Assembly (NCBI GenBank): GCA_009838195.1
Contig: VXSC01000047.1
Coordinates: 124,001 to 188,000 of the forward strand
DNA: 64,000 nt
DNA from: Rhodothermaceae bacterium
GTDB taxonomy: Bacteria; Bacteroidota; Rhodothermia; Rhodothermales; Bin80
Direction of reading: 5' to 3'
In this document: positions 1-64,000 of the stretch, one piece after another
How positions within the stretch are numbered: the stretch's first letter is position 1
Layout: each line of letters begins with the position of its first letter
Translations under genes and position numbers: made by a program
The notes under the pieces: model-generated
The model's input: only the letters and a program-made list of their open reading frames with translations
Database searches by the model: none
What the model was told of the DNA's origin: nothing

Positions 1-885
1 GGCCTCCAAAACGGAATAATCCGACTCCGTTCGTGATGTATGGACTCCGACTTCCTGGGCCCAGGCCAATGCATCAAATGGCAAAGCTGACATGGCACGA
101 CGCTCATCATCGGAAAGTGGCCGTACACGGTCATAAAACCCGTCGATCGTAATCCGGTGGCCTTCATCATGCATCCCTGCAATCAACGCAGCCAGTGCAT
201 GAATTGGATTGTGGATCGCCCCTCCGTACGTGCCCGAATGCAGATCGCGATCTGGACCTGTCAACGTAATCTCTACATAGGTCATTCCCCGAAGCCCGTA
301 CGTAATGGAGGGAATTCCCGGAGCAAACAAACTTGAATCTGAAATCACCACCACATCTGCCGACAATTCTTCCCTGTGCGATTCGATAAAGCCTGGGAGA
401 CTTGCGGAGCCGGATTCTTCTTCCCCTTCAAGAATGAACTTGAGGTTCACCGGAGGTGTACCCGCCGTTTGCATCCAGCACTCCAATGCCTTGAGATGCA
501 TAAACATTTGGCCCTTGTCGTCGCAGGCACCGCGCGCATACAAAACTCCTTCCTGAATGACGGGCTCAAAAGGAGGTGAGGTCCAAAGATCTAGCGGATC
601 CGGCGGCTGAACATCGTAATGTCCATACACCAAAACAGTGGGACACGCCGGATCGACCGTAATGCTCCCAACCACAATCGGATGCCCGTTGGTCCGGATC
701 GCCTCAGCATCCTCTACACCCAGACCCTTCAGATGATCTACCAACCAGTCAGCAGTCTGTGTGACCTGATCCGAATAGGCAGGATCCGTACTGATGGAAG
801 GGATGCGAAGCAGGTCAATTAGTTCCGCTACAAAACGATTTTGATTGGCCTGTGAATATGCCAATGCTCTTGTTATCGAACTCAT
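1..885 (-). CDS. M20 family dipeptidase, C-terminal part beyond the left edge
   Basis: This frame is open from the ATG at 883-885 to the first base of the window (295 codons), so the gene continues leftwards. It shows the M20 metallopeptidase hallmarks: YGHYDVQPPDPLDLW, with the metal-binding His and the Asp two residues on; RGACDDKGQ, with the bridging Asp; and EGEEESGS, with the catalytic Glu pair. The family hydrolyses dipeptides or short peptides with two zinc ions, usually in the cytoplasm, and no signal peptide is visible. The dimerisation domain and last metal His may lie partly outside the window. It is the last visible gene of the co-oriented ispH-lipoprotein run, 9 bases after a lipoprotein gene. 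The family is clear but the exact substrate is unknown. Confidence 0.9.
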   Translation of the reverse strand, partial: MSSITRALAYSQANQNRFVAELIDLLRIPSISTDPAYSDQVTQTADWLVDHLKGLGVEDAEAIRTNGHPIVVGSITVDPACPTVLVYGHYDVQPPDPLDLWTSPPFEPVIQEGVLYARGACDDKGQMFMHLKALECWMQTAGTPPVNLKFILEGEEESGSASLPGFIESHREELSADVVVISDSSLFAPGIPSITYGLRGMTYVEITLTGPDRDLHSGTYGGAIHNPIHALAALIAGMHDEGHRITIDGFYDRVRPLSDDERRAMSALPFDALAWAQEVGVHTSRTESDYSVLEA

Positions 886-894
886 ATCAATTAA

Positions 895-1419
895 TTATAA
901 TTCACTCTCATCACGCCAACGAAGCAGACGCCAAGCCCGGGTTGTGTCTGCACGTGCAAGCAGAAAATTCACGTTACCGTCCCCTCGGAAGACGTCCCCG
1001 TTATTCAGGGCAACCGCTAAATTAAAACCTCGCACCGCAACCGCTCTCCTCCCTTCATCATATTCCTGTCTGGTAATAATTTGATTCCACTGTAACTGAA
1101 CCTCCACGGTGCTTTCGAACAAGCGGCGGGTTGACTCCAGTTCCTGACCGAACCCCCACTCGCGCTCAATCCCCGTGTCAAAATCCGTATAAATGAATAC
1201 GAAGGAAGAATCAATCAGGGGTTCGTAGAGCGACAGATCCCTCAGTTCATATGCATTGCGGAAGTTGGTGAAGTACCCTTCAATCGTTTTGGGATCACCA
1301 AAAAGATCCTCAAACGGATCTCCCTCTCCGATTGCCGGAGCAAACGGATTACAAGCACCAAATAAAAACGACAGCACAATAACTGCCAGAGCAGATATGT
1401 ATGATTGGTCGGATGCCAT
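895..1419 (-). CDS. NTF2-like lipoprotein, unknown function
   Basis: This 174-residue protein has an N-terminal hydrophobic segment ending in FLFGAC, a lipobox placing the lipidated Cys near residue 23. The rest is a small alpha+beta domain whose pattern resembles the SnoaL/NTF2-like fold: a helical start with a YFTNFRNAYELRD stretch, then mixed strands, with a C-terminal strand containing WRLLRWRDE. No catalytic motif is evident. It starts 4 bases after the stop of a similar lipoprotein gene, so the two are probably co-transcribed and look like a diverged pair. It is probably an envelope-anchored protein. The fold assignment is an inference from pattern and size only. Confidence 0.7.
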   Translation of the reverse strand: MASDQSYISALAVIVLSFLFGACNPFAPAIGEGDPFEDLFGDPKTIEGYFTNFRNAYELRDLSLYEPLIDSSFVFIYTDFDTGIEREWGFGQELESTRRLFESTVEVQLQWNQIITRQEYDEGRRAVAVRGFNLAVALNNGDVFRGDGNVNFLLARADTTRAWRLLRWRDESEL

Positions 1420-1423
1420 GCAA

Positions 1424-1981
1424 CTAGCTGGCGAACTCTGCCTTTAGGTCGCTCCAGGAATCCTCTGTTCCAATACTCTGATCACTCCATCTTGTGAGCA
1501 TCCATAGTCCATCTGCCTTCTTGGTAATGACCCACACCAGCCTCCCCTGGAGAGTGTCTGCAATCTGCTGACTCCCATGCTTGATGAGCAGCAGATAATG
1601 GGCGTCCAGAATGTATTCTGTATCACTGAGCTCGGTCGTAGCGTCCTCCAGACGAAGGAGATTTCCCGAACTTCCCTTTGCAGCCTCTGCAACTGTGACA
1701 AAATAGCCATTCTCCTGTGCCTGATCCCAGTGAATCCATTGATCTGGATCGCGTGCATACGCGGCGGCTGTGGGAGTGAACATAAACTCCTCATCCAGCG
1801 AGCGGCGGTAATTGGCGGCATTCAACTCCGCAACTGCCGCACGTAAATTATCAACGACAAGGTCGGGAGCGACTGGCTGTAGCCACGTACCCGCTTCGCC
1901 AACCGGTGGCTCCGGTGTACGAGCACCAAACACATCACAGGATGCCAGAACCACCAGAGCCATCCATATGCTGCGTGCCAT
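1424..1981 (-). CDS. NTF2-like lipoprotein, paralogue of the next gene
   Basis: I place the start at the ATG at 1979-1981, giving 185 residues. This start produces a clean lipoprotein signal (MARSIWMALVVLASC, with the lipobox Cys at residue 15) and sits 4 bases after the ispH stop. A frame running 24 codons further upstream would put charged sequence before the signal and overlap ispH. The mature protein is a compact domain with LRAAVAELNAANYRRSLDEEF and a C-terminal MLTRWSDQS strand. That layout resembles the neighbouring 174-residue lipoprotein, where WRLLRWRDE occupies the same place. Function is unknown. Its tight placement after ispH suggests co-expression, not a shared pathway. Confidence 0.7.
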   Translation of the reverse strand: MARSIWMALVVLASCDVFGARTPEPPVGEAGTWLQPVAPDLVVDNLRAAVAELNAANYRRSLDEEFMFTPTAAAYARDPDQWIHWDQAQENGYFVTVAEAAKGSSGNLLRLEDATTELSDTEYILDAHYLLLIKHGSQQIADTLQGRLVWVITKKADGLWMLTRWSDQSIGTEDSWSDLKAEFAS

Positions 1982-1985
1982 TTTT

Positions 1986-3218
1986 CTATTCAAGTGGCAC
2001 AGGGACGGACTCGTATGGGGCCAGAGCCTCCTCAAACGATGCAGCACCTTCAAAAAATGCCACCACTTTGCGGATTACATCATCCACGAGCATGTCCGGA
2101 CAAGACGCGCCCGAGGTGATCGCAATAGATACCGGCCGATAGGTTGGAAGCCAGTCAACCGTCGTACAGACCTCCATGACCGGATAGTTATAATGATGGA
2201 TCCGCTTCGCCCCAATCTCGTCAGATCCCCGTATAAAGTAGGTTGGAACAACCGAGCTGCACAACGACACAATCTGGCTGGTATTTGAGGAGTTGTATCC
2301 CCCGACAACCAGCGCCAAATCAAGTGGTTGCTCTAGCATAACGCGGGCAGCCTCCTGGTTTTCATGCGTCGCATAACAGAGTGTATCACTGGTATCTACA
2401 AAATGTCCTTCTTCCTGATAACGCTCTTCAATGGCGATCCTTAAGATGTCGGTCACTGCCTGCGTCTCCGTCACCAACATTGTCGTCTGATTCACGACGC
2501 CAATACGCTCCAGGTCCCGGTCTGGATCAAACCCATCGCTGTAGCAGTCCGCAAATCGCTCATAGAAATACGTGCGATCTTTCTCACCCCGAATCACCTT
2601 CCCCAGATCTTCGGCATCGTTCGTATCCCGAATCACAATCACCGGCGCATGCTTGTTCGCATGAGAAAAGGATGCACGCGACTCCTCATGCAACCGCTTG
2701 CCGTGAATAATCACGGTATAATCTTTGTCCCCAATCTGAGCACTCCGACGCCAGACTTTTTCTACGAATGGGCAGGTGGTATCGTACGTGCGTACATCAA
2801 TCCCGAGACTGGTGAGCTCCTCCTTGATCTCCAAAGTGGTTCCAAAGGCGGGAATGACAACAATATCATCTGGTGTCAACGTATCGAAGCTGATTAACTG
2901 TTCTCCCATACTTGAGCGCAAAAACTGCATCCCCCGGCGACGAAGATCATTATTCACTTGAGGGTTGTGGATCATCTCCGATAGCATAAAGAGTCGGCGG
3001 TCGGGATGGTCCGAGATTGCACGATACGCGATTTCCACGGCATTCTCCACCCCAAAACAAAACCCAAAATTCCGCGCAATCCACACCTTTACCGGCCCAA
3101 AGTCCAAGAGCGATGGAGAGAGATCCTTCTTGCGCGGATCTTCAGCCATGCGCGCCGTCTTGATCACCGAGATGACCGGGCTGCGATAAAACTTGGGTAT
3201 ATCAAAACTTCGTGGCAT
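1986..3218 (-). CDS. ispH: 4-hydroxy-3-methylbut-2-enyl diphosphate reductase
   Basis: IspH (LytB) performs the last step of the MEP isoprenoid pathway, reducing HMBPP to IPP and DMAPP with a [4Fe-4S] cluster. Three cluster cysteines are visible in the right motifs: Cys54 in FGFCFGVENA, Cys149 in YDTTCPFVEKVW and Cys373 in TSGASCPDML. At 410 residues it is longer than the roughly 316 residues of the E. coli enzyme, with about 40 extra N-terminal residues and extra internal sequence. Met24 is a possible alternative start. The product would supply prenyl units to the carotenoid operon at 27-31 kb. It lies between tgt and two lipoprotein genes on the same strand. Confidence 0.95.
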   Translation of the reverse strand: MPRSFDIPKFYRSPVISVIKTARMAEDPRKKDLSPSLLDFGPVKVWIARNFGFCFGVENAVEIAYRAISDHPDRRLFMLSEMIHNPQVNNDLRRRGMQFLRSSMGEQLISFDTLTPDDIVVIPAFGTTLEIKEELTSLGIDVRTYDTTCPFVEKVWRRSAQIGDKDYTVIIHGKRLHEESRASFSHANKHAPVIVIRDTNDAEDLGKVIRGEKDRTYFYERFADCYSDGFDPDRDLERIGVVNQTTMLVTETQAVTDILRIAIEERYQEEGHFVDTSDTLCYATHENQEAARVMLEQPLDLALVVGGYNSSNTSQIVSLCSSVVPTYFIRGSDEIGAKRIHHYNYPVMEVCTTVDWLPTYRPVSIAITSGASCPDMLVDDVIRKVVAFFEGAASFEEALAPYESVPVPLE

Positions 3219-3270
3219 AATTTAACCCAATAATGGGGAGAGTACGCTCCGCCTTCCTTCATGGTTCAAC

Positions 3271-4395
3271 CTACAGCCGCTGGCTAAGCTGCAGACTCAT
3301 CTCCCGCCTGAAGCTAGGATAACGATTTTCTTCGATTGCCTGACGGGTACTGCGCATCAGCCATGCGTACAGCGCCAGGTTCTGCATCGCAGAAATCTGC
3401 AACCCCAGGATCTCATTACACTGAAATAAGTGCCGTACGTATGCCCGTGTAAATGCCTGACTGACATAGGTGTTCAGACCACGGTCCAGGGGAGTGTAAT
3501 CATTAGCCCATTTACGATTTCGGATATTGATGACCCCCTGCGTTGTAAAGAGCATCCCGTTGCGCCCATTGCGCGTAGGCATGACGCAGTCGAACATATC
3601 AACGCCACGACCAATTGCTTCAAGCAGGTTTGCGGGGGTGCCGACCCCCATCAGGTATCTAGGTTTATCTGGTGGCAGAACTTCGCAGCACACACGCACC
3701 ATTGCGTAGAGGGCCTCAGCTTCTTCCCCGACAGATAACCCTCCGATCGCGTAGCCAGGAAAATCCAACGCTACAAGCTCTTCTGCAGATTCGCGCCGCA
3801 AGTCCTCGAACGTGCTTCCCTGAACGATTGCAAAAAGCTGCTGCGGATATCCGTATCGAGACTCGGTATCCTGGAACCGTGTCCGACTCCGTTCAGCCCA
3901 CGCAGCCGTTCGCCGATTTGCCTTCCGCGCATACGACCGGCTAATGCCCGACGGAGGACACTCATCCAGCACCATCATAATATCGGACCCTAGCGTCCGT
4001 TGAAAATCCACGACCGTTTCCGGCGTGAACAGGTGGCTGGATCCATCAATATGACTCTGGAACGTAGCCCCCTCATCCGTGATCTTACAGCGACTGGCCA
4101 ATGAGTACACCTGGAACCCTCCTGAATCAGTGAGGATCGGCCGGTCCCATGCCATAAACTCATGTAATCCACCGGCTTCGGTGATCCGCTCTGGTCCCGG
4201 CCGCAGGTAAAGATGGTAGGTATTTCCAAGAATAATTTGTGCATCCAGATCTTGCTTCAGCTCCCGTGGAGATAAACCTTTCACCGCTCCCAGCGTCCCC
4301 ACGGGCATGAATACCGGCGTGTGAATCGTGCCACGCTCGGTCACAAGTGTACCCGCACGCGCGTCCTCTGATGTGTGTGAAACTTCAAACTGCAT
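3271..4395 (-). CDS. tgt: queuine/preQ1 tRNA-guanine transglycosylase (zinc-ligand-less type)
   Basis: Tgt exchanges guanine for preQ1 at the wobble position of GUN-anticodon tRNAs. The chosen start, the ATG at 4393-4395 (374 residues), begins with MQFEVSHTSEDARAGT as in the family. Visible motifs are DSGGFQVYSLA (catalytic-base Asp about residue 90), GGLSVGE, and FDCVMPTRNGRNG, which contains the second Asp. The canonical C-terminal CxCxxC before RAYLRHL is replaced here by LNTYVSQAFTRAYVRHL, so all three zinc cysteines are missing. I recall the same replacement in Bacteroidota enzymes, so this looks like a lineage trait and not decay. It overlaps the upstream membrane-protein gene by 11 bases. 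Confidence 0.93.
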   Translation of the reverse strand: MQFEVSHTSEDARAGTLVTERGTIHTPVFMPVGTLGAVKGLSPRELKQDLDAQIILGNTYHLYLRPGPERITEAGGLHEFMAWDRPILTDSGGFQVYSLASRCKITDEGATFQSHIDGSSHLFTPETVVDFQRTLGSDIMMVLDECPPSGISRSYARKANRRTAAWAERSRTRFQDTESRYGYPQQLFAIVQGSTFEDLRRESAEELVALDFPGYAIGGLSVGEEAEALYAMVRVCCEVLPPDKPRYLMGVGTPANLLEAIGRGVDMFDCVMPTRNGRNGMLFTTQGVINIRNRKWANDYTPLDRGLNTYVSQAFTRAYVRHLFQCNEILGLQISAMQNLALYAWLMRSTRQAIEENRYPSFRREMSLQLSQRL

Positions 4396-4957
4396 TGACT
4401 TCCACGACTTCCGCAAGCCGATTTATTTCAACAAGCAGCCCTGAATGTGCATCTGGGGAAATCCCAATCGCAATGGATTTTCGCTCTCCAAGAATAAGAA
4501 GCACGTCCTTTGGAATATGTGCCATGTAGCTCTCTACGCGACAATTCCATTTTCGGTAATACTGCAATGCAGAGACGATCCTGCAATCGGTCAGAGTACT
4601 GAGGTCCAGCTCAACGGATCTGCGCCCCTGAGAGACGCTGAGCGATGATTCTGTTAGTGAAGCCCGAACCCTGGGACAGTATCCTAGGAATCCTCCGATG
4701 AAGACTAGACCCGCCACTCCCAACTGAATTCCCCAATACCACATGGAAATTCGGGAGCTGTTCTGAATCTCTTCATGCCAGAAACTCCAAGCCATAAACT
4801 GCATCACAATCGCCGCAACTACCACACTGGAGATCGTGATCAGATACCAAGCCTCCGCCTGCCTCTCATTCTTTATGCTACGTCGGAAGACATACCCCAA
4901 AAGAGAGCGACTCGCACACCACCGTGCTCGGCTGGAATAAACAAGAGGGGATATCAC
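4385..4957 (-). CDS. small membrane protein, possibly PH-like, unknown
   Basis: This 190-residue protein starts with GTG at 4955-4957, 2 bases after the mlaD stop. Two transmembrane helices are visible (about residues 40-62 and 73-92), followed by a soluble C-terminal domain of about 95 residues with alternating strands (SLSVSQGRRSVELDLSTLT, VLLILGERKSIAIGI). Two helices followed by a small beta domain recalls bacterial PH-domain membrane proteins (YdbS/YdbT type), but I cannot confirm this. The gene is squeezed between mlaD and tgt with overlaps on both sides, so it is probably translated from the same message. The function is unknown, and a role at the inner membrane is inferred from topology. 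Confidence 0.65.
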   Translation of the reverse strand: MISPLVYSSRARWCASRSLLGYVFRRSIKNERQAEAWYLITISSVVVAAIVMQFMAWSFWHEEIQNSSRISMWYWGIQLGVAGLVFIGGFLGYCPRVRASLTESSLSVSQGRRSVELDLSTLTDCRIVSALQYYRKWNCRVESYMAHIPKDVLLILGERKSIAIGISPDAHSGLLVEINRLAEVVEVNAV

Positions 4958-4959
4958 GT

Positions 4960-6021
4960 CTACTGATCAAGTTGCCGCTGTAACGAATCAAGCGTCGCTG
5001 CCCTCCGGTCAAGGCGCGCTTCCAGGGCCAGAAGTTCCTGCCTCCTTGTCTCAAGTGCGGCAAAGCTTTCCGCAATCGCCTGTTCTCGCACCTCAAACGG
5101 TGCCTGTTCCATAAACCCCCGCTCTTCAAAATAACGCTTGAAGAGCCAGTTGTGCTTCCCGGCCTCCATGAGTTCTGCAAATCGGAATGCTCCCAGTGAC
5201 GCCCATTCCGCCATCGCTTCAGCACGTTTTGTCAGCGTGCCAATGCCAATGATGATCTCTTGAAGTGTATCTGCACTGGCCTGAACGGACTCATACAGGT
5301 CGGCCTCATTCAAGAGCTGGGCAAATGTGCCACTCCCCGTATCAAGCTTCCCCAAGATAGACTCCACACCCTCGGTTGCCTGTGTAGCAAGCATGACCAG
5401 CGCCTCCGCATCATTTCCAAGATTTTCCATGAGTCGCTCGGTTTCCTGTGCGGTGGCGACCATGCTGTTATACAACTCAGGATCGTAGATAAGCTTGCCC
5501 AAGGTGCCTTCTCCCGCCCGGATATCATCAACAATAATCTCGAAGGAGGTCGCGGACTGTTCAAACCGTTGTACCGACGCGAGGGCCTTGTCGGTGATTT
5601 CGAAGAGGTCGAAGGGGTCAATCCCCACAATCAGATCATTATTCTCCAACGGGGCGGGTTCACTCCCCGAGATGGGGGGATTTACCAGCACCACGATCAT
5701 ACTGCCGAGAAGTCCCTGAGTCTTGATCTGGGCCTGGGTATCCTGATGCAGAATTGAGCGGGCTCTCGTTCGGATTCCCATGGTCACTTCAATCATCCCC
5801 TCCGGTCCACTGGGGAGGGTGACGCTTTGAACTGCTCCGATACTCACTCCCTGGAACTGTACGTCTGCTCCCGGGCTGAGACCGGCTACGGAATTAAACT
5901 GTGACCGGACCAGAAACCGATCACTGAAGAGTAACGTCTGGCTACCGACAACAAAAAGAATGGCCACCAGAAGCCCTAAACAAATAACTACAACAAGACC
6001 GACACGGATTCTGGTGGACAT
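4960..6021 (-). CDS. mlaD: MCE-domain lipid transport protein MlaD
   Basis: This 353-residue protein has one N-terminal membrane anchor (about residues 7-27), then a single MCE domain (about 35-125; FNSVAGLSPGADVQFQGVSIG is the typical start, with LLGSMIVVLV near the pore loop). A long helical tail ends in a heptad-rich stretch (ETRRQELLALEARLDRRAATL). MlaD-type proteins form hexameric rings on the periplasmic side of the MlaFE ABC transporter and move phospholipids between the membranes. The tail is longer than in the E. coli protein, as in other multi-helix MCE proteins. mlaF and mlaE lie upstream on the same strand, but a 133-base hairpin-rich gap precedes this gene. Confidence 0.9.
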   Translation of the reverse strand: MSTRIRVGLVVVICLGLLVAILFVVGSQTLLFSDRFLVRSQFNSVAGLSPGADVQFQGVSIGAVQSVTLPSGPEGMIEVTMGIRTRARSILHQDTQAQIKTQGLLGSMIVVLVNPPISGSEPAPLENNDLIVGIDPFDLFEITDKALASVQRFEQSATSFEIIVDDIRAGEGTLGKLIYDPELYNSMVATAQETERLMENLGNDAEALVMLATQATEGVESILGKLDTGSGTFAQLLNEADLYESVQASADTLQEIIIGIGTLTKRAEAMAEWASLGAFRFAELMEAGKHNWLFKRYFEERGFMEQAPFEVREQAIAESFAALETRRQELLALEARLDRRAATLDSLQRQLDQ

Positions 6022-6034
6022 CGCTAGACAGGTT

Positions 6035-6114
6035 GGCCTGATTGGAAAGCCAATTGGCCCTCAATGTTGCATTGAAGTGCACGACGAGAATGCCCATTGG
6101 AGCTGCAAAGCAGC
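6035..6114. repeat. three successive short hairpins in the mlaF-mlaD spacer
   Basis: Three inverted repeats lie in the 133-base gap. The first pairs 6035-6045 (GGCCTGATTGG) with 6050-6059 (CCAATTGGCC) around an AAAG loop. The second pairs TCAATG at 6061-6066 with CATTGA at 6070-6075. The third pairs GCTGC at 6102-6106 with GCAGC at 6110-6114. They are transcribed just before the mlaD start at 6021. None is followed by a T-run on the minus strand, so they are not typical terminators. RNA processing or translation control of mlaD is possible but inferred. Confidence 0.5.
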
Positions 6115-6154
6115 ACAGAATTATATCTGCAGCAACTCATGAATCCTGTATCCA

Positions 6155-6925
6155 TCATCCGAAAAATTCACGCAATTGTGGGTGCTGGCTTGCACGCAAT
6201 TCATCAAGTGTGCCTTCGGCCAGCGTTTTTCCCTGGTAGAGAAACGCAGCATGATCTGCAATGATTTCGGCGCACAAAAGATCATGGGTGATGGCAACAG
6301 TGGTAATGCCGCGTTCTGCTTTCAACCGCATGATCAGATTGGATACAGTTCGAACGCTCACAGGATCCAATCCAGTCGTAGGCTCATCACACAACAAGAT
6401 ATCGGGACTTAATATGATCGCACGGGCAAGTGCAATCCGCTTTTTTTGTCCACCTGACAGTTCGGCAGGATACTGCGTGGCTGCATGCGGAAGGTTGACC
6501 CACGCGATGGCCTCCTGGATCTGTTCGGTACGCTCCGAGACGGACATCGTACTATGCCGACGCAGTACAAAATCTAGGTTCTCTGCCACCGTCATCGAAT
6601 CGAACAGTGCTCCTCCCTGGAATAAGTATCCGATCCGGAGCCGCAGTGCGTTGAGACTGGACTGGTCCAATTGATCCACCTGATGTCCCTGAACCCATAC
6701 TTCTCCCGAATCTGGTTCCATCAACCCAACCATATGCTTTAGCAAGACACTCTTTCCCGTACCGGATCCTCCCATAACTGCGAATGTGCTGCCCCGCCGA
6801 ATGCAAACCGACACGCCCCGCAAAATTTTGCGTTCTCCAAATGCCTTATGAAGATTCTTGATCTCGATCTCGTATCCGTCCGAAAATTTCGAGATGTTTC
6901 CAGATTGATCGACGGTATGCTTCAT
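6155..6925 (-). CDS. mlaF: lipid-transport ABC ATPase MlaF
   Basis: This 256-residue ABC ATPase has Walker A GGSGTGKS at 52-59, a Q-loop in YLFQGGALFDSMTV, signature LSGGQKKR at 156-163, Walker B ILLCDEPTTGLDP with Asp180 and Glu181, and the switch His in AITHD. The LFQGGALFDS sequence and the VAENLDFVLR stretch that follows are characteristic of MlaF/Ttg2A. It should energise phospholipid movement through MlaE and MlaD at the inner membrane. It starts 18 bases after the mlaE stop. A 22-residue N-terminal extension precedes the usual start of the domain. Confidence 0.95.
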   Translation of the reverse strand: MKHTVDQSGNISKFSDGYEIEIKNLHKAFGERKILRGVSVCIRRGSTFAVMGGSGTGKSVLLKHMVGLMEPDSGEVWVQGHQVDQLDQSSLNALRLRIGYLFQGGALFDSMTVAENLDFVLRRHSTMSVSERTEQIQEAIAWVNLPHAATQYPAELSGGQKKRIALARAIILSPDILLCDEPTTGLDPVSVRTVSNLIMRLKAERGITTVAITHDLLCAEIIADHAAFLYQGKTLAEGTLDELRASQHPQLREFFG

Positions 6926-6943
6926 AGTCAGGTCCCTGGCCTA

Positions 6944-7708
6944 TCAGCCTCCAAAAAGAATCAGTGAAAGACGGACCATCATGACATCCGCTAAAAGAAC
7001 AAGCAGTGACCCGATTACGACTGCACGCATTGCAGCCTGCCCTACTTCGCGTGTCCCGCCTCGAACATGATATCCCGAATAACAACCAACGATGGAGACT
7101 AAAAACCCAAAGACACTAGTTTTCGCGGTTGAGAAAAGCACATCCGACATACGAAGACTCGAAAAAGCCTGATCAATAAACAGGCGATAATCCAGATCGC
7201 TTGACAAGAGCGACTCTGCATATCCACCTAAAAGCGCGACAATATCACAGGCAATGGTCAAAAGCGGAAACATCACCACACATGCAAGAACACGGGTAAT
7301 GACAAGATATTTGAAGGGTTGTAAGGCAGAGACCTCCAACGCGTCAATCTGCTCCGTGACACGCATGGACCCCAGTTCTGCAGCGATTCCCGCCCCCAAT
7401 CGCCCGGCCAGCACCAACGAGGTAATGACCGGACCAATCTCTTTGACCACCGACAGTGCCAACATACTCGGCAGTACCGCTTCCGCACCGAACCGTGCGA
7501 GGGTGCCGCGACTTTGCATGGACAACACAATCCCGATAGAGCAGCCTGTGACCAAAACGAGAACGAGGCTTTTCGATCCGGTCTCATCCATTTGCCGGAT
7601 CAGCTCCCGTCCCTCAAACGGACGCTGAAACAGCTGCCGGAACACCATCCCGGAAAAGGTTGCAATTGCGCCCACTTCTGCAAGTATTTTCTTCACTTCA
7701 CGCATCAC
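6944..7708 (-). CDS. mlaE: MlaE family permease
   Basis: This 254-residue integral membrane protein of the MlaE/YrbE family has several long hydrophobic helices and the family-typical segment GRLGAGIAAELGSMRVTEQI followed by DALEVSALQPFKYLV. MlaE dimerises, binds the MlaF ATPase and the MlaD ring, and forms the lipid path through the inner membrane. Its start codon overlaps the tamB stop by 4 bases (7705-7708), so translation is probably coupled to tamB. The order tamB-mlaE-mlaF-mlaD is compact except for the mlaF-mlaD spacer. Confidence 0.95.
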   Translation of the reverse strand: MMREVKKILAEVGAIATFSGMVFRQLFQRPFEGRELIRQMDETGSKSLVLVLVTGCSIGIVLSMQSRGTLARFGAEAVLPSMLALSVVKEIGPVITSLVLAGRLGAGIAAELGSMRVTEQIDALEVSALQPFKYLVITRVLACVVMFPLLTIACDIVALLGGYAESLLSSDLDYRLFIDQAFSSLRMSDVLFSTAKTSVFGFLVSIVGCYSGYHVRGGTREVGQAAMRAVVIGSLLVLLADVMMVRLSLILFGG

Positions 7709-10700
7709 CAGGTATACTGATACAACAAGCTAAGCCCCATCGCTCCCGCCTCCCCACGCATACGGGCGACAAGCCATGGGTATAGTGCATATTCAATTAC
7801 CAATTCCCTGTTGGTTTCAACGGAGCTATTGGAGGCGGTCGGTTCCTCTGTGATCGGCCATTTGACAGAAGCAAACAGTTTGCGAGACACATACTTCCCG
7901 GCTGTGAGCGTCACTGCGCCTCCCGTTTCCGGGTTGATCTGCACCACATCCAATCCGAGCCCTGCTCCCGCTGCTCCCGCAATCAGACTGGATAACTGCT
8001 GAAGCGCGAGATCACTGCCACTCTGAAGTGCTCCCCCTCCACCCAGCTGAAATGCATCCGCCGCCGGTCGCCCCGTTGCCATGTAAGAGATCATATCTGC
8101 ACGGTCAAGCTGCACCGGCTCGCTCCGCAACTCCAGCGCCAGCGACTCCGGCTCCTGTAAGAGTCCAGATGCATCCAGCAGGATCGTCACCGGCGTATCC
8201 TGCCCACTCCGGCTTGGAATATCCAGTGCTGCCTGAAGATCGAAGAATGGGTTGGTGGCAGCGCCTGCAAATGTCACCCGACCTTGCCGGATATCAAAGC
8301 GCCGCCCAAACTGTCGCAAATAACTGAGTTCAGGCACAATACTTACGGTTCCATGAAGCTCCTGATCCGCGTATGGCTCTTTACTCAAGGCGACCGACCC
8401 ACTCAGTAATACAGTCATTTCGGGGTTCTGTAAACTGTGTAATCGCACGGTCCCGGGAATACCAACCGATAAATCCATTGCCAGTGCGTCTACGAGTGAA
8501 TAGGTCGTGGTATCCCACGCACTCGCCCGGATGTTAAAATACTGCTCCAGCATTTGAAGATCCGTTTCGGTAAAATTAATCATCCCGCCTTCTAGTGTCA
8601 CTGGCACATCCTGAGGCCGAATGACGGCGCTGGTCATCTCAATATGCCCCGTCAGATCCGGGCTCCGCACCGTTCTTCGCAACGCCACCGAGCCGCTGAC
8701 ATCCGCCACATAAGGAGCGGTATTCACTACCCGGAAGTCCTCCAGATTCATGGCTAAGTCCACCCCTCCCCGATTGGACACTCCCAGCGTCACATGCCCC
8801 CTTCCTTCCGCAGTACCGCGACCACTGAAGGCATACAGGTTTTCGACATATATAGTATCCTGTCGCAGCACTGCATCCAACTGAACCTCCGATGGAGAAA
8901 TCCCGAGTTGTGGCAACCGGACAAACCCCTGCGTTAGATCAAGCTCCCCACGAAGATTGGGCGAACTCAATGAGCCTGTGACCCCAATTTCTGCCGTCAA
9001 TTTTCCTCTCAGATTGCTGATTTCGTCCTGTGGCAAAAAGGGACTGACCCATGCAAGATTAAACTTGTCTGCCTGTAATGTCAGGGAGGCATCGGGAAAA
9101 GAAATTTCATCGTCCTTTTTTAACCTCAGATCAAGTGGCAGAAGGCCTGACACAGAGAGCGTACTCTCATCGACGTGAACAAATCCCGCTTCTATATCCA
9201 GTCCACTCTCCTGGTAGTCAATCCGGGCAGCTACGCTCCCAACCTGCTCAGTCTCTGACTCCACCATCAGATTCACCGAGCCTGTCAACTGCGGCGCGGT
9301 TGCAGGCCCATGAAAGAATAGGTCTGCATTTGCAATTCCTCCAAGACCTGGTAATCCCAGGATATCGGTAAACGGAGCGAGTTGAACATTATAGAGGTTC
9401 AGTCCCAATCGCTGCTCCCCGTCCGGATTCAGGATGCCATCCAGGGTAATCTCCTGGTCCTGACTTCCCAGGACGAAGTAGCGAACTCTGATCCCGTCAT
9501 CAGCCAAAATTTCTGTCGGCACTCCAAGATGCCACTCCGCTTCATCCAGGTATAGATCTAGTTGGCGAAGCGTTCCCTGCCTGGCGGCTAGATCCGCCTC
9601 CCCTTCCAGGCGTAGAGATCGGCGATCATCAACTTCCAACCGTGCCTCATATTGAATCTTGCCCTGCTGCTCTTCAAGCCGCAGCCATGTCCGCCGGGCA
9701 GAGACTGTTGGGATGGACAGCCTCTCCAAAACCACTTCCGCTCTGCTGAGCCGAGGCTTCAAATCATCCAAGGTCCCTTCTGCGTAACCCGATGCCTGAA
9801 ACAGACGCATTGTCCGCCAAGTCAGAGGATCGGTCGTGACCCCGGCCGCCCACCGCAGTGAGTCATCCCGGTAGGCCAACTCTCCCCACAAGGTATCCGT
9901 CCCGCCACCGGTAACCGGCTGCGCTCCGGTCCACGCTGAAAGTAACGCTGGATTCGTGATTGCTCCATCGAATCTCAGTGAATCAGACGATTCTCCAAAG
10001 AGAGAAATACCCCCCTGTGCACGGAGTTGGCCGGCATTGCTAGACAGATCGAACTCGCTTAACTGCAACACTCCATCGTCTAGAGTCCCTGCCACTCTGA
10101 ACCGATCCAACTGCACGTCACCAATTCTCGTGCTGTCGGCTTCGACCTGTGCACGATGGACGGTCATGGTTCGGGGGTTTGTCCCTTTCATGTCCACATC
10201 AAGGGATCCAGTGAGCTGCATATCTGCGAAACCGAGATCACTCAGAGATAGATTTCGGAGGGATCCCCGGGCTCGAAGTTCGCGGTCCAGCCCAAAACGT
10301 ACCTGCTCCATTCGCACATATCCCTGATCAAGTGTGGCAGCACCAGAGGCCACAACCGAATCACCATGTGCTTTTATGTGCAGCTGCGCATCCGTAATTT
10401 CCAGTGCATTGACAGCCGAGGAGTCCAGGGAGAGAGCAGCATACCCCCCTTCGCCCCACTGTAGACTGTCAACACGCCCCGTGAGCAGGGTGGAGAAGGA
10501 ATCCAGGCCAGCAAGGGCCCCCACATCAACCTGCTGGAATGCACCTCGTGAAAGATTTACAGTCGGCTGAGTTGCAAATGGATCTACACTTGCCCGCGCC
10601 TGAAATCCTCCCGATCCGATCGTGAAACGACTATCAATGATTGCCTCCTGATCCGACATCTCCAGGGAAATCACCCCGTCACTGATCGTTTCATGATTCA

Positions 10701-12546
10701 TTGTGGAAGGCACTACATGCAGCTGCCCGCTGGCATTTTGCAGCCCCCTGCCGGAAAGCTGCAACTGGGCATTGAGCTCTGTCTCAATACCGATCCCCAA
10801 ATCCCGTAAATCCAGGCCCTCAATCTGTCCACGCTCCAGGACCCATTCGGGGGAACTGGCACCAAAATATGCCGCGCCCCCCAGTATGACACTACCTGAT
10901 GGGAACGCAATACGCCCACGTACATCGAGATCCTGTCCCCACAGGAGCAGCTCTGCGTGAGCTTGTGTGACGGGAACCTGATTCCATGAAGACGGCTGTA
11001 CCTCTATCTGGACCGTGATGCTGTCCGGGGGCCAGTTGGTGGTTGACTCCACGGTAAGGCTGATCTGGCTGCTCATATTTTGCCGATTCATCAGGGCACC
11101 AACATCCAATGCATCAACCTCAAGCCTTCCCGTGAGCCCGGACTCCTGACGACCCGCTTCCAATGCGATCCGGGTTGAGTCCCCTCGTAGGATTCCTGCA
11201 AGCTGGAGGATTTCATCCCCTGAATACAGACGCAACTCCCCGCCAGTTACCCCCAGCGTTCCCAACTGCCCCGGCAGTAATTCCATATATCCCTTCAGGG
11301 AATCTTCCCATGCCACCCTAAAATTGCCGCTGAGGGCACTTTTATGCTGTGGATCAAGCACCTGTGTATTGAGATCCCTGAACTGACCGGTAAGCTGTCC
11401 CGATCCCGAAGAAGGGCGGACCGTTGCCGCCAATCCCAGTGAGCCTCGAGCAAGCCTCGAATCCAGTTGAACCTGCATGATCCCCTCTTCCATGTCCCCG
11501 CTCATGCTCGCCGACTCGATGGGGATGCCTGCAAGAACTCCCGTTCCCAGATTGCCTTCAATTCTGCCGTTGAGCGAATCCCAGGACACCCCATCCACAT
11601 GACCACGAAGGGATCCGGTCAATTCACCGGCCAGATCTGCAAACAGGTATCTCAGATTAAAATTCTCGAACCCCAACGTATCCAAATGCACCGATGGCGT
11701 ACCAATCTGTGTACTCCCACGTACCTTCAGCGCAGCCCCATTCTCCGATTCTCCATTCAGTGCCAAATGCAGTGAATCCTCCTCACCTTCAAGCTCTAGT
11801 TCCACTACAAGATCCTCCTCTATGTTTGGCAGGAGGATGTCCAATACATCCGCAGAAAGTGGAGCAGCAACGACATCCAGGCTCGTTTGCCGTCCTATAG
11901 AACCATGGGCACGGATGATGGAGGTTGGACCGCGCAATAGCAGCGTGTCCAACTGGAACAGCCCCTGATTCAACTGTAATCTGGAGACGGCAGACAATTG
12001 CAAGACCGCCCGCTGCCAGGAAAGATCACCACACAGAGTATCGAGCCGGATTACTGCCGGGGATAGACTACCCCGAAGCTGAATTCCGGCAATCTCGAGC
12101 ATCTGATCTGCAAAATGGAAGCTGCCTCCCTTTATGTGAAGAGACTCAATCCAGAGAAAATCAACCGGTTCAGAATTCCCCTCCTCCTCTGTGTCTGCGA
12201 TCGGTTTGGATGGACGGCTACCTAAGTGGAATACGGGAGTCGTCAGCTCCATATGACGAAAATAGAGGCGGCCAGTAAGCAGATGCCCCGGTGAAAGTTT
12301 AACCTGTGCAGTGTCCACCTGCATCCAGTGACCTCCAACGCTCCCCTCAATGCCTCGCACTTCCAGTGAGTGCATCCAGAATCCATGCATTGACTCGAAC
12401 GTGAATTCCGTCTCACTGGCATGCAATACCCAGCGCGCCAACAGGCTCAAACACCATGGGGTCTGTGCAAACCCAAGTGTTAGCACAACCCCAAGTATCA
12501 CAAGCCAGCGATTCTTAAAATGCCTGCCCGATACTGAAGTGGACAT
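7705..12546 (-). CDS. tamB: TamB/DUF490-type translocation and lipid-bridge protein
   Basis: This very large protein (1613 residues from the ATG at 12544-12546) has an N-terminal membrane anchor (RWLVILGVVLTLGFA) and then more than a thousand residues of beta-rich, Asp- and Gly-rich AsmA-like repeats. It ends with a conserved TamB C-terminal domain (GLGLDVVQINPE, GKYVSRKLFASVKWP, final aromatic residue). TamB-type proteins span the periplasm as a hydrophobic groove, working with an Omp85 protein and implicated in outer-membrane protein insertion and phospholipid transport. The frame could begin 27 codons earlier, but the chosen start keeps the anchor near the N-terminus. It overlaps the Omp85 gene by 32 bases and mlaE by 4. 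Confidence 0.92.
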   Translation of the reverse strand: MSTSVSGRHFKNRWLVILGVVLTLGFAQTPWCLSLLARWVLHASETEFTFESMHGFWMHSLEVRGIEGSVGGHWMQVDTAQVKLSPGHLLTGRLYFRHMELTTPVFHLGSRPSKPIADTEEEGNSEPVDFLWIESLHIKGGSFHFADQMLEIAGIQLRGSLSPAVIRLDTLCGDLSWQRAVLQLSAVSRLQLNQGLFQLDTLLLRGPTSIIRAHGSIGRQTSLDVVAAPLSADVLDILLPNIEEDLVVELELEGEEDSLHLALNGESENGAALKVRGSTQIGTPSVHLDTLGFENFNLRYLFADLAGELTGSLRGHVDGVSWDSLNGRIEGNLGTGVLAGIPIESASMSGDMEEGIMQVQLDSRLARGSLGLAATVRPSSGSGQLTGQFRDLNTQVLDPQHKSALSGNFRVAWEDSLKGYMELLPGQLGTLGVTGGELRLYSGDEILQLAGILRGDSTRIALEAGRQESGLTGRLEVDALDVGALMNRQNMSSQISLTVESTTNWPPDSITVQIEVQPSSWNQVPVTQAHAELLLWGQDLDVRGRIAFPSGSVILGGAAYFGASSPEWVLERGQIEGLDLRDLGIGIETELNAQLQLSGRGLQNASGQLHVVPSTMNHETISDGVISLEMSDQEAIIDSRFTIGSGGFQARASVDPFATQPTVNLSRGAFQQVDVGALAGLDSFSTLLTGRVDSLQWGEGGYAALSLDSSAVNALEITDAQLHIKAHGDSVVASGAATLDQGYVRMEQVRFGLDRELRARGSLRNLSLSDLGFADMQLTGSLDVDMKGTNPRTMTVHRAQVEADSTRIGDVQLDRFRVAGTLDDGVLQLSEFDLSSNAGQLRAQGGISLFGESSDSLRFDGAITNPALLSAWTGAQPVTGGGTDTLWGELAYRDDSLRWAAGVTTDPLTWRTMRLFQASGYAEGTLDDLKPRLSRAEVVLERLSIPTVSARRTWLRLEEQQGKIQYEARLEVDDRRSLRLEGEADLAARQGTLRQLDLYLDEAEWHLGVPTEILADDGIRVRYFVLGSQDQEITLDGILNPDGEQRLGLNLYNVQLAPFTDILGLPGLGGIANADLFFHGPATAPQLTGSVNLMVESETEQVGSVAARIDYQESGLDIEAGFVHVDESTLSVSGLLPLDLRLKKDDEISFPDASLTLQADKFNLAWVSPFLPQDEISNLRGKLTAEIGVTGSLSSPNLRGELDLTQGFVRLPQLGISPSEVQLDAVLRQDTIYVENLYAFSGRGTAEGRGHVTLGVSNRGGVDLAMNLEDFRVVNTAPYVADVSGSVALRRTVRSPDLTGHIEMTSAVIRPQDVPVTLEGGMINFTETDLQMLEQYFNIRASAWDTTTYSLVDALAMDLSVGIPGTVRLHSLQNPEMTVLLSGSVALSKEPYADQELHGTVSIVPELSYLRQFGRRFDIRQGRVTFAGAATNPFFDLQAALDIPSRSGQDTPVTILLDASGLLQEPESLALELRSEPVQLDRADMISYMATGRPAADAFQLGGGGALQSGSDLALQQLSSLIAGAAGAGLGLDVVQINPETGGAVTLTAGKYVSRKLFASVKWPITEEPTASNSSVETNRELVIEYALYPWLVARMRGEAGAMGLSLLYQYTW

Positions 12547-14713
12547 TAAAACGGTACCATGTATTCCTGCTGTTATCCTGGGACCCACTGGCGGCTGCCA
12601 GCGCATCTTCAGAGGACTGCAGATCAAGCGGATCAGGGTTTAGTTTGACTGCAACATCCAGACGAACAAACCCGATCGGCGTATCATATCGTAACCCTAA
12701 ACCCGCCCCCACTTTGAACTGGCGGAGTGTAATCCGCCCGGTATCCCTGAATCCGCACTGAACCGGGACGTTGCGTGTTTGGTTGGGATCTTCAAAAAAC
12801 GGCCCCACACAATTCTCTGCATGCTCGGAAGAAACCGCCCCTGCATCTGCAAACGCTGCTCCATACCACGGCCCGCTCAACCGAAATCGAATCTCCGCAC
12901 TGGCGACCAAACGAGCCAACCCTCCAATCGGCTCATATACACCACCCTCTAGGGAGGCCTCTCCACTACGGTCTTGTGTGCGGATTGCCTTGGGACCTGC
13001 CAGTCCTGTGCTCCATCCTCGCACATCATCCGCCCCGCCAATATAAAATCTCAGAGGATCAAAGCGATCTTCGGTGGGCTGCAAAAACTGTGTGTCAATG
13101 ACCTGAGGCCCTTCGGAACCGTACAGTGTCCTGGACCTAGTCCCACCCGCCCAGACCCGCCCTGCCTTGAGTCGCCCGCTAAAATTGACATCTCTGGAGA
13201 GGGGCCAATAAGCGGCTACCTGTAATTGCATCTTCAGATAATTGACCCCAAATGGGCGGGCACCAAGCCATGATTCAATTCTTCCACCCTGCTCAATAAG
13301 GGGCTGAAAGATCACTCCACGAGTGGGACGCAGTAAGTTATCCGTCCAACCCAGCGTCCCACCGAGCCGCAGAACACTCTTGTCATATGCATCTGTTGAG
13401 GTATTGTCCGTGAAGTTTTTTGTACGGCTAAGGCTGTAGCGCAAACTCAGTACCCGGGTCTGCTCCAAGCCATAAATGAATGTCGTCGATGCTCCGACCT
13501 CGCGCCGATTAAAGCCAAAAACCTCCGATGATGCTTCGGCAAGCGGGTCCCGCTCATACTGAATGAACGGTTCCAAAATTCCCCGTAACTGACTGAATCC
13601 AAGGTGGGGCTGCGTCAACACAACCGCCCCGCGTGCGGATCGTCCTGCTAACGCACCAATCCCCGCACTGGCCAGTAGACCGGTCTGAATTTGAGCTGTA
13701 AGTGTCAACGTTCTTGCACCATCTAAAAAGTTGCGGTGCGTCCAGCGTCCTTCCCCGGTGACTCCCTGACGCTGGTGATATCCCGTTTCTGCAGATAAAT
13801 GGCGGGGCCGTGCGCGCTCCAAGTTGATCCGCACCTCTACGGTGCTGTCCTGTACCTGGGGTGGGGTTTCCACCTGTACCACACTGAAAAGCCCTAGCGC
13901 AAAAAGTGCCCGCTGCCCCTCAATCAAATCCCGCTGAGAGAATACATCTCCCGGCTCAAAGGGCAGTGATCTCAAAATGACGCGTCGATCAACAGCAGGG
14001 GCTCCTTCAACCTCAATTTCGTCAATAAAGCCACGGGACCCGATATCCACCTGGAAACTGATATCTGCAGCATTGACTCTGGAATAAATATGGACGGACG
14101 AGGTCAGTGTAGCAAACGCATACCCTCCGTCCCTGAACCAGCTGAGCACTTTGTCCTCTATCTGTACCAGTTCAAAATGGGTAAACACATCCCCGACCTC
14201 AAAACTGGTACGATCCCGAAAATCAATCCACGCTTCGCGCAGTTCCGCATCCAGACTCGATGCCAAAAATCTCGACCCTGCATAAAACCCTACATCCTGA
14301 ATGATCACGGGAGGTCCCTGCGTAATCTCAAAGCGGATTACGGCAGTGTTGGACGCTCGATCCAAGGTGGATTTAGCATAGCCTACATATGTATGAGGGT
14401 AGCCGGCCTCCTGGAATGCCTGACGAAGCCGAACCACATCTCTCTGCAACTCAATCGGGTTCAGAGTATAGTCCTCCTGCTTCGTTCTGCCCAGTAATCT
14501 CTGCAGCCGATACCGGCGGGGGATCGCACGAATCGCAGTCAATTGACGAAGTTCTGAAACGCTGAACCTTGGCGGATAGCGATCTGCATCCGTATAGCTG
14601 AACTCTATGCGCCGCACGGATGTGCTATCATTCACGCCCAAGAGGTCTGACTGTGCCAGGACCGTTGGCGCGGACATGATCCCAAGCAGGGCGAGTCCAA
14701 GCAGCCCCTTCAT
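12515..14713 (-). CDS. Omp85 family outer-membrane protein, TamA/BamA-like
   Basis: This 732-residue protein has a signal peptide (MKGLLGLALLGIMSAPTVLA) and POTRA-like modules over about residues 30-310, including IDEIEVEGAPAVDRRVILRS and FEPGDVFSQRDLIEGQRALF. A C-terminal beta-barrel of about 400 residues follows. The barrel has the L6 signature FYIGGADDVRGW and ends in Phe, as expected for a BAM substrate. Because its partner gene is tamB, it is most likely the TamA-equivalent and not the essential BamA. The number of POTRA domains (three or four) cannot be settled by eye. It starts 5 bases after the clpX stop and overlaps tamB. Confidence 0.9.
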   Translation of the reverse strand: MKGLLGLALLGIMSAPTVLAQSDLLGVNDSTSVRRIEFSYTDADRYPPRFSVSELRQLTAIRAIPRRYRLQRLLGRTKQEDYTLNPIELQRDVVRLRQAFQEAGYPHTYVGYAKSTLDRASNTAVIRFEITQGPPVIIQDVGFYAGSRFLASSLDAELREAWIDFRDRTSFEVGDVFTHFELVQIEDKVLSWFRDGGYAFATLTSSVHIYSRVNAADISFQVDIGSRGFIDEIEVEGAPAVDRRVILRSLPFEPGDVFSQRDLIEGQRALFALGLFSVVQVETPPQVQDSTVEVRINLERARPRHLSAETGYHQRQGVTGEGRWTHRNFLDGARTLTLTAQIQTGLLASAGIGALAGRSARGAVVLTQPHLGFSQLRGILEPFIQYERDPLAEASSEVFGFNRREVGASTTFIYGLEQTRVLSLRYSLSRTKNFTDNTSTDAYDKSVLRLGGTLGWTDNLLRPTRGVIFQPLIEQGGRIESWLGARPFGVNYLKMQLQVAAYWPLSRDVNFSGRLKAGRVWAGGTRSRTLYGSEGPQVIDTQFLQPTEDRFDPLRFYIGGADDVRGWSTGLAGPKAIRTQDRSGEASLEGGVYEPIGGLARLVASAEIRFRLSGPWYGAAFADAGAVSSEHAENCVGPFFEDPNQTRNVPVQCGFRDTGRITLRQFKVGAGLGLRYDTPIGFVRLDVAVKLNPDPLDLQSSEDALAAASGSQDNSRNTWYRFNVHFSIGQAF

Positions 14714-14718
14714 GCAAC

Positions 14719-15993
14719 TCAGGCTGAAGCCTTGCGCTTTTCGTAAATCGGCGGTTTCCCCAATGAGATGGTCTCCTCCGTGATTGAACAGACCCCAACA
14801 TCCTTTACACTATGGATCTCGAACATAATATCCAACATAGACTGTTCGAGTACGCTGCGCAGTCCCCTTGCACCGGTTCCCATTGCGCGTGCACGCTCCA
14901 CAATACTGCGTAATGCAGACTCGTCAAAAACCAAATCTACCCCATCAAATGCAAACAGCTTCTGGTACTGCTGGATCACAGCGTTTTGGGGTTCGGTGAG
15001 GATCCGCATCATTTCGTCGTCCGAGAGTGGTTTCAGGGCAGCAGTTAGCGGCAAGCGCCCAATGAGCTCAGGGATCAATCCATAATGAACCAGATCTTCC
15101 GGCTCCACGAACTGCAATACCGTGGTATCCGAGTCGTCATGAAGTCGCTTAGGATTGGATGCAAACCCAATCTGATTTACATTGAGTCGGCGGGCAACGA
15201 TTTCTGACAGCCCCTCGAATGCACCGCCGCAGATAAAGAGGATCCCACTCGTGTTGATATTCACCAGACTTTGTTCTGGATGCTTGCGCCCTCCTTTGGG
15301 AGGTACACCTGCGACGGTTCCCTCCAGTACCTTCAGTAACGCCTGTTGCACGCCTTCCCCCGATACATCTCGTGTGATGGAGGCGTTATGACTTTTGCGG
15401 GCGATTTTGTCAATCTCGTCAATAAATATGATCCCCCGCTCTGCATCCTCGACCTCAAATTCTGCCGCACATAACAGATTCGATAAAATCGTTTCCACAT
15501 CTTCGCCAACATAGCCAGCTTCTGTCAGGGTTGTGGCATCACTGATCGAAAATGGCACGTCCAGGATCCGAGCAAGGGTACGTGCAAGCAGCGTCTTGCC
15601 GGTACCACTTGCTCCCAGAAGAAGGATGTTTGATTTTTCGATCTCGACATCTTTGAAATCAGTCACAAACTGCTCCGAGTCCACCCGTTTGTAGTGATTA
15701 TACACGGCAACTGCCAGAGATTTTTTGGCATATTCCTGCCCAATCACGTACTTGTCCAGCTCCGCCTTGATCTGTTTCGGCAGTGGCAGGCTCCGGGGGC
15801 CCTTTTTCTTACGAGGGGAGGAGCGTTTCACTCTTGGCGTCGGCTTTTCTGTATCATTCAGAATGATCTGGGCATCTGCCACACATTGATCGCAAATAAA
15901 TACATCCTGACCTGCGACAAGGGAATTCACTTCATCGCTCGTACGGTTGCAGAATGAGCATGTGAGTCGCTCGTTATTTCCTTTATCACTCAT
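14719..15993 (-). CDS. clpX: ATP-dependent Clp protease ATP-binding subunit ClpX
   Basis: ClpX unfolds tagged substrates and feeds them to ClpP. The 424-residue protein has the N-terminal C4 zinc domain (Cys12, Cys15, Cys34, Cys37), Walker A GASGTGKT at 127-134, the pore-loop region [12 protein letters not shown], Walker [12 protein letters not shown] and sensor 2 [10 protein letters not shown]. Length and domain order are normal. No clpP is adjacent. It overlaps the upstream sulfatase gene by 8 bases, an unusual neighbour for clpX, and is followed 5 bases later by the Omp85 gene, so it sits inside the envelope-biogenesis transcription unit. Confidence 0.97.
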
Positions 15994-17425
15994 CAGTCTG
16001 TTCTCCGTTTAGGTTGTCTGGATTGGGGGTTGGCAGGCGTGCATTCACCTGATCCAACCATGTATCCAGCGATATAGAGAGTTCATTACGTATCTCTGGT
16101 TGATTAGACGCATGATTTTCCGATTCGGACACATCTGCAGCCAGATCATACAGTTCTTCCCTGTCATCTTCGTAGAATCGGATGAGCTTCCAGTTTCCAC
16201 GTCGTACCGCGCTTGAGGGACTTCCCCCCTGGTTACCATAGTGTGGATAATGCCAATAGAGATCCCGCTCCGGTGCGCGCCTTTCAATCAGGAGTGGTAA
16301 CAGGCTGACTCCATCGGTAAAGTCCGGCTCTGGCAACCTTGCGATCTGCAATAATGTCGGCATAAAGTCTGGACTGGTTACCGGCGTATCTTCCACCCGT
16401 CCCCCTTTCAGGAGTGCAGGCCAGCGCATGAGCAGTGGCTCCCGGATCCCTCCCTCATACATCCATCCTTTTCCGGCCCTCAGTGGCAGGTTGCTGGTTG
16501 GATGTCCTTCCGAGGTGGAGAGTCCTCCATTATCTGAAGTGAAAATTACCACGGTATTGCGCGCAAGATCCAATTCATCTAGTGCAGCAAGTACCATGCC
16601 GACAGCTTGATCCATCGCCTCGACCATTGCGGCGTACACCGCATGGTTTTGTGTCAGGCGTACTTGACGATCCCCCTCGGTGCCCCACATGGACGGCAGT
16701 GCGGGTTTCGCCTCGTATTTCTCCTGCAGATCTGGCCGTGCCATGAGCGGGGTATGAACCGAATAGAACGATAGAAACGCCATGAACGGCTGATCCTGGT
16801 TTTCCCCAATGAACCGGACCGTCTCTGCCGCCAGTCTGGCAGGCAGATGCTCTCCCTCGGGGCCATCCTCCAGTCGCGGATTATCATAGGGTACAAAATA
16901 ATTTCCTCGCCCGTAGGGTCCGCCCGCCTCCCAGCCGCCACGGTTGACTTCAAATCCATGATCTTCAGGGTAAGAGCCTTCCCCGCCCAGATGCCATTTT
17001 CCTGCCCAGAATGTCCTGTATCCTGCAGCCGAGAGTGCTTCTGCAACCGTAACCTCATTATGCGGAAGCTGTGGTTCATACCTGGCGGGCAGCAATGGCT
17101 TATTGCGTGTCCAGTGTCTGGAGACTCCATCGGGTTGCGGAGCTCCAAAATAATCTGTCGTTGCCATCCGTGAGGGATACAGCCCGGTCATTATACTCGC
17201 ACGGGTGGGACTGCAGACCGGAGCCGCCGCGTATCCTTGGGTAAATCGCACCCCCTCATCTGCCAGACGATCAATATTCGGGGTCTCATAAAACGTATCT
17301 GGATTGTAGGCACCGACATCCATGTATCCTAGATCGTCTGCCAGAATGAAAACGAAATTTACCGGCTCAGTTACGCGACAGCCGACGAAGATCGCAAGGA
17401 ATGCAAGGGCTCCAAAGAATCTCAT
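15986..17425 (-). CDS. lipoprotein sulfatase (type I, formylglycine-dependent)
   Basis: This 479-residue sulfatase has a lipoprotein signal with Cys16 in FLAIFVGC. Metal ligands are visible in FILADDLGY, and the formylglycine site is CSPTR with Cys71, converted after translation by a formylglycine-generating enzyme. Later motifs include GKWHLGG and the FTSDNGG stretch with metal-binding Asp-Asn. Such enzymes remove sulfate esters from polysaccharides or aryl sulfates; the substrate cannot be told. As a lipoprotein it would act in the periplasm or at the outer membrane. It overlaps clpX (8 bases) and the EcsC gene (4 bases), and no other polysaccharide-utilisation genes are adjacent. Confidence 0.93.
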
Positions 17426-18243
17426 AGTCCCAATAAAGAGTTCAGCAAATCGCGGTTATACTTGTCTTGTAAACGACGCTCCCGATACAGATACCTGGCC
17501 ATCTCACACACGCGCGTGGTATAATACGCATTGAATCCGCCCCCGGCAACGATCGCAGCCAATGGGATCACCTGCGCCAGTTTTAGTTTGATTAGACGCA
17601 TCCCAAGCACCCGCGCTGTGCCGCGCAACGTAACCCCGACTGCAGTCTGCTCAATGGCAGTACGCGTATGCCGCTCAGCAAGTGCCTGTGCATGTCTACC
17701 TTCTTTTTCTTCCGCCTGCGTAGCCATAGTCAATACATTCAACGCGTACTCGCGTTCTTCCGGCAAACTGATATCGTATCCGCAGCATAATGCAATCTGC
17801 CCCGTGGCGCGGAGATTGAGCGCAACCAGAGCTACAATATCCGCCGCCAGCCCAGCTACTCCTGCAAGACCTGCAGCTGCGCCATGGGCCGCCGTTAAGC
17901 TCTGGTAGCGCAGATCCAGACCACTGAGTACGTCATCTACTGCTTTCAGATCCAGACCCCCAATATCCGAAAATTCGCGGATATTGTAGCCCTTTGCCTG
18001 AAATGCTGCCAGTGTAGCCGATTGTGAGGTAGTATCCTGAGCAATCTCATTGGTGCACGTGACAAGACCAGCCACCACATGTTCTAGCGTCCATTCGACA
18101 CCTGGAATCCGGAGGGCCTGTTTTGACAGTGCTTTCAGCGGTCGATTGACCCATTGCACTTTCCGGCGCAGCCACGACGGCTCTTCATGCCGCCAGGCAT
18201 GAATTTCCCGCAGTACACGTTCTTCGTACGGACTGGGTTTCAT
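17422..18243 (-). CDS. EcsC family protein
   Basis: The 273 residues match the EcsC family: an N-terminal YEERVLREIHAWRHEEPSW, a Gly/Ala-rich central segment (GAAAGLAGVAGLAADIVALV, probably membrane-associated) and a C-terminal region with LAQVIPLAAIVAGGGFNAYY. EcsC is named after the third gene of the Bacillus ecs ABC locus, and its biochemical role is not established. The gene heads the run into the sulfatase with an ATGA overlap. A 50-base gap separates it from the outer-membrane barrel gene upstream. Confidence 0.85.
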   Translation of the reverse strand: MKPSPYEERVLREIHAWRHEEPSWLRRKVQWVNRPLKALSKQALRIPGVEWTLEHVVAGLVTCTNEIAQDTTSQSATLAAFQAKGYNIREFSDIGGLDLKAVDDVLSGLDLRYQSLTAAHGAAAGLAGVAGLAADIVALVALNLRATGQIALCCGYDISLPEEREYALNVLTMATQAEEKEGRHAQALAERHTRTAIEQTAVGVTLRGTARVLGMRLIKLKLAQVIPLAAIVAGGGFNAYYTTRVCEMARYLYRERRLQDKYNRDLLNSLLGL

Positions 18244-18293
18244 CGTAGCTTGACCCGATTACAATGCTTATACGGGATTACTACCGATTGTTG

Positions 18294-20126
18294 TTAATTC
18301 TTGATCGGCCAGTATACCCCGAAACGCAGCTGCCCTGCTGGCAGCGGATAATCTGCAACCAACTCATTCCCGGCCATCAACCCTGTTCCACTGGTCACAT
18401 TCTCATAGAGTACATATACGGTTGCCGCGCGAATGCCTCCCTCCACCACCAGATCAAGGGTATAGGATGCTGGAATGGGGGAGCGTTCCTCGGACGGGAT
18501 GACCAGTAGTCCGGTGGGAGCGTGTAGGGTGCGGCTCGTCATTGCACTCCATGACCGTCCGCGTAGAGAAACGTCTATTCGCAGATCCCCGGTAAAAAGA
18601 ACCGCACGAAATCCCAGCTGTCCTGACAATGCCCAGTCCGGAAGGATGCGTTTTGCATTGTCACTGATTCGTCCGGTCTCGGTAAACCCAGCGTTCACGG
18701 CAGCATAGACTCCACGATCCGGCTGCGCTGCAAGATCCAGACGGATCCCGGCTCCGAGCGCCGTATACGTATCTTGGACGACCTGTACGGAATCAACAGT
18801 GATCTCCTTATAGTCCGGTATATCCTGGGCACCGGACACAAACCCATAGGGCATGAGGGTGAGCCGCCCTATACTTAAACCGATTCCCGTATGAGCCTGC
18901 AGTACACGCCCTGCTCCAGTCCCCTTATTGACCAGATAGTCCCCCCATCCGGGCATCACGGCAGGCCCCGCACTATAGCTGACCTCCACATAGGGATCAA
19001 GAACAGATATGGATGCGCCCCATTGCAGGCGACCCCGGGGGGACCAGTCTCCCGTTTGATTCCGCAGACCTGCCTGCGCGAGTAAATAGCCGGATTGCAG
19101 TTGAAGAGAATCCCCGAGTTGAAATTCAATCAACGAAGCCTGATGCCCCTCCGGCAGGGCACTCCCCGCAGGGATCCGCTGCGTAAATGCATCAACTCGC
19201 ACACGCAACCGGTTCCGATCGAACTTGAAATCTCTCAGGAGGGATCCCCCAAACCGCCGGGCTGATGCCCCTACACCGGCATAGTGACCGGATTGGGTCG
19301 TCAGGTACATTGAGGCCGTTAGGATCTGCGTCTTGAATGTGGCCAGTACATCATTCCGCACAGTTCTCCTTGTCTGTCTTTCACCGATAACCCCGGCGAT
19401 CAGACGATTATATCGTGTATCCTCTGCGCCCAATACACCGCTGTGAGCACCCAAGCGGCGCTGGTTATGCAGATACAGGAGTTCCAAGGACCATGCGATT
19501 TGTTGGTAACGCGTTCTGAGAAGAAGCTGTCGCTGCCGCTGCAAGCGACTTCCGGGATAATCTCCTGCATCCGAAGCACCTCCGTAAGCAAATAATCCTT
19601 GCAGGCGACCCGGCTGATCAAACAGGCGACTCCTCTGCTGTGCGTGCAGTGCAGTCACTCTCTGCAATTTATGGCTTCCCGCCTGATAGTGTAGCTGGGT
19701 ATGCGGTTGGGACGTATCTACCGTTCGGAGTTCTGTTTGGATTCCTGTTATCCCGCCCGGTAAACCGGGACTTACTTCCGCCGATCTGAGGAGCGCTGTG
19801 GGGAGTAAATCATAGCGACTACGGCCTGTCAGCAGGTCATCAAAGGGAATCGCCCCGAAATAAAGCTGAACCGACTGTGGGCTGAGTCCGTGAATACTCC
19901 AGGCAGCCGGCCACGCAAATGTATTAAAGTCATACACAAAGCTACCTGGAATTTGTGTGAGTGAGGATGTGATGTCGTGATTCACCGTCAATATTGCACG
20001 GTTGAGCGAGTCCTCCGCGGCACGAAATGACATAAATGAACGTACGGTGTCCGCCTGAATCTGGGCGTGCACGACTGGTGCACTCAAGCCCACCAGGCAA
20101 AGCAGGACCGCACGAAACGAAAGCAT
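18294..20126 (-). CDS. putative outer-membrane beta-barrel protein, unknown
   Basis: This 610-residue protein has a signal peptide (MLSFRAVLLCLVGLSAPVVHA) and a short N-terminal region resembling a plug (SVQLYFGAIPFDDLLTGR). Long alternating amphipathic strands typical of an outer-membrane barrel follow. No TonB box or recognised ligand-binding motif is evident. The spacing between strands and the closing strand LRFGVYWPIKN are consistent with 14 or more strands, but I did not count them rigorously. It begins 1 base after the stop of the NDUFA9-like gene, so the two are co-transcribed. A porin or TonB-receptor relative is possible, and the substrate is unknown. Confidence 0.7.
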   Translation of the reverse strand: MLSFRAVLLCLVGLSAPVVHAQIQADTVRSFMSFRAAEDSLNRAILTVNHDITSSLTQIPGSFVYDFNTFAWPAAWSIHGLSPQSVQLYFGAIPFDDLLTGRSRYDLLPTALLRSAEVSPGLPGGITGIQTELRTVDTSQPHTQLHYQAGSHKLQRVTALHAQQRSRLFDQPGRLQGLFAYGGASDAGDYPGSRLQRQRQLLLRTRYQQIAWSLELLYLHNQRRLGAHSGVLGAEDTRYNRLIAGVIGERQTRRTVRNDVLATFKTQILTASMYLTTQSGHYAGVGASARRFGGSLLRDFKFDRNRLRVRVDAFTQRIPAGSALPEGHQASLIEFQLGDSLQLQSGYLLAQAGLRNQTGDWSPRGRLQWGASISVLDPYVEVSYSAGPAVMPGWGDYLVNKGTGAGRVLQAHTGIGLSIGRLTLMPYGFVSGAQDIPDYKEITVDSVQVVQDTYTALGAGIRLDLAAQPDRGVYAAVNAGFTETGRISDNAKRILPDWALSGQLGFRAVLFTGDLRIDVSLRGRSWSAMTSRTLHAPTGLLVIPSEERSPIPASYTLDLVVEGGIRAATVYVLYENVTSGTGLMAGNELVADYPLPAGQLRFGVYWPIKN

Positions 20127-20127
20127 C

Positions 20128-21036
20128 CTACAACCGGAGACGCAAGTATCCTAGATTCTCTTCGTTGAATGGGCGCTCAGTCACCTGGAATAGATTGTAG
20201 AAATGGGACGCGTCTCCAACGTTACCAGCAATGAGCATGGTGAGTTGATCTGGCGTGATCGGCAACATACTGCCGCCAAAGCGCATCCCGGTGCGCACAA
20301 ACGACAGGGGTAATTTGATTTTTGGTTTCGGCTTCATCCCAAGTGCCCGGGTGATCACATCCAACAACTCAATATAGGTCAATCGGTTAGGCCCCACAAG
20401 CGGAATGGTCTGTCCGTGTGCCTCGGGGAGGGTCAAAGCCTGGACGGTTGCCTCTGCAACCTCTTCCACGGAAACAGGCTGCAGTTGATAAAGACCATTC
20501 CCGAATACCGGCAGAATGGGAAACGGCTTGATCAGAGTTCTCGAGAGCACTGTACAAAACTCCTCCCGCTCCATTCCCGGATCTCCAAAAATCAATCCAG
20601 GACGAAGAACACACCAGTGATCGAGGTCCGAGTTTCGCACAGTTTCTTCGGCGGCCCATTTCGTGGTGTGGTACTTCGTGGCTCCATCCTGTGAGGCCCC
20701 ATTGGCACTCACGAAGACGAGTCTGGGCACGCAAGCTATTCTGGCGGCATTGGCGACATTTTGCGTTGCACGCGTATGAAGTGCTTCAAAGGTTATTTTT
20801 TGCGCTGGTACCTCTTCGATGATCCCAACCAGATGAACCACTCCATCCACATCGTCCATGAACTGCCCCAAAGTACCATTGATATCTCCGCGTACGACCT
20901 CTACCTGTTCCCCTTCAAACCCTTCTGGAGCGCCACCCCGTCGTACAAGAACACGAACCTGATAGCCCTTTGTCAATAACTCACGTAGTACGTGGCGGCC
21001 AACAAAACCAGTCCCACCTGTTAATAGTATGCGCAT
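20128..21036 (-). CDS. NAD(P)-binding epimerase-like protein, NDUFA9 type
   Basis: This 302-residue atypical short-chain dehydrogenase begins with the Rossmann motif GGTGFVGRHVLREL, then VVRGDINGTLGQFMDDVDGV and FVSANGASQDG at the active-site strand, and ends with a sterol-dehydrogenase-like region. This pattern matches the complex I NDUFA9-like/YbjT group that binds NAD(P) and often has structural or quinone-related roles. The usual YxxxK catalytic pair is represented by YHTTKWAAE, so the Tyr-x3-Lys is present. The substrate is unknown. It is the first gene of the leftward block, with its start 75 bases from the divergent rsmD. Confidence 0.82.
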   Translation of the reverse strand: MRILLTGGTGFVGRHVLRELLTKGYQVRVLVRRGGAPEGFEGEQVEVVRGDINGTLGQFMDDVDGVVHLVGIIEEVPAQKITFEALHTRATQNVANAARIACVPRLVFVSANGASQDGATKYHTTKWAAEETVRNSDLDHWCVLRPGLIFGDPGMEREEFCTVLSRTLIKPFPILPVFGNGLYQLQPVSVEEVAEATVQALTLPEAHGQTIPLVGPNRLTYIELLDVITRALGMKPKPKIKLPLSFVRTGMRFGGSMLPITPDQLTMLIAGNVGDASHFYNLFQVTERPFNEENLGYLRLRL

Positions 21037-21111
21037 AGGATTTCAGATTTACCGTTACTACGCCTGCAATTCATGTATGATGCGTCCGCAAAATAATAGG
21101 AAGAGCCCATA
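21037..21111. promoter_or_regulatory. divergent intergenic control region
   Basis: These 75 bases separate the leftward envelope block from rightward rsmD, so promoters for both directions should lie here or inside the flanking gene ends. I see no clear Bacteroidota -33/-7 pair, and no operator or hairpin that I would name. Confidence 0.35.
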
Positions 21112-21645
21112 ATGCGTATCATTGCCGGCAGTCTGCGCGGCCGTAAATTGGCCCGACCAAAAGACCTGAAAACGCGCCCGACCACGGATCGGGTACGCGA
21201 GGCATTGTATGCTTTGATTGAGGCTAGAATTTCGTTAAGAGATGCCCGACTGCTTGACCTGTTTTCCGGCACGGGTGCTCTCGCACTGGAAGGACTCAGC
21301 CGTGGTGCGCACCATGCGATTCTCGTAGAATCGGACCGCAAAGCCGTCAATGCCTCACAGAAAAATGCTGAGCAGCTGAACTTAACCTCGAAATGTCATT
21401 TTTTATGTGCGGATGCCGTAATCTACCTGAAACAGTATCGCGGAACTCTATTGGATCTCATCCTTGCCGATCCCCCATATGAACTTGAAGCAATGAATGA
21501 TCTCCCGGATCTTGCACTTCCTTGTTTGCGCTCTGGAGGACTATTTGTGGTTGAACACGATACACGAACCCGATTTACCGGGCATCCTTCTCTGAACACC
21601 AGCCGCGGCTACGGTCGCACGCATGTAAGCATATTCCAGGCGTAA
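21112..21645 (+). CDS. rsmD: 16S rRNA (guanine966-N2)-methyltransferase RsmD
   Basis: The 177 residues start with MRIIAGSLRGRKLARP, the family signature. They contain the SAM-binding motif LDLFSGTGALALEGLSRGA and the catalytic LADPPYE motif of N2-guanine methyltransferases. The enzyme methylates G966 of 16S rRNA. coaD follows 4 bases later, and the rsmD-coaD pairing is widespread in bacteria. Length is slightly below that of the E. coli protein but complete. Confidence 0.95.
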   Translation: MRIIAGSLRGRKLARPKDLKTRPTTDRVREALYALIEARISLRDARLLDLFSGTGALALEGLSRGAHHAILVESDRKAVNASQKNAEQLNLTSKCHFLCADAVIYLKQYRGTLLDLILADPPYELEAMNDLPDLALPCLRSGGLFVVEHDTRTRFTGHPSLNTSRGYGRTHVSIFQA

Positions 21646-21649
21646 TCCT

Positions 21650-22120
21650 ATGAAACTGGCTGTCTATCCCGGCACATTTGATCCCTTCACACTTGGTCAT
21701 CTGGATATTGCAGAGCGTGCACTTCGTGTATTTGACCGACTTGTGATCACGGTCGCCATCCATGCAGAGAAGTCAACGCTCCTGCCCCCAGAAGTGCGTA
21801 TTGATCTGATTCAGCGAGCTACCACTCATTTAGATGGCATCCAGGTCATGAGCTTCGACGGCCTGATTGCCAAGCACGCAAAAAATTTGGGGGCCTGTGC
21901 ACTGGTTAGGGGGCTGCGTACTTCCCGGGACTTTGACTACGAGTCACAGATGGCGCACACAAATCGCAGGATGGTCCCGGAACTTGACACGGTATTTTTC
22001 CATACTTCTGCGGCCCATGCTCTGACGAGTTCCTCTCTGGTTCGCGATATCCTGCGATGGAATGGAGATATTCGCCCCTTTGTACCTGCGGTGATTGCAG
22101 AGGAACTCATGAAAAAATGA
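21650..22120 (+). CDS. coaD: phosphopantetheine adenylyltransferase
   Basis: CoaD transfers AMP from ATP to 4'-phosphopantetheine, the penultimate step of coenzyme A synthesis. The 156 residues contain the nucleotidyltransferase motif YPGTFDPFTLGHLDI, the substrate loop with ALVRGLRTSRDFDYE, and TSSSLVRDI, the variant of the C-terminal SSxxVR motif. Length is normal. It forms a two-gene unit with rsmD. Confidence 0.96.
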   Translation: MKLAVYPGTFDPFTLGHLDIAERALRVFDRLVITVAIHAEKSTLLPPEVRIDLIQRATTHLDGIQVMSFDGLIAKHAKNLGACALVRGLRTSRDFDYESQMAHTNRRMVPELDTVFFHTSAAHALTSSSLVRDILRWNGDIRPFVPAVIAEELMKK

Positions 22121-22399
22121 CGTTCTCCTCGACTCCAATCTCTGGTAAGGAGCGGCTTTCCAACCCGACTTCTGCTTACAACACCTCCGTCCCTGTAACA
22201 ATAAATAGATACAAACTGCGAGTCAATTGGCAATATTCATTCAAAGGTGCCTAAGTTGTTGAGTTGTTTGGCAACTATACATACCGTCTCGACCAGAACT
22301 CAATTTACAGCGACCACTATAATAGATGAGTCTTCATTCTATTTGTGGAAATTTGACCTTTATCCATCACTGTAGTGGTAAAACCAAAAAGATTAAACC
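22121..22399. other. intergenic region before the first binding-protein gene
   Basis: These 279 bases hold no gene that I recognise. A 16-base stretch at 22226-22241 (ATTGGCAATATTCATT) also occurs inside the following gene at 22625-22640, which could be chance or a scrap of a further copy. The last 80 bases are AT-richer and probably carry the promoter of the binding-protein gene, but no clear core elements stand out. Confidence 0.3.
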
Positions 22400-23491
22400 A
22401 TGAATTATCCCAATAAATCAGTTGCATTTTCGCTCTTGGTCGCCCTGCTGGCTACTGGGTGTAGTACGGAAACTCCTCGCTCCATCACGGCGGTGTCCTG
22501 GGGAGGCTCGTATGGACAAGCTGTCAATGAGGCAGTGAACATTCCCTTTGCCGAGGAGATGGGCATCAATGTTGAGGTCGAGGACTACAACGGAGGCCTA
22601 GCCCAAATCCGCGCACAGGTGGAAATTGGCAATATTCATTGGGATGTAGTGGATCTGGAATTCGCCGATGCGGTGCGCGGATGCGACGAAGGACTTCTGG
22701 AACCAATCGATATCGACATACTGCCGCCCGGCCCTGATGGAACACCGGCTATTGAGGATTTTGCGGCCGAAAGCCTGACCGAGTGTGGTGTAGGCAATCT
22801 CTATTGGTCAAGTGTGTATGCTTACAGTGAAGCGACCATTCCTGGTCCCAAGCCCACTACGATGGCTGATTTTTTTGACTTGGAGACCTTCCCCGGTCGT
22901 CGGGGAATGAGGCGAGTACCGCAGGTAAATCTTGAATGGGCGTTGATCGCAGACGGTGTACCCCTGGATCAGGTGTACGCCACGTTGGATACCCCCGAGG
23001 GAGTTGATCGTGCTTTTGCGAAACTCGAGACGATCAAGGACGAGGTGATCTGGTGGGAAGCAGGTGCCCAGCCGCCACAAATGTTGGCCGACGGGGAAGT
23101 GATCATGACCACAGCCTACAACGGCCGCATCTTCAACGCACAGGTGCTTGAAGATCAGCCATTTGTGATTGTATGGGACGGACAGATGCTTGATGTGGGA
23201 CAGATCGGAATTGTCCGAGGCACTCCACGCCTCGAGGAGGCCCTGGAATATGTTGTCTTCGCAACCAGCGCAGAATCACTGTCGCGGATCGGGAGGCGGA
23301 TCTCATATTCCCCCGTGCGGAAATCCGGGATGCCACTGGTGACTACTCATGTGGTGGCCGGCATCGAGATGGAACCACACATGCCGGCGAGTCCCACGAA
23401 TACACAGCGTGCCCTACGTTATGATTCAGCTTGGTGGGTTGACCACCAGGACGAAATGAACGAGCGATTTAGTGCGTGGCTAGTCCGCTGA
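22400..23491 (+). CDS. PotD-like solute-binding lipoprotein, copy 1
   Basis: This 363-residue extracellular solute-binding protein of the spermidine/putrescine (PotD, COG0687-type) superfamily has a lipoprotein signal ending VALLATGC (Cys21). It opens with ITAVSWGGSYGQA, the typical first strand, followed by DVVDLEFADAVRGCDEGLLEPID. Such proteins capture polyamines or related small molecules in the periplasm for an ABC importer. No ABC permease or ATPase gene lies nearby, so the partner is elsewhere or this copy has another role. The downstream copy differs at about 45 positions by eye (roughly 88% identical). Ligand identity cannot be deduced. Confidence 0.88.
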   Translation: MNYPNKSVAFSLLVALLATGCSTETPRSITAVSWGGSYGQAVNEAVNIPFAEEMGINVEVEDYNGGLAQIRAQVEIGNIHWDVVDLEFADAVRGCDEGLLEPIDIDILPPGPDGTPAIEDFAAESLTECGVGNLYWSSVYAYSEATIPGPKPTTMADFFDLETFPGRRGMRRVPQVNLEWALIADGVPLDQVYATLDTPEGVDRAFAKLETIKDEVIWWEAGAQPPQMLADGEVIMTTAYNGRIFNAQVLEDQPFVIVWDGQMLDVGQIGIVRGTPRLEEALEYVVFATSAESLSRIGRRISYSPVRKSGMPLVTTHVVAGIEMEPHMPASPTNTQRALRYDSAWWVDHQDEMNERFSAWLVR

Positions 23492-23822
23492 GACTATTTA
23501 CGACTGAGGACACCCGTGCACAAGCGAGATCGTAGTTGACCTTCGGCACACCGAGTCCTTACGAATCGGCAATGAAGCCACCATAGATACAATTTACATT
23601 GACCGTATCCGGGACATGGCAGTTGACGCTCGGGGGCGCATGCGAAGTTCCGGACGGGGAGCATCAATATTTTGAGTCAAAACACCCCCAGAGAGGCCGA
23701 TGTACGGATGGCCCAGTACATTGCACATCGTGGCATTCATGTGGACACGATTTTTGAAAATCTTTTCTTTACCGTGAATACTATGGTTCACGATATACAC
23801 ATACTCATCAATAGATTAAACC
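23492..23822 (+). pseudogene. spacer with possible beta-propeller gene remnant
   Basis: No intact gene fits here. The frame from about 23535 to 23676 reads LRIGNEATIDTIYIDRIRDM then AVDARGRM before a stop. This resembles the N-terminal part of 6-bladed beta-propeller proteins common in Rhodothermota and Bacteroidota (typically a conserved RIG, then a VDxxGRIYV strand). No start, signal peptide or later blades follow, so it would be a decayed fragment. The first 68 bases are also part of the duplicated unit. The match is by memory of the family pattern and could be fortuitous. Confidence 0.35.
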
Positions 23823-24914
23823 ATGAATTGCCCAATTAAATCAGTTGTTTTTTCGCTCTTGGTCGCCCTGTTGGCGATTGGGTGTAGTACGGATGCTCCT
23901 CGCTCCATCACAGTGGTATCTTGGGGAGGCGCGTTTGCACAAGCCCTCACTGAAGGGGCCAATATTCCCTTCGTCGAGGAGACCGGCATCGACATTGAAC
24001 TCGAAGACTACAATGGAGGTCTCGCCCAAATCCGCGCACAGGTGGAAGTAGGCAATATTCATTGGGATGTAGTAGACATGGAATTTGCCGATGCGGTGCG
24101 AGGATGCGACGAGGGACTTCTGGAACCAATCGACATCGACATGTTACCGCCTAGCCCTGACGGAACACCCGCAATTGACGATTTTGCAGCTGAAAGCCTG
24201 ACTGAATGTGGTGTCGGCAGCATCTATTGGTCAAGTGTGTATGCATACAGTGAAGCGACCATTCCCGGCCCCAAGCCCACTACGATGGCTGATTTTTTCG
24301 ACTTGGAGACCTTCCCCGGTCGCCGGGGAATGAGGCGAGTACCGCAGATTAATCTTGAATGGGCCTTGATCGCAGACGGGGTACCTCCAGATCAAGTGTA
24401 TGCCACGCTGGATACCCCCGAGGGAATTGACCGCGCTTTTGCGAAACTCGAAACGATTAAGGACGAGGTGATCTGGTGGGAAGCAGGTGCCCAGCCACCA
24501 CAAATGCTTGCTGACGGGGAAGTGATCATGACCACAGCTTATAATGGTCGCATCTTCAATGCACAGGTGCTTGAAAACCAGCCATTCGTGATTGTGTGGG
24601 ATGGACAGATGCTCGATGTGGGACAATTCGGAATTGTCCGAGGTACTCCGCGCCTCAAGGAGGCCATGGAATATCTTGCCTTCGCAACCAGTGCAGAATC
24701 ATTGTCGCGGATCGGGAGTCGGATCTCATATTCCCCAGCGCGGAAGTCTGGAAGGCCACTGGTGACTACTCATGTGGTGGCTGGTATAGACATGGCACCA
24801 CACATGCCAGCGAACCCCGCCAACATTCAGAATGCCCTACGTTATGACTCCGCTTGGTGGGTTAACCATCAGGACGAAATGAACGAGCGATTTAGCGCGT
24901 GGCTAGTCCGCTAA
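23823..24914 (+). CDS. PotD-like solute-binding lipoprotein, copy 2
   Basis: This is the second copy of the preceding gene, with the same length (363 residues), lipobox VALLAIGC (Cys21) and fold motifs (ITVVSWGGAFAQA, DVVDMEFADAVRGCDEG). Substitutions cluster at residues 31-60 and 280-350, while residues 134-250 are almost unchanged. That suggests a shared core with possibly altered ligand or partner surfaces, or gene conversion of the middle. No ABC membrane or ATPase genes follow; the next gene is an NCS2-type permease 344 bases on. Both copies look intact and expressed. Confidence 0.88.
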   Translation: MNCPIKSVVFSLLVALLAIGCSTDAPRSITVVSWGGAFAQALTEGANIPFVEETGIDIELEDYNGGLAQIRAQVEVGNIHWDVVDMEFADAVRGCDEGLLEPIDIDMLPPSPDGTPAIDDFAAESLTECGVGSIYWSSVYAYSEATIPGPKPTTMADFFDLETFPGRRGMRRVPQINLEWALIADGVPPDQVYATLDTPEGIDRAFAKLETIKDEVIWWEAGAQPPQMLADGEVIMTTAYNGRIFNAQVLENQPFVIVWDGQMLDVGQFGIVRGTPRLKEAMEYLAFATSAESLSRIGSRISYSPARKSGRPLVTTHVVAGIDMAPHMPANPANIQNALRYDSAWWVNHQDEMNERFSAWLVR

Positions 24915-25258
24915 GGCTGTCTCCGGTTGGGAATACTCGTGTACAGACGAAATCGTAATTGGGCTTCTGTCCGCCGAGGGCATTGCATTTTGGATCCGTT
25001 GGCTTGACCATCAATACAGACAGAACCCATGGCCTTGGAAATACCTGGGGTCCGCATGATCGACTTAGGGAGCACCACAACCTTTCGAACCTGTAGTCTG
25101 ACAGAGATTCGGTTCAAGACCTTTCTTTAGTCTCGGATTAAATTTATATTTTACCCGACCAAATTTAGGCAGAAAATTTCACGGACAAGTTCCCGCCTAA
25201 GATCCAGGAATATGTGGTGCGGTACTGATCGTGGCGCATTGCTGATCAAGCAATAGGG
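24915..25258. other. intergenic region before the permease gene
   Basis: These 344 bases hold the 3' flank shared with copy 1 (first ~70 bases), then unrecognised sequence. An AT-rich tract at about 25135-25190 (TTAAATTTATATTTTACC) is the likeliest promoter area for the permease gene. TATATTTT there is one base off the Bacteroidota -7 consensus, but a matching -33 element is not clear. No RNA gene or terminator is apparent. Confidence 0.3.
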
Positions 25259-27028
25259 ATGCAATCTAATAATTCCAACTCATCGACGGGCATTCTCTAC
25301 GAACCCGACAGTAAACTGTCCGTGTCTGTTTCCCTTGGGCTGGGACTACAACTGATGGTTGTGGGGCTCTCCGTGACAATTTTATTGTCCATGGTTGTCT
25401 TTCGGGCCGGTGGAGTGAGTGAAGCGTACCTGATCTGGGGTGTATTCGCTGCCATTGTAGTTACGGGCCTAACGACGGTTATGCAATCCATGCGAATAGG
25501 GCGCTTCGGGATGGGGCATATACTTCTGATGGGGACAAGTGGAACGTACATTGCCGTTTGCATTGACGCACTCAATAGCGGGGGAGGCAGCATGCTCGGC
25601 ATCCTCGTTCTTGTCTCGGGCCTGATTCAACTTGCCATCTCCCAGAAACTCTCGCTATTCCGGAAAATTTTGACCCCGACCGTCTCGGGCACTGTACTTA
25701 TGCTGATTCCGATTTCGGTCATGTCAGCTGTGTTCAACCTGCTTGAAGATGTCCCGGCGAATCAACACTCAATGGCAGCTCCTCTCGTTGCATTCGTAAC
25801 GGCTGCTGTGATGTGCGGTGTGTACCTTGTGGCCCGGGGAATACTTCGTTTATGGGCATCCATCCTGGGGGTTGTTGCAGGAACACTCGTTGCTGGTGCG
25901 TATGGCCTTTACGACATCTCCCGGATCATGGAAGCTTCATGGGTTGGATTACCGGAGTTGGGATGGCCTGGACTCGATATTCACTTTGGGTCGGCTTTCT
26001 GGGTGCTCCTTCCAGGATTCATTCTCGCAGCCACCATCAGTTCTATCCGCACAATGAGCAGTGCGGTTGCCGTACACCGGGTTTCCTGGCGCAGGCCGCG
26101 AGCTGTAGATTATCGCTTGGTTCAGGGGGCCGTGGCCACCGATGGAATCAGTAATATGTTTTCGGGCCTTTTGGGAGCGGTCCCCAATACAGCTTACTCG
26201 CTGGGCGCCTCCCTATCCCAACTCACGGGAGTTGCATCCCGCCACGTTGGAATCGCCGCAGGTCTTTTATCGTTGGTGTTGGCCTTCCTCCCCAAAGTGA
26301 TCGCCATGGTTTTGGCAATCCCGGGACCGGTTTTTGGAGCCTACCTGATCGTAATGATGGCGATGCTGTTCATGATTGGGGTTCAGATGATCGTTCAGGA
26401 TGGGCTAGATTACCAAAAAAGCCTCATCGCTGGTGTCTCGTTCTGGCTTGGCTTAGGGTTCCAGAGTCGCTTAATTTTTCCAGATGTCGCGACTGAATTT
26501 GCAGGAGGCCTTCTCAACAATGGGATGACCGCGGGCGGGATTATAGCGATTCTCATGACCTTATTCATGAAGATGGCGGAATCCCGGCCAAAACGCCTCA
26601 CGGTTGAACTGGACCTTTCAGCCCTTACACTACTCATGACATTCCTTGACGAATTTGCGACCCGGCAAAAATGGGGGCAACAGATGAAGGACCGTCTGAA
26701 TGCGGTGGGAGAAGAAGTATTCGTCACCCTCCTTGATCAGTACGAGGCGGACAAGCAAACTGGAAAACGCAATCTCCTATTACTTGCACGCAAGGTGAGT
26801 GGTGGGGCTGTACTGGAATTCGTTTCTACGACGGGCAAAGGAAAGAATCTCCAAGATCAGGTCGCCCTGCTTAGTGAGCAGGCTGAAGAAGGTTTACTCG
26901 AAAAAGAAATCTCTCTGCGCCTGTTGCGCCATTTAGCAGCCTCGGTGCGCCACCAACAGTATCATGGAGCAGATATTATGACCGTTCGTGTGGATCTTCC
27001 CAAGCCGACTGCTCAGTATACCGTGTAG
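25259..27028 (+). CDS. NCS2-type (xanthine/uracil permease family) transporter with C-terminal GHKL-like domain
   Basis: This 589-residue protein has two parts. Residues about 25-440 are strongly hydrophobic, with roughly 12-14 helices that follow the NCS2/SLC23 nucleobase-ascorbate permease pattern (GHILLMGTSGTY, TPTVSGTVLMLIP, TDGISNMFSGLLGAVPNTAY). The usual NxGxxxxTR region is altered. Residues about 455-589 are soluble and resemble a degenerate histidine-kinase/anti-sigma ATPase fold: LNAVGEEVFVTLLDQ at the N-box position, then strands ending ADIMTVRVDL. The substrate is unknown, purine-like by family. The C-terminal domain may regulate transport or sense nucleotides, which is inference. 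It follows two orphan binding proteins but is not an ABC component. Confidence 0.8.
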   Translation: MQSNNSNSSTGILYEPDSKLSVSVSLGLGLQLMVVGLSVTILLSMVVFRAGGVSEAYLIWGVFAAIVVTGLTTVMQSMRIGRFGMGHILLMGTSGTYIAVCIDALNSGGGSMLGILVLVSGLIQLAISQKLSLFRKILTPTVSGTVLMLIPISVMSAVFNLLEDVPANQHSMAAPLVAFVTAAVMCGVYLVARGILRLWASILGVVAGTLVAGAYGLYDISRIMEASWVGLPELGWPGLDIHFGSAFWVLLPGFILAATISSIRTMSSAVAVHRVSWRRPRAVDYRLVQGAVATDGISNMFSGLLGAVPNTAYSLGASLSQLTGVASRHVGIAAGLLSLVLAFLPKVIAMVLAIPGPVFGAYLIVMMAMLFMIGVQMIVQDGLDYQKSLIAGVSFWLGLGFQSRLIFPDVATEFAGGLLNNGMTAGGIIAILMTLFMKMAESRPKRLTVELDLSALTLLMTFLDEFATRQKWGQQMKDRLNAVGEEVFVTLLDQYEADKQTGKRNLLLLARKVSGGAVLEFVSTTGKGKNLQDQVALLSEQAEEGLLEKEISLRLLRHLAASVRHQQYHGADIMTVRVDLPKPTAQYTV

Positions 27029-27293
27029 TCCAACATGGCTAGTTCCGATTGCCCCACTATGGGATCAATAGATCAATACCCGGCGATCCAAGAGCGGCGA
27101 AGCTGATCAATCCCAACCAATGACCATGCCCAATCAGTTTCCTGTGGGAACAGGATGACGGCAATCAAAGTAGACCGCCGCCTTGTTAGGATCAGATTTC
27201 GCGCGAAAAATGACACCGGCAGTATCTCTAAGACCAACCTCGAAGATCGGAAGTACGCTAAGCTCACTGCTGTTTTAGTATACCTTCCCTCTC
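27029..27293. other. intergenic region before the carotenoid operon
   Basis: These 265 bases contain no supportable gene. A 64-codon open frame on the minus strand (27073-27267) has no recognisable motif, signal or neighbour. The carotenoid operon promoter should lie in the last part, near TTTTAGTATACC at 27273-27284, but the match to known promoter elements is weak. Confidence 0.25.
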
Positions 27294-28124
27294 ATGACCA
27301 AACCTACCCCTGGCTGTACATTCCTTGATTGGTTAGGGTTCGCATTGCTTTGGTTGTTCACCGCTGCAGTCCTTGCTGGCTACGGCTCATTCGGGTTACA
27401 TCCACAACTCTTGGCCCAGGCCCCCTCGGCTGCAAGTTTTTACGGAACTGCTTTCATCATTTTTTCACGCGGTCATGTGATCTTGGCCTTTCTGGTTCTC
27501 GCGGGATTGCTGACTCCTCGCATCGGCCTCAAATGGCTGCCCGCACTGGTAACTGCATGTGCGGTTTCGTTAGGAATGGAGTTAATGGGAACGTACACTG
27601 GATTCCCTTTCGGTGGGTACGAATATACAGGACTACTGGGGTATCGCGTCGCAAATCTAGTTCCACTGCTGATCCCCTTTAGCTGGTTCATGATGGCCTT
27701 CCCATCGTACGTCCTGGCAAGACGAATGGCCTCAGGAAAAATCATGGTCTGGGTCCTGGGTGCAGTCCTCTTAACCATCTGGGATTTAACGCTTGATCCT
27801 GCAATGAGCGACCTAACACCGTATTGGCGGTGGGACCAACCAGGTCCATACTATGGAATGCCCCTAGTAAACTTGTTGGGGTGGTTAGGAACCGGATTTC
27901 TGATTATGGTCGGTTTCCATGTGTTAAATGTTGAAAAGTTTGCAGACCGCATCCCGACGCCCATCATGGAGATCTACTATGTCACCGTGATCGTACTCTC
28001 ACTGGGGATGACTCTCCTCGCAGGCTACTGGCTTGCCGGAATCCTGACCTTAGTCGCATTCGCAGGAATCCGAATTATGCTCTACCGAAGTAATACAAGA
28101 CCAGGACTGACGAAATCTCCATGA
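27294..28124 (+). CDS. cruF: CruF-type carotenoid 1',2'-hydratase (DUF422 family)
   Basis: This 276-residue integral membrane protein has about seven helices and the conserved family pieces GTYTGFPFGGYEYT, NLVPLLIPFSWFMMAFP, WDLTLDPAM and YYGMPLVNLLGW. CruF-type enzymes add water across the terminal psi-end double bond of acyclic or monocyclic carotenoids, giving tertiary hydroxyl groups as in bacterioruberin, myxol or salinixanthin-type pigments. It overlaps the next gene by 4 bases (ATGA at 28121), so it is co-translated with the prenyl/phytoene synthase fusion. No glycosyltransferase (cruG) or cyclase gene lies in the window. Confidence 0.88.
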   Translation: MTKPTPGCTFLDWLGFALLWLFTAAVLAGYGSFGLHPQLLAQAPSAASFYGTAFIIFSRGHVILAFLVLAGLLTPRIGLKWLPALVTACAVSLGMELMGTYTGFPFGGYEYTGLLGYRVANLVPLLIPFSWFMMAFPSYVLARRMASGKIMVWVLGAVLLTIWDLTLDPAMSDLTPYWRWDQPGPYYGMPLVNLLGWLGTGFLIMVGFHVLNVEKFADRIPTPIMEIYYVTVIVLSLGMTLLAGYWLAGILTLVAFAGIRIMLYRSNTRPGLTKSP

Positions 28125-30004
28125 CGGCTGTTGAGCTTGTGCGAGATGGAATTCAGAAGGGGAGTATCCTGGCAGAGGAGTTGGGCATGACCGTGTCCCA
28201 TCCTCGGGGAAAGCTGCTTCGTCCCCTGACTGCCCTTTGTTTCGTACCCCCAGAGCGACAAAAATCACTGACCAAGGAGTTTTGGCTTGGATGCCTCGCG
28301 ATTCAAATGGTGCACGAAGCATCCCTTCATCACGATGACGTACTTGACGGTGGCCTAGAACGACGCGGTTCCGCAACGCTGCTCGCACGAAAAGGAATAG
28401 ATGCCTCACTGCTATTAGGTGATCTATACCTGACGAGTGCGTACCGAATGGCTGCAATGACCGGAGTGAAGGAATTCCTGACCGAATTCATTGAGGCGGT
28501 TGAAGTCATGGTTCGAGGGGAAAGTATTCAAGACACGCCAAAAGGTACAGAAGACCACCAGGCTAGCTACGAAAGGATTATCCGCATGAAAAGCGGAGCC
28601 CTATTTGGAATTGCTGCTGCATTGCCCAGCTGGACCAATGATGCCAACTTCACACCGACAGAGTTACGTGAAATCGGGATTGAACTGGGAGCATTTTATC
28701 AGATGGTGGATGACTTCCTGGACTACTGCCCCGCAAGCGATACCGGCAAGCCCAAGCTTCAAGATTTTAATAACACGATCTGGACGTTTGTTTTAGGCCC
28801 CCGTGGAAACGAATGGTTTGATCAATCTCCCGAGGAAGCTCTAGAAGCATTTTTTAGCACCACCAATGGACAACCGTCCATGGCCGAAGAAGCTCTGAGA
28901 CAAATTCAAGAACGCGGCTCTGCACTTCTGAAGCAAATTCGTGATTTAGGAGCACAGCCTCCCCTGACAGAAATTCTGTCTGAATGGATTAATAAATGCA
29001 GCGATGCTTTTGGAGATGGCAACCATGTAAGCCTGGAAGTACTCAAAAAAAACCCCGTTCCCTCTCCGCTGACACAAGTCGTCACCACAGCCCAAATTGC
29101 GATCCGCGCCCAACAGCTTGGAGATGTTTCGGATTGGCAACAATTCTTCGCCCGCAATAGCCGGAGTTTCTCCTTCGCTTCACGCTTCTTCCCCCCGCAA
29201 GAACGGTCCATGATCACCGAAATTTATGTTTTTTGTCGTTTTACGGACAACCTGGTGGATAAAGATGGCGATGTGAAAATCCAAGCCTATGAGACCTTGG
29301 AACTATGGGATCAGATCACTCACTCCGCTTACCATGGATGTATAACCGGGATCTCTGTAGCTGATGTCGTTATGTCGAAAATGTCCCAAATGCACATCCC
29401 CTATACGTTGATCTCCGAACTTATTCAAGGAATGCGCATGGATATTGAGCCGCAGACCTACCATTCAATGGCGGACTTGCGCGGATACACTTATCGGGTT
29501 GCTTCTGTTGTTGGTGACTGGATTACGCAAGCATTTGGGGTACGAGATCCCTGGGTGCTGGAGCGCGCCCACGACTTAGGACACGCGATGCAACTCACCA
29601 ACATTATACGTGATGTAGGTGAAGATCTTGCCATGGGACGAATTTATCTCCCTGCCGATCTTATGACATCACATAACATTACTCCAGAGTTACTCCTGAA
29701 TCTCAAAGTGCAAACTGGACAGAGTAACCGAATGCCCGGTGATTATGTCAAGCTCCTTGAGGAGATTATGGCAGAGGCTGACTCCGCTTATGATAGGGCG
29801 TATGAAGGTATACCCTTTCTTCCACACCGCCTGCGTCGTCCGATTGCAATCGCTGCACGGGTATATCGTGGAATCCATGATGAAGTGCGGGCCAACGGGT
29901 ACAATAATCTCACTCGTCGAGCATTCACTTCGTTCCGGAGAAAGACCGTGCTGGCACGCAAGGGACTCAAACAACTCAGGCAAGTCTCTGAAACCCAAAA
30001 TTAG
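28121..30004 (+). CDS. fused prenyl-diphosphate synthase and phytoene synthase
   Basis: This 627-residue protein joins two enzymes of successive steps. Residues about 1-300 are a trans-prenyltransferase (CrtE-like): GKLLRP at 30-35, first Asp motif DDVLD at 72-76, LLLGD, a Lys in RMKSGALF, and second Asp motif DDFLD at 197-201. The usual later GKxT lysine region is altered (DFNNTIWTF, 215-223). Residues about 335-627 are a phytoene/squalene synthase (CrtB-like): RSFSFASRFFPP, Asp motif DNLVD at 376-380 and DVGED at 498-502. Together they could convert IPP plus an allylic diphosphate through GGPP to phytoene. Separate genes are usual, so this fusion is notable. It overlaps cruF and crtI. Confidence 0.88.
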   Translation: MTAVELVRDGIQKGSILAEELGMTVSHPRGKLLRPLTALCFVPPERQKSLTKEFWLGCLAIQMVHEASLHHDDVLDGGLERRGSATLLARKGIDASLLLGDLYLTSAYRMAAMTGVKEFLTEFIEAVEVMVRGESIQDTPKGTEDHQASYERIIRMKSGALFGIAAALPSWTNDANFTPTELREIGIELGAFYQMVDDFLDYCPASDTGKPKLQDFNNTIWTFVLGPRGNEWFDQSPEEALEAFFSTTNGQPSMAEEALRQIQERGSALLKQIRDLGAQPPLTEILSEWINKCSDAFGDGNHVSLEVLKKNPVPSPLTQVVTTAQIAIRAQQLGDVSDWQQFFARNSRSFSFASRFFPPQERSMITEIYVFCRFTDNLVDKDGDVKIQAYETLELWDQITHSAYHGCITGISVADVVMSKMSQMHIPYTLISELIQGMRMDIEPQTYHSMADLRGYTYRVASVVGDWITQAFGVRDPWVLERAHDLGHAMQLTNIIRDVGEDLAMGRIYLPADLMTSHNITPELLLNLKVQTGQSNRMPGDYVKLLEEIMAEADSAYDRAYEGIPFLPHRLRRPIAIAARVYRGIHDEVRANGYNNLTRRAFTSFRRKTVLARKGLKQLRQVSETQN

Positions 30005-31566
30005 TGATCCACAAACCCAACGTGCAAACTCAATCAAACACTCCCTCCCACGCGAAACGTCGTGCCGTGGTGATTGGAAGCGGTTTTGGAGGACTCGCGG
30101 CTGCCGTTCGATTACAAGCAGCAGGCATTGCAACCACCTTAATCGAGCAGCGTGCTCAAGTAGGAGGAAGGGCTGGCCAAATTATTGATTCCGGCTATAC
30201 ATTTGACACAGGGCCCAGCCTCATCACAGCACCGCCACTGCTGGAGGAAGTCTTTCAAGCCGCAGGACGAAGTCTGGAAGACTATGTGACTCTTGTACCT
30301 CTTGACCCGTTCTACCGGGTCTGGTTTCATGATGGGACCTTCTTAGATTACAGATCCGATCTCGCGCAAATGAAGGCCTCTATGGCCCGGTTTGATCCAC
30401 ATGATGCGGACCGGCTGGAAGATTTTTTCTCTAAACTTGAACCCATCTATGATTCTGTGATCACAGAAGGCCTGGGAGCACGCCCCTTTGACTCACTCGG
30501 CATGATGGCGGCATTTGCCCCACGTGTAATTCGTCTGGGTGCATGGCAACCCGTAGCGAGATTTGTCGGACAACATTTCCGAAACTGGCGACACCACTTC
30601 CTCTACTCGTTTCATCCACTTTTTCTTGGAGGCAGCCCATTTCGTGCTCCATCCATCTTTCTCATGATCCCCTATCTCGAAAAAGAAGGTGGCGTGTGGT
30701 ATGCAAAAGGGGGGATGTACAGCCTTGTCAATGGATTCGCACAATTATTTCAAGATATTGGCGGTCAGGTCCGTCTCCAAACCGCTGTGCAGCGTATCGA
30801 TGTCTCTGAAGGAAAAGGGACACGTCCCAAAGTCACGGGGATCCAGATACTTGACAAACAGAAAAATACCGAATTGTCACTCCCCACAGACATTGTAGTC
30901 AGCAATGCTGATGTGGAGCACACATACAGCAAGCTGCTGGATCATGTTACGTGTAGACGCTGGACAAACTCCCGACTGAAAAAAATTCATCAGTCAATGA
31001 GTAGCTTTTTGCTCTACCTCGGAGTGCGGCGAAAATATCCTCAACTGTCTCATCACACCATCATCCTTGGACCGCGCTACAAAGGCTTGGTGCAAGATAT
31101 TTTCGACCGAAAAATCCTGTCCGATGATTTCAGTATGTACCTGCATGTACCAAGCCGAACTGAACCGGCCATGGCACCTCCAGAAGGTGAGAGCATCTAT
31201 ATCCTTGTCCCCGTGCCAAATCTCGCTTCGGGTTTAGACTGGGATCATACCACTGACCTGATGACTGATCGCGTAATTAGCGCCCTCGAGAAATGGGGCC
31301 TGGAGGATCTGCGAACTTCGATTGAAGTCCAGCACGTCTTTACCCCGAACGATTTTGAATCTCAGTATAATTCTGCTCTGGGAAATGCCTTCGGCATTGA
31401 GCCAAGAATCACACAAACTGCCTGGTTTCGACCCCACAACCGAAGTGAGGATGTGGAGGGCTTATATCTGGTAGGTGCGGGAACTCACCCGGGGGCAGGA
31501 GTACCGGGAGTTATTCTATCAGCTAGCGCAACAATGCACGCCATCCGAGAAGATTATGGTTTTTGA
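30004..31566 (+). CDS. crtI: phytoene desaturase CrtI
   Basis: The 520-residue FAD-dependent desaturase starts at a GTG overlapping the previous stop by 1 base (TAGTG). The dinucleotide-binding motif is VVIGSGFGGLAAAVRL, with GSGFGG at 25-30, followed by the RAQVGGRAG stretch and the CrtI-type pieces FDTGPSLITAP and, at the C-terminus, HPGAGVPGVILSA. CrtI introduces double bonds into phytoene to give neurosporene, lycopene or a more desaturated carotene. The relative CrtD (3,4-desaturase) is an alternative, but as the only desaturase of this operon CrtI is more likely. The protein is membrane-associated in known cases. Confidence 0.93.
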   Translation: MIHKPNVQTQSNTPSHAKRRAVVIGSGFGGLAAAVRLQAAGIATTLIEQRAQVGGRAGQIIDSGYTFDTGPSLITAPPLLEEVFQAAGRSLEDYVTLVPLDPFYRVWFHDGTFLDYRSDLAQMKASMARFDPHDADRLEDFFSKLEPIYDSVITEGLGARPFDSLGMMAAFAPRVIRLGAWQPVARFVGQHFRNWRHHFLYSFHPLFLGGSPFRAPSIFLMIPYLEKEGGVWYAKGGMYSLVNGFAQLFQDIGGQVRLQTAVQRIDVSEGKGTRPKVTGIQILDKQKNTELSLPTDIVVSNADVEHTYSKLLDHVTCRRWTNSRLKKIHQSMSSFLLYLGVRRKYPQLSHHTIILGPRYKGLVQDIFDRKILSDDFSMYLHVPSRTEPAMAPPEGESIYILVPVPNLASGLDWDHTTDLMTDRVISALEKWGLEDLRTSIEVQHVFTPNDFESQYNSALGNAFGIEPRITQTAWFRPHNRSEDVEGLYLVGAGTHPGAGVPGVILSASATMHAIREDYGF

Positions 31567-31615
31567 TCTCTTTGAAGAATATGTGGATGTCTAATAAAAC
31601 ACCGGGCGCTATATT

Positions 31616-31647
31616 GCCTAACCGCTATACTCGTTCGTTAGGCCTAA
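31616..31647. repeat. inverted repeat downstream of crtI
   Basis: GCCTAAC at 31616-31622 pairs with GTTAGGC at 31637-31643 (7 base pairs, 14-base loop), and the second arm overlaps the perfect palindrome TTAGGCCTAA at 31638-31647. It lies 50 bases after the crtI stop. There is no T-run, so it is either a weak terminator, an mRNA 3' protecting hairpin or a protein-binding site. The rest of 31567-31804 holds nothing I recognise. Confidence 0.4.
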
Positions 31648-31804
31648 TCGGGAGATTACGAGGGTGGTTCGCAGTGAATCGAGGGTGTAGCTACCCTTGG
31701 GATTCCTGGGTCATGGAGGCCGTGGCGGGAAAGATTAAGATCGGGCAAGGCGGAACCGCGGTCTACAGACCTCGTTACCGAAATGGTTGGACTGGTAGCA
31801 AACA

Positions 31805-33610
31805 ATGAGACATGTCATTGCATGCTTGATTCTCGGAGTGGCCCTGGCCTCGGGAGGATGCGCGCAGGTCGCACCGCCTCCAAAATACGAGACGCGAGGA
31901 GCGTGGATCGCGACCGTGATCAATTTGGACTGGCCTGCGCGGGGCGCATCCAGTCAAAGCCAGATAAACGCGCTGCGGACCATGTTGGTCAAGCTCAAGG
32001 CTGCGGGCATTAACATGGTGATGTTTCAGGTCCGGTCTGAAGCAGATGCGATGTACGATTCGCCGTACGAGCCGTGGTCATACTGGCTGACAGGGTCACA
32101 AGGGAGAGCACCGGATCCATTCTATGATCCATTGGAGCTAGCCATTGAAGAAGCACATGCTTTGGGCATGGAGTTGCATGCGTGGTTCAATCCGTACCGG
32201 GCCAACCGGGGCTCGAACTACACGACGCACGCCAGCCATGTGACAAATACGCACCCGGAGTGGATGATTCACGCGGGGCGGTATACCTTGCTCGATCCCG
32301 GCAGACAGGCGGTTCGGGACTACAACGTGTCCATCATCATGGACGTAGCCCGGCGCTATGATGTGGATGGGGTGCATATCGACGACTATTTCTACCCGTA
32401 CCCGCCGGATAATATTTCGCGGACGAACGCTGACTCGGTGACATTCCGGGAGGAGAGTCGCGGCTTCACCAACATCGGCGACTGGCGGCGCGACAACGTC
32501 AACCTGTATATCCAGCAGGTAGCTGACAGTCTGCGGGCCTACGATCCCACTATCAAATGGGGCGTGAGTCCCTTTGGGATTTGGAGGAACGGAACGCCGT
32601 CGGGCATAGTCGGGCTTGACGCGTACAGCACCATCTATGCCGACGCGACCGCCTGGATTGACGATGCGTCGATCGATTACCTGGTCCCCCAGCTGTATTG
32701 GCGGTTCGGTGGCGGGCAAGATTATGCCAGACTGGCCGAATGGTGGATCAGCCAGATTGGCGACCTCCATCTGTATACTGGACACGGCCTGTATCGGGCT
32801 GACCGCAGCACATTCAGTGGCAGTGGACGGTTCAGTGCGGAGGAGGTGCCGAATCAGATTAACTTCAATCGAGACCACTGGGGGGCAATTTGGGGGAGCG
32901 TGTTTTTTCGTGCCGAAAACATCACTCGCTACTCCTCTGGGAATTTCGTAGAGCAGGTTCAGAACGACCAGTTCCGTTACCCGGCACTCACGCCGCCGAT
33001 GCCGTGGAAGGATCAGACCATGCCGGAAGCTCCGACTCACCTGGACGTGTCTTGGGACGGCGATCAGGCTACATTGACTTGGGTAGCTGATCCGGATACG
33101 CCGCGCTTTGCAGTGTACCGTGTGCTAAGCGCTACGACGCCTGATCCGAGCGTGGTGGCGCGGGATGCACGCAATCTTCTGGGCGTGACCGGCAGAATGA
33201 CATTCGTAGACCGGCCTGGCATTGCCCAGGATGATTGGTGGTATTTCGTGCGGGGCGTCAGCAAGAATTCGATTGAGAGTGCTCCCAGCCCTCTGATCAG
33301 CTTACAGGGCCGGGCCACCAGTGTCGAATCCCAGCCCATACCAGAAGGACCGGCGTTGTCCATCTATCCGACACCGTTTGCGGACCAAACCCGAATTGCT
33401 TTCACTCTGAACGAGGCCGCTACAGTCACCGTGCATATTATCGATGCCTTGGGCCGTAGCGTACAAAAACTGATACGGGACCGGTCGCTGGCCCCGGGTT
33501 CACACGAGGCAATCTGGACTGCTGGGGAACGGTTGGCTGACGGGGTGTATTTCGTGGTGCTAGACGTGGATGGGCGGCGGATTTCTTCGCCCGTATTACT
33601 CGCACACTAA
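31805..33610 (+). CDS. secreted GHL10/DUF187 glycoside hydrolase with T9SS sorting domain
   Basis: This 601-residue protein has a signal peptide with a possible weak lipobox (ALASGGC). A GHL10-type TIM barrel (DUF187, the YngK/DigH family) occupies about residues 30-400, seen in ETRGAWIATVINLDWPA, the NMVMFQVRSEADAMY strand, FNPYR and VDGVHIDDYFYPYP. A fibronectin type III-like domain follows (~410-500). The tail YPTPFADQTRIAF through ADGVYFVVLDVDG to LLAH fits a type A T9SS C-terminal sorting domain. DigH relatives cleave peptide-free peptidoglycan glycans. The T9SS tail implies surface export, so an external glycan is equally possible. Codon use looks GC-richer than the carotenoid genes. 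Confidence 0.87.
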   Translation: MRHVIACLILGVALASGGCAQVAPPPKYETRGAWIATVINLDWPARGASSQSQINALRTMLVKLKAAGINMVMFQVRSEADAMYDSPYEPWSYWLTGSQGRAPDPFYDPLELAIEEAHALGMELHAWFNPYRANRGSNYTTHASHVTNTHPEWMIHAGRYTLLDPGRQAVRDYNVSIIMDVARRYDVDGVHIDDYFYPYPPDNISRTNADSVTFREESRGFTNIGDWRRDNVNLYIQQVADSLRAYDPTIKWGVSPFGIWRNGTPSGIVGLDAYSTIYADATAWIDDASIDYLVPQLYWRFGGGQDYARLAEWWISQIGDLHLYTGHGLYRADRSTFSGSGRFSAEEVPNQINFNRDHWGAIWGSVFFRAENITRYSSGNFVEQVQNDQFRYPALTPPMPWKDQTMPEAPTHLDVSWDGDQATLTWVADPDTPRFAVYRVLSATTPDPSVVARDARNLLGVTGRMTFVDRPGIAQDDWWYFVRGVSKNSIESAPSPLISLQGRATSVESQPIPEGPALSIYPTPFADQTRIAFTLNEAATVTVHIIDALGRSVQKLIRDRSLAPGSHEAIWTAGERLADGVYFVVLDVDGRRISSPVLLAH

Positions 33611-33904
33611 CCGGTCTGGATCAGGCCATTGGGCTGTGTAGTCGTTTCCCCATGGACCTGGTACGTCAGTTACTAACAAAATGTGGCCAGGCGCCACCGT
33701 ACCTGTGCAGCCCCTACAAAGGTGTACGTTAAATATAGCTGCATGGGCGCGCCCGAGTATGCCCATTCCAGACAAGTAAGCAAAGCCGATCGGTCATAGC
33801 CCCGAATGGTACATAGCCCTCCAATACATTGCCACCAAAACTTTTGTAGTTCGTGGCTCAAAACCAATCGCTACTAGTTTGACACGGAAAATTCTTGTAG
33901 CCCA
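33611..33904. other. intergenic region, nothing recognised
   Basis: These 294 bases contain no gene with recognisable similarity. A 64-codon open frame on the minus strand (33673-33867) is rich in Trp and Cys and matches no family I know. The promoter of the aminotransferase gene should be near the 3' end, where TTTGACA occurs at 33877-33883, too close to the ATG to be a convincing -35 box. Confidence 0.25.
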
Positions 33905-35110
33905 ATGTCTGGATCATTTAATCCTCGTGTCGCGTCCATGCAACCCTCCGCTACGCTCGCCATGGCCGGGCGTGCAAAAAAACTCAAACGTGCGGGGGCC
34001 GATGTGATTGCCCTGAGTGCTGGAGAGCCCGATTTCAATACCCCGGAGCCGATTGCCGAAGCAGGTATCCAGGCAATTCGAGATGGCTTTACACGGTATA
34101 CCCAAAATCCGGGGATGCCGGAGCTGCGAGAAGCCATCTGTGCAAAATTCGCACGTGAAAACAACCTGGAATACACACCAGACCAGATTCTCTGTTCTAA
34201 TGGAGCAAAACAGTCGGTCGCTCTAGCTGTATCCGTGCTTGCCGCGGAAACAGACGAGGTCTTGATTCCTGCACCCTACTGGGTCAGCTACCCTGAAATG
34301 ACCCGCTTTGCCGGTGCAAGCCCCGTCATTGCCCATACGACCGCAGAGACGCAATACCGCCTGACTCCGCAAGCCTTGGCAGATGCCATCACTGAGCGTA
34401 CGCGTGTGCTGATCCTCTGCTCTCCCTCGAATCCTACGGGCTCAGTATATACCCTTGAGGAATTGAGTGCCCTCGCAGAAGTGCTGCACAAACATGAGAA
34501 GATTGTTGTTGTCTCAGATGAGATCTATGAGCATGTAATTTATGATGCGGTTCACATTCCAATCGCCAGCCTCCCTGGAATGCTAGAGCGCACGATCACG
34601 GTAAATGGTTTTTCCAAGTGCTTTGCCATGACCGGTTGGAGACTGGGTTATATGGCAGGGCCAGTAGAGATCGTGAAGCAGGCTGCCAAGCTGCAGGGGC
34701 AATTTACCTCTGCACCGAGCAGTATCTCCCAGCGGGCCGGAATCGCTGCACTCAATATGGATCAAGGACCCATTCGGGCGATGGTGCAGGCATTTCGCGA
34801 GCGTCGGGATTATTTGTTGGAACGATTACGTGCACTGCCCGGGGTGAACGTTCCCAAACCCGAAGGAGCATTCTACCTGTTCCCACAGGTCAGTGATTAC
34901 TACGGCACAGTTGCTCCATCTGGCCGTGTCATCTATTCCAGTGACGACCTCTGCTTTTATCTACTTGAGGAGCATCTCGTGGCACTAGTTCCCGGTGCCG
35001 CCTTCGGGGATCCTGACGGGATCCGAATTTCCTATGCCTCCTCCATGGAAGATTTGCAAAAAGCATCCGATCGGATCGAAACAGGCCTAAAAGAACTGAC
35101 CCGAAATTGA
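33905..35110 (+). CDS. class I/II pyridoxal-phosphate aminotransferase, aspartate aminotransferase-like
   Basis: This 401-residue fold-type I aminotransferase of the AspC/prokaryotic Ib type begins SATLAMAGRAKKLKRAGAD. It has the family pieces LSAGEPDFNTPEP, SNPTGSVYT, SDEIYEHVIYD and the PLP lysine in NGFSKCFAMTGWRLGY. Length and motif order are normal. It probably moves amino groups between aspartate or glutamate and 2-oxoacids; preference for aspartate, prephenate or aromatic substrates cannot be read off. It stands alone, with 294 bases before it and 69 after. Confidence 0.92.
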   Translation: MSGSFNPRVASMQPSATLAMAGRAKKLKRAGADVIALSAGEPDFNTPEPIAEAGIQAIRDGFTRYTQNPGMPELREAICAKFARENNLEYTPDQILCSNGAKQSVALAVSVLAAETDEVLIPAPYWVSYPEMTRFAGASPVIAHTTAETQYRLTPQALADAITERTRVLILCSPSNPTGSVYTLEELSALAEVLHKHEKIVVVSDEIYEHVIYDAVHIPIASLPGMLERTITVNGFSKCFAMTGWRLGYMAGPVEIVKQAAKLQGQFTSAPSSISQRAGIAALNMDQGPIRAMVQAFRERRDYLLERLRALPGVNVPKPEGAFYLFPQVSDYYGTVAPSGRVIYSSDDLCFYLLEEHLVALVPGAAFGDPDGIRISYASSMEDLQKASDRIETGLKELTRN

Positions 35111-35179
35111 ACACTATCGTGATACGCAGCATAAAACGCGGATAATTCCCTCATCCTCACTGCACTGCCGGCATCTCAA

Positions 35180-36352
35180 TTGTTGACCCGTAACCGCTAC
35201 CTGCTGCATGCCGGGCTATTTGTCGTAACGCTTCTCTCCACCGCCCTTACCGGCGCAGTGGTATTCATTGGTCGGAGCGTAGCCTGGGAAGCAGGAGATG
35301 CTGTGCTGAATATTGGCGGAATCCCATTTACTACGGCATTTCTGGCCGACGCATTTACGTTTGGTGGAGCACTGATCGCTTTTTTGACCATCCATGAATT
35401 TGGTCATTATATTGCCGGTCGGCTCCACCGTGTTAAAACCTCGCTCCCCTATTTTATCCCATCTCCCCTGATCGGGATTGGCACGCTTGGGGCTGTCATC
35501 AGTATCCGCGAACCGATCCCGAACCTGACAAAACTCTTTGATATTGGTGCTGCGGGGCCGATTGCCGGGTTTGTGATGGTCTTGATCCTTCTGGTCTGGG
35601 CAATGGCAACCTTGCCCTCCCCTGAGTATATGTTTGGCGTTGGAGGGCATGAACCGCTACTCGACTATATTCGAGCGACTGGAAAATTTCCAGAGACTCC
35701 AATTTCTGACGCTCCTTCAGGGGGGCGACTGACTCTGGGAGCAACCCCGCTGTACTGGGCACTTACACAGGTATTCCCAAATGTGCCTCCACTGTACGAA
35801 ATGTACCACTATCCCCTCTTGTTTGCGGCTTGGCTGGGACTTTTTTTTACAGCACTTAACCTGATGCCCGTCGGCCAATTGGACGGAGGCCATATCGTCT
35901 ATGCACTCTTCGGACCGAAATGGCATGCCCGAATCTCCCGTACATTCATTTTCATGATGCTCTCGTCCATGGCTGTGGGAGCTGCATTGGTGCTTCCCGG
36001 CATGCTCATTACCATGACTGGAAGTGAGCAGATCGGAAAAATCTTACTCTGGTTCATTCTCGGCGCATTTTTGGCGCTCTGTACACGTCGAGTATTCGGG
36101 GAACGGTGGTGGCTGATGACACTGACGATTCTCGTGCTTGCCTCCTTTGCATCGGCGGTGCCGGATGCGTTGAACTGGTTTGGGTACTTTGGCTGGTTCC
36201 CGTGGTGCCTGCTGTTGATCTTTGTGGTGAAGGTAGACCATCCGCCTGTTCCACTGTCCCATCCCCTCACAAACCGACGGCGGCTGATCGGCTATTTCAC
36301 TCTGGCCATCTTTATTCTGTGTTTCAGTATCAAACCTCTTTACAGTGTATAA
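35180..36352 (+). CDS. site-2 protease family (M50) membrane metalloprotease
   Basis: The 390-residue polytopic membrane protein starts at TTG (35180). It has the zinc-binding HEFGH motif (His72, Glu73, His76) in a transmembrane segment and the third ligand region NLMPVGQLDGGHIVYALFG. PYFIPSPLIGIGTLGAV is also typical of the group. This is the M50 family without an inserted PDZ domain, similar to the Sll0528/FtsH-associated type. Such enzymes cut transmembrane substrates such as anti-sigma factors or signal peptide remnants. No sigma/anti-sigma gene is adjacent; 8 bases downstream begins a lipoprotein gene of a T9SS-linked operon. Confidence 0.9.
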   Translation: MLTRNRYLLHAGLFVVTLLSTALTGAVVFIGRSVAWEAGDAVLNIGGIPFTTAFLADAFTFGGALIAFLTIHEFGHYIAGRLHRVKTSLPYFIPSPLIGIGTLGAVISIREPIPNLTKLFDIGAAGPIAGFVMVLILLVWAMATLPSPEYMFGVGGHEPLLDYIRATGKFPETPISDAPSGGRLTLGATPLYWALTQVFPNVPPLYEMYHYPLLFAAWLGLFFTALNLMPVGQLDGGHIVYALFGPKWHARISRTFIFMMLSSMAVGAALVLPGMLITMTGSEQIGKILLWFILGAFLALCTRRVFGERWWLMTLTILVLASFASAVPDALNWFGYFGWFPWCLLLIFVVKVDHPPVPLSHPLTNRRRLIGYFTLAIFILCFSIKPLYSV

Positions 36353-36360
36353 GCGTTACC

Positions 36361-37194
36361 TTGACACGCTCACATCAACTTATTTTTCTCCTGTTCATCG
36401 CCTACGTGGCTGCATGTGACTCTGTACCAGATTCACTCCTGGAGACTTCTGAGCGACTTCCACAGATCACAGGATTTTCGATCACACCCCAACGTGTTGA
36501 TTTCGCCTTCCTGGATCAATCCACTATTGAGGGAGATAGCGTGCACATCTCGCTTGACATGATGGTTGAAGTCGTGTCGCCAGGAAGCCCGGTAGCGCAG
36601 GTTTCTTATGCAATCCTATCTACAGACACGACCGGGGTCCCGCTCCGCACCGGCAGCCTGTCTTCGAAAGGAGATGGCATTCATACTGGTCGCGCAAATA
36701 TAACCTTGAGCGCACTGGATGTAGAGAGTTACCCTGTCCTTGTCTATGCTATCGATGCGAATAATCGCCTCGGTGGTGAAGCCAGAACCGCGTTAGAATA
36801 TGTACGCACCTTTGAGCCTAGCTTTCCCCCGGTCATCGAAGAGCTGATCATTCCTGAACGAATTCAGCGGCCAGCTGCTGGTGAGCCTGCCCAAAGCCTG
36901 ATCTTCATTGCAGAAGTCTCCGATCCAGACGGACTTAATAATGTGAGAACCGTGGAGTTTTGGAATGAGTCTGATCCTGGTACCCGATACCCGCTATGCG
37001 ACGACGGGAATCTGAGCCCCTGTGGGTCAAGTATTGAAAGTGGGGATGCGGAGGCCGGAGATGGCCTATATACACGTACCGTTTTTATTCTGAGTTCAAA
37101 TAGTCTTGGTTTTAACACTTTCATATTTGAAGCAATTGATCGCGCTGGGCTGCGTAGTCAACAGGTCAGTCATACAGTGGAGATCTACGAATGA
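36361..37194 (+). CDS. lipoprotein with Ig-like domains, unknown
   Basis: I choose the TTG at 36361 as start, 8 bases after the protease stop. It gives a good lipoprotein signal (MTRSHQLIFLLFIAYVAAC) and 277 residues. A longer frame upstream would overlap the protease gene by nearly 250 bases. The mature part looks like two Ig- or cadherin-like beta domains, the second containing FIAEVSDPDGLNNVRTVEFW and a C-terminal FEAIDRAGLRSQQ. No enzyme motif is seen. It overlaps the propeller gene by 4 bases, so it probably belongs functionally with the propeller and the PorV-like barrels, perhaps as a surface or periplasmic accessory lipoprotein. Confidence 0.78.
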   Translation: MTRSHQLIFLLFIAYVAACDSVPDSLLETSERLPQITGFSITPQRVDFAFLDQSTIEGDSVHISLDMMVEVVSPGSPVAQVSYAILSTDTTGVPLRTGSLSSKGDGIHTGRANITLSALDVESYPVLVYAIDANNRLGGEARTALEYVRTFEPSFPPVIEELIIPERIQRPAAGEPAQSLIFIAEVSDPDGLNNVRTVEFWNESDPGTRYPLCDDGNLSPCGSSIESGDAEAGDGLYTRTVFILSSNSLGFNTFIFEAIDRAGLRSQQVSHTVEIYE

Positions 37195-38780
37195 TATCTC
37201 GTGCACTTCTCGGGATTCTGGTGACCCTTGTTGCTCCGCTACAAGCGCAAGACTTGGTACTTTCCCCTGGAATTCTCTCTAACAATATTACGAACCTTGC
37301 CGCGGCAGGTCCCTCAATCTGGGTAGGACCCTATCTGAATGTATCGCATGACGGAGGAGAAACGTGGCAGGCTGTCAATGCCGAACCATTTCAAGATTTT
37401 TCAAACTCCGTCTATTCACTGGCGATCAGTGGCCAATCTATCTGGGCAGGTGTGGGGAATCAATACACACGAAGAGATGGTGAGGGGCGATTGCAGAGAA
37501 TCAACGAAATCACTGGAATCCTGCATTCTCCCGATGGCGGAGATACATGGAATTACTGGCTTCCTGCACCACCGGTAGACGATGATCCGGTGACTACCGG
37601 ACTACTTGATAACCCGGACGATTCACAGATCACCTACGGAACCGTTACGCTCACCACCTTGCCCATTACCGTTCCGGCACAGGTCGCGCCATGGGATTTA
37701 GATTTTGATCCTGGCACCGAGACTCTCTGGATCGCGGGACAACTCTCGGGACTTCGTCGCAGTCCCGATTTGGGACGAACCTGGGAGCGTGTTGTACTCC
37801 CTCCAGATACGACCTCCTACCTTGGACCGGAATTAGGATATGATTTCCCGTTCACGGTGCAACCGGTAGGAATTGCGGTTAGTATGTTTCATGGCCTCAA
37901 CTTTCAGGCCTATGCTGTACTGGTTGACGAAACCGGTACGATCTGGGCAGGAACTGCCGGCGGTCTCAACCGCTCAGAAGACGGAGGCACGAGTTGGTAC
38001 CACTACACGACAGACGACGGTATGCTCGGAAACTGGATTATTTCCATTGAAGAGCAGCCCCGCGGAACACAGCCTCCGGCGATCTGGATGACGAACTGGC
38101 CGGGGCGGGGAAGAGGCCAGGGCCACGGAATAGCTGTTACCCGTGACCAGGGTGCCACTTTCCAAACCGCTCTGCACGGCGAAGAGTGCTCCGACTTTGC
38201 GTTTGATGGCCCACGAGTCTACGTTGCCTGTGAACGAGGATTATACCAGTCCCGGGATGATGGAATCACGTTTTTCTTCAATAATGAATTCATTGACCGT
38301 GAAGATCCGGTACGGAGTATGCGCCCTGGTGCGCGAGTATATGCCGTTGAAGTAACGGACGATGCGGTTTGGGTTTCGTCACAGGACGGACTGTTTAAGA
38401 GTACGGATCAAGGAAATTCCTGGAGAATTTTTCGAACAGAAGTCCCACTCGACCCAACCAGTCTTCCAGCAATCATTCCAGAAGGTCGGGTGCCAAAGGT
38501 ATCAACCTACGCTTATCCAAACCCGTTTTCACCGTCTACGGATCGCTTGGTCCGCCTGCGCTATGATTTGGATCAATCGCAGACGGTGACTATCCGGATC
38601 TTTGATTTCAGTATGACCCTTGTCCGAGAGATCTCCTCTGCAACCGGTTCTGCCGGAGCAAATGAAGTGGCCTGGGACGGTACAGATGATCAAGGGGTAC
38701 GACTGGCGAATGGCCCCTATTTCTATGCCATTCAGGCACAGCAGGGTACGTTCTGGGGCAAAATCTTGATCGCCGAGTAG
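37191..38780 (+). CDS. secreted Asp-box beta-propeller with T9SS/FlgD-like C-terminal domain
   Basis: The 529-residue protein has a signal peptide (MISRALLGILVTLVAPLQA). It carries about seven Asp-box/BNR-like repeats: SHDGGETW, SPDGGDTW, SPDLGRTW, SEDGGTSW, TRDQGATF, SRDDGITF and STDQGNSW, as in sialidase- or two-component-regulator-type propellers. The last ~90 residues (AYPNPFSPSTDRLVRLRY to GPYFYAIQAQQG and ILIAE) form a FlgD-like Ig/T9SS sorting domain. It is therefore a predicted T9SS cargo exposed on the surface or released. No catalytic sialidase residues are evident, so binding or scaffolding is as likely as catalysis. It is followed 2 bases later by a PorV-like barrel gene. Confidence 0.85.
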   Translation: MISRALLGILVTLVAPLQAQDLVLSPGILSNNITNLAAAGPSIWVGPYLNVSHDGGETWQAVNAEPFQDFSNSVYSLAISGQSIWAGVGNQYTRRDGEGRLQRINEITGILHSPDGGDTWNYWLPAPPVDDDPVTTGLLDNPDDSQITYGTVTLTTLPITVPAQVAPWDLDFDPGTETLWIAGQLSGLRRSPDLGRTWERVVLPPDTTSYLGPELGYDFPFTVQPVGIAVSMFHGLNFQAYAVLVDETGTIWAGTAGGLNRSEDGGTSWYHYTTDDGMLGNWIISIEEQPRGTQPPAIWMTNWPGRGRGQGHGIAVTRDQGATFQTALHGEECSDFAFDGPRVYVACERGLYQSRDDGITFFFNNEFIDREDPVRSMRPGARVYAVEVTDDAVWVSSQDGLFKSTDQGNSWRIFRTEVPLDPTSLPAIIPEGRVPKVSTYAYPNPFSPSTDRLVRLRYDLDQSQTVTIRIFDFSMTLVREISSATGSAGANEVAWDGTDDQGVRLANGPYFYAIQAQQGTFWGKILIAE

Positions 38781-38782
38781 AG

Positions 38783-39790
38783 ATGAGACACTCCTTGTAC
38801 TTGTGTCTTCTACTGCTTTTGCCCGGCGTAGCCATGGCCCAGACTGCTGGACAGATTGGTCGCATGGGATTTGGGGGTCGGGGAATTGCCGTCGGGAATG
38901 CCCTGGCTGGAGACGCATCTGGTTTCGCCAGCCCATTTTATAACCCCGCACTTGCCCCCTATATCAAGAATCAGAGCCTTGGTCTCAGTGCAGCACTGAT
39001 GACCCAGGATCGCCAACTGCAGTTCGTGGAACTCCAGACCCCTCTCAGGCCATTAGCGGGTATTGCTGCTGGACTCATCCATACGGGGGTCCAGGATATT
39101 GACCAACGCAACTCAAGTGGCTATCATATCAGTATGGTCTCAACAAATGAGTTTGCCTTTTTTGCTGCCTTCGGAGTGCGTGTGGGCAGCAAAGCATCAA
39201 TCGGTGTGGGGTTACAACTATTTCGGAACGACTTACATAGTGACCTGCCAGCTGTCCAAACTTTTGGCCTCGATATTGGCATAGGGGTTCATGTTCTTCC
39301 TTCTTTACACATCGGTTTGGTCTTGGACGACCTCCTCGCAAAGTACAGTTGGGATACAATCAATCAGGATGGGGCTGGAGTGACTGATAAATTCCCGACG
39401 CGCCTGCGCGTCGGAGCATCCTGGGTCCTTCTGGAAGAGCGGCTGCAACTTCTTGCCGAGTACGAATCAAGCTTTTCTGTACGACAAATCCGGGAATCCA
39501 GTGTTATCTTCACGGGCAGGGCGCCAAGGGAAACCTTCGAGACGCGTGAGCTTACCCTTCATCAAAGCCATTTTCGCGTGGGTGCAGAATATACTCTGGT
39601 CCCCCAGTTCGTCATTCGCGCCGGGATGGGACGAATGGAAGAATTCTCAAGTGGTGGCCCACGCCCCAGTGCAGGATTTATGGTTGAGCAGCCCCTAGGG
39701 CTCCTGGTTACACAGGTTGCGTATACCGCTGTACTAGAGCCGTATGCCCTAGGCACAATGCATCTTATTACCCTGCGATTTTTTCTGTGA
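38783..39790 (+). CDS. PorV/PorQ-like outer-membrane barrel, divergent
   Basis: This 335-residue protein has a signal peptide (MRHSLYLCLLLLLPGVAMA). Its N-terminal motif GRGIAVGNALAGDASGFASP followed by FYNPALAPY corresponds to the GMGGAxxAxxxDxxAxYWNPAGLA motif of PorV/PorQ and UPF0164 proteins. The rest is a FadL-like barrel with strands every 10-12 residues, closing with LITLRFFL. PorV is the shuttle barrel of T9SS that presents cargo to the sortase. This copy is divergent and sits beside a T9SS cargo gene and a second PorV-like gene, so cargo-specific shuttling is a reasonable inference. It overlaps the next gene by 4 bases (GTGA). Confidence 0.8.
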   Translation: MRHSLYLCLLLLLPGVAMAQTAGQIGRMGFGGRGIAVGNALAGDASGFASPFYNPALAPYIKNQSLGLSAALMTQDRQLQFVELQTPLRPLAGIAAGLIHTGVQDIDQRNSSGYHISMVSTNEFAFFAAFGVRVGSKASIGVGLQLFRNDLHSDLPAVQTFGLDIGIGVHVLPSLHIGLVLDDLLAKYSWDTINQDGAGVTDKFPTRLRVGASWVLLEERLQLLAEYESSFSVRQIRESSVIFTGRAPRETFETRELTLHQSHFRVGAEYTLVPQFVIRAGMGRMEEFSSGGPRPSAGFMVEQPLGLLVTQVAYTAVLEPYALGTMHLITLRFFL

Positions 39791-40701
39791 GCATGCGCAT
39801 ACTTGTAGTCCTAGGACTGACCTTACTGGCTGCTCCCGCTATGGGACAGGGGACTGGTCTGAGTTTTCTGCGGATCGGGGTCAATGCACATGCAGGTTCA
39901 ATGGGCGATGCACAAGTATCAAATGTTCGTAATGCCTTCGCAACCTACTGGAATCCAGCTGGATTAGCAGGAGGGAGCAATTCCGCGGCTGGATCTCATC
40001 GCCTATGGATCGGGGACGTCAGGGTCTATGATGTTGCCGCCCAGCTTCCAATCGGCCCCAACAGTGCGTGGGGCTTGGCATTGACTGCTACAGATAGTGG
40101 TGATCTGGAGGCACGAACTCAACCAGGAGAACCAGATGGCCTCTTCGGTGCCCAGTTTATTAGTGCTGGAGTGAGCTATGCACGCGTCCTAAGTGGACTA
40201 CGAGTAGGGATGACCGCCAAATATCTCCGTGAGCGGATATTTGATACGAGTGCGTCAGGGTATGCAGTAGATTTTGGGGTTCAGGCAGATGTTCTTGATG
40301 GACGCCTGAATTTCGGGGCAGGACTCCGTAATCTCGGCCGTATGAGCCCCCTGGAAACGAAACGGACCCCCCTCCCGCGTCTAGTACAAGGAGGCATTGC
40401 CCTGTCACCACTGCAAATCATCACCGCATTTGACGAGGCCCGCCTTCTGGACCTGATGATAAGTATTGAAGCTTCTCACCTATTCGATGATCGCCTAACA
40501 CGATTACACCTTGGATGCGGAGTCACAATCATGGAGTTGGTTGACCTGCGTGGTGGCTATATCTCCAACGATGAACTGCGGAGCTACACTTTTGGGATTG
40601 GATTGTTCTTTGACAGCATTGACGCGGATTATGCGTACATTCCCTTTGAGGACGGATTTGATGGCCCTGGACATATGCTGAGCCTTTTGTACTACTGGTA
40701 A
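39787..40701 (+). CDS. PorV/PorQ family outer-membrane barrel
   Basis: This 304-residue protein starts at the overlapping GTG at 39787, or the ATG at 39793. A signal peptide ends APAMGQ. The motif SFLRIGVNAHAGSMGDAQVS, then NAFATYWNPAGLAGG, is the canonical PorV/PorQ opening, and a FadL-like barrel follows, closing with MLSLLYYW. PorV/PorQ proteins handle T9SS cargo at the outer membrane. It is the last gene of the protease-lipoprotein-propeller-barrel-barrel unit and is closer to consensus than its neighbour. No porT, porU, sprA or gldKLMN genes are present in the window. Confidence 0.87.
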   Translation: MSMRILVVLGLTLLAAPAMGQGTGLSFLRIGVNAHAGSMGDAQVSNVRNAFATYWNPAGLAGGSNSAAGSHRLWIGDVRVYDVAAQLPIGPNSAWGLALTATDSGDLEARTQPGEPDGLFGAQFISAGVSYARVLSGLRVGMTAKYLRERIFDTSASGYAVDFGVQADVLDGRLNFGAGLRNLGRMSPLETKRTPLPRLVQGGIALSPLQIITAFDEARLLDLMISIEASHLFDDRLTRLHLGCGVTIMELVDLRGGYISNDELRSYTFGIGLFFDSIDADYAYIPFEDGFDGPGHMLSLLYYW

Positions 40702-40773
40702 ACAATGATCCGTTTGAACCCAGATGCCTTTAACTCCCGTACTACAGATTTCTTCATAAACATTTGAGATATC

Positions 40774-41022
40774 ATGGGAATCTTTAGTTGGGCACTTTTT
40801 GGGCTTCTAGCCGGAGCACTAGCGAGATGGATCTATCCCGGAGAGCAGGGCTATGGGATATTCAAAACCATGTTCATCGGGATTATAGGCGGCCTTCTTG
40901 GTGGCTGGGCTGGCAGCATATTTTTTGATGTCGGTGCACTTGGCTTTGACTGGCGAAGCCTGCTCGTTGCCGTTCTTGGTGCAATGTTTGTAATCTGGGT
41001 TTGGGAGCGGATTCGCAAATAG
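40774..41022 (+). CDS. GlsB/YeaQ/YmgE family small membrane protein
   Basis: This 82-residue protein has three hydrophobic helices and the family pattern LFGLLAGALARWIYPGEQG followed by GIIGGLLGGWAG. The family is often named transglycosylase-associated or stress-response membrane protein, and its molecular role is unproven. It starts 72 bases after the PorV-like gene and is followed 32 bases later by the AI-2E family exporter, so it could be co-transcribed with either side. Confidence 0.88.
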   Translation: MGIFSWALFGLLAGALARWIYPGEQGYGIFKTMFIGIIGGLLGGWAGSIFFDVGALGFDWRSLLVAVLGAMFVIWVWERIRK

Positions 41023-41054
41023 AGCATTCAACAAGAAAATACACGGAAGCGTAA

Positions 41055-42149
41055 GTGACAAGTCCAAGTGTAAACTTCTCAAATTTCAAGCCCCAGAGAA
41101 TTGTATACTTCCTATTGGGATTAATTGCGGCGTTTGTTGTCGGCGTTACACTGCTTGAGCTCCGCAGTGTCCTTGTGCCTTTTTCTGTGGCACTGCTTTT
41201 ATCGTTCATATTTCAGCCCATTGTACTCTATCTCAAGGCACGCCGGATCCCCATGGTAATTGCCTTGGTCGTCGTTTTTGTGGTGCTTGCCGCAGCTGCG
41301 ACGATCGTTGGATATATCGTGTATTCAAGTGCGCAGTCATTGGCAACTGCTGCGGATCGCTATCTGCCACGCATTCAAACGGTCATTGCAGATATTGAAG
41401 CACTCCTTCAGAGTGCTGCGGCAGTGATGGGATTAGAAGAAGGTCGGCTTGACCTGAGTCAGGTCATTGACCCATCTATCGTTTCTACATTACTTCAAAG
41501 CGGAATCGGTGAGGCGTTTACTTTTGCAGGAAATACATTTCTAGTCCTCCTGTTTATGCTGTTTATTCTGGCAGGAAGTGGCGAACTGGTGGTAAAAGTT
41601 CGGCGTGCATATCCCGAAAGTATTGCGGCTCGAATTGCCTCTGTGACTGACAATATCAGCCAACAGGTTCGCCAGTACCTCGTCGCAAAGACGTTGGTCA
41701 GCGTAGGTACAGGTCTGCTCATCTTTCTTGTCCTCTGGCTCTTGGGAGTTGACTATGCCATCTTCTGGGGATTTTTGGCATTCATCTTGAACTACATCCC
41801 CAACATCGGATCGTTCGTTGCCGTGATCCTTCCGTTCTGCTTCGCATTGCTGCAGTTTGATACGTTAACGATCCCGATCATAGCTGCGCTTTTGATGTGG
41901 CTCATTCAGATGGTCATGGGCAATGTTGTTGATCCAAGGCTCATGGCATTCAGCCTGAACCTCAGCCCCCTTCTGGTGATTGTATCTCTCATATTCTGGG
42001 GATGGCTCTGGGGCATAGCGGGTATGATTCTTGCCGTGCCATTGACAGCAACCATAAAAATCTTCTTCGAGAATATTGACAGCCTACGGCCCATTGCAGT
42101 TTTAATGGGCTCGGTGAATGGAGCCTCGGACTCTCCAGAAGAACCGTAG
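41055..42149 (+). CDS. AI-2E family (PerM/TqsA-like) membrane transporter
   Basis: This 364-residue polytopic protein starts at GTG (41055). The helix layout is that of the AI-2E exporter family: two N-terminal helix pairs (ALLLSFIFQPIVLYLKARRI), an amphipathic extracytoplasmic segment with many small residues (~90-150), then helices with NYIPNIGSFVAVILPF and GNVVDPRLMAFSLNLSPLLV, the family signature. Members have been linked to autoinducer-2, sodium/proton or general efflux, so the substrate is unknown. It ends 96 bases before a convergent lipoprotein gene, and I see no strong terminator between them. Confidence 0.92.
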   Translation: MTSPSVNFSNFKPQRIVYFLLGLIAAFVVGVTLLELRSVLVPFSVALLLSFIFQPIVLYLKARRIPMVIALVVVFVVLAAAATIVGYIVYSSAQSLATAADRYLPRIQTVIADIEALLQSAAAVMGLEEGRLDLSQVIDPSIVSTLLQSGIGEAFTFAGNTFLVLLFMLFILAGSGELVVKVRRAYPESIAARIASVTDNISQQVRQYLVAKTLVSVGTGLLIFLVLWLLGVDYAIFWGFLAFILNYIPNIGSFVAVILPFCFALLQFDTLTIPIIAALLMWLIQMVMGNVVDPRLMAFSLNLSPLLVIVSLIFWGWLWGIAGMILAVPLTATIKIFFENIDSLRPIAVLMGSVNGASDSPEEP

Positions 42150-42245
42150 GGCTTGGAAGTATCTACTTGCCTTCACCTCTCATCCTAACTCTGACTACCT
42201 TTATCCACGTGTAGGTCAGAGTACTCTACGAACTGATCCCCGATG

Positions 42246-42926
42246 CTACAATTCACCTAGGGGAAGCAGGTCCTCGTCACCAATATTCACCCTTATATCG
42301 TGTCCGCAGGCGGAGCCTTCCAGATAGATCGGTGGAGCGGAGTCGTCTTCAGACAGCGAGTCAGCAGCAAACTCAAAGGCTGCGTCAATGGGACAATCCC
42401 CATTCCTGTCTCCGACTGCCCAGTCGAGCGCTCCCCTCAGGGAGCCATCAAGGGTTAGGGCTTCAAATAAACCAAATATCTCAAATTGTATGGTGTACTC
42501 AAGGTCGGGATCACCCACTACGACAAAGTCGGTTCCATTCGGGGCCCTAATCCCGCAGGACATCGGGACAGCACGAAGGACAGTGTTCGACCCGAAGCTG
42601 GGTGGAACTTCATTCTCGAAGTTAACAATCTTGCCGGCCATCTGAACTTCGCCTCCGTTTTCGCACGGCGTCGTCCATTCCAGCGACAATTCGAGTTCCA
42701 AGTCATCAAAACCAATCTCGACATCCTCAAGCGCGGTATCGTCGGCCATAACCTCGAGCATGCCGAGGACCAAGTTCTCGGATTCGCTCTCAGTCAGCGG
42801 CGGGCCACCGTTATCGGCTGAGGAGTCACACCCTACCAACAGGGCAAGTAGAGCGCTGCACAGCAGCGCGGAGCGGATCAAATAGGTTATGGCTTTTCTG
42901 CGTCGATTTTGATTGAGGTGTATCAA
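42246..42926 (-). CDS. acidic lipoprotein, unknown function
   Basis: This 226-residue protein has a long N-terminal positively charged/hydrophobic signal ending LLALLVGC (Cys near residue 33), so it is a predicted lipoprotein. The mature part is strongly acidic (many Asp/Glu, such as EDVEIGFDDLELEL) and has four further Cys that could form two disulfides, with a beta-rich pattern. No known domain is recognised. It is monocistronic: convergent with the exporter gene and separated from argH by 207 bases with no recognised content. A surface or periplasmic role is inferred from the lipobox only. Confidence 0.65.
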   Translation of the reverse strand: MIHLNQNRRRKAITYLIRSALLCSALLALLVGCDSSADNGGPPLTESESENLVLGMLEVMADDTALEDVEIGFDDLELELSLEWTTPCENGGEVQMAGKIVNFENEVPPSFGSNTVLRAVPMSCGIRAPNGTDFVVVGDPDLEYTIQFEIFGLFEALTLDGSLRGALDWAVGDRNGDCPIDAAFEFAADSLSEDDSAPPIYLEGSACGHDIRVNIGDEDLLPLGEL

Positions 42927-43133
42927 AAAGTACGGATTAATTCCATTATCAATATTGCACTGACGATGGCGCTCGAATCGACTGCCATAGTCAACTGGAG
43001 CTATGCGACACGTTGCTCATCTGTGGGAGTACCTGACAATTCCGGCACGGGCGCGGAAAATACCGATTATAGGCGATGCATACCGCTTGGCGGCGCTGAT
43101 CTATTCCACTGGAAATTACGTGTGTGAACTGGA

Positions 43134-44561
43134 TCAATCGGATTCCCAGCCAGCAACTTCACTCTTGAGTTGCTCTTGTGCAAGCTTGATCTCCCGCTCC
43201 ACCTCTGTTGTTGCCGTTCCACCAAGGCTATTCCGCGCATTCACAACTGCATCTAACTCCAGATATTCCAACACATCGTCCCCAATCAATGGGCTCACCT
43301 TCCGCATCTTTTCAATCGGTAATGATTCCAGCGGGATTCCTTCCTCCAGGCAGATTGCAACTAAACGCCCCACCACGTTGTGTGCCTGTCGAAATGGCAT
43401 CCCCTTACGTGCCAAATAATCTGCCAGATCTGTGGCATTGCTGAACGCAGAACCCGCAGCAACTCTCATACGCTCTGCGTGCACTTGAATTCCAGAAAGC
43501 ATCGCGGAGTAAATCTTGAGGGACGCCTGGAGAGTATCTGCCGCATCAAAAACTCCCTCCTTATCCTCCTGCATGTCCTTGTTATACGTCAGAGGCAACC
43601 CCTTCATCGTCATAAGCAACGCCATGAGGCTACCACACACCCGGCCAGTCTTCCCTCGAATAAGTTCACACATGTCAGGATTCTTTTTCTGGGGCATGAT
43701 ACTGCTGCCCGTAGTGTGACTATCCGGCAACGTGATAAAGCCAAACTCCTGACTAGACCACAGAATGAGTTCTTCGCTCAATCTTGACAGGTGTACCATG
43801 ACAATACTACTGAACGAGAGAAAATCCAGCACAAAATCCCGATCACTGACTGCATCCATAGAATTCAAGGCAAGTCCTTTGAATCCCAACTGCTCCGCGG
43901 TTGTACCTCGATCAATATCGAAACTTGTCCCCGCCAAGGCTCCAGCACCGAGGGGCGAATCATTCATCCGCTCCAATGTCTGAGAAAGGCGCTCCGAGTC
44001 CCGGCTGAACATTGCATAGTAGGCCATCAGATGATGCGCGAAAAGAACTGGTTGTGCGACCTGTAGGTGCGTATAGCCCGGCATGATCACATCCAGATGC
44101 GCTTCAGAAAGATGTACGAGTGTTGACCGAAATGCATGCAACTCTGCCCCAATCTGCTTACCCGCCGTTCGCAACCATAAACGTAAATCCGTAGCGACCT
44201 GGTCATTGCGGCTTCGTGCAGTATGTAATTTTCCGCCCACAGAACCAATTCGCCTAGTCAATTCGTGCTCAATGTTCATGTGGACATCTTCAAGCGCAGG
44301 GTCCCAGGTAAATTTCTCTGCAAGAATATCTCCCCGAATCTCTTCCAGTCCTGTACAAATCACTTTGCACTCCTCTTCGGAAAGAATCCCCTGAGACATC
44401 AGCATTGATGCGTGTGCGATGGAACCTTCTATATCTTCTATTGCCATTCGCTTGTCGACATCTATTGATGCACCGAAAACCTGGACCAGTCTATCTGTTT
44501 CTTCTACAAAGCGACCGCCCCACATGCGCTTTGGATCACCCGTGCTACGTTGCTTTTCCAT
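43134..44561 (-). CDS. argH: argininosuccinate lyase
   Basis: ArgH cleaves argininosuccinate to arginine and fumarate, the last step of arginine synthesis. The 475 residues open with MWGGRFVEETDRLVQVFGAS after a short charged leader. They carry the family pieces TARSRNDQVATDLRLWLR, a PGYTHLQVAQP stretch with the catalytic His, and the fumarase/ASL signature GSSIMPQKKNPD. Length is normal. No other arg gene lies nearby. The start is 54 bases from a divergent outer-membrane protein gene. Confidence 0.96.
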   Translation of the reverse strand: MEKQRSTGDPKRMWGGRFVEETDRLVQVFGASIDVDKRMAIEDIEGSIAHASMLMSQGILSEEECKVICTGLEEIRGDILAEKFTWDPALEDVHMNIEHELTRRIGSVGGKLHTARSRNDQVATDLRLWLRTAGKQIGAELHAFRSTLVHLSEAHLDVIMPGYTHLQVAQPVLFAHHLMAYYAMFSRDSERLSQTLERMNDSPLGAGALAGTSFDIDRGTTAEQLGFKGLALNSMDAVSDRDFVLDFLSFSSIVMVHLSRLSEELILWSSQEFGFITLPDSHTTGSSIMPQKKNPDMCELIRGKTGRVCGSLMALLMTMKGLPLTYNKDMQEDKEGVFDAADTLQASLKIYSAMLSGIQVHAERMRVAAGSAFSNATDLADYLARKGMPFRQAHNVVGRLVAICLEEGIPLESLPIEKMRKVSPLIGDDVLEYLELDAVVNARNSLGGTATTEVEREIKLAQEQLKSEVAGWESD

Positions 44562-44615
44562 TAGAGGACTGCATTTCCTGTTATCCGCAAATAAAATAGG
44601 ATTCCCTACCGTAAA
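44562..44615. promoter_or_regulatory. short divergent control region argH / DUF5916 gene
   Basis: Only 54 bases separate the argH start (minus) from the next start (plus), so promoters for both probably reach into the coding ends. The sequence is AT-rich near 44588-44600 (CAAATAAAATAGG). No ARG-box palindrome is evident to me. Confidence 0.3.
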
Positions 44616-46886
44616 TTGTCATGTCTAACTACTTACACGGCAGTGCGTCCCCTTTGCTTCTTACTCGTATCGCTGGTTCCCACTACGCTCGTGAGTGCCC
44701 AGTACTCGATGCCCGATTCAGAGCAGTCGTCTATACCCGTCGTGGCGGCAGCGTATACGGATGTAGCTCCCGTACTGGACGGCACCATCATTGGTGATCC
44801 TGCTTATGCGCAAGCAACACCCATCACCGAATTCTGGCAAACAACCCCACAAGAAGGACAGCCCTCAAGCGAGCGAACCGAGGTCCATTTAGTCTACACG
44901 GACCGCGCACTGTATGTGGGTGTGATCTGCTATGATCGTGAACCAGAGGAGATCATTGTCTCTGATACCCGCCGTGATGCTCCGCTTGATGAAACAGACA
45001 GCTTTCAGATGATCCTTGATACGTACCTGGATGGACAGAATGGCTTTGTCTTTGGTACGAACCCTGCTGGCATTGAATATGATGCGCAGGTGACCAACGA
45101 AGGTCAGGGAGGTTTCGGCGCACGGCAACAGGCGGGTAGTGGTGGAGGCTTCAATATCAACTGGGATGGATCTTGGGACGTGCAAACCCGCACTACCGAA
45201 GACGGATGGAGCGCAGAATTCGAGATCCCGTTCCGAACTATTCGCTTCCCTGCAACACGCGAACAGACATGGGGAGTAAATTTTCAGCGGAATATCCGCC
45301 GACACAATGAACGCTCTTTCTGGACCCGCATGCCCAGGCAATTTCAGCTTAGCAGAGTTTCCAGGGCTGGACATGTCTCCGGGCTGATCGTGCCTCAACC
45401 TCGTAACCTTCAGGTCGTCCCCTATACGCTTGGGAACGTCACTCGAACGTTTGAATCTGGAAATCCTCTAGTTGACCCGGATGTTGAGGTTGGTGTGGAT
45501 CTCAAGTACAGCCTGACGCCAAGCCTGACGCTTGATGCCAGCTACAATACAGATTTTGCACAGGTTGAGGTCGATGAACAGCAAGTAAACCTGGATCGGT
45601 TCAATCTCTTCTTTCCAGAGAAGCGTCCTTTCTTTCTCGAGAATGCAGGGCTTTTCTCAGTGGGAGTCTCCGAGTTCAGTGGACAGGAAGTCGAACTCTT
45701 TTTCAGTCGACGCATCGGTATTGGACCGGCTGGAGAACCGATTCCCATACTCGGAGGAACCCGACTCTCGGGACAGGCTGCGGGCGTCAACGTGGGCCTG
45801 CTGACCATGCAGACCCGCGAGGTTGAAGGAACTGCCGCCGGGACAAACTTCTCGGTAGCACGCATCCGAAAAGATCTGTCAAACCGCTCGGCAGTCGGGA
45901 TCATGGCAACCAGTCGACTTCATCTTGATGCCGGCGAATCCGTGCCTGTGGAAGAAAACAATCAGGCTTTGGCTGTAGACGGGCGATGGGGAATTGGTCA
46001 GTATACAACACTCTCCGGCTTCGCTGCACGAACGTTTTCACCACACTTGAGCGGAGCTGAGCATGCATTCAATATGAATGTATCCTATCTCTCCAATGTA
46101 TGGCGCATCAATACGACCTTTACACAGGTTGCGGAGAACTTCAATCCAGCGATTGGATTCCTTAGAAGAAACAGCGAATACCGTAAACTTACCGGCTTGG
46201 TTCTTTATGCCTGGCGACCGGAAAACTTGCTTGGACTCTTGGAGTTGCGACCTCATGTGAGTTACCAGGGATACTGGGACTTCAAGGGATTCCAGGAAGG
46301 CGGACGCTGGCATATCGATAATCACTTTGAATGGAAGGGCGGATTTGAAGTCCATACCGGGATCAATCTCACCCGCGAAGGGGTTCAGGAGGAGTTCGAA
46401 ATTTCAGGCAAGGTTCGTGTCCCCGCTGGCACCTATGACCACAGAGAGGCACAGCTCGTACTGATCACCAATCAAGGACGTAAAGTGAGTATCAGCAGCC
46501 GTGCGCTCTTGGGGGGCTTCTTTGGTGGAACGCGGAGAAACGTGTCAACTACCTTCCGACTCCGTGCCAATGAGGCATTGACCACTGAACTCAACTGGTC
46601 GTATAACGATGTTCACTTGCCAAATGGGGATTTTGTGATCAACTTAATCCGAACTCGACTTTCCTATTCATTTACACCCCGACTGTATATTCAGGGACTA
46701 TTTCAGTACAGTGACAGCGCAGGGGATCTGTGGTCTGCCAATCTGAGACTTGGATGGCTACAGTCTGCAAATACGGGATTATTCATTGTCTTTAACGATG
46801 TGAGTGAATCCAGCCAGCCATTCCATAACAGCCTGGGGCGTACAGTCACCGTCAAATACAGCCGACTATTCAATGTACTCCGATAA
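44616..46886 (+). CDS. DUF5916 outer-membrane protein with CBM9/DOMON-like domain
   Basis: The 756-residue frame starts at TTG (44616). A GTG at 44643 would give a tighter signal peptide (RPLCFLLVSLVPTTLVSA) and is a plausible alternative. Residues about 40-240 form a CBM9/DOMON-like domain (APVLDGTIIGDPAY, VHLVYTDRALYVGVICYD, GWSAEFEIPFRTIRFP). The rest is a DUF5916 barrel with the signature FFPEKRPFFLENAGLF and repeated amphipathic strands, ending YSRLFNVL. The family is widespread in Bacteroidota and its role is not established, so glycan or haem binding at the outer membrane is only suggested by the N-terminal domain. It is followed 1 base later by an M20 hydrolase gene. Confidence 0.85.
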   Translation: MSCLTTYTAVRPLCFLLVSLVPTTLVSAQYSMPDSEQSSIPVVAAAYTDVAPVLDGTIIGDPAYAQATPITEFWQTTPQEGQPSSERTEVHLVYTDRALYVGVICYDREPEEIIVSDTRRDAPLDETDSFQMILDTYLDGQNGFVFGTNPAGIEYDAQVTNEGQGGFGARQQAGSGGGFNINWDGSWDVQTRTTEDGWSAEFEIPFRTIRFPATREQTWGVNFQRNIRRHNERSFWTRMPRQFQLSRVSRAGHVSGLIVPQPRNLQVVPYTLGNVTRTFESGNPLVDPDVEVGVDLKYSLTPSLTLDASYNTDFAQVEVDEQQVNLDRFNLFFPEKRPFFLENAGLFSVGVSEFSGQEVELFFSRRIGIGPAGEPIPILGGTRLSGQAAGVNVGLLTMQTREVEGTAAGTNFSVARIRKDLSNRSAVGIMATSRLHLDAGESVPVEENNQALAVDGRWGIGQYTTLSGFAARTFSPHLSGAEHAFNMNVSYLSNVWRINTTFTQVAENFNPAIGFLRRNSEYRKLTGLVLYAWRPENLLGLLELRPHVSYQGYWDFKGFQEGGRWHIDNHFEWKGGFEVHTGINLTREGVQEEFEISGKVRVPAGTYDHREAQLVLITNQGRKVSISSRALLGGFFGGTRRNVSTTFRLRANEALTTELNWSYNDVHLPNGDFVINLIRTRLSYSFTPRLYIQGLFQYSDSAGDLWSANLRLGWLQSANTGLFIVFNDVSESSQPFHNSLGRTVTVKYSRLFNVLR

Positions 46887-46887
46887 A

Positions 46888-48198
46888 ATGCTACTCTTCG
46901 CCTTATGCCTTATCCCCTTACTTGGGGTCGTGCTTTCTGTAAAAGCGCAAGCACAGGAGCGTGCGTCTCTTCATCAATCTCTGGATCTGCACGCTATGTC
47001 TGTTGAGTCAGATGTGATTGAATGGCGCCGGGATATACATGCGAATCCTGAGCTGAGTAACCGGGAGTTTCGGACCGCTGCACTCGTCGCTGATCACCTG
47101 CGTTCACTTGGCATGGAGGTCCAAACAGAAATTGCTCATACAGGAGTGGTCGGATTCCTGCAGGGAGGCAAGCCCGGACCGATTGTTGCCCTCCGTGCTG
47201 ACATGGATGCACTGCCAGTCACTGAAATGGTAGATCTCCCTTTTGCGTCAAAAGTTCGAACTACGTACAATGGGATGGACGTTGGTGTGATGCATGCGTG
47301 TGGTCACGATACTCATACAGCCATTTTGATGGGGGTAGCCAGCGTTATGGCCGCCATGAAAGATGAATTACCGGGATCCATAAAATTCATTTTTCAGCCC
47401 GCAGAGGAGGGGGCACCCGCGGGCGAGGAAGGTGGAGCAGAGCTTATGCTTCGTGAAGGTGCCTTCGAAGATCCCACTCCGGAGGTGATTTTTGGATTGC
47501 ATGTCTGGCCGGAACGGGTGGGACAAATCAGCTATTTGCCGGGTCCATTCATGGCCAGTGCAGATGAATTGCACATCACGATCAAAGGACGTCAAACTCA
47601 CGGTGCGGTGCCGTGGGGGGGTGTTGATCCGATCGTTGTTGGCAGCCAGGTTGTGCTGGGATTGCAAACAATCGCCAGCCGACAACTTGACGTAACTGCA
47701 ACGCCTTCCATTATTACAGTGGGCACCTTCCATGGTGGAGTACGCAGCAATATTATCCCGGATGAGGTGAAGCTCACGGGGACGATTCGTACATTTTTAC
47801 CCGAAGTGCGTGAGGAAATCGAGGAACGGATCCGCCATACAGTTGAGCACATTGCCACGAGCGCCGGTGCAACCGCTGAGGTCCAAATTAACTATGGATA
47901 CCCCGTTACGGTAAATGACCCAGACTTAACCCTGCAAATGATTCCCTCTCTGGAACGTGTCTCGGATTCTGTCAGTCAAGCCGCGAAAATTACGGGGGCA
48001 GAAGATTTTTCCTATTTCGCGAACGAAGTCCCAGGATTATTCATTTTCCTTGGCATCGCCCCTCCAGAGGCGGACCTTGAAACCGTCCCGAGAAATCACT
48101 CTCCCTATTTTTTCGTGGATGAATCAGCGCTAATAACTGGTGTACGGGCACTCTCAAGTCTGGCCGTTGATTATATGGTTGATCAGGGGAGTGAATAG
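46888..48198 (+). CDS. M20 family amidohydrolase, exported
   Basis: I choose the ATG at 46888, one base after the previous stop, because it gives a good signal peptide (MLLFALCLIPLLGVVLSVKAQA) and 436 residues. Further upstream starts would overlap the DUF5916 gene. The protein has M20D hallmarks: RRDIHANPELSNREF, ALRADMDALPV, the metal-ligand motif MHACGHDTH, FQPAEEG with the catalytic Glu and a C-terminal ITGAEDFSYF. These enzymes deacylate N-acyl amino acids or cleave related amides such as hippurate or IAA conjugates; the substrate is unknown. The signal suggests periplasmic action, unlike most cytoplasmic relatives. Confidence 0.9.
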   Translation: MLLFALCLIPLLGVVLSVKAQAQERASLHQSLDLHAMSVESDVIEWRRDIHANPELSNREFRTAALVADHLRSLGMEVQTEIAHTGVVGFLQGGKPGPIVALRADMDALPVTEMVDLPFASKVRTTYNGMDVGVMHACGHDTHTAILMGVASVMAAMKDELPGSIKFIFQPAEEGAPAGEEGGAELMLREGAFEDPTPEVIFGLHVWPERVGQISYLPGPFMASADELHITIKGRQTHGAVPWGGVDPIVVGSQVVLGLQTIASRQLDVTATPSIITVGTFHGGVRSNIIPDEVKLTGTIRTFLPEVREEIEERIRHTVEHIATSAGATAEVQINYGYPVTVNDPDLTLQMIPSLERVSDSVSQAAKITGAEDFSYFANEVPGLFIFLGIAPPEADLETVPRNHSPYFFVDESALITGVRALSSLAVDYMVDQGSE

Positions 48199-48363
48199 CT
48201 AGGCGGGAAACTGCCTATTGAAATTGGCCGCCTTATCTGAGAAAAAGGAAGCCTATCTCTACCGCAATTCCTGCTGAATAGGATCGTCTGATTGTCCTTT
48301 ACAAGCGACTTCCAAAAGGCTCTCCGGCCTGATTCCAGTAAGCCTCTAAACCACACCGCGCGG

Positions 48364-48969
48364 TTACGTTACAGGGGGTAACTGCTCAGCAACAGGGAGC
48401 TCCTCAGAGGGGGCTGGTTCCGGTTCACAGCAATGCAGTCCACTCAAGAATTTTTTCTGAAAAAGCAGAATGCCAATTACACCCCCTACGATCCCGATAT
48501 CTGCCACATTGAAGATTGGGAAAAATGATAAATAGCTTCCGCCAATCAACGGAATCGATGAAGATACCTGCCCATGCCATATATCAAAATGAATGAAATC
48601 AACGACTCGCCCTTGAAAAAAAGGACCGTAGTCGAATATCATTCCGTAAAATAGGCGGTCAATAATATTCCCAATGGCTCCTCCTAGAATGCATGCTAAA
48701 CTCGCTGTGTAGGGCAGATAGCCATCCCGAACGCGAAGCATGTAGACTACGATCAGGGTTGCTGCTATAATCGAAAACGCAGTGATCAGACCCGCGGGGC
48801 CGAAATTAATCCCGAACGCCATTCCAGGATTTTCGGTGTAGGTGAACTTGAGCCAGTCTCCCACAAGATCAATCGCACCAAAATGGCCTGGATCCATGTT
48901 GGTGCGCACGATCACTTTCGTCGTTTGATCAAGGATCAACACCCCAGCTACAATCCAAAACAGCCGCAT
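48364..48969 (-). CDS. lspA: lipoprotein signal peptidase
   Basis: LspA removes signal peptides from prolipoproteins in the inner membrane, which the many lipoproteins here require. The start at 48967-48969 gives 201 residues and begins with a hydrophobic helix (MRLFWIVAGVLILDQTTK). An earlier in-frame ATG would place 35 non-membrane residues inside the upstream gene. Catalytic aspartates lie in GNIIDR and FNVADIGI, and TENPGMAFGI is the conserved first periplasmic motif. The C-terminus carries a Pro/Glu-rich tail after the last helix. It follows the DksA-like gene by 8 bases in the conserved ileS-lspA order. Confidence 0.94.
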   Translation of the reverse strand: MRLFWIVAGVLILDQTTKVIVRTNMDPGHFGAIDLVGDWLKFTYTENPGMAFGINFGPAGLITAFSIIAATLIVVYMLRVRDGYLPYTASLACILGGAIGNIIDRLFYGMIFDYGPFFQGRVVDFIHFDIWHGQVSSSIPLIGGSYLSFFPIFNVADIGIVGGVIGILLFQKKFLSGLHCCEPEPAPSEELPVAEQLPPVT

Positions 48970-48977
48970 GTGCGAAC

Positions 48978-49406
48978 CTACCGCTTTTGCTTGAGCTTGG
49001 CCTCTATCGAAATCTCTGTATGAGGTACCGCCTCCAGCCGCTCCCGGGAAATGGGATTGCCTGTCACCTTGCAAACCCCATAGGTCCGGTTATCAATGCG
49101 TTCGAGGGCACGGTCTAAATAACCAATATATTTTTTCTGGCGAGCCAGCATCAGGTACAGCTTCTCCCGCTCCATCGCATCCGTCCCCGCATCAGCCATG
49201 TGAAAGCTGTACGCGGAGTCACTCTCTGATCGCTCGCGCGAGTCTTTGATCTGAGCCTGCATCTTCGTTATATCGTCGAGTGCACGCTTGCGCTTATCAA
49301 GAATCAACGAGCGGAAATGAGCCAGTAGTTCATCGTCAAATGGTGTCTTCGCAGGACCATTTACCGGAAGCCCAGAGGATACTTGGGCTGATTTTTGAGC
49401 TGCCAT
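48978..49406 (-). CDS. DksA/TraR-like protein with degenerate zinc finger
   Basis: This 142-residue protein has an N-terminal coiled-coil hairpin (LILDKRKRALDDITKMQAQI) and the ADAGTDAMEREKLYL stretch typical of DksA-like proteins. The zinc-finger region reads YGVCKVTGNPISRERLEAVP followed by HTEISIEAK. Canonical DksA has four Cys (CxxC and CxxC), but here only the first remains. I recall the CxxT form in Bacteroidota relatives, so loss of zinc looks ancestral. A role at the RNA polymerase secondary channel is inferred. It lies between ileS and lspA, 34 bases after ileS. Confidence 0.88.
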   Translation of the reverse strand: MAAQKSAQVSSGLPVNGPAKTPFDDELLAHFRSLILDKRKRALDDITKMQAQIKDSRERSESDSAYSFHMADAGTDAMEREKLYLMLARQKKYIGYLDRALERIDNRTYGVCKVTGNPISRERLEAVPHTEISIEAKLKQKR

Positions 49407-49440
49407 GATTTCACAATTATTCTGTCTTCATATGCTGAGG

Positions 49441-52400
49441 CTACTCTGAACGACTCACGCCAAGCGTGAGCGACTCCTCACCAATATCAAATCGTTCAAT
49501 ACGCTCTCCCTTTGGAGAATTGGCGAAGTTGAACGTGATGGCCAACGTTTCGTTTCTGACACGGTCAACATAGTGTTCAATGGCCGTGCGCAAAACTTCT
49601 GTTGCCTTGTAATCGACATGAATTCGATCCGTCACTGCAAATCCCGCTGACTTCCGCAGATTCTGAAGTCGGTTAATACTTTCCCGAGCGAGCCCCTCAT
49701 GAAGTAACTCTTCCGTAATTACGGTATCCAAAGCAACCGTATATCCATCCTCTTGACCTACCAGCCACCCTTCAACCCCCTCGGTTGTAATCTCAACATC
49801 CCCTGGCTGCAATTCTAGTTCAAACCCCTCCCCCGTAAGCACAACCCGCTCACCTGCACCATAGGCCTCCAGTTGAGCTGGCTCCAAAGCCAAAATTGCC
49901 TCCTTGACCTTGGGCATATTACGCCCAGCTCTACGACCTAATTGACGGAAATTCGGACGGGCACTTCGCCGAACAATGGCATGTGAAGCATCAATGTATT
50001 CAATCGTTCGTGCATTTACCTCATCCAGAATGATGGGGGCGACCAGGGAAATCGTTTCCTCCCGACACTTTTCGTCTACCACTACCAGTATCCGGCCCAC
50101 GGGCTGGCGAATATTCAAACTGGCCTTGTTGCGCAGCCCGAGAACAAGAGAGGAAATCACCTGTGCACTCTTCATCCGCGCCTCCAGTGCAGCATCCACC
50201 AGCGCCTGGTCTTTTTGGGGAAAGTATGTCAAATGAACCGACTCAGCTGCATCCCGGGTATCGACCATAAGATGCTGATATAACCACTCGCTGTAATAGG
50301 GCGCAATCGGTGCCATGAGACACGCCGTTGTTTCAAGGCACGTATGTACCGTTTCGTAGGCTGCCCATTTATCATCATCAGATTCGGAGGCCTGAGTCGC
50401 TTTTGCACTCCAAAAACGCCGACGAGATCTGCGGATATACCAATTTGAAAGATCTGTGACAAAACTTTCAACCGCACGAGCCGCCTTGGTCGGATGGTAT
50501 CTTGCCAGTGCTGCATCTACCAGTTCCGCGGTGGAGTGCAACCGGCTGAGAATCCACCGATCCAGTTCTGGTCGCTCGATCACAGATGGGGCTTCTTCTT
50601 CACCCGTATAGCCATCTATGTTGGCATATGTGGCAAAGAAGCTATAACTATTCATTAACGTACCGAAGAATTTGCGCTCCACCTCCTTCACACCATTGAC
50701 GTTAAACTTTAGATCTTCCCACGGAGGGGTGTTACTCATCATGTACCATCTCACCCGGTCCGCTCCGTGTTCTTTGATTAGATCAAACGGGTCCAAGGTA
50801 TTCCCCTTGGTCTTAGACATCTTTTCTCCTTTCGCATCAAGGAGAAGTCCACCGACCACACAATTGCGAAACGAGACCTCATCCATCACCAGGGCCGCAA
50901 TCGCGTGAAGCGTATAAAACCAGCCACGTGTCTGATCCACGCCTTCGGCGATGAAGTCTGCAGGAAAACTCCGCTGAAAGGCCTCCTGATTCTCAAATGG
51001 ATAATGCCATTGTGCAAATGGCATGGCTCCTGAATCAAACCAGACATCAATGGTTTCCGGTACTCGCCGCATCGTCCCTCCATCCGGGGCAGGCCATGTT
51101 AGCTCATCTACAAAGGGGCGATGTAAATCGATGTCTTCATCTTTATCCGGCAGCTGCTCCCCGCAGCGTTCACGTAGTTCCTGAATAGAGCCAATCACCT
51201 CGATGACATCAGGGTCCTGATCAGATACCCAGACTGGAAGAGGAGTCCCCCAAAAACGCCGGCGACTGAGCGCCCAGTCCACATTATTGGACAGCCATTC
51301 TCCAAAGCGACCGGACCCAATGGATACCGGCTGCCACGCAATCTGATTATTAAGCTCTACGAGTCGATCGCGAATCGCCGTTGTGCGAATGAACCAGCTT
51401 TCCACCGGGTAACTCATGAGTGGCGTTCCTTTTCGCCAGTCATGAGGATAATTATGCACATAGCTGTCATCACGATGCAAAAGACCCCGTCCACGCAGAT
51501 CTCGAATAATGGGCCGGTCAGCATCCTTGAACCAGAGCCCACCCACATGGGGTATATCTGGAGCAAAATAGCCCCGAGGATTAATTGGATTCAGGACAGG
51601 AAATCCTTCCGTTTGTCCCACCTCATAGTCATCTGCTCCGAATGCAGGAGCAATATGCACGATCCCCGTACCATCTTCGGTGGACACAAAATCAGCAGTT
51701 ACTACCCGCCAGGCATTATGGCCCTGGTCCTTGAAAAAACTGAAAAGTGGCTCGTAATGCTCGCCCTCAAGCTCACTTCCGCGCATCGTACGGGTCACTT
51801 CATACTCCTCCTGGAGCATCTCTAATCGGGCCCGGGCAAGAATCAGATTGGACTCAGGCAGAGAGGAACAGCGGACAGATACGTACTCAATCTCTGGACC
51901 TACCGCCAACGCTGCATTGGAAATCAGCGTCCAGGGGGTCGTAGTCCAGGCCAAAAAATACGTGTCTGGCCGATCCAGTGATCGGAACCGGACAGTTACA
52001 CTTGGATCCTGAACTTCTTTGTAGCCTAGGCTCACCTCATGGGAACTCAGGATGGTGCCGGATCCCGGGCTGTACCAGTGAATCTTATGGCCCTTATAAA
52101 GCAGACCCTTGTCATAAATCTGCTTGATCAACCACCATTCGGTTTCGATGTATTTCGTCTCGAAGGTCACGTAAGGATGATCAAGATCAACCCAGTACCC
52201 CATCTGACGTGTCAGTTCATCCCATTCTCCTTTATAGGCCAGAACGCTCTCACGGCACTGCTGATTAAATTTTGCCATGCCGTAGCGCAAAATATCTTCG
52301 TGACCATCAAGCCCGAGGCTTTTTTCAACCTCAATCTCAACGGGAAGCCCATGAGTATCCCACCCTGCTTTTCGCTCAACACGACATCCCTTCATGGTAT

Positions 52401-52617
52401 GGTAGCGGCAGAACACATCTTTAATCGTGCGGGCCATCACATGGTGGACACCTGGATGCCCGTTTGCGGTTGGGGGACCCTCATAAAACGTATAGGTCGG
52501 TGCTCCCGCGCGTAGCTCAACGCTTTTCTGAAAGATGCCTTCAGACTCCCACCACTGGCGGATCTCCCGTTCAATTACATGAGCATCAACGCGCTGAATT
52601 TCTTCAAAGCCCTTCAT
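49441..52617 (-). CDS. ileS: isoleucyl-tRNA synthetase
   Basis: IleS charges tRNA-Ile. The chosen start at 52615-52617 (1058 residues) is preceded by GGGAGAGGGG, a good ribosome-binding site; a GTG/ATG four codons earlier is possible. Motifs are the HIGH-type GHPGVHHV, the CP1 editing region with TTPWTLISNAALAVGP, DQTRGWFYTLHA and the KMSKS loop GEKMSKTKGN. The length and the C-terminal extension after the anticodon domain fit the long eukaryote-like IleRS type found in Bacteroidota and others. It heads the ileS-dksA-like-lspA unit, 15 bases after the purine phosphorylase stop. Confidence 0.97.
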   Translation of the reverse strand: MKGFEEIQRVDAHVIEREIRQWWESEGIFQKSVELRAGAPTYTFYEGPPTANGHPGVHHVMARTIKDVFCRYHTMKGCRVERKAGWDTHGLPVEIEVEKSLGLDGHEDILRYGMAKFNQQCRESVLAYKGEWDELTRQMGYWVDLDHPYVTFETKYIETEWWLIKQIYDKGLLYKGHKIHWYSPGSGTILSSHEVSLGYKEVQDPSVTVRFRSLDRPDTYFLAWTTTPWTLISNAALAVGPEIEYVSVRCSSLPESNLILARARLEMLQEEYEVTRTMRGSELEGEHYEPLFSFFKDQGHNAWRVVTADFVSTEDGTGIVHIAPAFGADDYEVGQTEGFPVLNPINPRGYFAPDIPHVGGLWFKDADRPIIRDLRGRGLLHRDDSYVHNYPHDWRKGTPLMSYPVESWFIRTTAIRDRLVELNNQIAWQPVSIGSGRFGEWLSNNVDWALSRRRFWGTPLPVWVSDQDPDVIEVIGSIQELRERCGEQLPDKDEDIDLHRPFVDELTWPAPDGGTMRRVPETIDVWFDSGAMPFAQWHYPFENQEAFQRSFPADFIAEGVDQTRGWFYTLHAIAALVMDEVSFRNCVVGGLLLDAKGEKMSKTKGNTLDPFDLIKEHGADRVRWYMMSNTPPWEDLKFNVNGVKEVERKFFGTLMNSYSFFATYANIDGYTGEEEAPSVIERPELDRWILSRLHSTAELVDAALARYHPTKAARAVESFVTDLSNWYIRRSRRRFWSAKATQASESDDDKWAAYETVHTCLETTACLMAPIAPYYSEWLYQHLMVDTRDAAESVHLTYFPQKDQALVDAALEARMKSAQVISSLVLGLRNKASLNIRQPVGRILVVVDEKCREETISLVAPIILDEVNARTIEYIDASHAIVRRSARPNFRQLGRRAGRNMPKVKEAILALEPAQLEAYGAGERVVLTGEGFELELQPGDVEITTEGVEGWLVGQEDGYTVALDTVITEELLHEGLARESINRLQNLRKSAGFAVTDRIHVDYKATEVLRTAIEHYVDRVRNETLAITFNFANSPKGERIERFDIGEESLTLGVSRSE

Positions 52618-52632
52618 CCCCTCTCCCATTGA

Positions 52633-53484
52633 TTACCCTTGAGCAAGTTTTTCTACAACGCCGGACATAATCGCAGCCAGCTTTGGCTCTGCGATACCTG
52701 CTGCTTCAATGACATCCTCTAATGTCAGGGGCTGGAGTGTATCAGGAAAGCATTCATCGGTGATCACACTCACCGCCATCACGCGTAAATTCATGTGCCT
52801 GGCAACGGTAACCTCCGGGGTTGTCGACATCCCAACCACATCTGCACCAATCGCCCGCAAGAATTTGTACTCCGCCTTGGTTTCCAGGCAAGGCCCCAGC
52901 ACAGAGACATACACCCCTTCATGAAGCTGGATTGAATGGGCTTTGGCAGCCTGCATTGCATACCGGCGGAGCTCAACGTCATAGGGCTCGCTCATATCAG
53001 GGAATCGCGGCCCCCAGGCATCCACGTTCGGGCCGACCAGTGGATTGACCCCTTGTAGATTAATATGATCTGAAAGCACCATCACATCTCCACGGCGATA
53101 ATCGGGATTCATACAGCCACATGCATTCGAAACCAATAGACTCCCGATGCCAAGTTTTGCCATGACACGAACCGGAAACGTCACTTGGCGAGCACTGTAT
53201 CCCTCGTATACATGTACACGCCCTTTCATGCACGCCACCGGAGCCCCCCGGAGCGTTCCCAGAACAATTTCTCCCCCATGGGACTCCACTGTTGAGACAG
53301 GACAATGCGGAATTGACTCATAGGGAATCCGATGCTCAACATCAATCTCCTGTGTCAACTGCCCCAATCCTGTGCCCAGGATCAACCCAACCTGGGGCTG
53401 AAATTGGGTGTGTTCACGGATTGAAGCTACCGCTTCTTCCACCTGTGCGACCTGTGTTCCGGGGTCGGGAATATTTTCCTCCAT
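52633..53484 (-). CDS. punA: purine nucleoside phosphorylase, trimeric type
   Basis: This enzyme phosphorolyses inosine and guanosine to free bases for purine salvage. The start at 53482-53484 gives 283 residues, avoids overlap with yggS and follows its stop by 4 bases. Visible motifs are GLILGTGLGQLTQEI, the substrate-phosphate loop VESHGGEIV, KGRVHVYEGYS, VSNACGCMN and GMSTTPEVTVARHM. These match the trimeric PNP/MTAP family (PunA); the methylthioadenosine variant is less likely because of its length and the CGCMN loop. It sits upstream of ileS. Confidence 0.92.
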   Translation of the reverse strand: MEENIPDPGTQVAQVEEAVASIREHTQFQPQVGLILGTGLGQLTQEIDVEHRIPYESIPHCPVSTVESHGGEIVLGTLRGAPVACMKGRVHVYEGYSARQVTFPVRVMAKLGIGSLLVSNACGCMNPDYRRGDVMVLSDHINLQGVNPLVGPNVDAWGPRFPDMSEPYDVELRRYAMQAAKAHSIQLHEGVYVSVLGPCLETKAEYKFLRAIGADVVGMSTTPEVTVARHMNLRVMAVSVITDECFPDTLQPLTLEDVIEAAGIAEPKLAAIMSGVVEKLAQG

Positions 53485-53488
53485 CTGA

Positions 53489-54172
53489 TTAAGTCTTAAT
53501 GATTGGTTTTCGTGGTCCAAACAGGGCGGAACCGACACGTATATGCGTGGCCCCTTCCTCAATCGCTATTTCATAATCTCCACTCATCCCCATGGATAAT
53601 CCTGCACCTGTTAAATGTGAATATTTGGAACGTATACTTCGCAGCAGACGAAATTCCTCACGTACCTTTCGTAGATCTGGCGAGGCCAGCGTCATGAGCC
53701 CTATCGGCTGGAGTGACCCGTACCCGCCCAACCGCGTTGCAAGTTCAACGACTTGGGCAGTGTCCAGTCCAAATTTGGACGCTTCTCCAGATACATTCAC
53801 CTGTATAAAACAGGGGAGTATGCGACCCGCCTCTTCGGCATGACGGTTTAATGCCCCGGCCAAGCGGATGCTGTCCAGGGCATGAAATTCTTTGGCATAA
53901 GCGACGACCTGGCGTGCCTTGTTGCGTTGCAGGTGTCCGATCATATGCCAGTTCTGAGCGGGAAAGAGGGGAGCTTTTGCAACCAATTCCTGTGCTTTGT
54001 TTTCCCCAAAATCTGTGAGTCCGGCCTGTGATGCCTCGGCAACCACCTCAGGAGGCCAAGTCTTCGTTACCGCGATGAGGGTAATCTCCTCTTCTCTGCG
54101 CCCTGCACGGCGACAGGCACCCGCAATTTTCTCCCGCACCTGATTTATTCGATCACTGATACGATTCGACAT
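53489..54172 (-). CDS. yggS: YggS family PLP-binding homeostasis protein
   Basis: This 227-residue single-domain fold-type III PLP protein has the PLP lysine Lys37 in LIAVTKTWP and the family motifs FGENKAQELVAK, WHMIGHLQRNKA and, at the C-terminus, GLSMGMSGDYEIAIEEGAT followed by the HIRVGSALFG stretch. Homologues control free PLP and amino-acid balance and have no known enzyme activity. It starts 14 bases after the ABC permease stop. Confidence 0.95.
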   Translation of the reverse strand: MSNRISDRINQVREKIAGACRRAGRREEEITLIAVTKTWPPEVVAEASQAGLTDFGENKAQELVAKAPLFPAQNWHMIGHLQRNKARQVVAYAKEFHALDSIRLAGALNRHAEEAGRILPCFIQVNVSGEASKFGLDTAQVVELATRLGGYGSLQPIGLMTLASPDLRKVREEFRLLRSIRSKYSHLTGAGLSMGMSGDYEIAIEEGATHIRVGSALFGPRKPIIKT

Positions 54173-54186
54173 TCTAACGAATAGGA

Positions 54187-56706
54187 CTACCCTTCTGCAC
54201 GAAGTACGGCAAGTACCGATCGATCATAAATACTCCGATTGCTCAGAAAACCGATGATCAGGGTTAATCCGATCACTGCAGCAATCACCGTAAGAATGGA
54301 CTGGCCTGTCACCGCCAACGGAAGTTGGAATACTGCCATTGACAGAATCCAACCCGCAATTAAAGATAAAATCAAACCCGTTGAACAGGACAAGAGTCCT
54401 AGGACCGAATACTCCGCCATTGCAATGATAAGAAGTTGCTTCTTGCTGGCTCCTAAAGTTTTCAGCAAACCGCTTTCTTCAATTCGCTGCAATCGGCCAA
54501 TCAAAAGAGATCCGACCAAGACCAGAACTCCTGCGATGAAGCAGAAATACGCCATAAACTGGATCGCAAAGCGGATACGATCCATGACTTCACGGATGAT
54601 TCGGATGATTGCCTCCAGACTGAGTACCGTGACGTTTGGGTAACTCGCGACCACCAGTGACTGCAAGGAATCTGGGGTGGTGTCCCCCTCCCTACGACTT
54701 GTAATCACATGCGTTTGTGGAGCCTCTTCCAATACATTGTTGGGGAACACAACATAAAAATTTGACCGCATCTGTTCCCAGTCAACCGTTCGGAAGCTGG
54801 TCACCACCGTAGGAACCAACCTCCCCTGCACATCAAAAACAAGCGTATCTCCCATATCCAGACCCAGCTCTGTCCGCGCAAAATTATCCTCTACCGAAAT
54901 GGGGACGAAGGCGGAATCGGGTTGATAGATTCCAGTGAAGGTACCGCTGGTAAGCGATTCGGCATCCGTGAGCTCTGCCCGATATGTGGACCTGTACTCA
55001 CGTGTCAGTGGCCATGTGACTCCTCGAGTAGAATCCTTGACAAGCTCTTCTACCGTCTGCCCCCCAATCGCATGTAGTCGCATATTCACGATCGGAGAAC
55101 TGTCAATGATTGGCCAACTCTGCTCTTCGATCAGGCGTGTCACTCCGTCCAATTGGTCATTCTGGATATCAAAGAGAATCATGTCCGGTCGACCGTTGCC
55201 ACCCACCGTGTCCATTTGTCTAATTATGGTACTCTCACTGATCAGCAGTACCATGACAATAAATGTGCCCAGTCCAAGGGCTAACATTACCAAGAGCGTC
55301 TGATTCCCGGGGCGATGCAAGTTCGCAAATCCTTGACGAAGTGGATAAAACGGAATTCGGTTCGTCAGCTTACGGGCGATCAGCATGAGGAGCTTTGACA
55401 TGAGTATTAAAGCTCCAAAAGCAATGATGATTGCCACCGCATAGTAGACACTGGCAGTCCAGCTTCCTGACTGGGCTGCTGCGATCACAATCAGACCACC
55501 AACGATGATGATGTATGCTAGAAAACGGAAACGGGCCGGTGTCAGAGGCTCAATACTTGAGCGAAGTGCCCGCAAAGGGGACACCCCATGTACATCCATA
55601 AGAGGCAGGATTGCGAATATTAATGTTACAAACAACCCGACTCCATATCCCATCGCCATACTTGACCATGATATACGAAATGCAATTTCGAATGGCAGAA
55701 ATGCACTGATGGCATAAGGGACGAATAATTGTGCCAACGCTCCCCCAAAACATCCAAACACACCAGCGATGCATCCCAGGGTAAATGCCTGAAAAAAGTA
55801 AATCGAAAAAACACTCCCACTCCCTGCCCCCATGCATTGCAGTACGGCAATGTTATCTAGGCAACGACGAACATGTGCACGGATGGCTCCCCCAACCCCC
55901 AATCCCCCCAACACGAGTGCACCAAAGCCCGCCAGACCAAGAAATTGATTGAAAAATTCCAATACCTCTTCCCAGTTATCCCGCTGCTCCGCCACCGTAT
56001 CAATATTTGCGTTGAACCTATCCCCATCACTATACAATGAATCACGAATGGCTTCTGGATCTTCACCGGGAGCAAGCTTCACGTAGACCTCATAATTGGC
56101 CATGGCTCCAAATCCTAGGAGCATAGGATCCAATGTGTTGATGGGGACATACACCGAAGGCATGATGAGCATGCTGACTTCCGTTTCGCTGGGTGCACGC
56201 ACGAGTGAGCCCGAGATTTCGTATCTGTGTCGACCAATCTGAACGGTATCCCCCTCGTGAACCCCCAGAGTCTGCATCAAGCCTTGATCCACCAGGGCTC
56301 CCGCCTTTTCTTTGAACCCGGTCTCGGCCTCTGCGGGGTTGGACTTCAGTGACCCATATAGTGGATACGCATCTTCCACTCCGTAGACGCTGACCAGACG
56401 AGACCGGTGCTGCACTGGAAAGTAGGCAACCGACAACGTAGTGACTCGTCGAGCTTTGGCAACCCCAATCGTATCAATAGCAGCCTGCGTGGAATCATCA
56501 AATGGGCGGTTGCTGGAGAACCGCATATCGGCCCCCAAGAGCTCGCGTGCATGCTGGTCAACGCTATACTGAAGGCTTTCTGACGTCGAAGACAATGCGA
56601 CTAGCAGAGCAACCCCGACGATCATTGAAAAGAGAAAAATCAGCAACCGACGCCGGCTTCCCTGACTTTCCCACCACGCCATACGAAAAACCCAGGCACT
56701 TCTCAT
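54187..56706 (-). CDS. FtsX-like ABC permease, YbbP type
   Basis: The start at 56704-56706 gives 839 residues and an ATGA overlap with the ATPase gene; longer frames would run into it. After a first helix (LLIFLFSMIVGVALLVALSS) comes a large periplasmic domain (~60-250), an FtsX-type membrane core with several helices (about 255-490), a second periplasmic domain (~500-690) and a final group of helices (ending SILTVIAAVIGLTLIIGFLS). The two-core arrangement and length match E. coli YbbP (about 800 residues). The YbbAP system is thought to extract hydrophobic molecules from the inner membrane. Neighbours ybbA and tesA support the assignment. Confidence 0.88.
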   Translation of the reverse strand: MRSAWVFRMAWWESQGSRRRLLIFLFSMIVGVALLVALSSTSESLQYSVDQHARELLGADMRFSSNRPFDDSTQAAIDTIGVAKARRVTTLSVAYFPVQHRSRLVSVYGVEDAYPLYGSLKSNPAEAETGFKEKAGALVDQGLMQTLGVHEGDTVQIGRHRYEISGSLVRAPSETEVSMLIMPSVYVPINTLDPMLLGFGAMANYEVYVKLAPGEDPEAIRDSLYSDGDRFNANIDTVAEQRDNWEEVLEFFNQFLGLAGFGALVLGGLGVGGAIRAHVRRCLDNIAVLQCMGAGSGSVFSIYFFQAFTLGCIAGVFGCFGGALAQLFVPYAISAFLPFEIAFRISWSSMAMGYGVGLFVTLIFAILPLMDVHGVSPLRALRSSIEPLTPARFRFLAYIIIVGGLIVIAAAQSGSWTASVYYAVAIIIAFGALILMSKLLMLIARKLTNRIPFYPLRQGFANLHRPGNQTLLVMLALGLGTFIVMVLLISESTIIRQMDTVGGNGRPDMILFDIQNDQLDGVTRLIEEQSWPIIDSSPIVNMRLHAIGGQTVEELVKDSTRGVTWPLTREYRSTYRAELTDAESLTSGTFTGIYQPDSAFVPISVEDNFARTELGLDMGDTLVFDVQGRLVPTVVTSFRTVDWEQMRSNFYVVFPNNVLEEAPQTHVITSRREGDTTPDSLQSLVVASYPNVTVLSLEAIIRIIREVMDRIRFAIQFMAYFCFIAGVLVLVGSLLIGRLQRIEESGLLKTLGASKKQLLIIAMAEYSVLGLLSCSTGLILSLIAGWILSMAVFQLPLAVTGQSILTVIAAVIGLTLIIGFLSNRSIYDRSVLAVLRAEG

Positions 56707-57398
56707 GCCACTGCACGCACTTCCTCTGCGGCTTGATAATCCCGGGCAACCCGGCCGGCTTGAAGTTCCAGAATACGATGGCATGACCGGGCAAAATTCA
56801 GGTCGTGCGTCACCACAACCAATGCCGTACCCGCGGTGCGGTTCAGGTCAAGGAGTAATTCTTCGATTCTGTTGCCCGTAGCCGTATCTAGGTTGCCCGT
56901 AGGCTCATCGGCAAAAAGAATGGCTGGGCGATTAATGAATGCTCTGGCAAGGCCAACCCGCTGCTGCTCTCCCCCACTCATCTGAACGGGATAGTGATGT
57001 GCACGCCCTTTGAGGCCAACCTCCGTGAGCAGCTCCAGTGCACGCTTACGAGCACTTCCTTTCCCACTGAGTTCCAGTGGGACCATCACATTCTGTAGCG
57101 CCGTCAGCGTGGGAATGAGTTTGAACGTCTGAAAGACGAATCCGACAAAATTGCGTCGAATTTCTGCCCGTTCTCCTTCGGAACAGTGCCCAAGGTCGTT
57201 ACCCGCTAGCTTTACGACTCCTGAGGTCGGTGAATCCAGCCCTGCACATAACCCCAAAAGGGTCGTCTTTCCACTGCCGGAGGGCCCCACGACCGCACAA
57301 ACCTCACCAGCACCGAGGGAAAACGTAATATTATCCAGAACGGTCAGTAAGCGGGACCCACTTTGATATGTTTTCGTAAGCTCTTTAACCTCAAGCAT
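56703..57398 (-). CDS. ybbA: ABC transporter ATPase, YbbA/LolD type
   Basis: This 231-residue ATPase has Walker A GPSGSGKT at 38-45, a Q-loop in FVFQTFKLIPTLTALQN, signature MSGGEQQR at 141-148, Walker B ILFADEPTGNLD (Asp165, Glu166) and the switch His in VVVTHD. The sequence is typical of the LolD/MacB/FtsE group that pairs with FtsX-like permeases. It overlaps the permease gene by 4 bases and starts 11 bases from the divergent tesA-like gene, matching the ybbA-ybbP / tesA arrangement of enterobacteria. LolD is an alternative on sequence alone, so the symbol rests on context. Confidence 0.88.
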   Translation of the reverse strand: MLEVKELTKTYQSGSRLLTVLDNITFSLGAGEVCAVVGPSGSGKTTLLGLCAGLDSPTSGVVKLAGNDLGHCSEGERAEIRRNFVGFVFQTFKLIPTLTALQNVMVPLELSGKGSARKRALELLTEVGLKGRAHHYPVQMSGGEQQRVGLARAFINRPAILFADEPTGNLDTATGNRIEELLLDLNRTAGTALVVVTHDLNFARSCHRILELQAGRVARDYQAAEEVRAVA

Positions 57399-57409
57399 TC
57401 AATTTTAGA

Positions 57410-58081
57410 GTGTTGACCCGTTTTGCCCAAATTAGCATCGTCCTATACACGGTTATGTGCTTGTGTGTTCTATTACCTGTACGGCCAGCGGTTGCGCAAA
57501 ACTCTGAGGGTACCCCCATCCGCGTACTTTTTTTGGGCAACAGTCTGACGGCTGGTTATGGGCTTTCCCCAGATGAGGCCTACCCTGCTCTCCTGCAGAC
57601 ACGTATTGATTCATTAAAATGGTCCGTAACCATCATCAATGCCGGTGTGAGTGGAGATACGTCTGCCGGAGGACTGACACGCCTCGCCTGGCAACTGGAA
57701 AACCCTCCCGACGTCCTGGTTGTTGCTCTAGGGGCAAATGATGGTCTGCGGGGGCTCCCGCCAACAATGACAAAAAGCAACTTAACACAGATCATTCGTC
57801 AAGCCAGAGAAGCCAATTCCAACGTGAGTATTCTGATTGCTGGAATGCAGGTCCCTCCCAACTTGGGTCCAATCTTTCAGGAGGAATTCAGAGATATTTA
57901 CCCTTCTATAGCTGAGGAAATGGATACCGAACTGATCCCCTTTCTTCTGGAAGGAGTCGGCGGTGTCACCGAGCTGAACCAAGCCGATGGGATTCACCCC
58001 AATGCCGCTGGTCAGCGAAGATTGGCTGACACGGTCTGGGAAGCTCTGGCGCCTATACTTCAGGAACGCATTTCTCCTTAA
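57410..58081 (+). CDS. tesA: SGNH-type esterase/thioesterase TesA-like
   Basis: The 223 residues start at GTG, with a signal peptide (LPVRPAVAQ cleavage region). They hold the GDSL block GNSLTAGYGL (catalytic Ser45), NAGVSGDTSAGGL, LGANDG, and the C-terminal DGIHPNAAG with catalytic Asp and His. E. coli TesA is a periplasmic acyl-CoA thioesterase/lysophospholipase, and hydrolysis of acyl esters in the periplasm is the expected role here. It lies 11 bases from the divergent YbbA gene. It ends 100 bases before a convergent thioesterase gene; I see no clear terminator there. Confidence 0.92.
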   Translation: MLTRFAQISIVLYTVMCLCVLLPVRPAVAQNSEGTPIRVLFLGNSLTAGYGLSPDEAYPALLQTRIDSLKWSVTIINAGVSGDTSAGGLTRLAWQLENPPDVLVVALGANDGLRGLPPTMTKSNLTQIIRQAREANSNVSILIAGMQVPPNLGPIFQEEFRDIYPSIAEEMDTELIPFLLEGVGGVTELNQADGIHPNAAGQRRLADTVWEALAPILQERISP

Positions 58082-58181
58082 TCGGCACATCCATGGCGGG
58101 CTGCTGCCAGCCATAATGCTCCATTGGCGACCAGATTACGATAAAATTGAGATCCCAAATAAAAAACGGACCTCAAATGGC

Positions 58182-58649
58182 TCATGGATCTACGCGCCAA
58201 CCCAGTTCCTGGGAGACATCTACACCCATACGAAATTCTTCTGGAAGACGGACCAATTTAATGGATGCTTCAGATCCGACGGTTCCGTCTGGCAAATAAA
58301 TTTTTCCCTCCGCCTTGGCGAAGCGATCGCGCATGACCTCCCGCTTCGCAACAATATGTAGCGGCACTTCCACTGGGACCGGCTTTCGATACTTTACATC
58401 TAGCCGGACCGACATCATGAACGCATGGAAATCTTCGATCAACGATACGCGTCCAATGATCTCATCCAGAATCGCAGCCTGCACCCCTCCATGAACAATC
58501 CCCGGATATCCCTCAAAGGATCGGGGAACGGTGTAATGTGACTCCACCTCATCCTCTCCATTGTCATAGAAAGACATGTAGAGGCCGTGTGGATTGTTGC
58601 GACCACACACAAAACAATTATTACTGTTCGGCTGCTTGTTCACTCTCAA
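58182..58649 (-). CDS. PaaI-type hotdog-fold thioesterase
   Basis: This 155-residue protein has a hotdog domain with the PaaI-type active-site stretch GIVHGGVQAAILDEIIGR and a later conserved VRLDVKYRKPVPV strand. An N-terminal CFVCGRNNPHGL element with two Cys is common in this subfamily. Such enzymes hydrolyse acyl-CoA thioesters; the acyl group is unknown. Its start overlaps the pntB stop by 4 bases, so it ends the transhydrogenase operon in transcription order, though a functional link is not obvious. Confidence 0.88.
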   Translation of the reverse strand: MRVNKQPNSNNCFVCGRNNPHGLYMSFYDNGEDEVESHYTVPRSFEGYPGIVHGGVQAAILDEIIGRVSLIEDFHAFMMSVRLDVKYRKPVPVEVPLHIVAKREVMRDRFAKAEGKIYLPDGTVGSEASIKLVRLPEEFRMGVDVSQELGWRVDP

Positions 58650-60040
58650 ACGGCCTTGACCTCATTAATTAACTCTGTCACCGAATCCTTTGCATCCCCA
58701 AAAAGCATTCGGGTATTCGGCTCAAAGAAGAGCAGGTTGGGGACTCCAGAATACCCCGGTCGCATACTTCGCTTCAAAAATACGACGCTCTCGGCCTGAT
58801 CAACATTCAGGATTGGCATCCCATAGATCGGACTTGACTTGTCATGACGAGCAGCAGGGTTCACGACATCATTGGCCCCAATCACAAGCGCTACATCGGT
58901 CGACTCAAATTCATGATTAATCTCATCCATCTCAAAGAGCGAGTCATAGGGCACATTGGCTTCCGCTAAGAGCACATTCATATGACCCGGCATTCGCCCG
59001 GCCACAGGATGAACAGCATATTTGACTTCCACGCCTTGTGCCTGCAGTACATCCGCCAATTCCCGTACCTGATGCTGAGCTTGTGCAACCGCTAATCCGT
59101 AACCGGGCACAATAATGACTTTCCGCGCATAACTGAGCATGATCGCTGTGTCATCCGGTGTCGTAGATGTAATGGTGCGCCCATCCGCCAATTTTCCCGC
59201 TCCTTCCTCATCAGAGTCGCCCCCAAAACCTCCAACCATGACTTGCCAGAATTTCCGGTTCATGGCAACACACATAGTATTGGTTAACATGATCCCCGAA
59301 GCCCCAACCAGCGCACCGCTGATGATCAGAACGGTGTTTGACAATACGAACCCAGTAGCTGCCGCAGCCAATCCAGAGAGCGCATTCAAAAATGCCACAA
59401 TGACAGGCATATCCGCACCGCCAATGGGTAGGACAATCAGAATTCCGAAGATCAGGGATAAAGCGGCAAGAATCAAAAAACATAGAAGGATTTCTCCACC
59501 AAAAAATGTCCACACGATGGAGGCGATCATCAAAGCCAGAAAGGCCACCAGAACCACGTACCGGCCCGGAAACTCAATCGGGTTCCCCGTCATCTTGCCG
59601 CTGAGCTTCAAGAAAGCGATGACACTCCCGGAAAATGTAACCATCCCCACCAGTACACTCAAATACGGAAATACACCAGAGTCGATTTCTGCCGTCCCAT
59701 CGTGCTCGAGGACCATAGGGATTATTTCTGCCGATGCCACAAGTGCCGACGCCAATCCACCAAACCCGTTAAACGCCGCCACCAATTCTGGCATTGCGGT
59801 CATTTGGACGCGCATTGCCAACACTGCACCAATAAATCCTCCAATCAACAGTCCGACTATCATCTCGACTGGTGTGAGAATTTCCTGGGAAAATAGCGTG
59901 ACGATCACCGCAATTAGCATTCCCAGTGCCGCAACCCGGTTTCCTCTACGTGCCGTGACAGGAGACTGCAATCTTTTCAGCCCCACAATAAACAGGATCG
60001 CGGAGAAGAGATAGAGCCCATTAACGAGTCCTGAAGGCAT
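58646..60040 (-). CDS. pntB: NAD(P) transhydrogenase subunit beta
   Basis: The 464 residues comprise a membrane domain of about eight or nine helices (1-270; GFIGAVLAMRVQMTAMPELV is typical) and the NADP(H)-binding domain III, with PGYGLAVAQAQHQVREL, HPVAGRMPGHMNVLLAEA and GANDVVNPAA. PntB works with the two alpha fragments to drive hydride transfer from NADH to NADP+ using the proton gradient, supplying NADPH for biosynthesis, including the reductive and desaturase-related steps here. It overlaps the small alpha-2 gene by 1 base (TAATG). Confidence 0.96.
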   Translation of the reverse strand: MPSGLVNGLYLFSAILFIVGLKRLQSPVTARRGNRVAALGMLIAVIVTLFSQEILTPVEMIVGLLIGGFIGAVLAMRVQMTAMPELVAAFNGFGGLASALVASAEIIPMVLEHDGTAEIDSGVFPYLSVLVGMVTFSGSVIAFLKLSGKMTGNPIEFPGRYVVLVAFLALMIASIVWTFFGGEILLCFLILAALSLIFGILIVLPIGGADMPVIVAFLNALSGLAAAATGFVLSNTVLIISGALVGASGIMLTNTMCVAMNRKFWQVMVGGFGGDSDEEGAGKLADGRTITSTTPDDTAIMLSYARKVIIVPGYGLAVAQAQHQVRELADVLQAQGVEVKYAVHPVAGRMPGHMNVLLAEANVPYDSLFEMDEINHEFESTDVALVIGANDVVNPAARHDKSSPIYGMPILNVDQAESVVFLKRSMRPGYSGVPNLLFFEPNTRMLFGDAKDSVTELINEVKAV

Positions 60041-60315
60041 TAGTCAGTAGGCTTCTTCTTGAACATCTGCAGCATCCGACCCGTCACCATGAAGCCGCCT
60101 ACAACATTGATGGTCGCACAAATCAGGGCAGCAAAACCAATCCATTTTGCCCACACCCCTCCAACCATCCCTGCTGACACCAATGCACCAACGATAGTGA
60201 TTCCGCTGATGGCATTGGAACCGGACATCAGGGGAGTATGCAAGGTCTGAGGGACCTTACTCAACACCTCTCGACCAATAAACATGGCCAATACAAAGAG
60301 CGAGTATGGAGCCAT
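60040..60315 (-). CDS. pntAB: NAD(P) transhydrogenase subunit alpha, membrane part
   Basis: The 91 residues form three or four hydrophobic helices with the conserved PQTLHTPLMSGSNAISGI motif and a GGVWAKWIGFAALICATINV stretch. This is the membrane segment (alpha-2) of transhydrogenase, encoded separately here as in Rhodospirillum and many other bacteria, whereas E. coli fuses it to the NAD domain. It starts 4 bases after the NAD-domain gene and overlaps pntB. Confidence 0.94.
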   Translation of the reverse strand: MAPYSLFVLAMFIGREVLSKVPQTLHTPLMSGSNAISGITIVGALVSAGMVGGVWAKWIGFAALICATINVVGGFMVTGRMLQMFKKKPTD

Positions 60316-60319
60316 GGGC

Positions 60320-61447
60320 TTATGATTTGGTCATGCTGAGAACGCGCTCATGCACAATGTGTCCATTGTGGCAAACACAGGCGGCTTTGAAGATTTCATC
60401 TTCAAAATTCGGTTGAAAGACCCCATCCTGAACGAATTCATCGATCATTGCTGATACTGTACGCGCGTATAGAAAACTGGCATCTGCGGGCACAGTGGAT
60501 GGGAGATTCGTATGGCCGATAATTTGAACACCATGATGAACCACTACTTCATCCGCCACCGTCAGGGTGCAATTTCCTCCGCTGGCCGCTGCCAGATCAA
60601 CGATAATGCTACCGGGCGCCATGGCCTCGACTGCTTTCTGGCTCACTAAGGTCGGTGCAGTGCGTCCCGGAATCAAAGCAGTTGTGATTACTACATCTGA
60701 CTTCGCCAGATGCGGGACTAGCAGCTCCACCTGCTGCTTCGCCTTGGCATCCATCAATGCCTTGGCATACCCGCCTTCATCCTGCATATCTTCAATTTCG
60801 AGGTCTAATTCAACAAACTGTGCCCCGAGGCTTTTGACTTCTTCCCGGGCCGCTTCGCGAATATCGTATCCCCATACGCGGGCCCCAAGCCTGCGGGCGG
60901 TTGCAATAGCCTGCAACCCGGCTACGCCAGCTCCCAGAATCGTTACATTTGCAGGGCGAACCGTTCCCGCCGCCGTCGTTAGCAAAGGAAAGAATCTAGA
61001 GAGATGATTGGCGGCGATCAGTGCCGCCTTGTAGCCCGCCAAAGAAGCCATTGCGCTGATTGCATCCATCCTCTGTGCCCGCGAGATCCTGGGAACAAGT
61101 TCCATCGCCAACGCGGTTACCCCCCGATCAGCTAACTGAGCCATCCGCTCGGGCGTATCAAGCGGCTGGAGGAATCCGATTACAACTGCCCCTGTCTTCA
61201 GCCGGCCCATTTCATCCTCGGAAGGCGGCCCTACCAATACAATGATATCCGACTTCCATGCTTCCTGCCCGGATACAATTCGCCCCCCTGCTTCACGAAA
61301 TGCATCATCGGTGATCTGAGCCCCTTCACCGGCCTTGGACTCTACCAGAATCTCCAAACCCTTCTTGGACAGAGAGGACAAAACTTTGGGCACCAACGCC
61401 ACTCGCCGTTCTGCCGGTGCTGAGGCGCGAACTATTCCTAGGGTCAT
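60320..61447 (-). CDS. pntAA: NAD(P) transhydrogenase subunit alpha, NAD-binding part
   Basis: This 375-residue soluble domain I binds NAD(H). It opens MTLGIVRASAPAERRVALVP as in the family and has ILGAGVAGLQAIATARRLGA with the dinucleotide-binding glycines, then the WGYDIREAAREEVKSLGAQF strand. The alanine dehydrogenase-like fold runs to the end, with no membrane helices, confirming the split-gene organisation. It is the first gene of pntAA-pntAB-pntB-thioesterase. A 72-base gap separates it from serC. Confidence 0.95.
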   Translation of the reverse strand: MTLGIVRASAPAERRVALVPKVLSSLSKKGLEILVESKAGEGAQITDDAFREAGGRIVSGQEAWKSDIIVLVGPPSEDEMGRLKTGAVVIGFLQPLDTPERMAQLADRGVTALAMELVPRISRAQRMDAISAMASLAGYKAALIAANHLSRFFPLLTTAAGTVRPANVTILGAGVAGLQAIATARRLGARVWGYDIREAAREEVKSLGAQFVELDLEIEDMQDEGGYAKALMDAKAKQQVELLVPHLAKSDVVITTALIPGRTAPTLVSQKAVEAMAPGSIIVDLAAASGGNCTLTVADEVVVHHGVQIIGHTNLPSTVPADASFLYARTVSAMIDEFVQDGVFQPNFEDEIFKAACVCHNGHIVHERVLSMTKS

Positions 61448-61519
61448 GAATCGTATAATCCAAGGAGAATATACAACGATCAGTTAGAATTCCTAGAGAT
61501 CCGTATCCCTGGACTCGGC

Positions 61520-62608
61520 CTATCCGTTTTTCTTCTCAAAATCCCCCATAAAGTCGACCAGCACTTCAACGGATTCCAATGGACATGCATTGTAAATAGA
61601 GGCACGGATTCCACCGACTGACCGATGTCCTTTGAGTGCGACCAATCCATGCCCTGCAGCCTGTTGGATAAAAACCGGCTCCAGTTCTTCTTTTGCCATT
61701 CGGAAAGTTACATTCATGCGGGAGCGAGACTCTTTCTCCGCAGTTCCCCGGTAAAATCCACTGGAGTCTATTGCATCGTACAAAAGTGCGGCTTTCTTTT
61801 GGTTCACCGCTTGGATCCCCGGAATCCCTCCCTGATCCTCCAACCAGCCCAGGACCTTTTCGACCATATAAACCGCATAAACCGGAGGTGTATTGAAGCA
61901 TTTAGCAGCATGCGTACCGTAATTCAACATCGTTGGCAACCCTGCATTGCGAGTTTCCAGAAAACTGTCTCGAACCAACACAACCGTAACTCCGGCCGGA
62001 CCGATATTTTTCTGTGCCCCTGCATAAATCAGCCCATAGCGATCCAACTCAAGTGGATAACTCAAAAAATCACTGGATGCATCGCAAACAAGTGGGCAGC
62101 TTACATCCGGCGTATCATGAAACTGAGTTCCGTAGACGGTATTGTTGGATGTATAATGCAGGTAGGAATCTCGGGAATCCAACTCCCATGATGTCGGATC
62201 TGGAATATAGTTAAAGGCTGACTCTGCGCTGGAAGCAGCAATCCGACCATGACCAATCTTGCATGCTTCTACATGCGCCTTCTTTGCCCAGGTCCCCGTA
62301 AGAAGGTATGCAGCCTGTCCATCTGGGGGTAAAAAATTTAGCGGCACTTGATGAAACTGCATTGACGCACCTCCTCCAAGAAATAGCACATGCCAATCAT
62401 CCGTCAACCCCAGAAGATTCCCTATCCGCTCACGGGCAGAGGTCTCAATCTCAATGTATGCTGGGGATCGATGAGAGATTTCCATCACGGATGCTCCCGT
62501 ATTCCTAAATACAGGCAGCTCTTCACGAGCGGCCTCAATAACCGAGAGAGGAAGCGTACCTGGTCCTGCCGAAAAATTGTGCAAACGCCTAGATTGGGTT
62601 AAGGTCAT
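61520..62608 (-). CDS. serC: phosphoserine aminotransferase
   Basis: SerC converts 3-phosphohydroxypyruvate to phosphoserine with glutamate. The 362 residues have the opening NFSAGPGTLPLSVIEAAREE, ISHRSPAYIEI, LFLGGGASMQF, the PLP lysine in YAGAQKNIGPAG and the C-terminal HRSVGGIRASIYNA. Length and motif order are normal for the family. serA is 4 bases upstream in transcription order, so the two steps of serine synthesis are coupled. Confidence 0.96.
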   Translation of the reverse strand: MTLTQSRRLHNFSAGPGTLPLSVIEAAREELPVFRNTGASVMEISHRSPAYIEIETSARERIGNLLGLTDDWHVLFLGGGASMQFHQVPLNFLPPDGQAAYLLTGTWAKKAHVEACKIGHGRIAASSAESAFNYIPDPTSWELDSRDSYLHYTSNNTVYGTQFHDTPDVSCPLVCDASSDFLSYPLELDRYGLIYAGAQKNIGPAGVTVVLVRDSFLETRNAGLPTMLNYGTHAAKCFNTPPVYAVYMVEKVLGWLEDQGGIPGIQAVNQKKAALLYDAIDSSGFYRGTAEKESRSRMNVTFRMAKEELEPVFIQQAAGHGLVALKGHRSVGGIRASIYNACPLESVEVLVDFMGDFEKKNG

Positions 62609-62612
62609 CCGT

Positions 62613-63815
62613 TCAAAGTTTAATTTCTGAAACAGCTAATACGTCTTGAATATTTTTGAGCAAGCTTGAGAGTTCTTCAGGAGGTTTACCAACGACGCGG
62701 ATTCGTGCAACAGCGGCATTCATGGAACCAGCAAACACCTGATTTTCCATCTCTTGTACGTTCAGGTTGCACTTACGTATCCTATCCAGCACGCGGGCAA
62801 GCACACCAACCTTGTCCAGATGCCGAACCGTTATCAAATGTGTTGCCGCAGATTGAACTGCGATATTGACGCAATTTGGGACAACGCCAGTGTTCGCATA
62901 CGTATCAATTACGCGTGCAGCCTCATCCCCGGTAGCTTCCTGCGCCTGGGCTGTTGATGCTCCGATGTGATGGGTCAGGTACACGGAAGGATGTTTGTGC
63001 AACTGTGTCGTTAGCGGACCCTCCTTGTAGGATGGTTCATCTGCAAACACATCCAGGGCAGCGCGAATTCCGTGCTCATCCAATGCTGTAAGCAAGGCGT
63101 TTTCATCCACTACACTACCCCGTGTAGTATTTATAAAAAGCGCCCCTGGCTTCATTGCAGCGAAAAACTCCCTGTTCGCCAGATGAAACGTTGACGGCGT
63201 TGCCGCTACATGCAGCGAAACAATGTCCGACTGAGCGGCAACCTGGATCGGGCTATCAACATAGTCCACTCCAAATGCTGCAGCGGATTCAGCGGTAAGT
63301 GAGCGACTCCATGCAACCACTTCAAGGCCGAGCCCCTGTGCCATGTGGGCAACAAGCTGGCCAATTTTTCCCATGCCGACGAGCCCGAGCACTCTACCTT
63401 TGAGTCCCCGCGCCTTGGCATACCTGCCCTTCTGCCATTTCCCTGCTCGGGCATCCGAGACATTGTCTGGAATCCAACGATCCAGCGAAACGATTAGGCC
63501 AATTGTCAACTCAGCAACTGCACTGGCATTTTTGCCAGGACAATTCGCAACGAAAACTCCGAACTCCGAAGCAGCTTCCAAATCAATGGAGTCATATCCG
63601 GCGCCGGCCCGCACGATCAGTTCAAGGGACGATGCGTGTTGAATCATACTGCGCGTCACCTTGGTGGATCGTACCACCAGTGACTCTATCCCGTGGGTGA
63701 CCATTGCTTCCTGCAACTGATCTGCTGAACAAATTTCAACCACCACGGTGTGTCCGGCCTGCCTGAGGGCCTCAATACTTTTTTCGGGCAATTTGTCGGC
63801 AATCAGTACACGCAT
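62613..63815 (-). CDS. serA: D-3-phosphoglycerate dehydrogenase with ACT domain
   Basis: SerA oxidises 3-phosphoglycerate to 3-phosphohydroxypyruvate, the first step of serine synthesis. The 400 residues have the NAD-binding motif GLVGMGKIGQLVAHMAQGLG, the catalytic Arg in NTTRGSVVDE, Glu in DVFADEP and His in LTHHIGASTAQAQE. A C-terminal ACT domain (LITVRHLDKVGVLARVLDRI) probably mediates feedback by serine. The length matches the short E. coli-like type. Its ATG overlaps the stop of the DUF1015 gene by one base. Confidence 0.96.
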   Translation of the reverse strand: MRVLIADKLPEKSIEALRQAGHTVVVEICSADQLQEAMVTHGIESLVVRSTKVTRSMIQHASSLELIVRAGAGYDSIDLEAASEFGVFVANCPGKNASAVAELTIGLIVSLDRWIPDNVSDARAGKWQKGRYAKARGLKGRVLGLVGMGKIGQLVAHMAQGLGLEVVAWSRSLTAESAAAFGVDYVDSPIQVAAQSDIVSLHVAATPSTFHLANREFFAAMKPGALFINTTRGSVVDENALLTALDEHGIRAALDVFADEPSYKEGPLTTQLHKHPSVYLTHHIGASTAQAQEATGDEAARVIDTYANTGVVPNCVNIAVQSAATHLITVRHLDKVGVLARVLDRIRKCNLNVQEMENQVFAGSMNAAVARIRVVGKPPEELSSLLKNIQDVLAVSEIKL

Positions 63816-64000
63816 TATCCTGCAAAATGATGAATCAAAAGTCCACTCCGAAGCTTCGGCTCAAACCAGGTTGATTTTGGCGGCATGAGCTCGTGCGCAT
63901 CCGAGACGGCCAGCAGCTGGTCCATACTGGTTGCGAACATTGAGAAGGCAACAGCGCTATGTTCGCTTTCCTCCACCCGTTTCACAAGCTCATCCGTGCC
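63815..64000 (-). CDS. DUF1015 family protein, C-terminal end only
   Basis: The last 61 codons of a gene running in from the right edge read, in part, AFSMFATSMDQLLAVSD and then LMPPKSTWFEPKLRSGLLI before the TAA at 63815-63817. The PPKSTWFEPKLRxGLLIH ending is characteristic of the DUF1015 family, which is commonly found beside serA and serC and is suspected to take part in serine or phosphoserine metabolism, unproven as far as I know. Only the C-terminus is visible. Confidence 0.85.
   Translation of the reverse strand, partial: GTDELVKRVEESEHSAVAFSMFATSMDQLLAVSDAHELMPPKSTWFEPKLRSGLLIHHFAG

Follow-up and report, generated by a model that had tools for sequence, protein, structure and literature searches.

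The operon analysed here encodes, on the reading that we favour and to which we give a probability of about one half, a second surface complex on the PorQ-PorZ principle, in which an Asp-box propeller and one PorV-like outer-membrane barrel would form the core and a role with a surface glycan is possible. In Porphyromonas gingivalis, PorQ anchors PorZ and PorV anchors PorU at the cell surface (PMC5562754), and PorZ delivers A-LPS (PMC8545088). The operon lies in a 64,000-nucleotide stretch of DNA (the window) from a genome of 3.0 Mb, where five genes on the + strand occupy positions 35180-40701.

35180..36352, + strand: M50 site-2-type membrane protease, 390 aa, TTG start (PF02163, motifs and hydrophobic segments).
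36361..37194, + strand: predicted lipoprotein with two Ig-like domains, 277 aa, TTG start, after an 8-nt gap (lipobox YVAAC, AlphaFold).
37191..38780, + strand: seven-bladed Asp-box propeller with a C-terminal FlgD/T9SS-type Ig domain, predicted to be exported, 529 aa, 4-nt overlap (Asp-boxes, FlgD_ig, AlphaFold).
38783..39790, + strand: barrel 1, divergent PorV/PorQ-like outer-membrane barrel, 335 aa, after a 2-nt gap (profile, tree, co-loss with the propeller).
39787..40701, + strand: barrel 2, PorV-family outer-membrane barrel that is neither PorV nor PorQ, 304 aa, GTG start, 4-nt overlap.

The tight packing reported in a preliminary description of this DNA was confirmed for all five genes, the successive spacings being +8, -4, +2 and -4 nt. 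The protease gene is the first of the operon, and an aminotransferase gene ends 69 nt before it. Scans for promoters and terminators gave no excess over shuffles. Two genes upstream, at 31805-33610 of the window, lies a GHL10-type glycosidase gene whose product has a T9SS tail that stays below the threshold (24.2 of 27 bits with Por_Secre_tail). A Gln stands at the predicted signal-peptidase site, or adjacent to it, in the products of the genes starting at 37191, 38783 and 39787 (propeller, barrel 1 and barrel 2), which resembles the Q-rule that its authors restrict to Bacteroidetes (PMC5837995).

When the five-gene order was searched across relatives, it proved to be conserved far beyond the close ones. 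Within the window's own order a propeller relative, mostly full-length, was present in 59 of 59 genomes; of 394 genomes sampled from the GTDB phylum, 166 had one by the propeller profile at E <= 1e-30. Among 57 loci of the own order, the neighbourhood held the lipoprotein in 56, barrel 1 in 53, the M50 protease in 48, barrel 2 in 36 and all five genes in 31 (eight families); the corresponding numbers for 24 loci of other classes were 22, 19, 17, 19 and 16 (nine of the 11 families sampled), and 15 loci of other orders of the class (Balneola-type) had the lipoprotein in 12, barrel 1 in 15, the protease in none and barrel 2 in 14, all these counts being minima because contig ends cut some loci. 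Since the protease is present in both outer groups, its loss in the Balneola-type lineage is the simplest history. Bearers include Roseithermus sacchariphilus (L127), Longimonas halophila (L153), Salinibacter altiplanensis (L179) and Melioribacter roseus (G231), as well as Gracilimonas and Balneola MAGs. The operon is usually single-copy across the classes and the order in the tree follows taxonomy; the five-gene unit predates the split of Rhodothermus-type and Ignavibacterium-type bacteria. That the five genes form a unit is well supported. A genome of the window's genus (G002, L122) also has a second, stand-alone propeller copy (51% identity) with the other operon genes absent; one Balneola-type genome (G308, L262) carries a tandem duplication of lipoprotein and propeller followed by one barrel pair; and the gene directly upstream of the propeller looks like ftsZ in some Balneola-type genomes (L180, L185).

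The tie between the members is strongest for the propeller and barrel 1. Seven genomes of two genera (g45 and g47) were without the propeller at E <= 1e-30, and the barrel 1 orthologue was absent from all seven, the best matches being at paralogue level (E about 1e-9 to 1e-10), whereas barrel 1 was found in all seven sister genomes with a propeller (E 1e-80 to 1e-107). The Fisher p for losers versus keepers was 6e-4, and the Fisher values given here are upper claims, as genomes and losses are related by descent; propeller and barrel 1 must have been lost together no fewer than two times. In family f4 and the genome G294, which have a split operon, barrel 1 remains elsewhere in the genome. Barrel 2 behaved otherwise: it was retained in three of the seven propeller losers (G268, G370 and G389; 259-302 bits), and it was at most at paralogue level in five families keeping both propeller and barrel 1 (f3, f10, f13, f14 and f16). 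The co-loss, together with this different behaviour of barrel 2, indicates that propeller and barrel 1 are very probably one functional unit. The other members are accessory, in descending order of evidence barrel 2, the lipoprotein and the protease. The lipoprotein was not detected in the g45 and g47 operons and is dispensable, being missing in some Balneola-type operons, and the protease is an old but dispensable member.

Barrel 2 had been called a canonical PorV/PorQ barrel in the preliminary description; its family assignment stood, with 131.6 bits to PorV_fam (NF033709, cut-off 90), but it is neither PorV (NF033710, 47.0 of 250 bits) nor PorQ (NF033711, 68.7 of 220 bits). Barrel 1 is, as had been said, a divergent relative, with 76.5 bits to the same family model. 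Barrel 2 alone matched PorV (6h3i, E 8.5e-4), and the barrel 1 profile matched PorV with E 5e-5 and the FadL-family channel TbuX slightly better, with E 8e-6. In a tree built from 121 barrels, barrel 2 formed one group (support 99) and barrel 1 with its rearranged homologues another (support 100); both groups were distinct from PorV, PorQ, PorV2 and the cargo-paired paralogues, yet stood beside PorV, PorQ and PorV2, which argues against the other origin considered at the outset, a FadL/UPF0164 branch unrelated to PorV. The tree has a midpoint root, and the support that joins barrel 1 to PorV2 (NCBIfam NF052325), its closest sampled neighbour, is 89 only; a PorV2-like protein is also encoded separately in the same genome (C18, 269.9 of 325 bits), whereas barrel 1 scores just 27 bits. 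Each barrel is a separate ancient clade next to PorV, PorQ and PorV2, and since branching within the groups broadly tracks taxonomy, vertical descent of both is favoured.

The same genome encodes, over the respective cut-offs, SprA (1676 bits), PorZ (387.7 bits, C36), PorU (970.5 bits), PorV (299.7 bits) and PorQ (222.4 bits), the authentic PorU and PorV being encoded together (L189). Because these bona fide components lie elsewhere in the genome, the barrels and the propeller are none of them, and the idea that the barrels are the PorV or PorQ of this genome was ruled out. Six further PorV-family barrels of this genome each lie directly 3′ of a large gene (L190-L195; contigs C8, C42, C47, C11, C47 and C19); several of these large genes end in CTD-like tails, and several of the pairs stand behind a TonB-dependent receptor. 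The general expectation that PorV-like barrels are not dedicated to a single cargo therefore fails here. Barrel-cargo pairing is common in this genome, and the operon is distinguished by its age and fixed membership, not by pairing. The receptor, surface protein and barrel cassettes resemble a SusCD-like layout, and a 466-aa FadL/BamG-like barrel (L193:4676-6073; 66.8 bits to BamG) adjoins a PorV-like barrel in the same genome.

These results bear on the module idea of the preliminary description, by which the operon would be a dedicated export module, both barrels serving as private shuttles for one cargo in the manner of SprF-type cognate shuttles and the protease serving quality control. 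A tight operon in which two PorV-like barrels adjoin one cargo fits this idea, as do the six other pairs in the genome, and type B substrates have cognate shuttles that are often encoded directly downstream (PMC12618676). However, barrel 2 is lost and kept independently of the propeller, so that only barrel 1 is coupled to it, the operon lacks the protease in 15 of 15 Balneola-type loci, and for type A cargo the genome has a canonical PorV. We consider such a module unlikely. What is retained of the idea is a conserved module joining a T9SS-type propeller to a PorV-like barrel, while the equal coupling of both barrels and the protease as a core member are given up. Barrel 1 as a private shuttle may overlap with the PorQ-PorZ-like explanation that we prefer.

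The propeller contains exactly seven Asp-boxes, while 20,000 shuffles of its residues had 0.014 on average and never more than 2, and its AlphaFold model (509 residues) is a single seven-bladed propeller (mean pLDDT 88.9, pTM 0.88); the C-terminal Ig domain spans about residues 440-529. This domain exceeds the cut-off of FlgD_ig (PF13860; 48.3 bits, cut-off 27), and the T9SS tail models stay under theirs (TIGR04183, 15.3 of 23 bits; PF18962, 14.2 of 27 bits). The curated CTD cut-offs do not place the propeller among the type A cargo of the T9SS, whereas its strictly terminal domain and the translocon in the genome fit such a cargo. The scores leave room for an ordinary Ig domain in a protein that is not a T9SS substrate and for a module that is periplasmic, to which we assign very little probability. 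The domain is strictly terminal, YPNPF standing 81-94 residues before the C-terminus in 81 of 82 sequences; a search with its profile recovers the CTD of PorU (E 4.8e-5), and the partner of the propeller is a PorV-type barrel. SprA was moreover found in every bearer tested (56 of 56, versus 14 of 20 non-bearers), and the operon was absent from all six tested genomes without SprA. T9SS export of the propeller is likely on this evidence. Some genomes that lost the propeller still have SprA, so the operon is not required for the T9SS itself.

With the propeller model, the first match in Foldseek was PorZ (5m11, E 4.7e-14). In VIA-align the top rows, with Z about 25, belonged to GH74 and further seven-bladed propellers, PorZ being absent among the best 50 rows listed. 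The structural likeness of the model to PorZ is partly that of the common propeller fold. PorZ itself has two propellers and a CTD, whereas the operon protein has one seven-bladed propeller, and its assignment as PorZ (NF052228) was rejected, the score being 29.8 of 260 bits in the CTD region only and the authentic PorZ being encoded elsewhere.

Profiles, AlphaFold models and shuffles bore out the initial account of an M50 protease without PDZ domain, an Ig-like lipoprotein and a propeller of seven Asp-boxes with a FlgD_ig C-terminus. The protease scores 65.8 bits with PF02163 (cut-off 27.2) and carries HEFGH at residue 72 and LDGG at 234 (NLMPVGQLDGG); among 65 orthologues, HExGH is kept in 63 and NxxPxxxLDG in 61. 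The profile search gave no PDZ match, and identity with RseP (TIGR00054) was rejected, at 23.2 bits against a cut-off of 147.55 and with the PDZ domain absent. The second protein gave no family match in the profile search. It is predicted to be a lipoprotein by a signal sequence and a lipobox Cys (YVAAC, by inspection), the mature protein starting from Cys19, which is invariant in 29 orthologues; Asp at +2 is nearly invariant. The count of acidic residues after the Cys, taken as a signal for surface lipoproteins, was uninformative (just 23 of 90). The AlphaFold model has two Ig-like sandwiches (mean pLDDT 93, pTM 0.59). Sequence matches of its profile to solved structures were at chance level, and the fold gave generic Ig/FnIII-like matches only, the best being RbmA of the biofilm matrix with a poor whole-chain superposition. 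The fold was dropped as a functional clue.

A FadL-superfamily barrel, an Ig-like lipoprotein and a propeller are also the parts of the extracellular BamG-BamH-BamI dome of Bacteroidota (PMC12578637), where Ig and propeller partners of a FadL-type barrel lie outside the membrane (PMC12578637, PMC12611786), and the operon could be conceived as its counterpart, an outer part of the BAM machine. Against this, the genome has a BamG candidate elsewhere with a near-full score (C19, 248.1 bits, cut-off 250), and the two barrels belong to a different family, scoring as PorV family with no match to the BamG model (NF053685). The BamI propeller is a six-bladed lipoprotein, unlike the seven-bladed CTD protein of the operon, and some viable genomes have lost the entire operon core, while an essential role has been described for BamG. 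A counterpart of the dome is therefore highly improbable.

A connection with glycans is suggested by gene neighbourhoods. Glycosyltransferases of families GT2, GT1 and GT9 lie within about 7 kb of 17 of 19 other-class loci and of 8 of 40 control stretches (Fisher p 4e-7), the controls coming mostly from the same genomes as the loci and the p-value being computed without removing relatedness. FemAB-like and DUF1207 genes recur at the other-class loci (L235-L249, L265-L269) and occur in none of the controls, and GT1 is found at 9 of 14 Balneola-type loci. In the window's own order, glycosyltransferases are near the operon in just 4 of 56 loci. With a context that is strong in distant classes and almost nil in the own order, the glycan link is a lead from distant relatives, and a glycan role of the propeller complex is a tentative proposal.

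A different use of glycans would be that of a nutrient cassette, in which the propeller binds or cleaves a surface glycan and the barrels serve uptake or anchoring, as in the genome's loci of TonB receptor, cargo and PorV-like barrel. The genome has many loci of this kind, the profile and fold matches of Asp-box propellers include GH74 and sialidases, and the GHL10 glycosidase with its T9SS-like tail lies two genes upstream. Yet the operon has no adjacent TonB receptor, GH74 enzymes have two propellers and the operon protein one, and conservation across classes, usually in single copy, is unlike that of variable nutrient loci. We regard the nutrient cassette as distinctly unlikely.

For the preferred reading, a second surface complex on the PorQ-PorZ principle, the following course can be proposed. 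The propeller would be made with a Sec signal peptide, cross the outer membrane through the SprA translocon via its C-terminal domain, and be kept on the cell surface by barrel 1, which would bind that domain in the manner of PorQ-PorZ and PorV-PorU. The Ig-like lipoprotein would sit at the same membrane and assist or extend the complex, and barrel 2, related but separable, would perhaps be the shuttle or offer another docking site. A surface glycan, for example lipopolysaccharide or another surface polysaccharide, may be what the propeller handles. The PorQ-PorZ-like arrangement of propeller and barrel 1 is somewhat more likely than not, and more probable than the glycan role.

Several known systems share parts of this design. 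As in PorQ-PorZ (PMC5562754, PMC8545088), a propeller with a terminal T9SS-type Ig domain is coupled to a PorV/PorQ-family barrel, and there is a link to surface glycan genes, for the operon in distant lineages; unlike that pair, the operon adds a lipoprotein, a second barrel and a protease to its one propeller. PorU-PorV likewise combines a surface CTD protein with a PorV-family barrel encoded alongside, an arrangement predicted here from the genes, but the operon propeller has no peptidase domain. In Flavobacterium johnsoniae, type B cargo also stands beside its own PorP/SprF shuttle (PMC12618676), with another CTD type and another barrel family than in the operon.

Work on the T9SS has centred on Bacteroidia, for example Porphyromonas and Flavobacterium. 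A literature search, with subscription papers and preprints outside its scope, found no description of the five-gene set. It is conceivable, as a bolder and more doubtful proposal, that the operon specifies a previously undescribed surface-assembly complex, parallel to PorU/V/Q/Z in the same cell and dating back to the ancestor of the Ignavibacteria-Rhodothermota side of the Bacteroidota group; its T9SS-exported propeller would be locked to its own PorV-like barrel and would handle a surface glycan. The gene set is conserved like core machinery in other classes; its clades are clear, its core pair is defined, and its bearers include cultured, non-pathogenic bacteria. A propeller with its own outer-membrane barrel, if so, would put a known anchoring principle to use a second time. 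If confirmed, it would mean that PorV-type barrels, as they diversified, became partners dedicated to individual surface proteins, and it would offer a testable entry to surface building in these bacteria.
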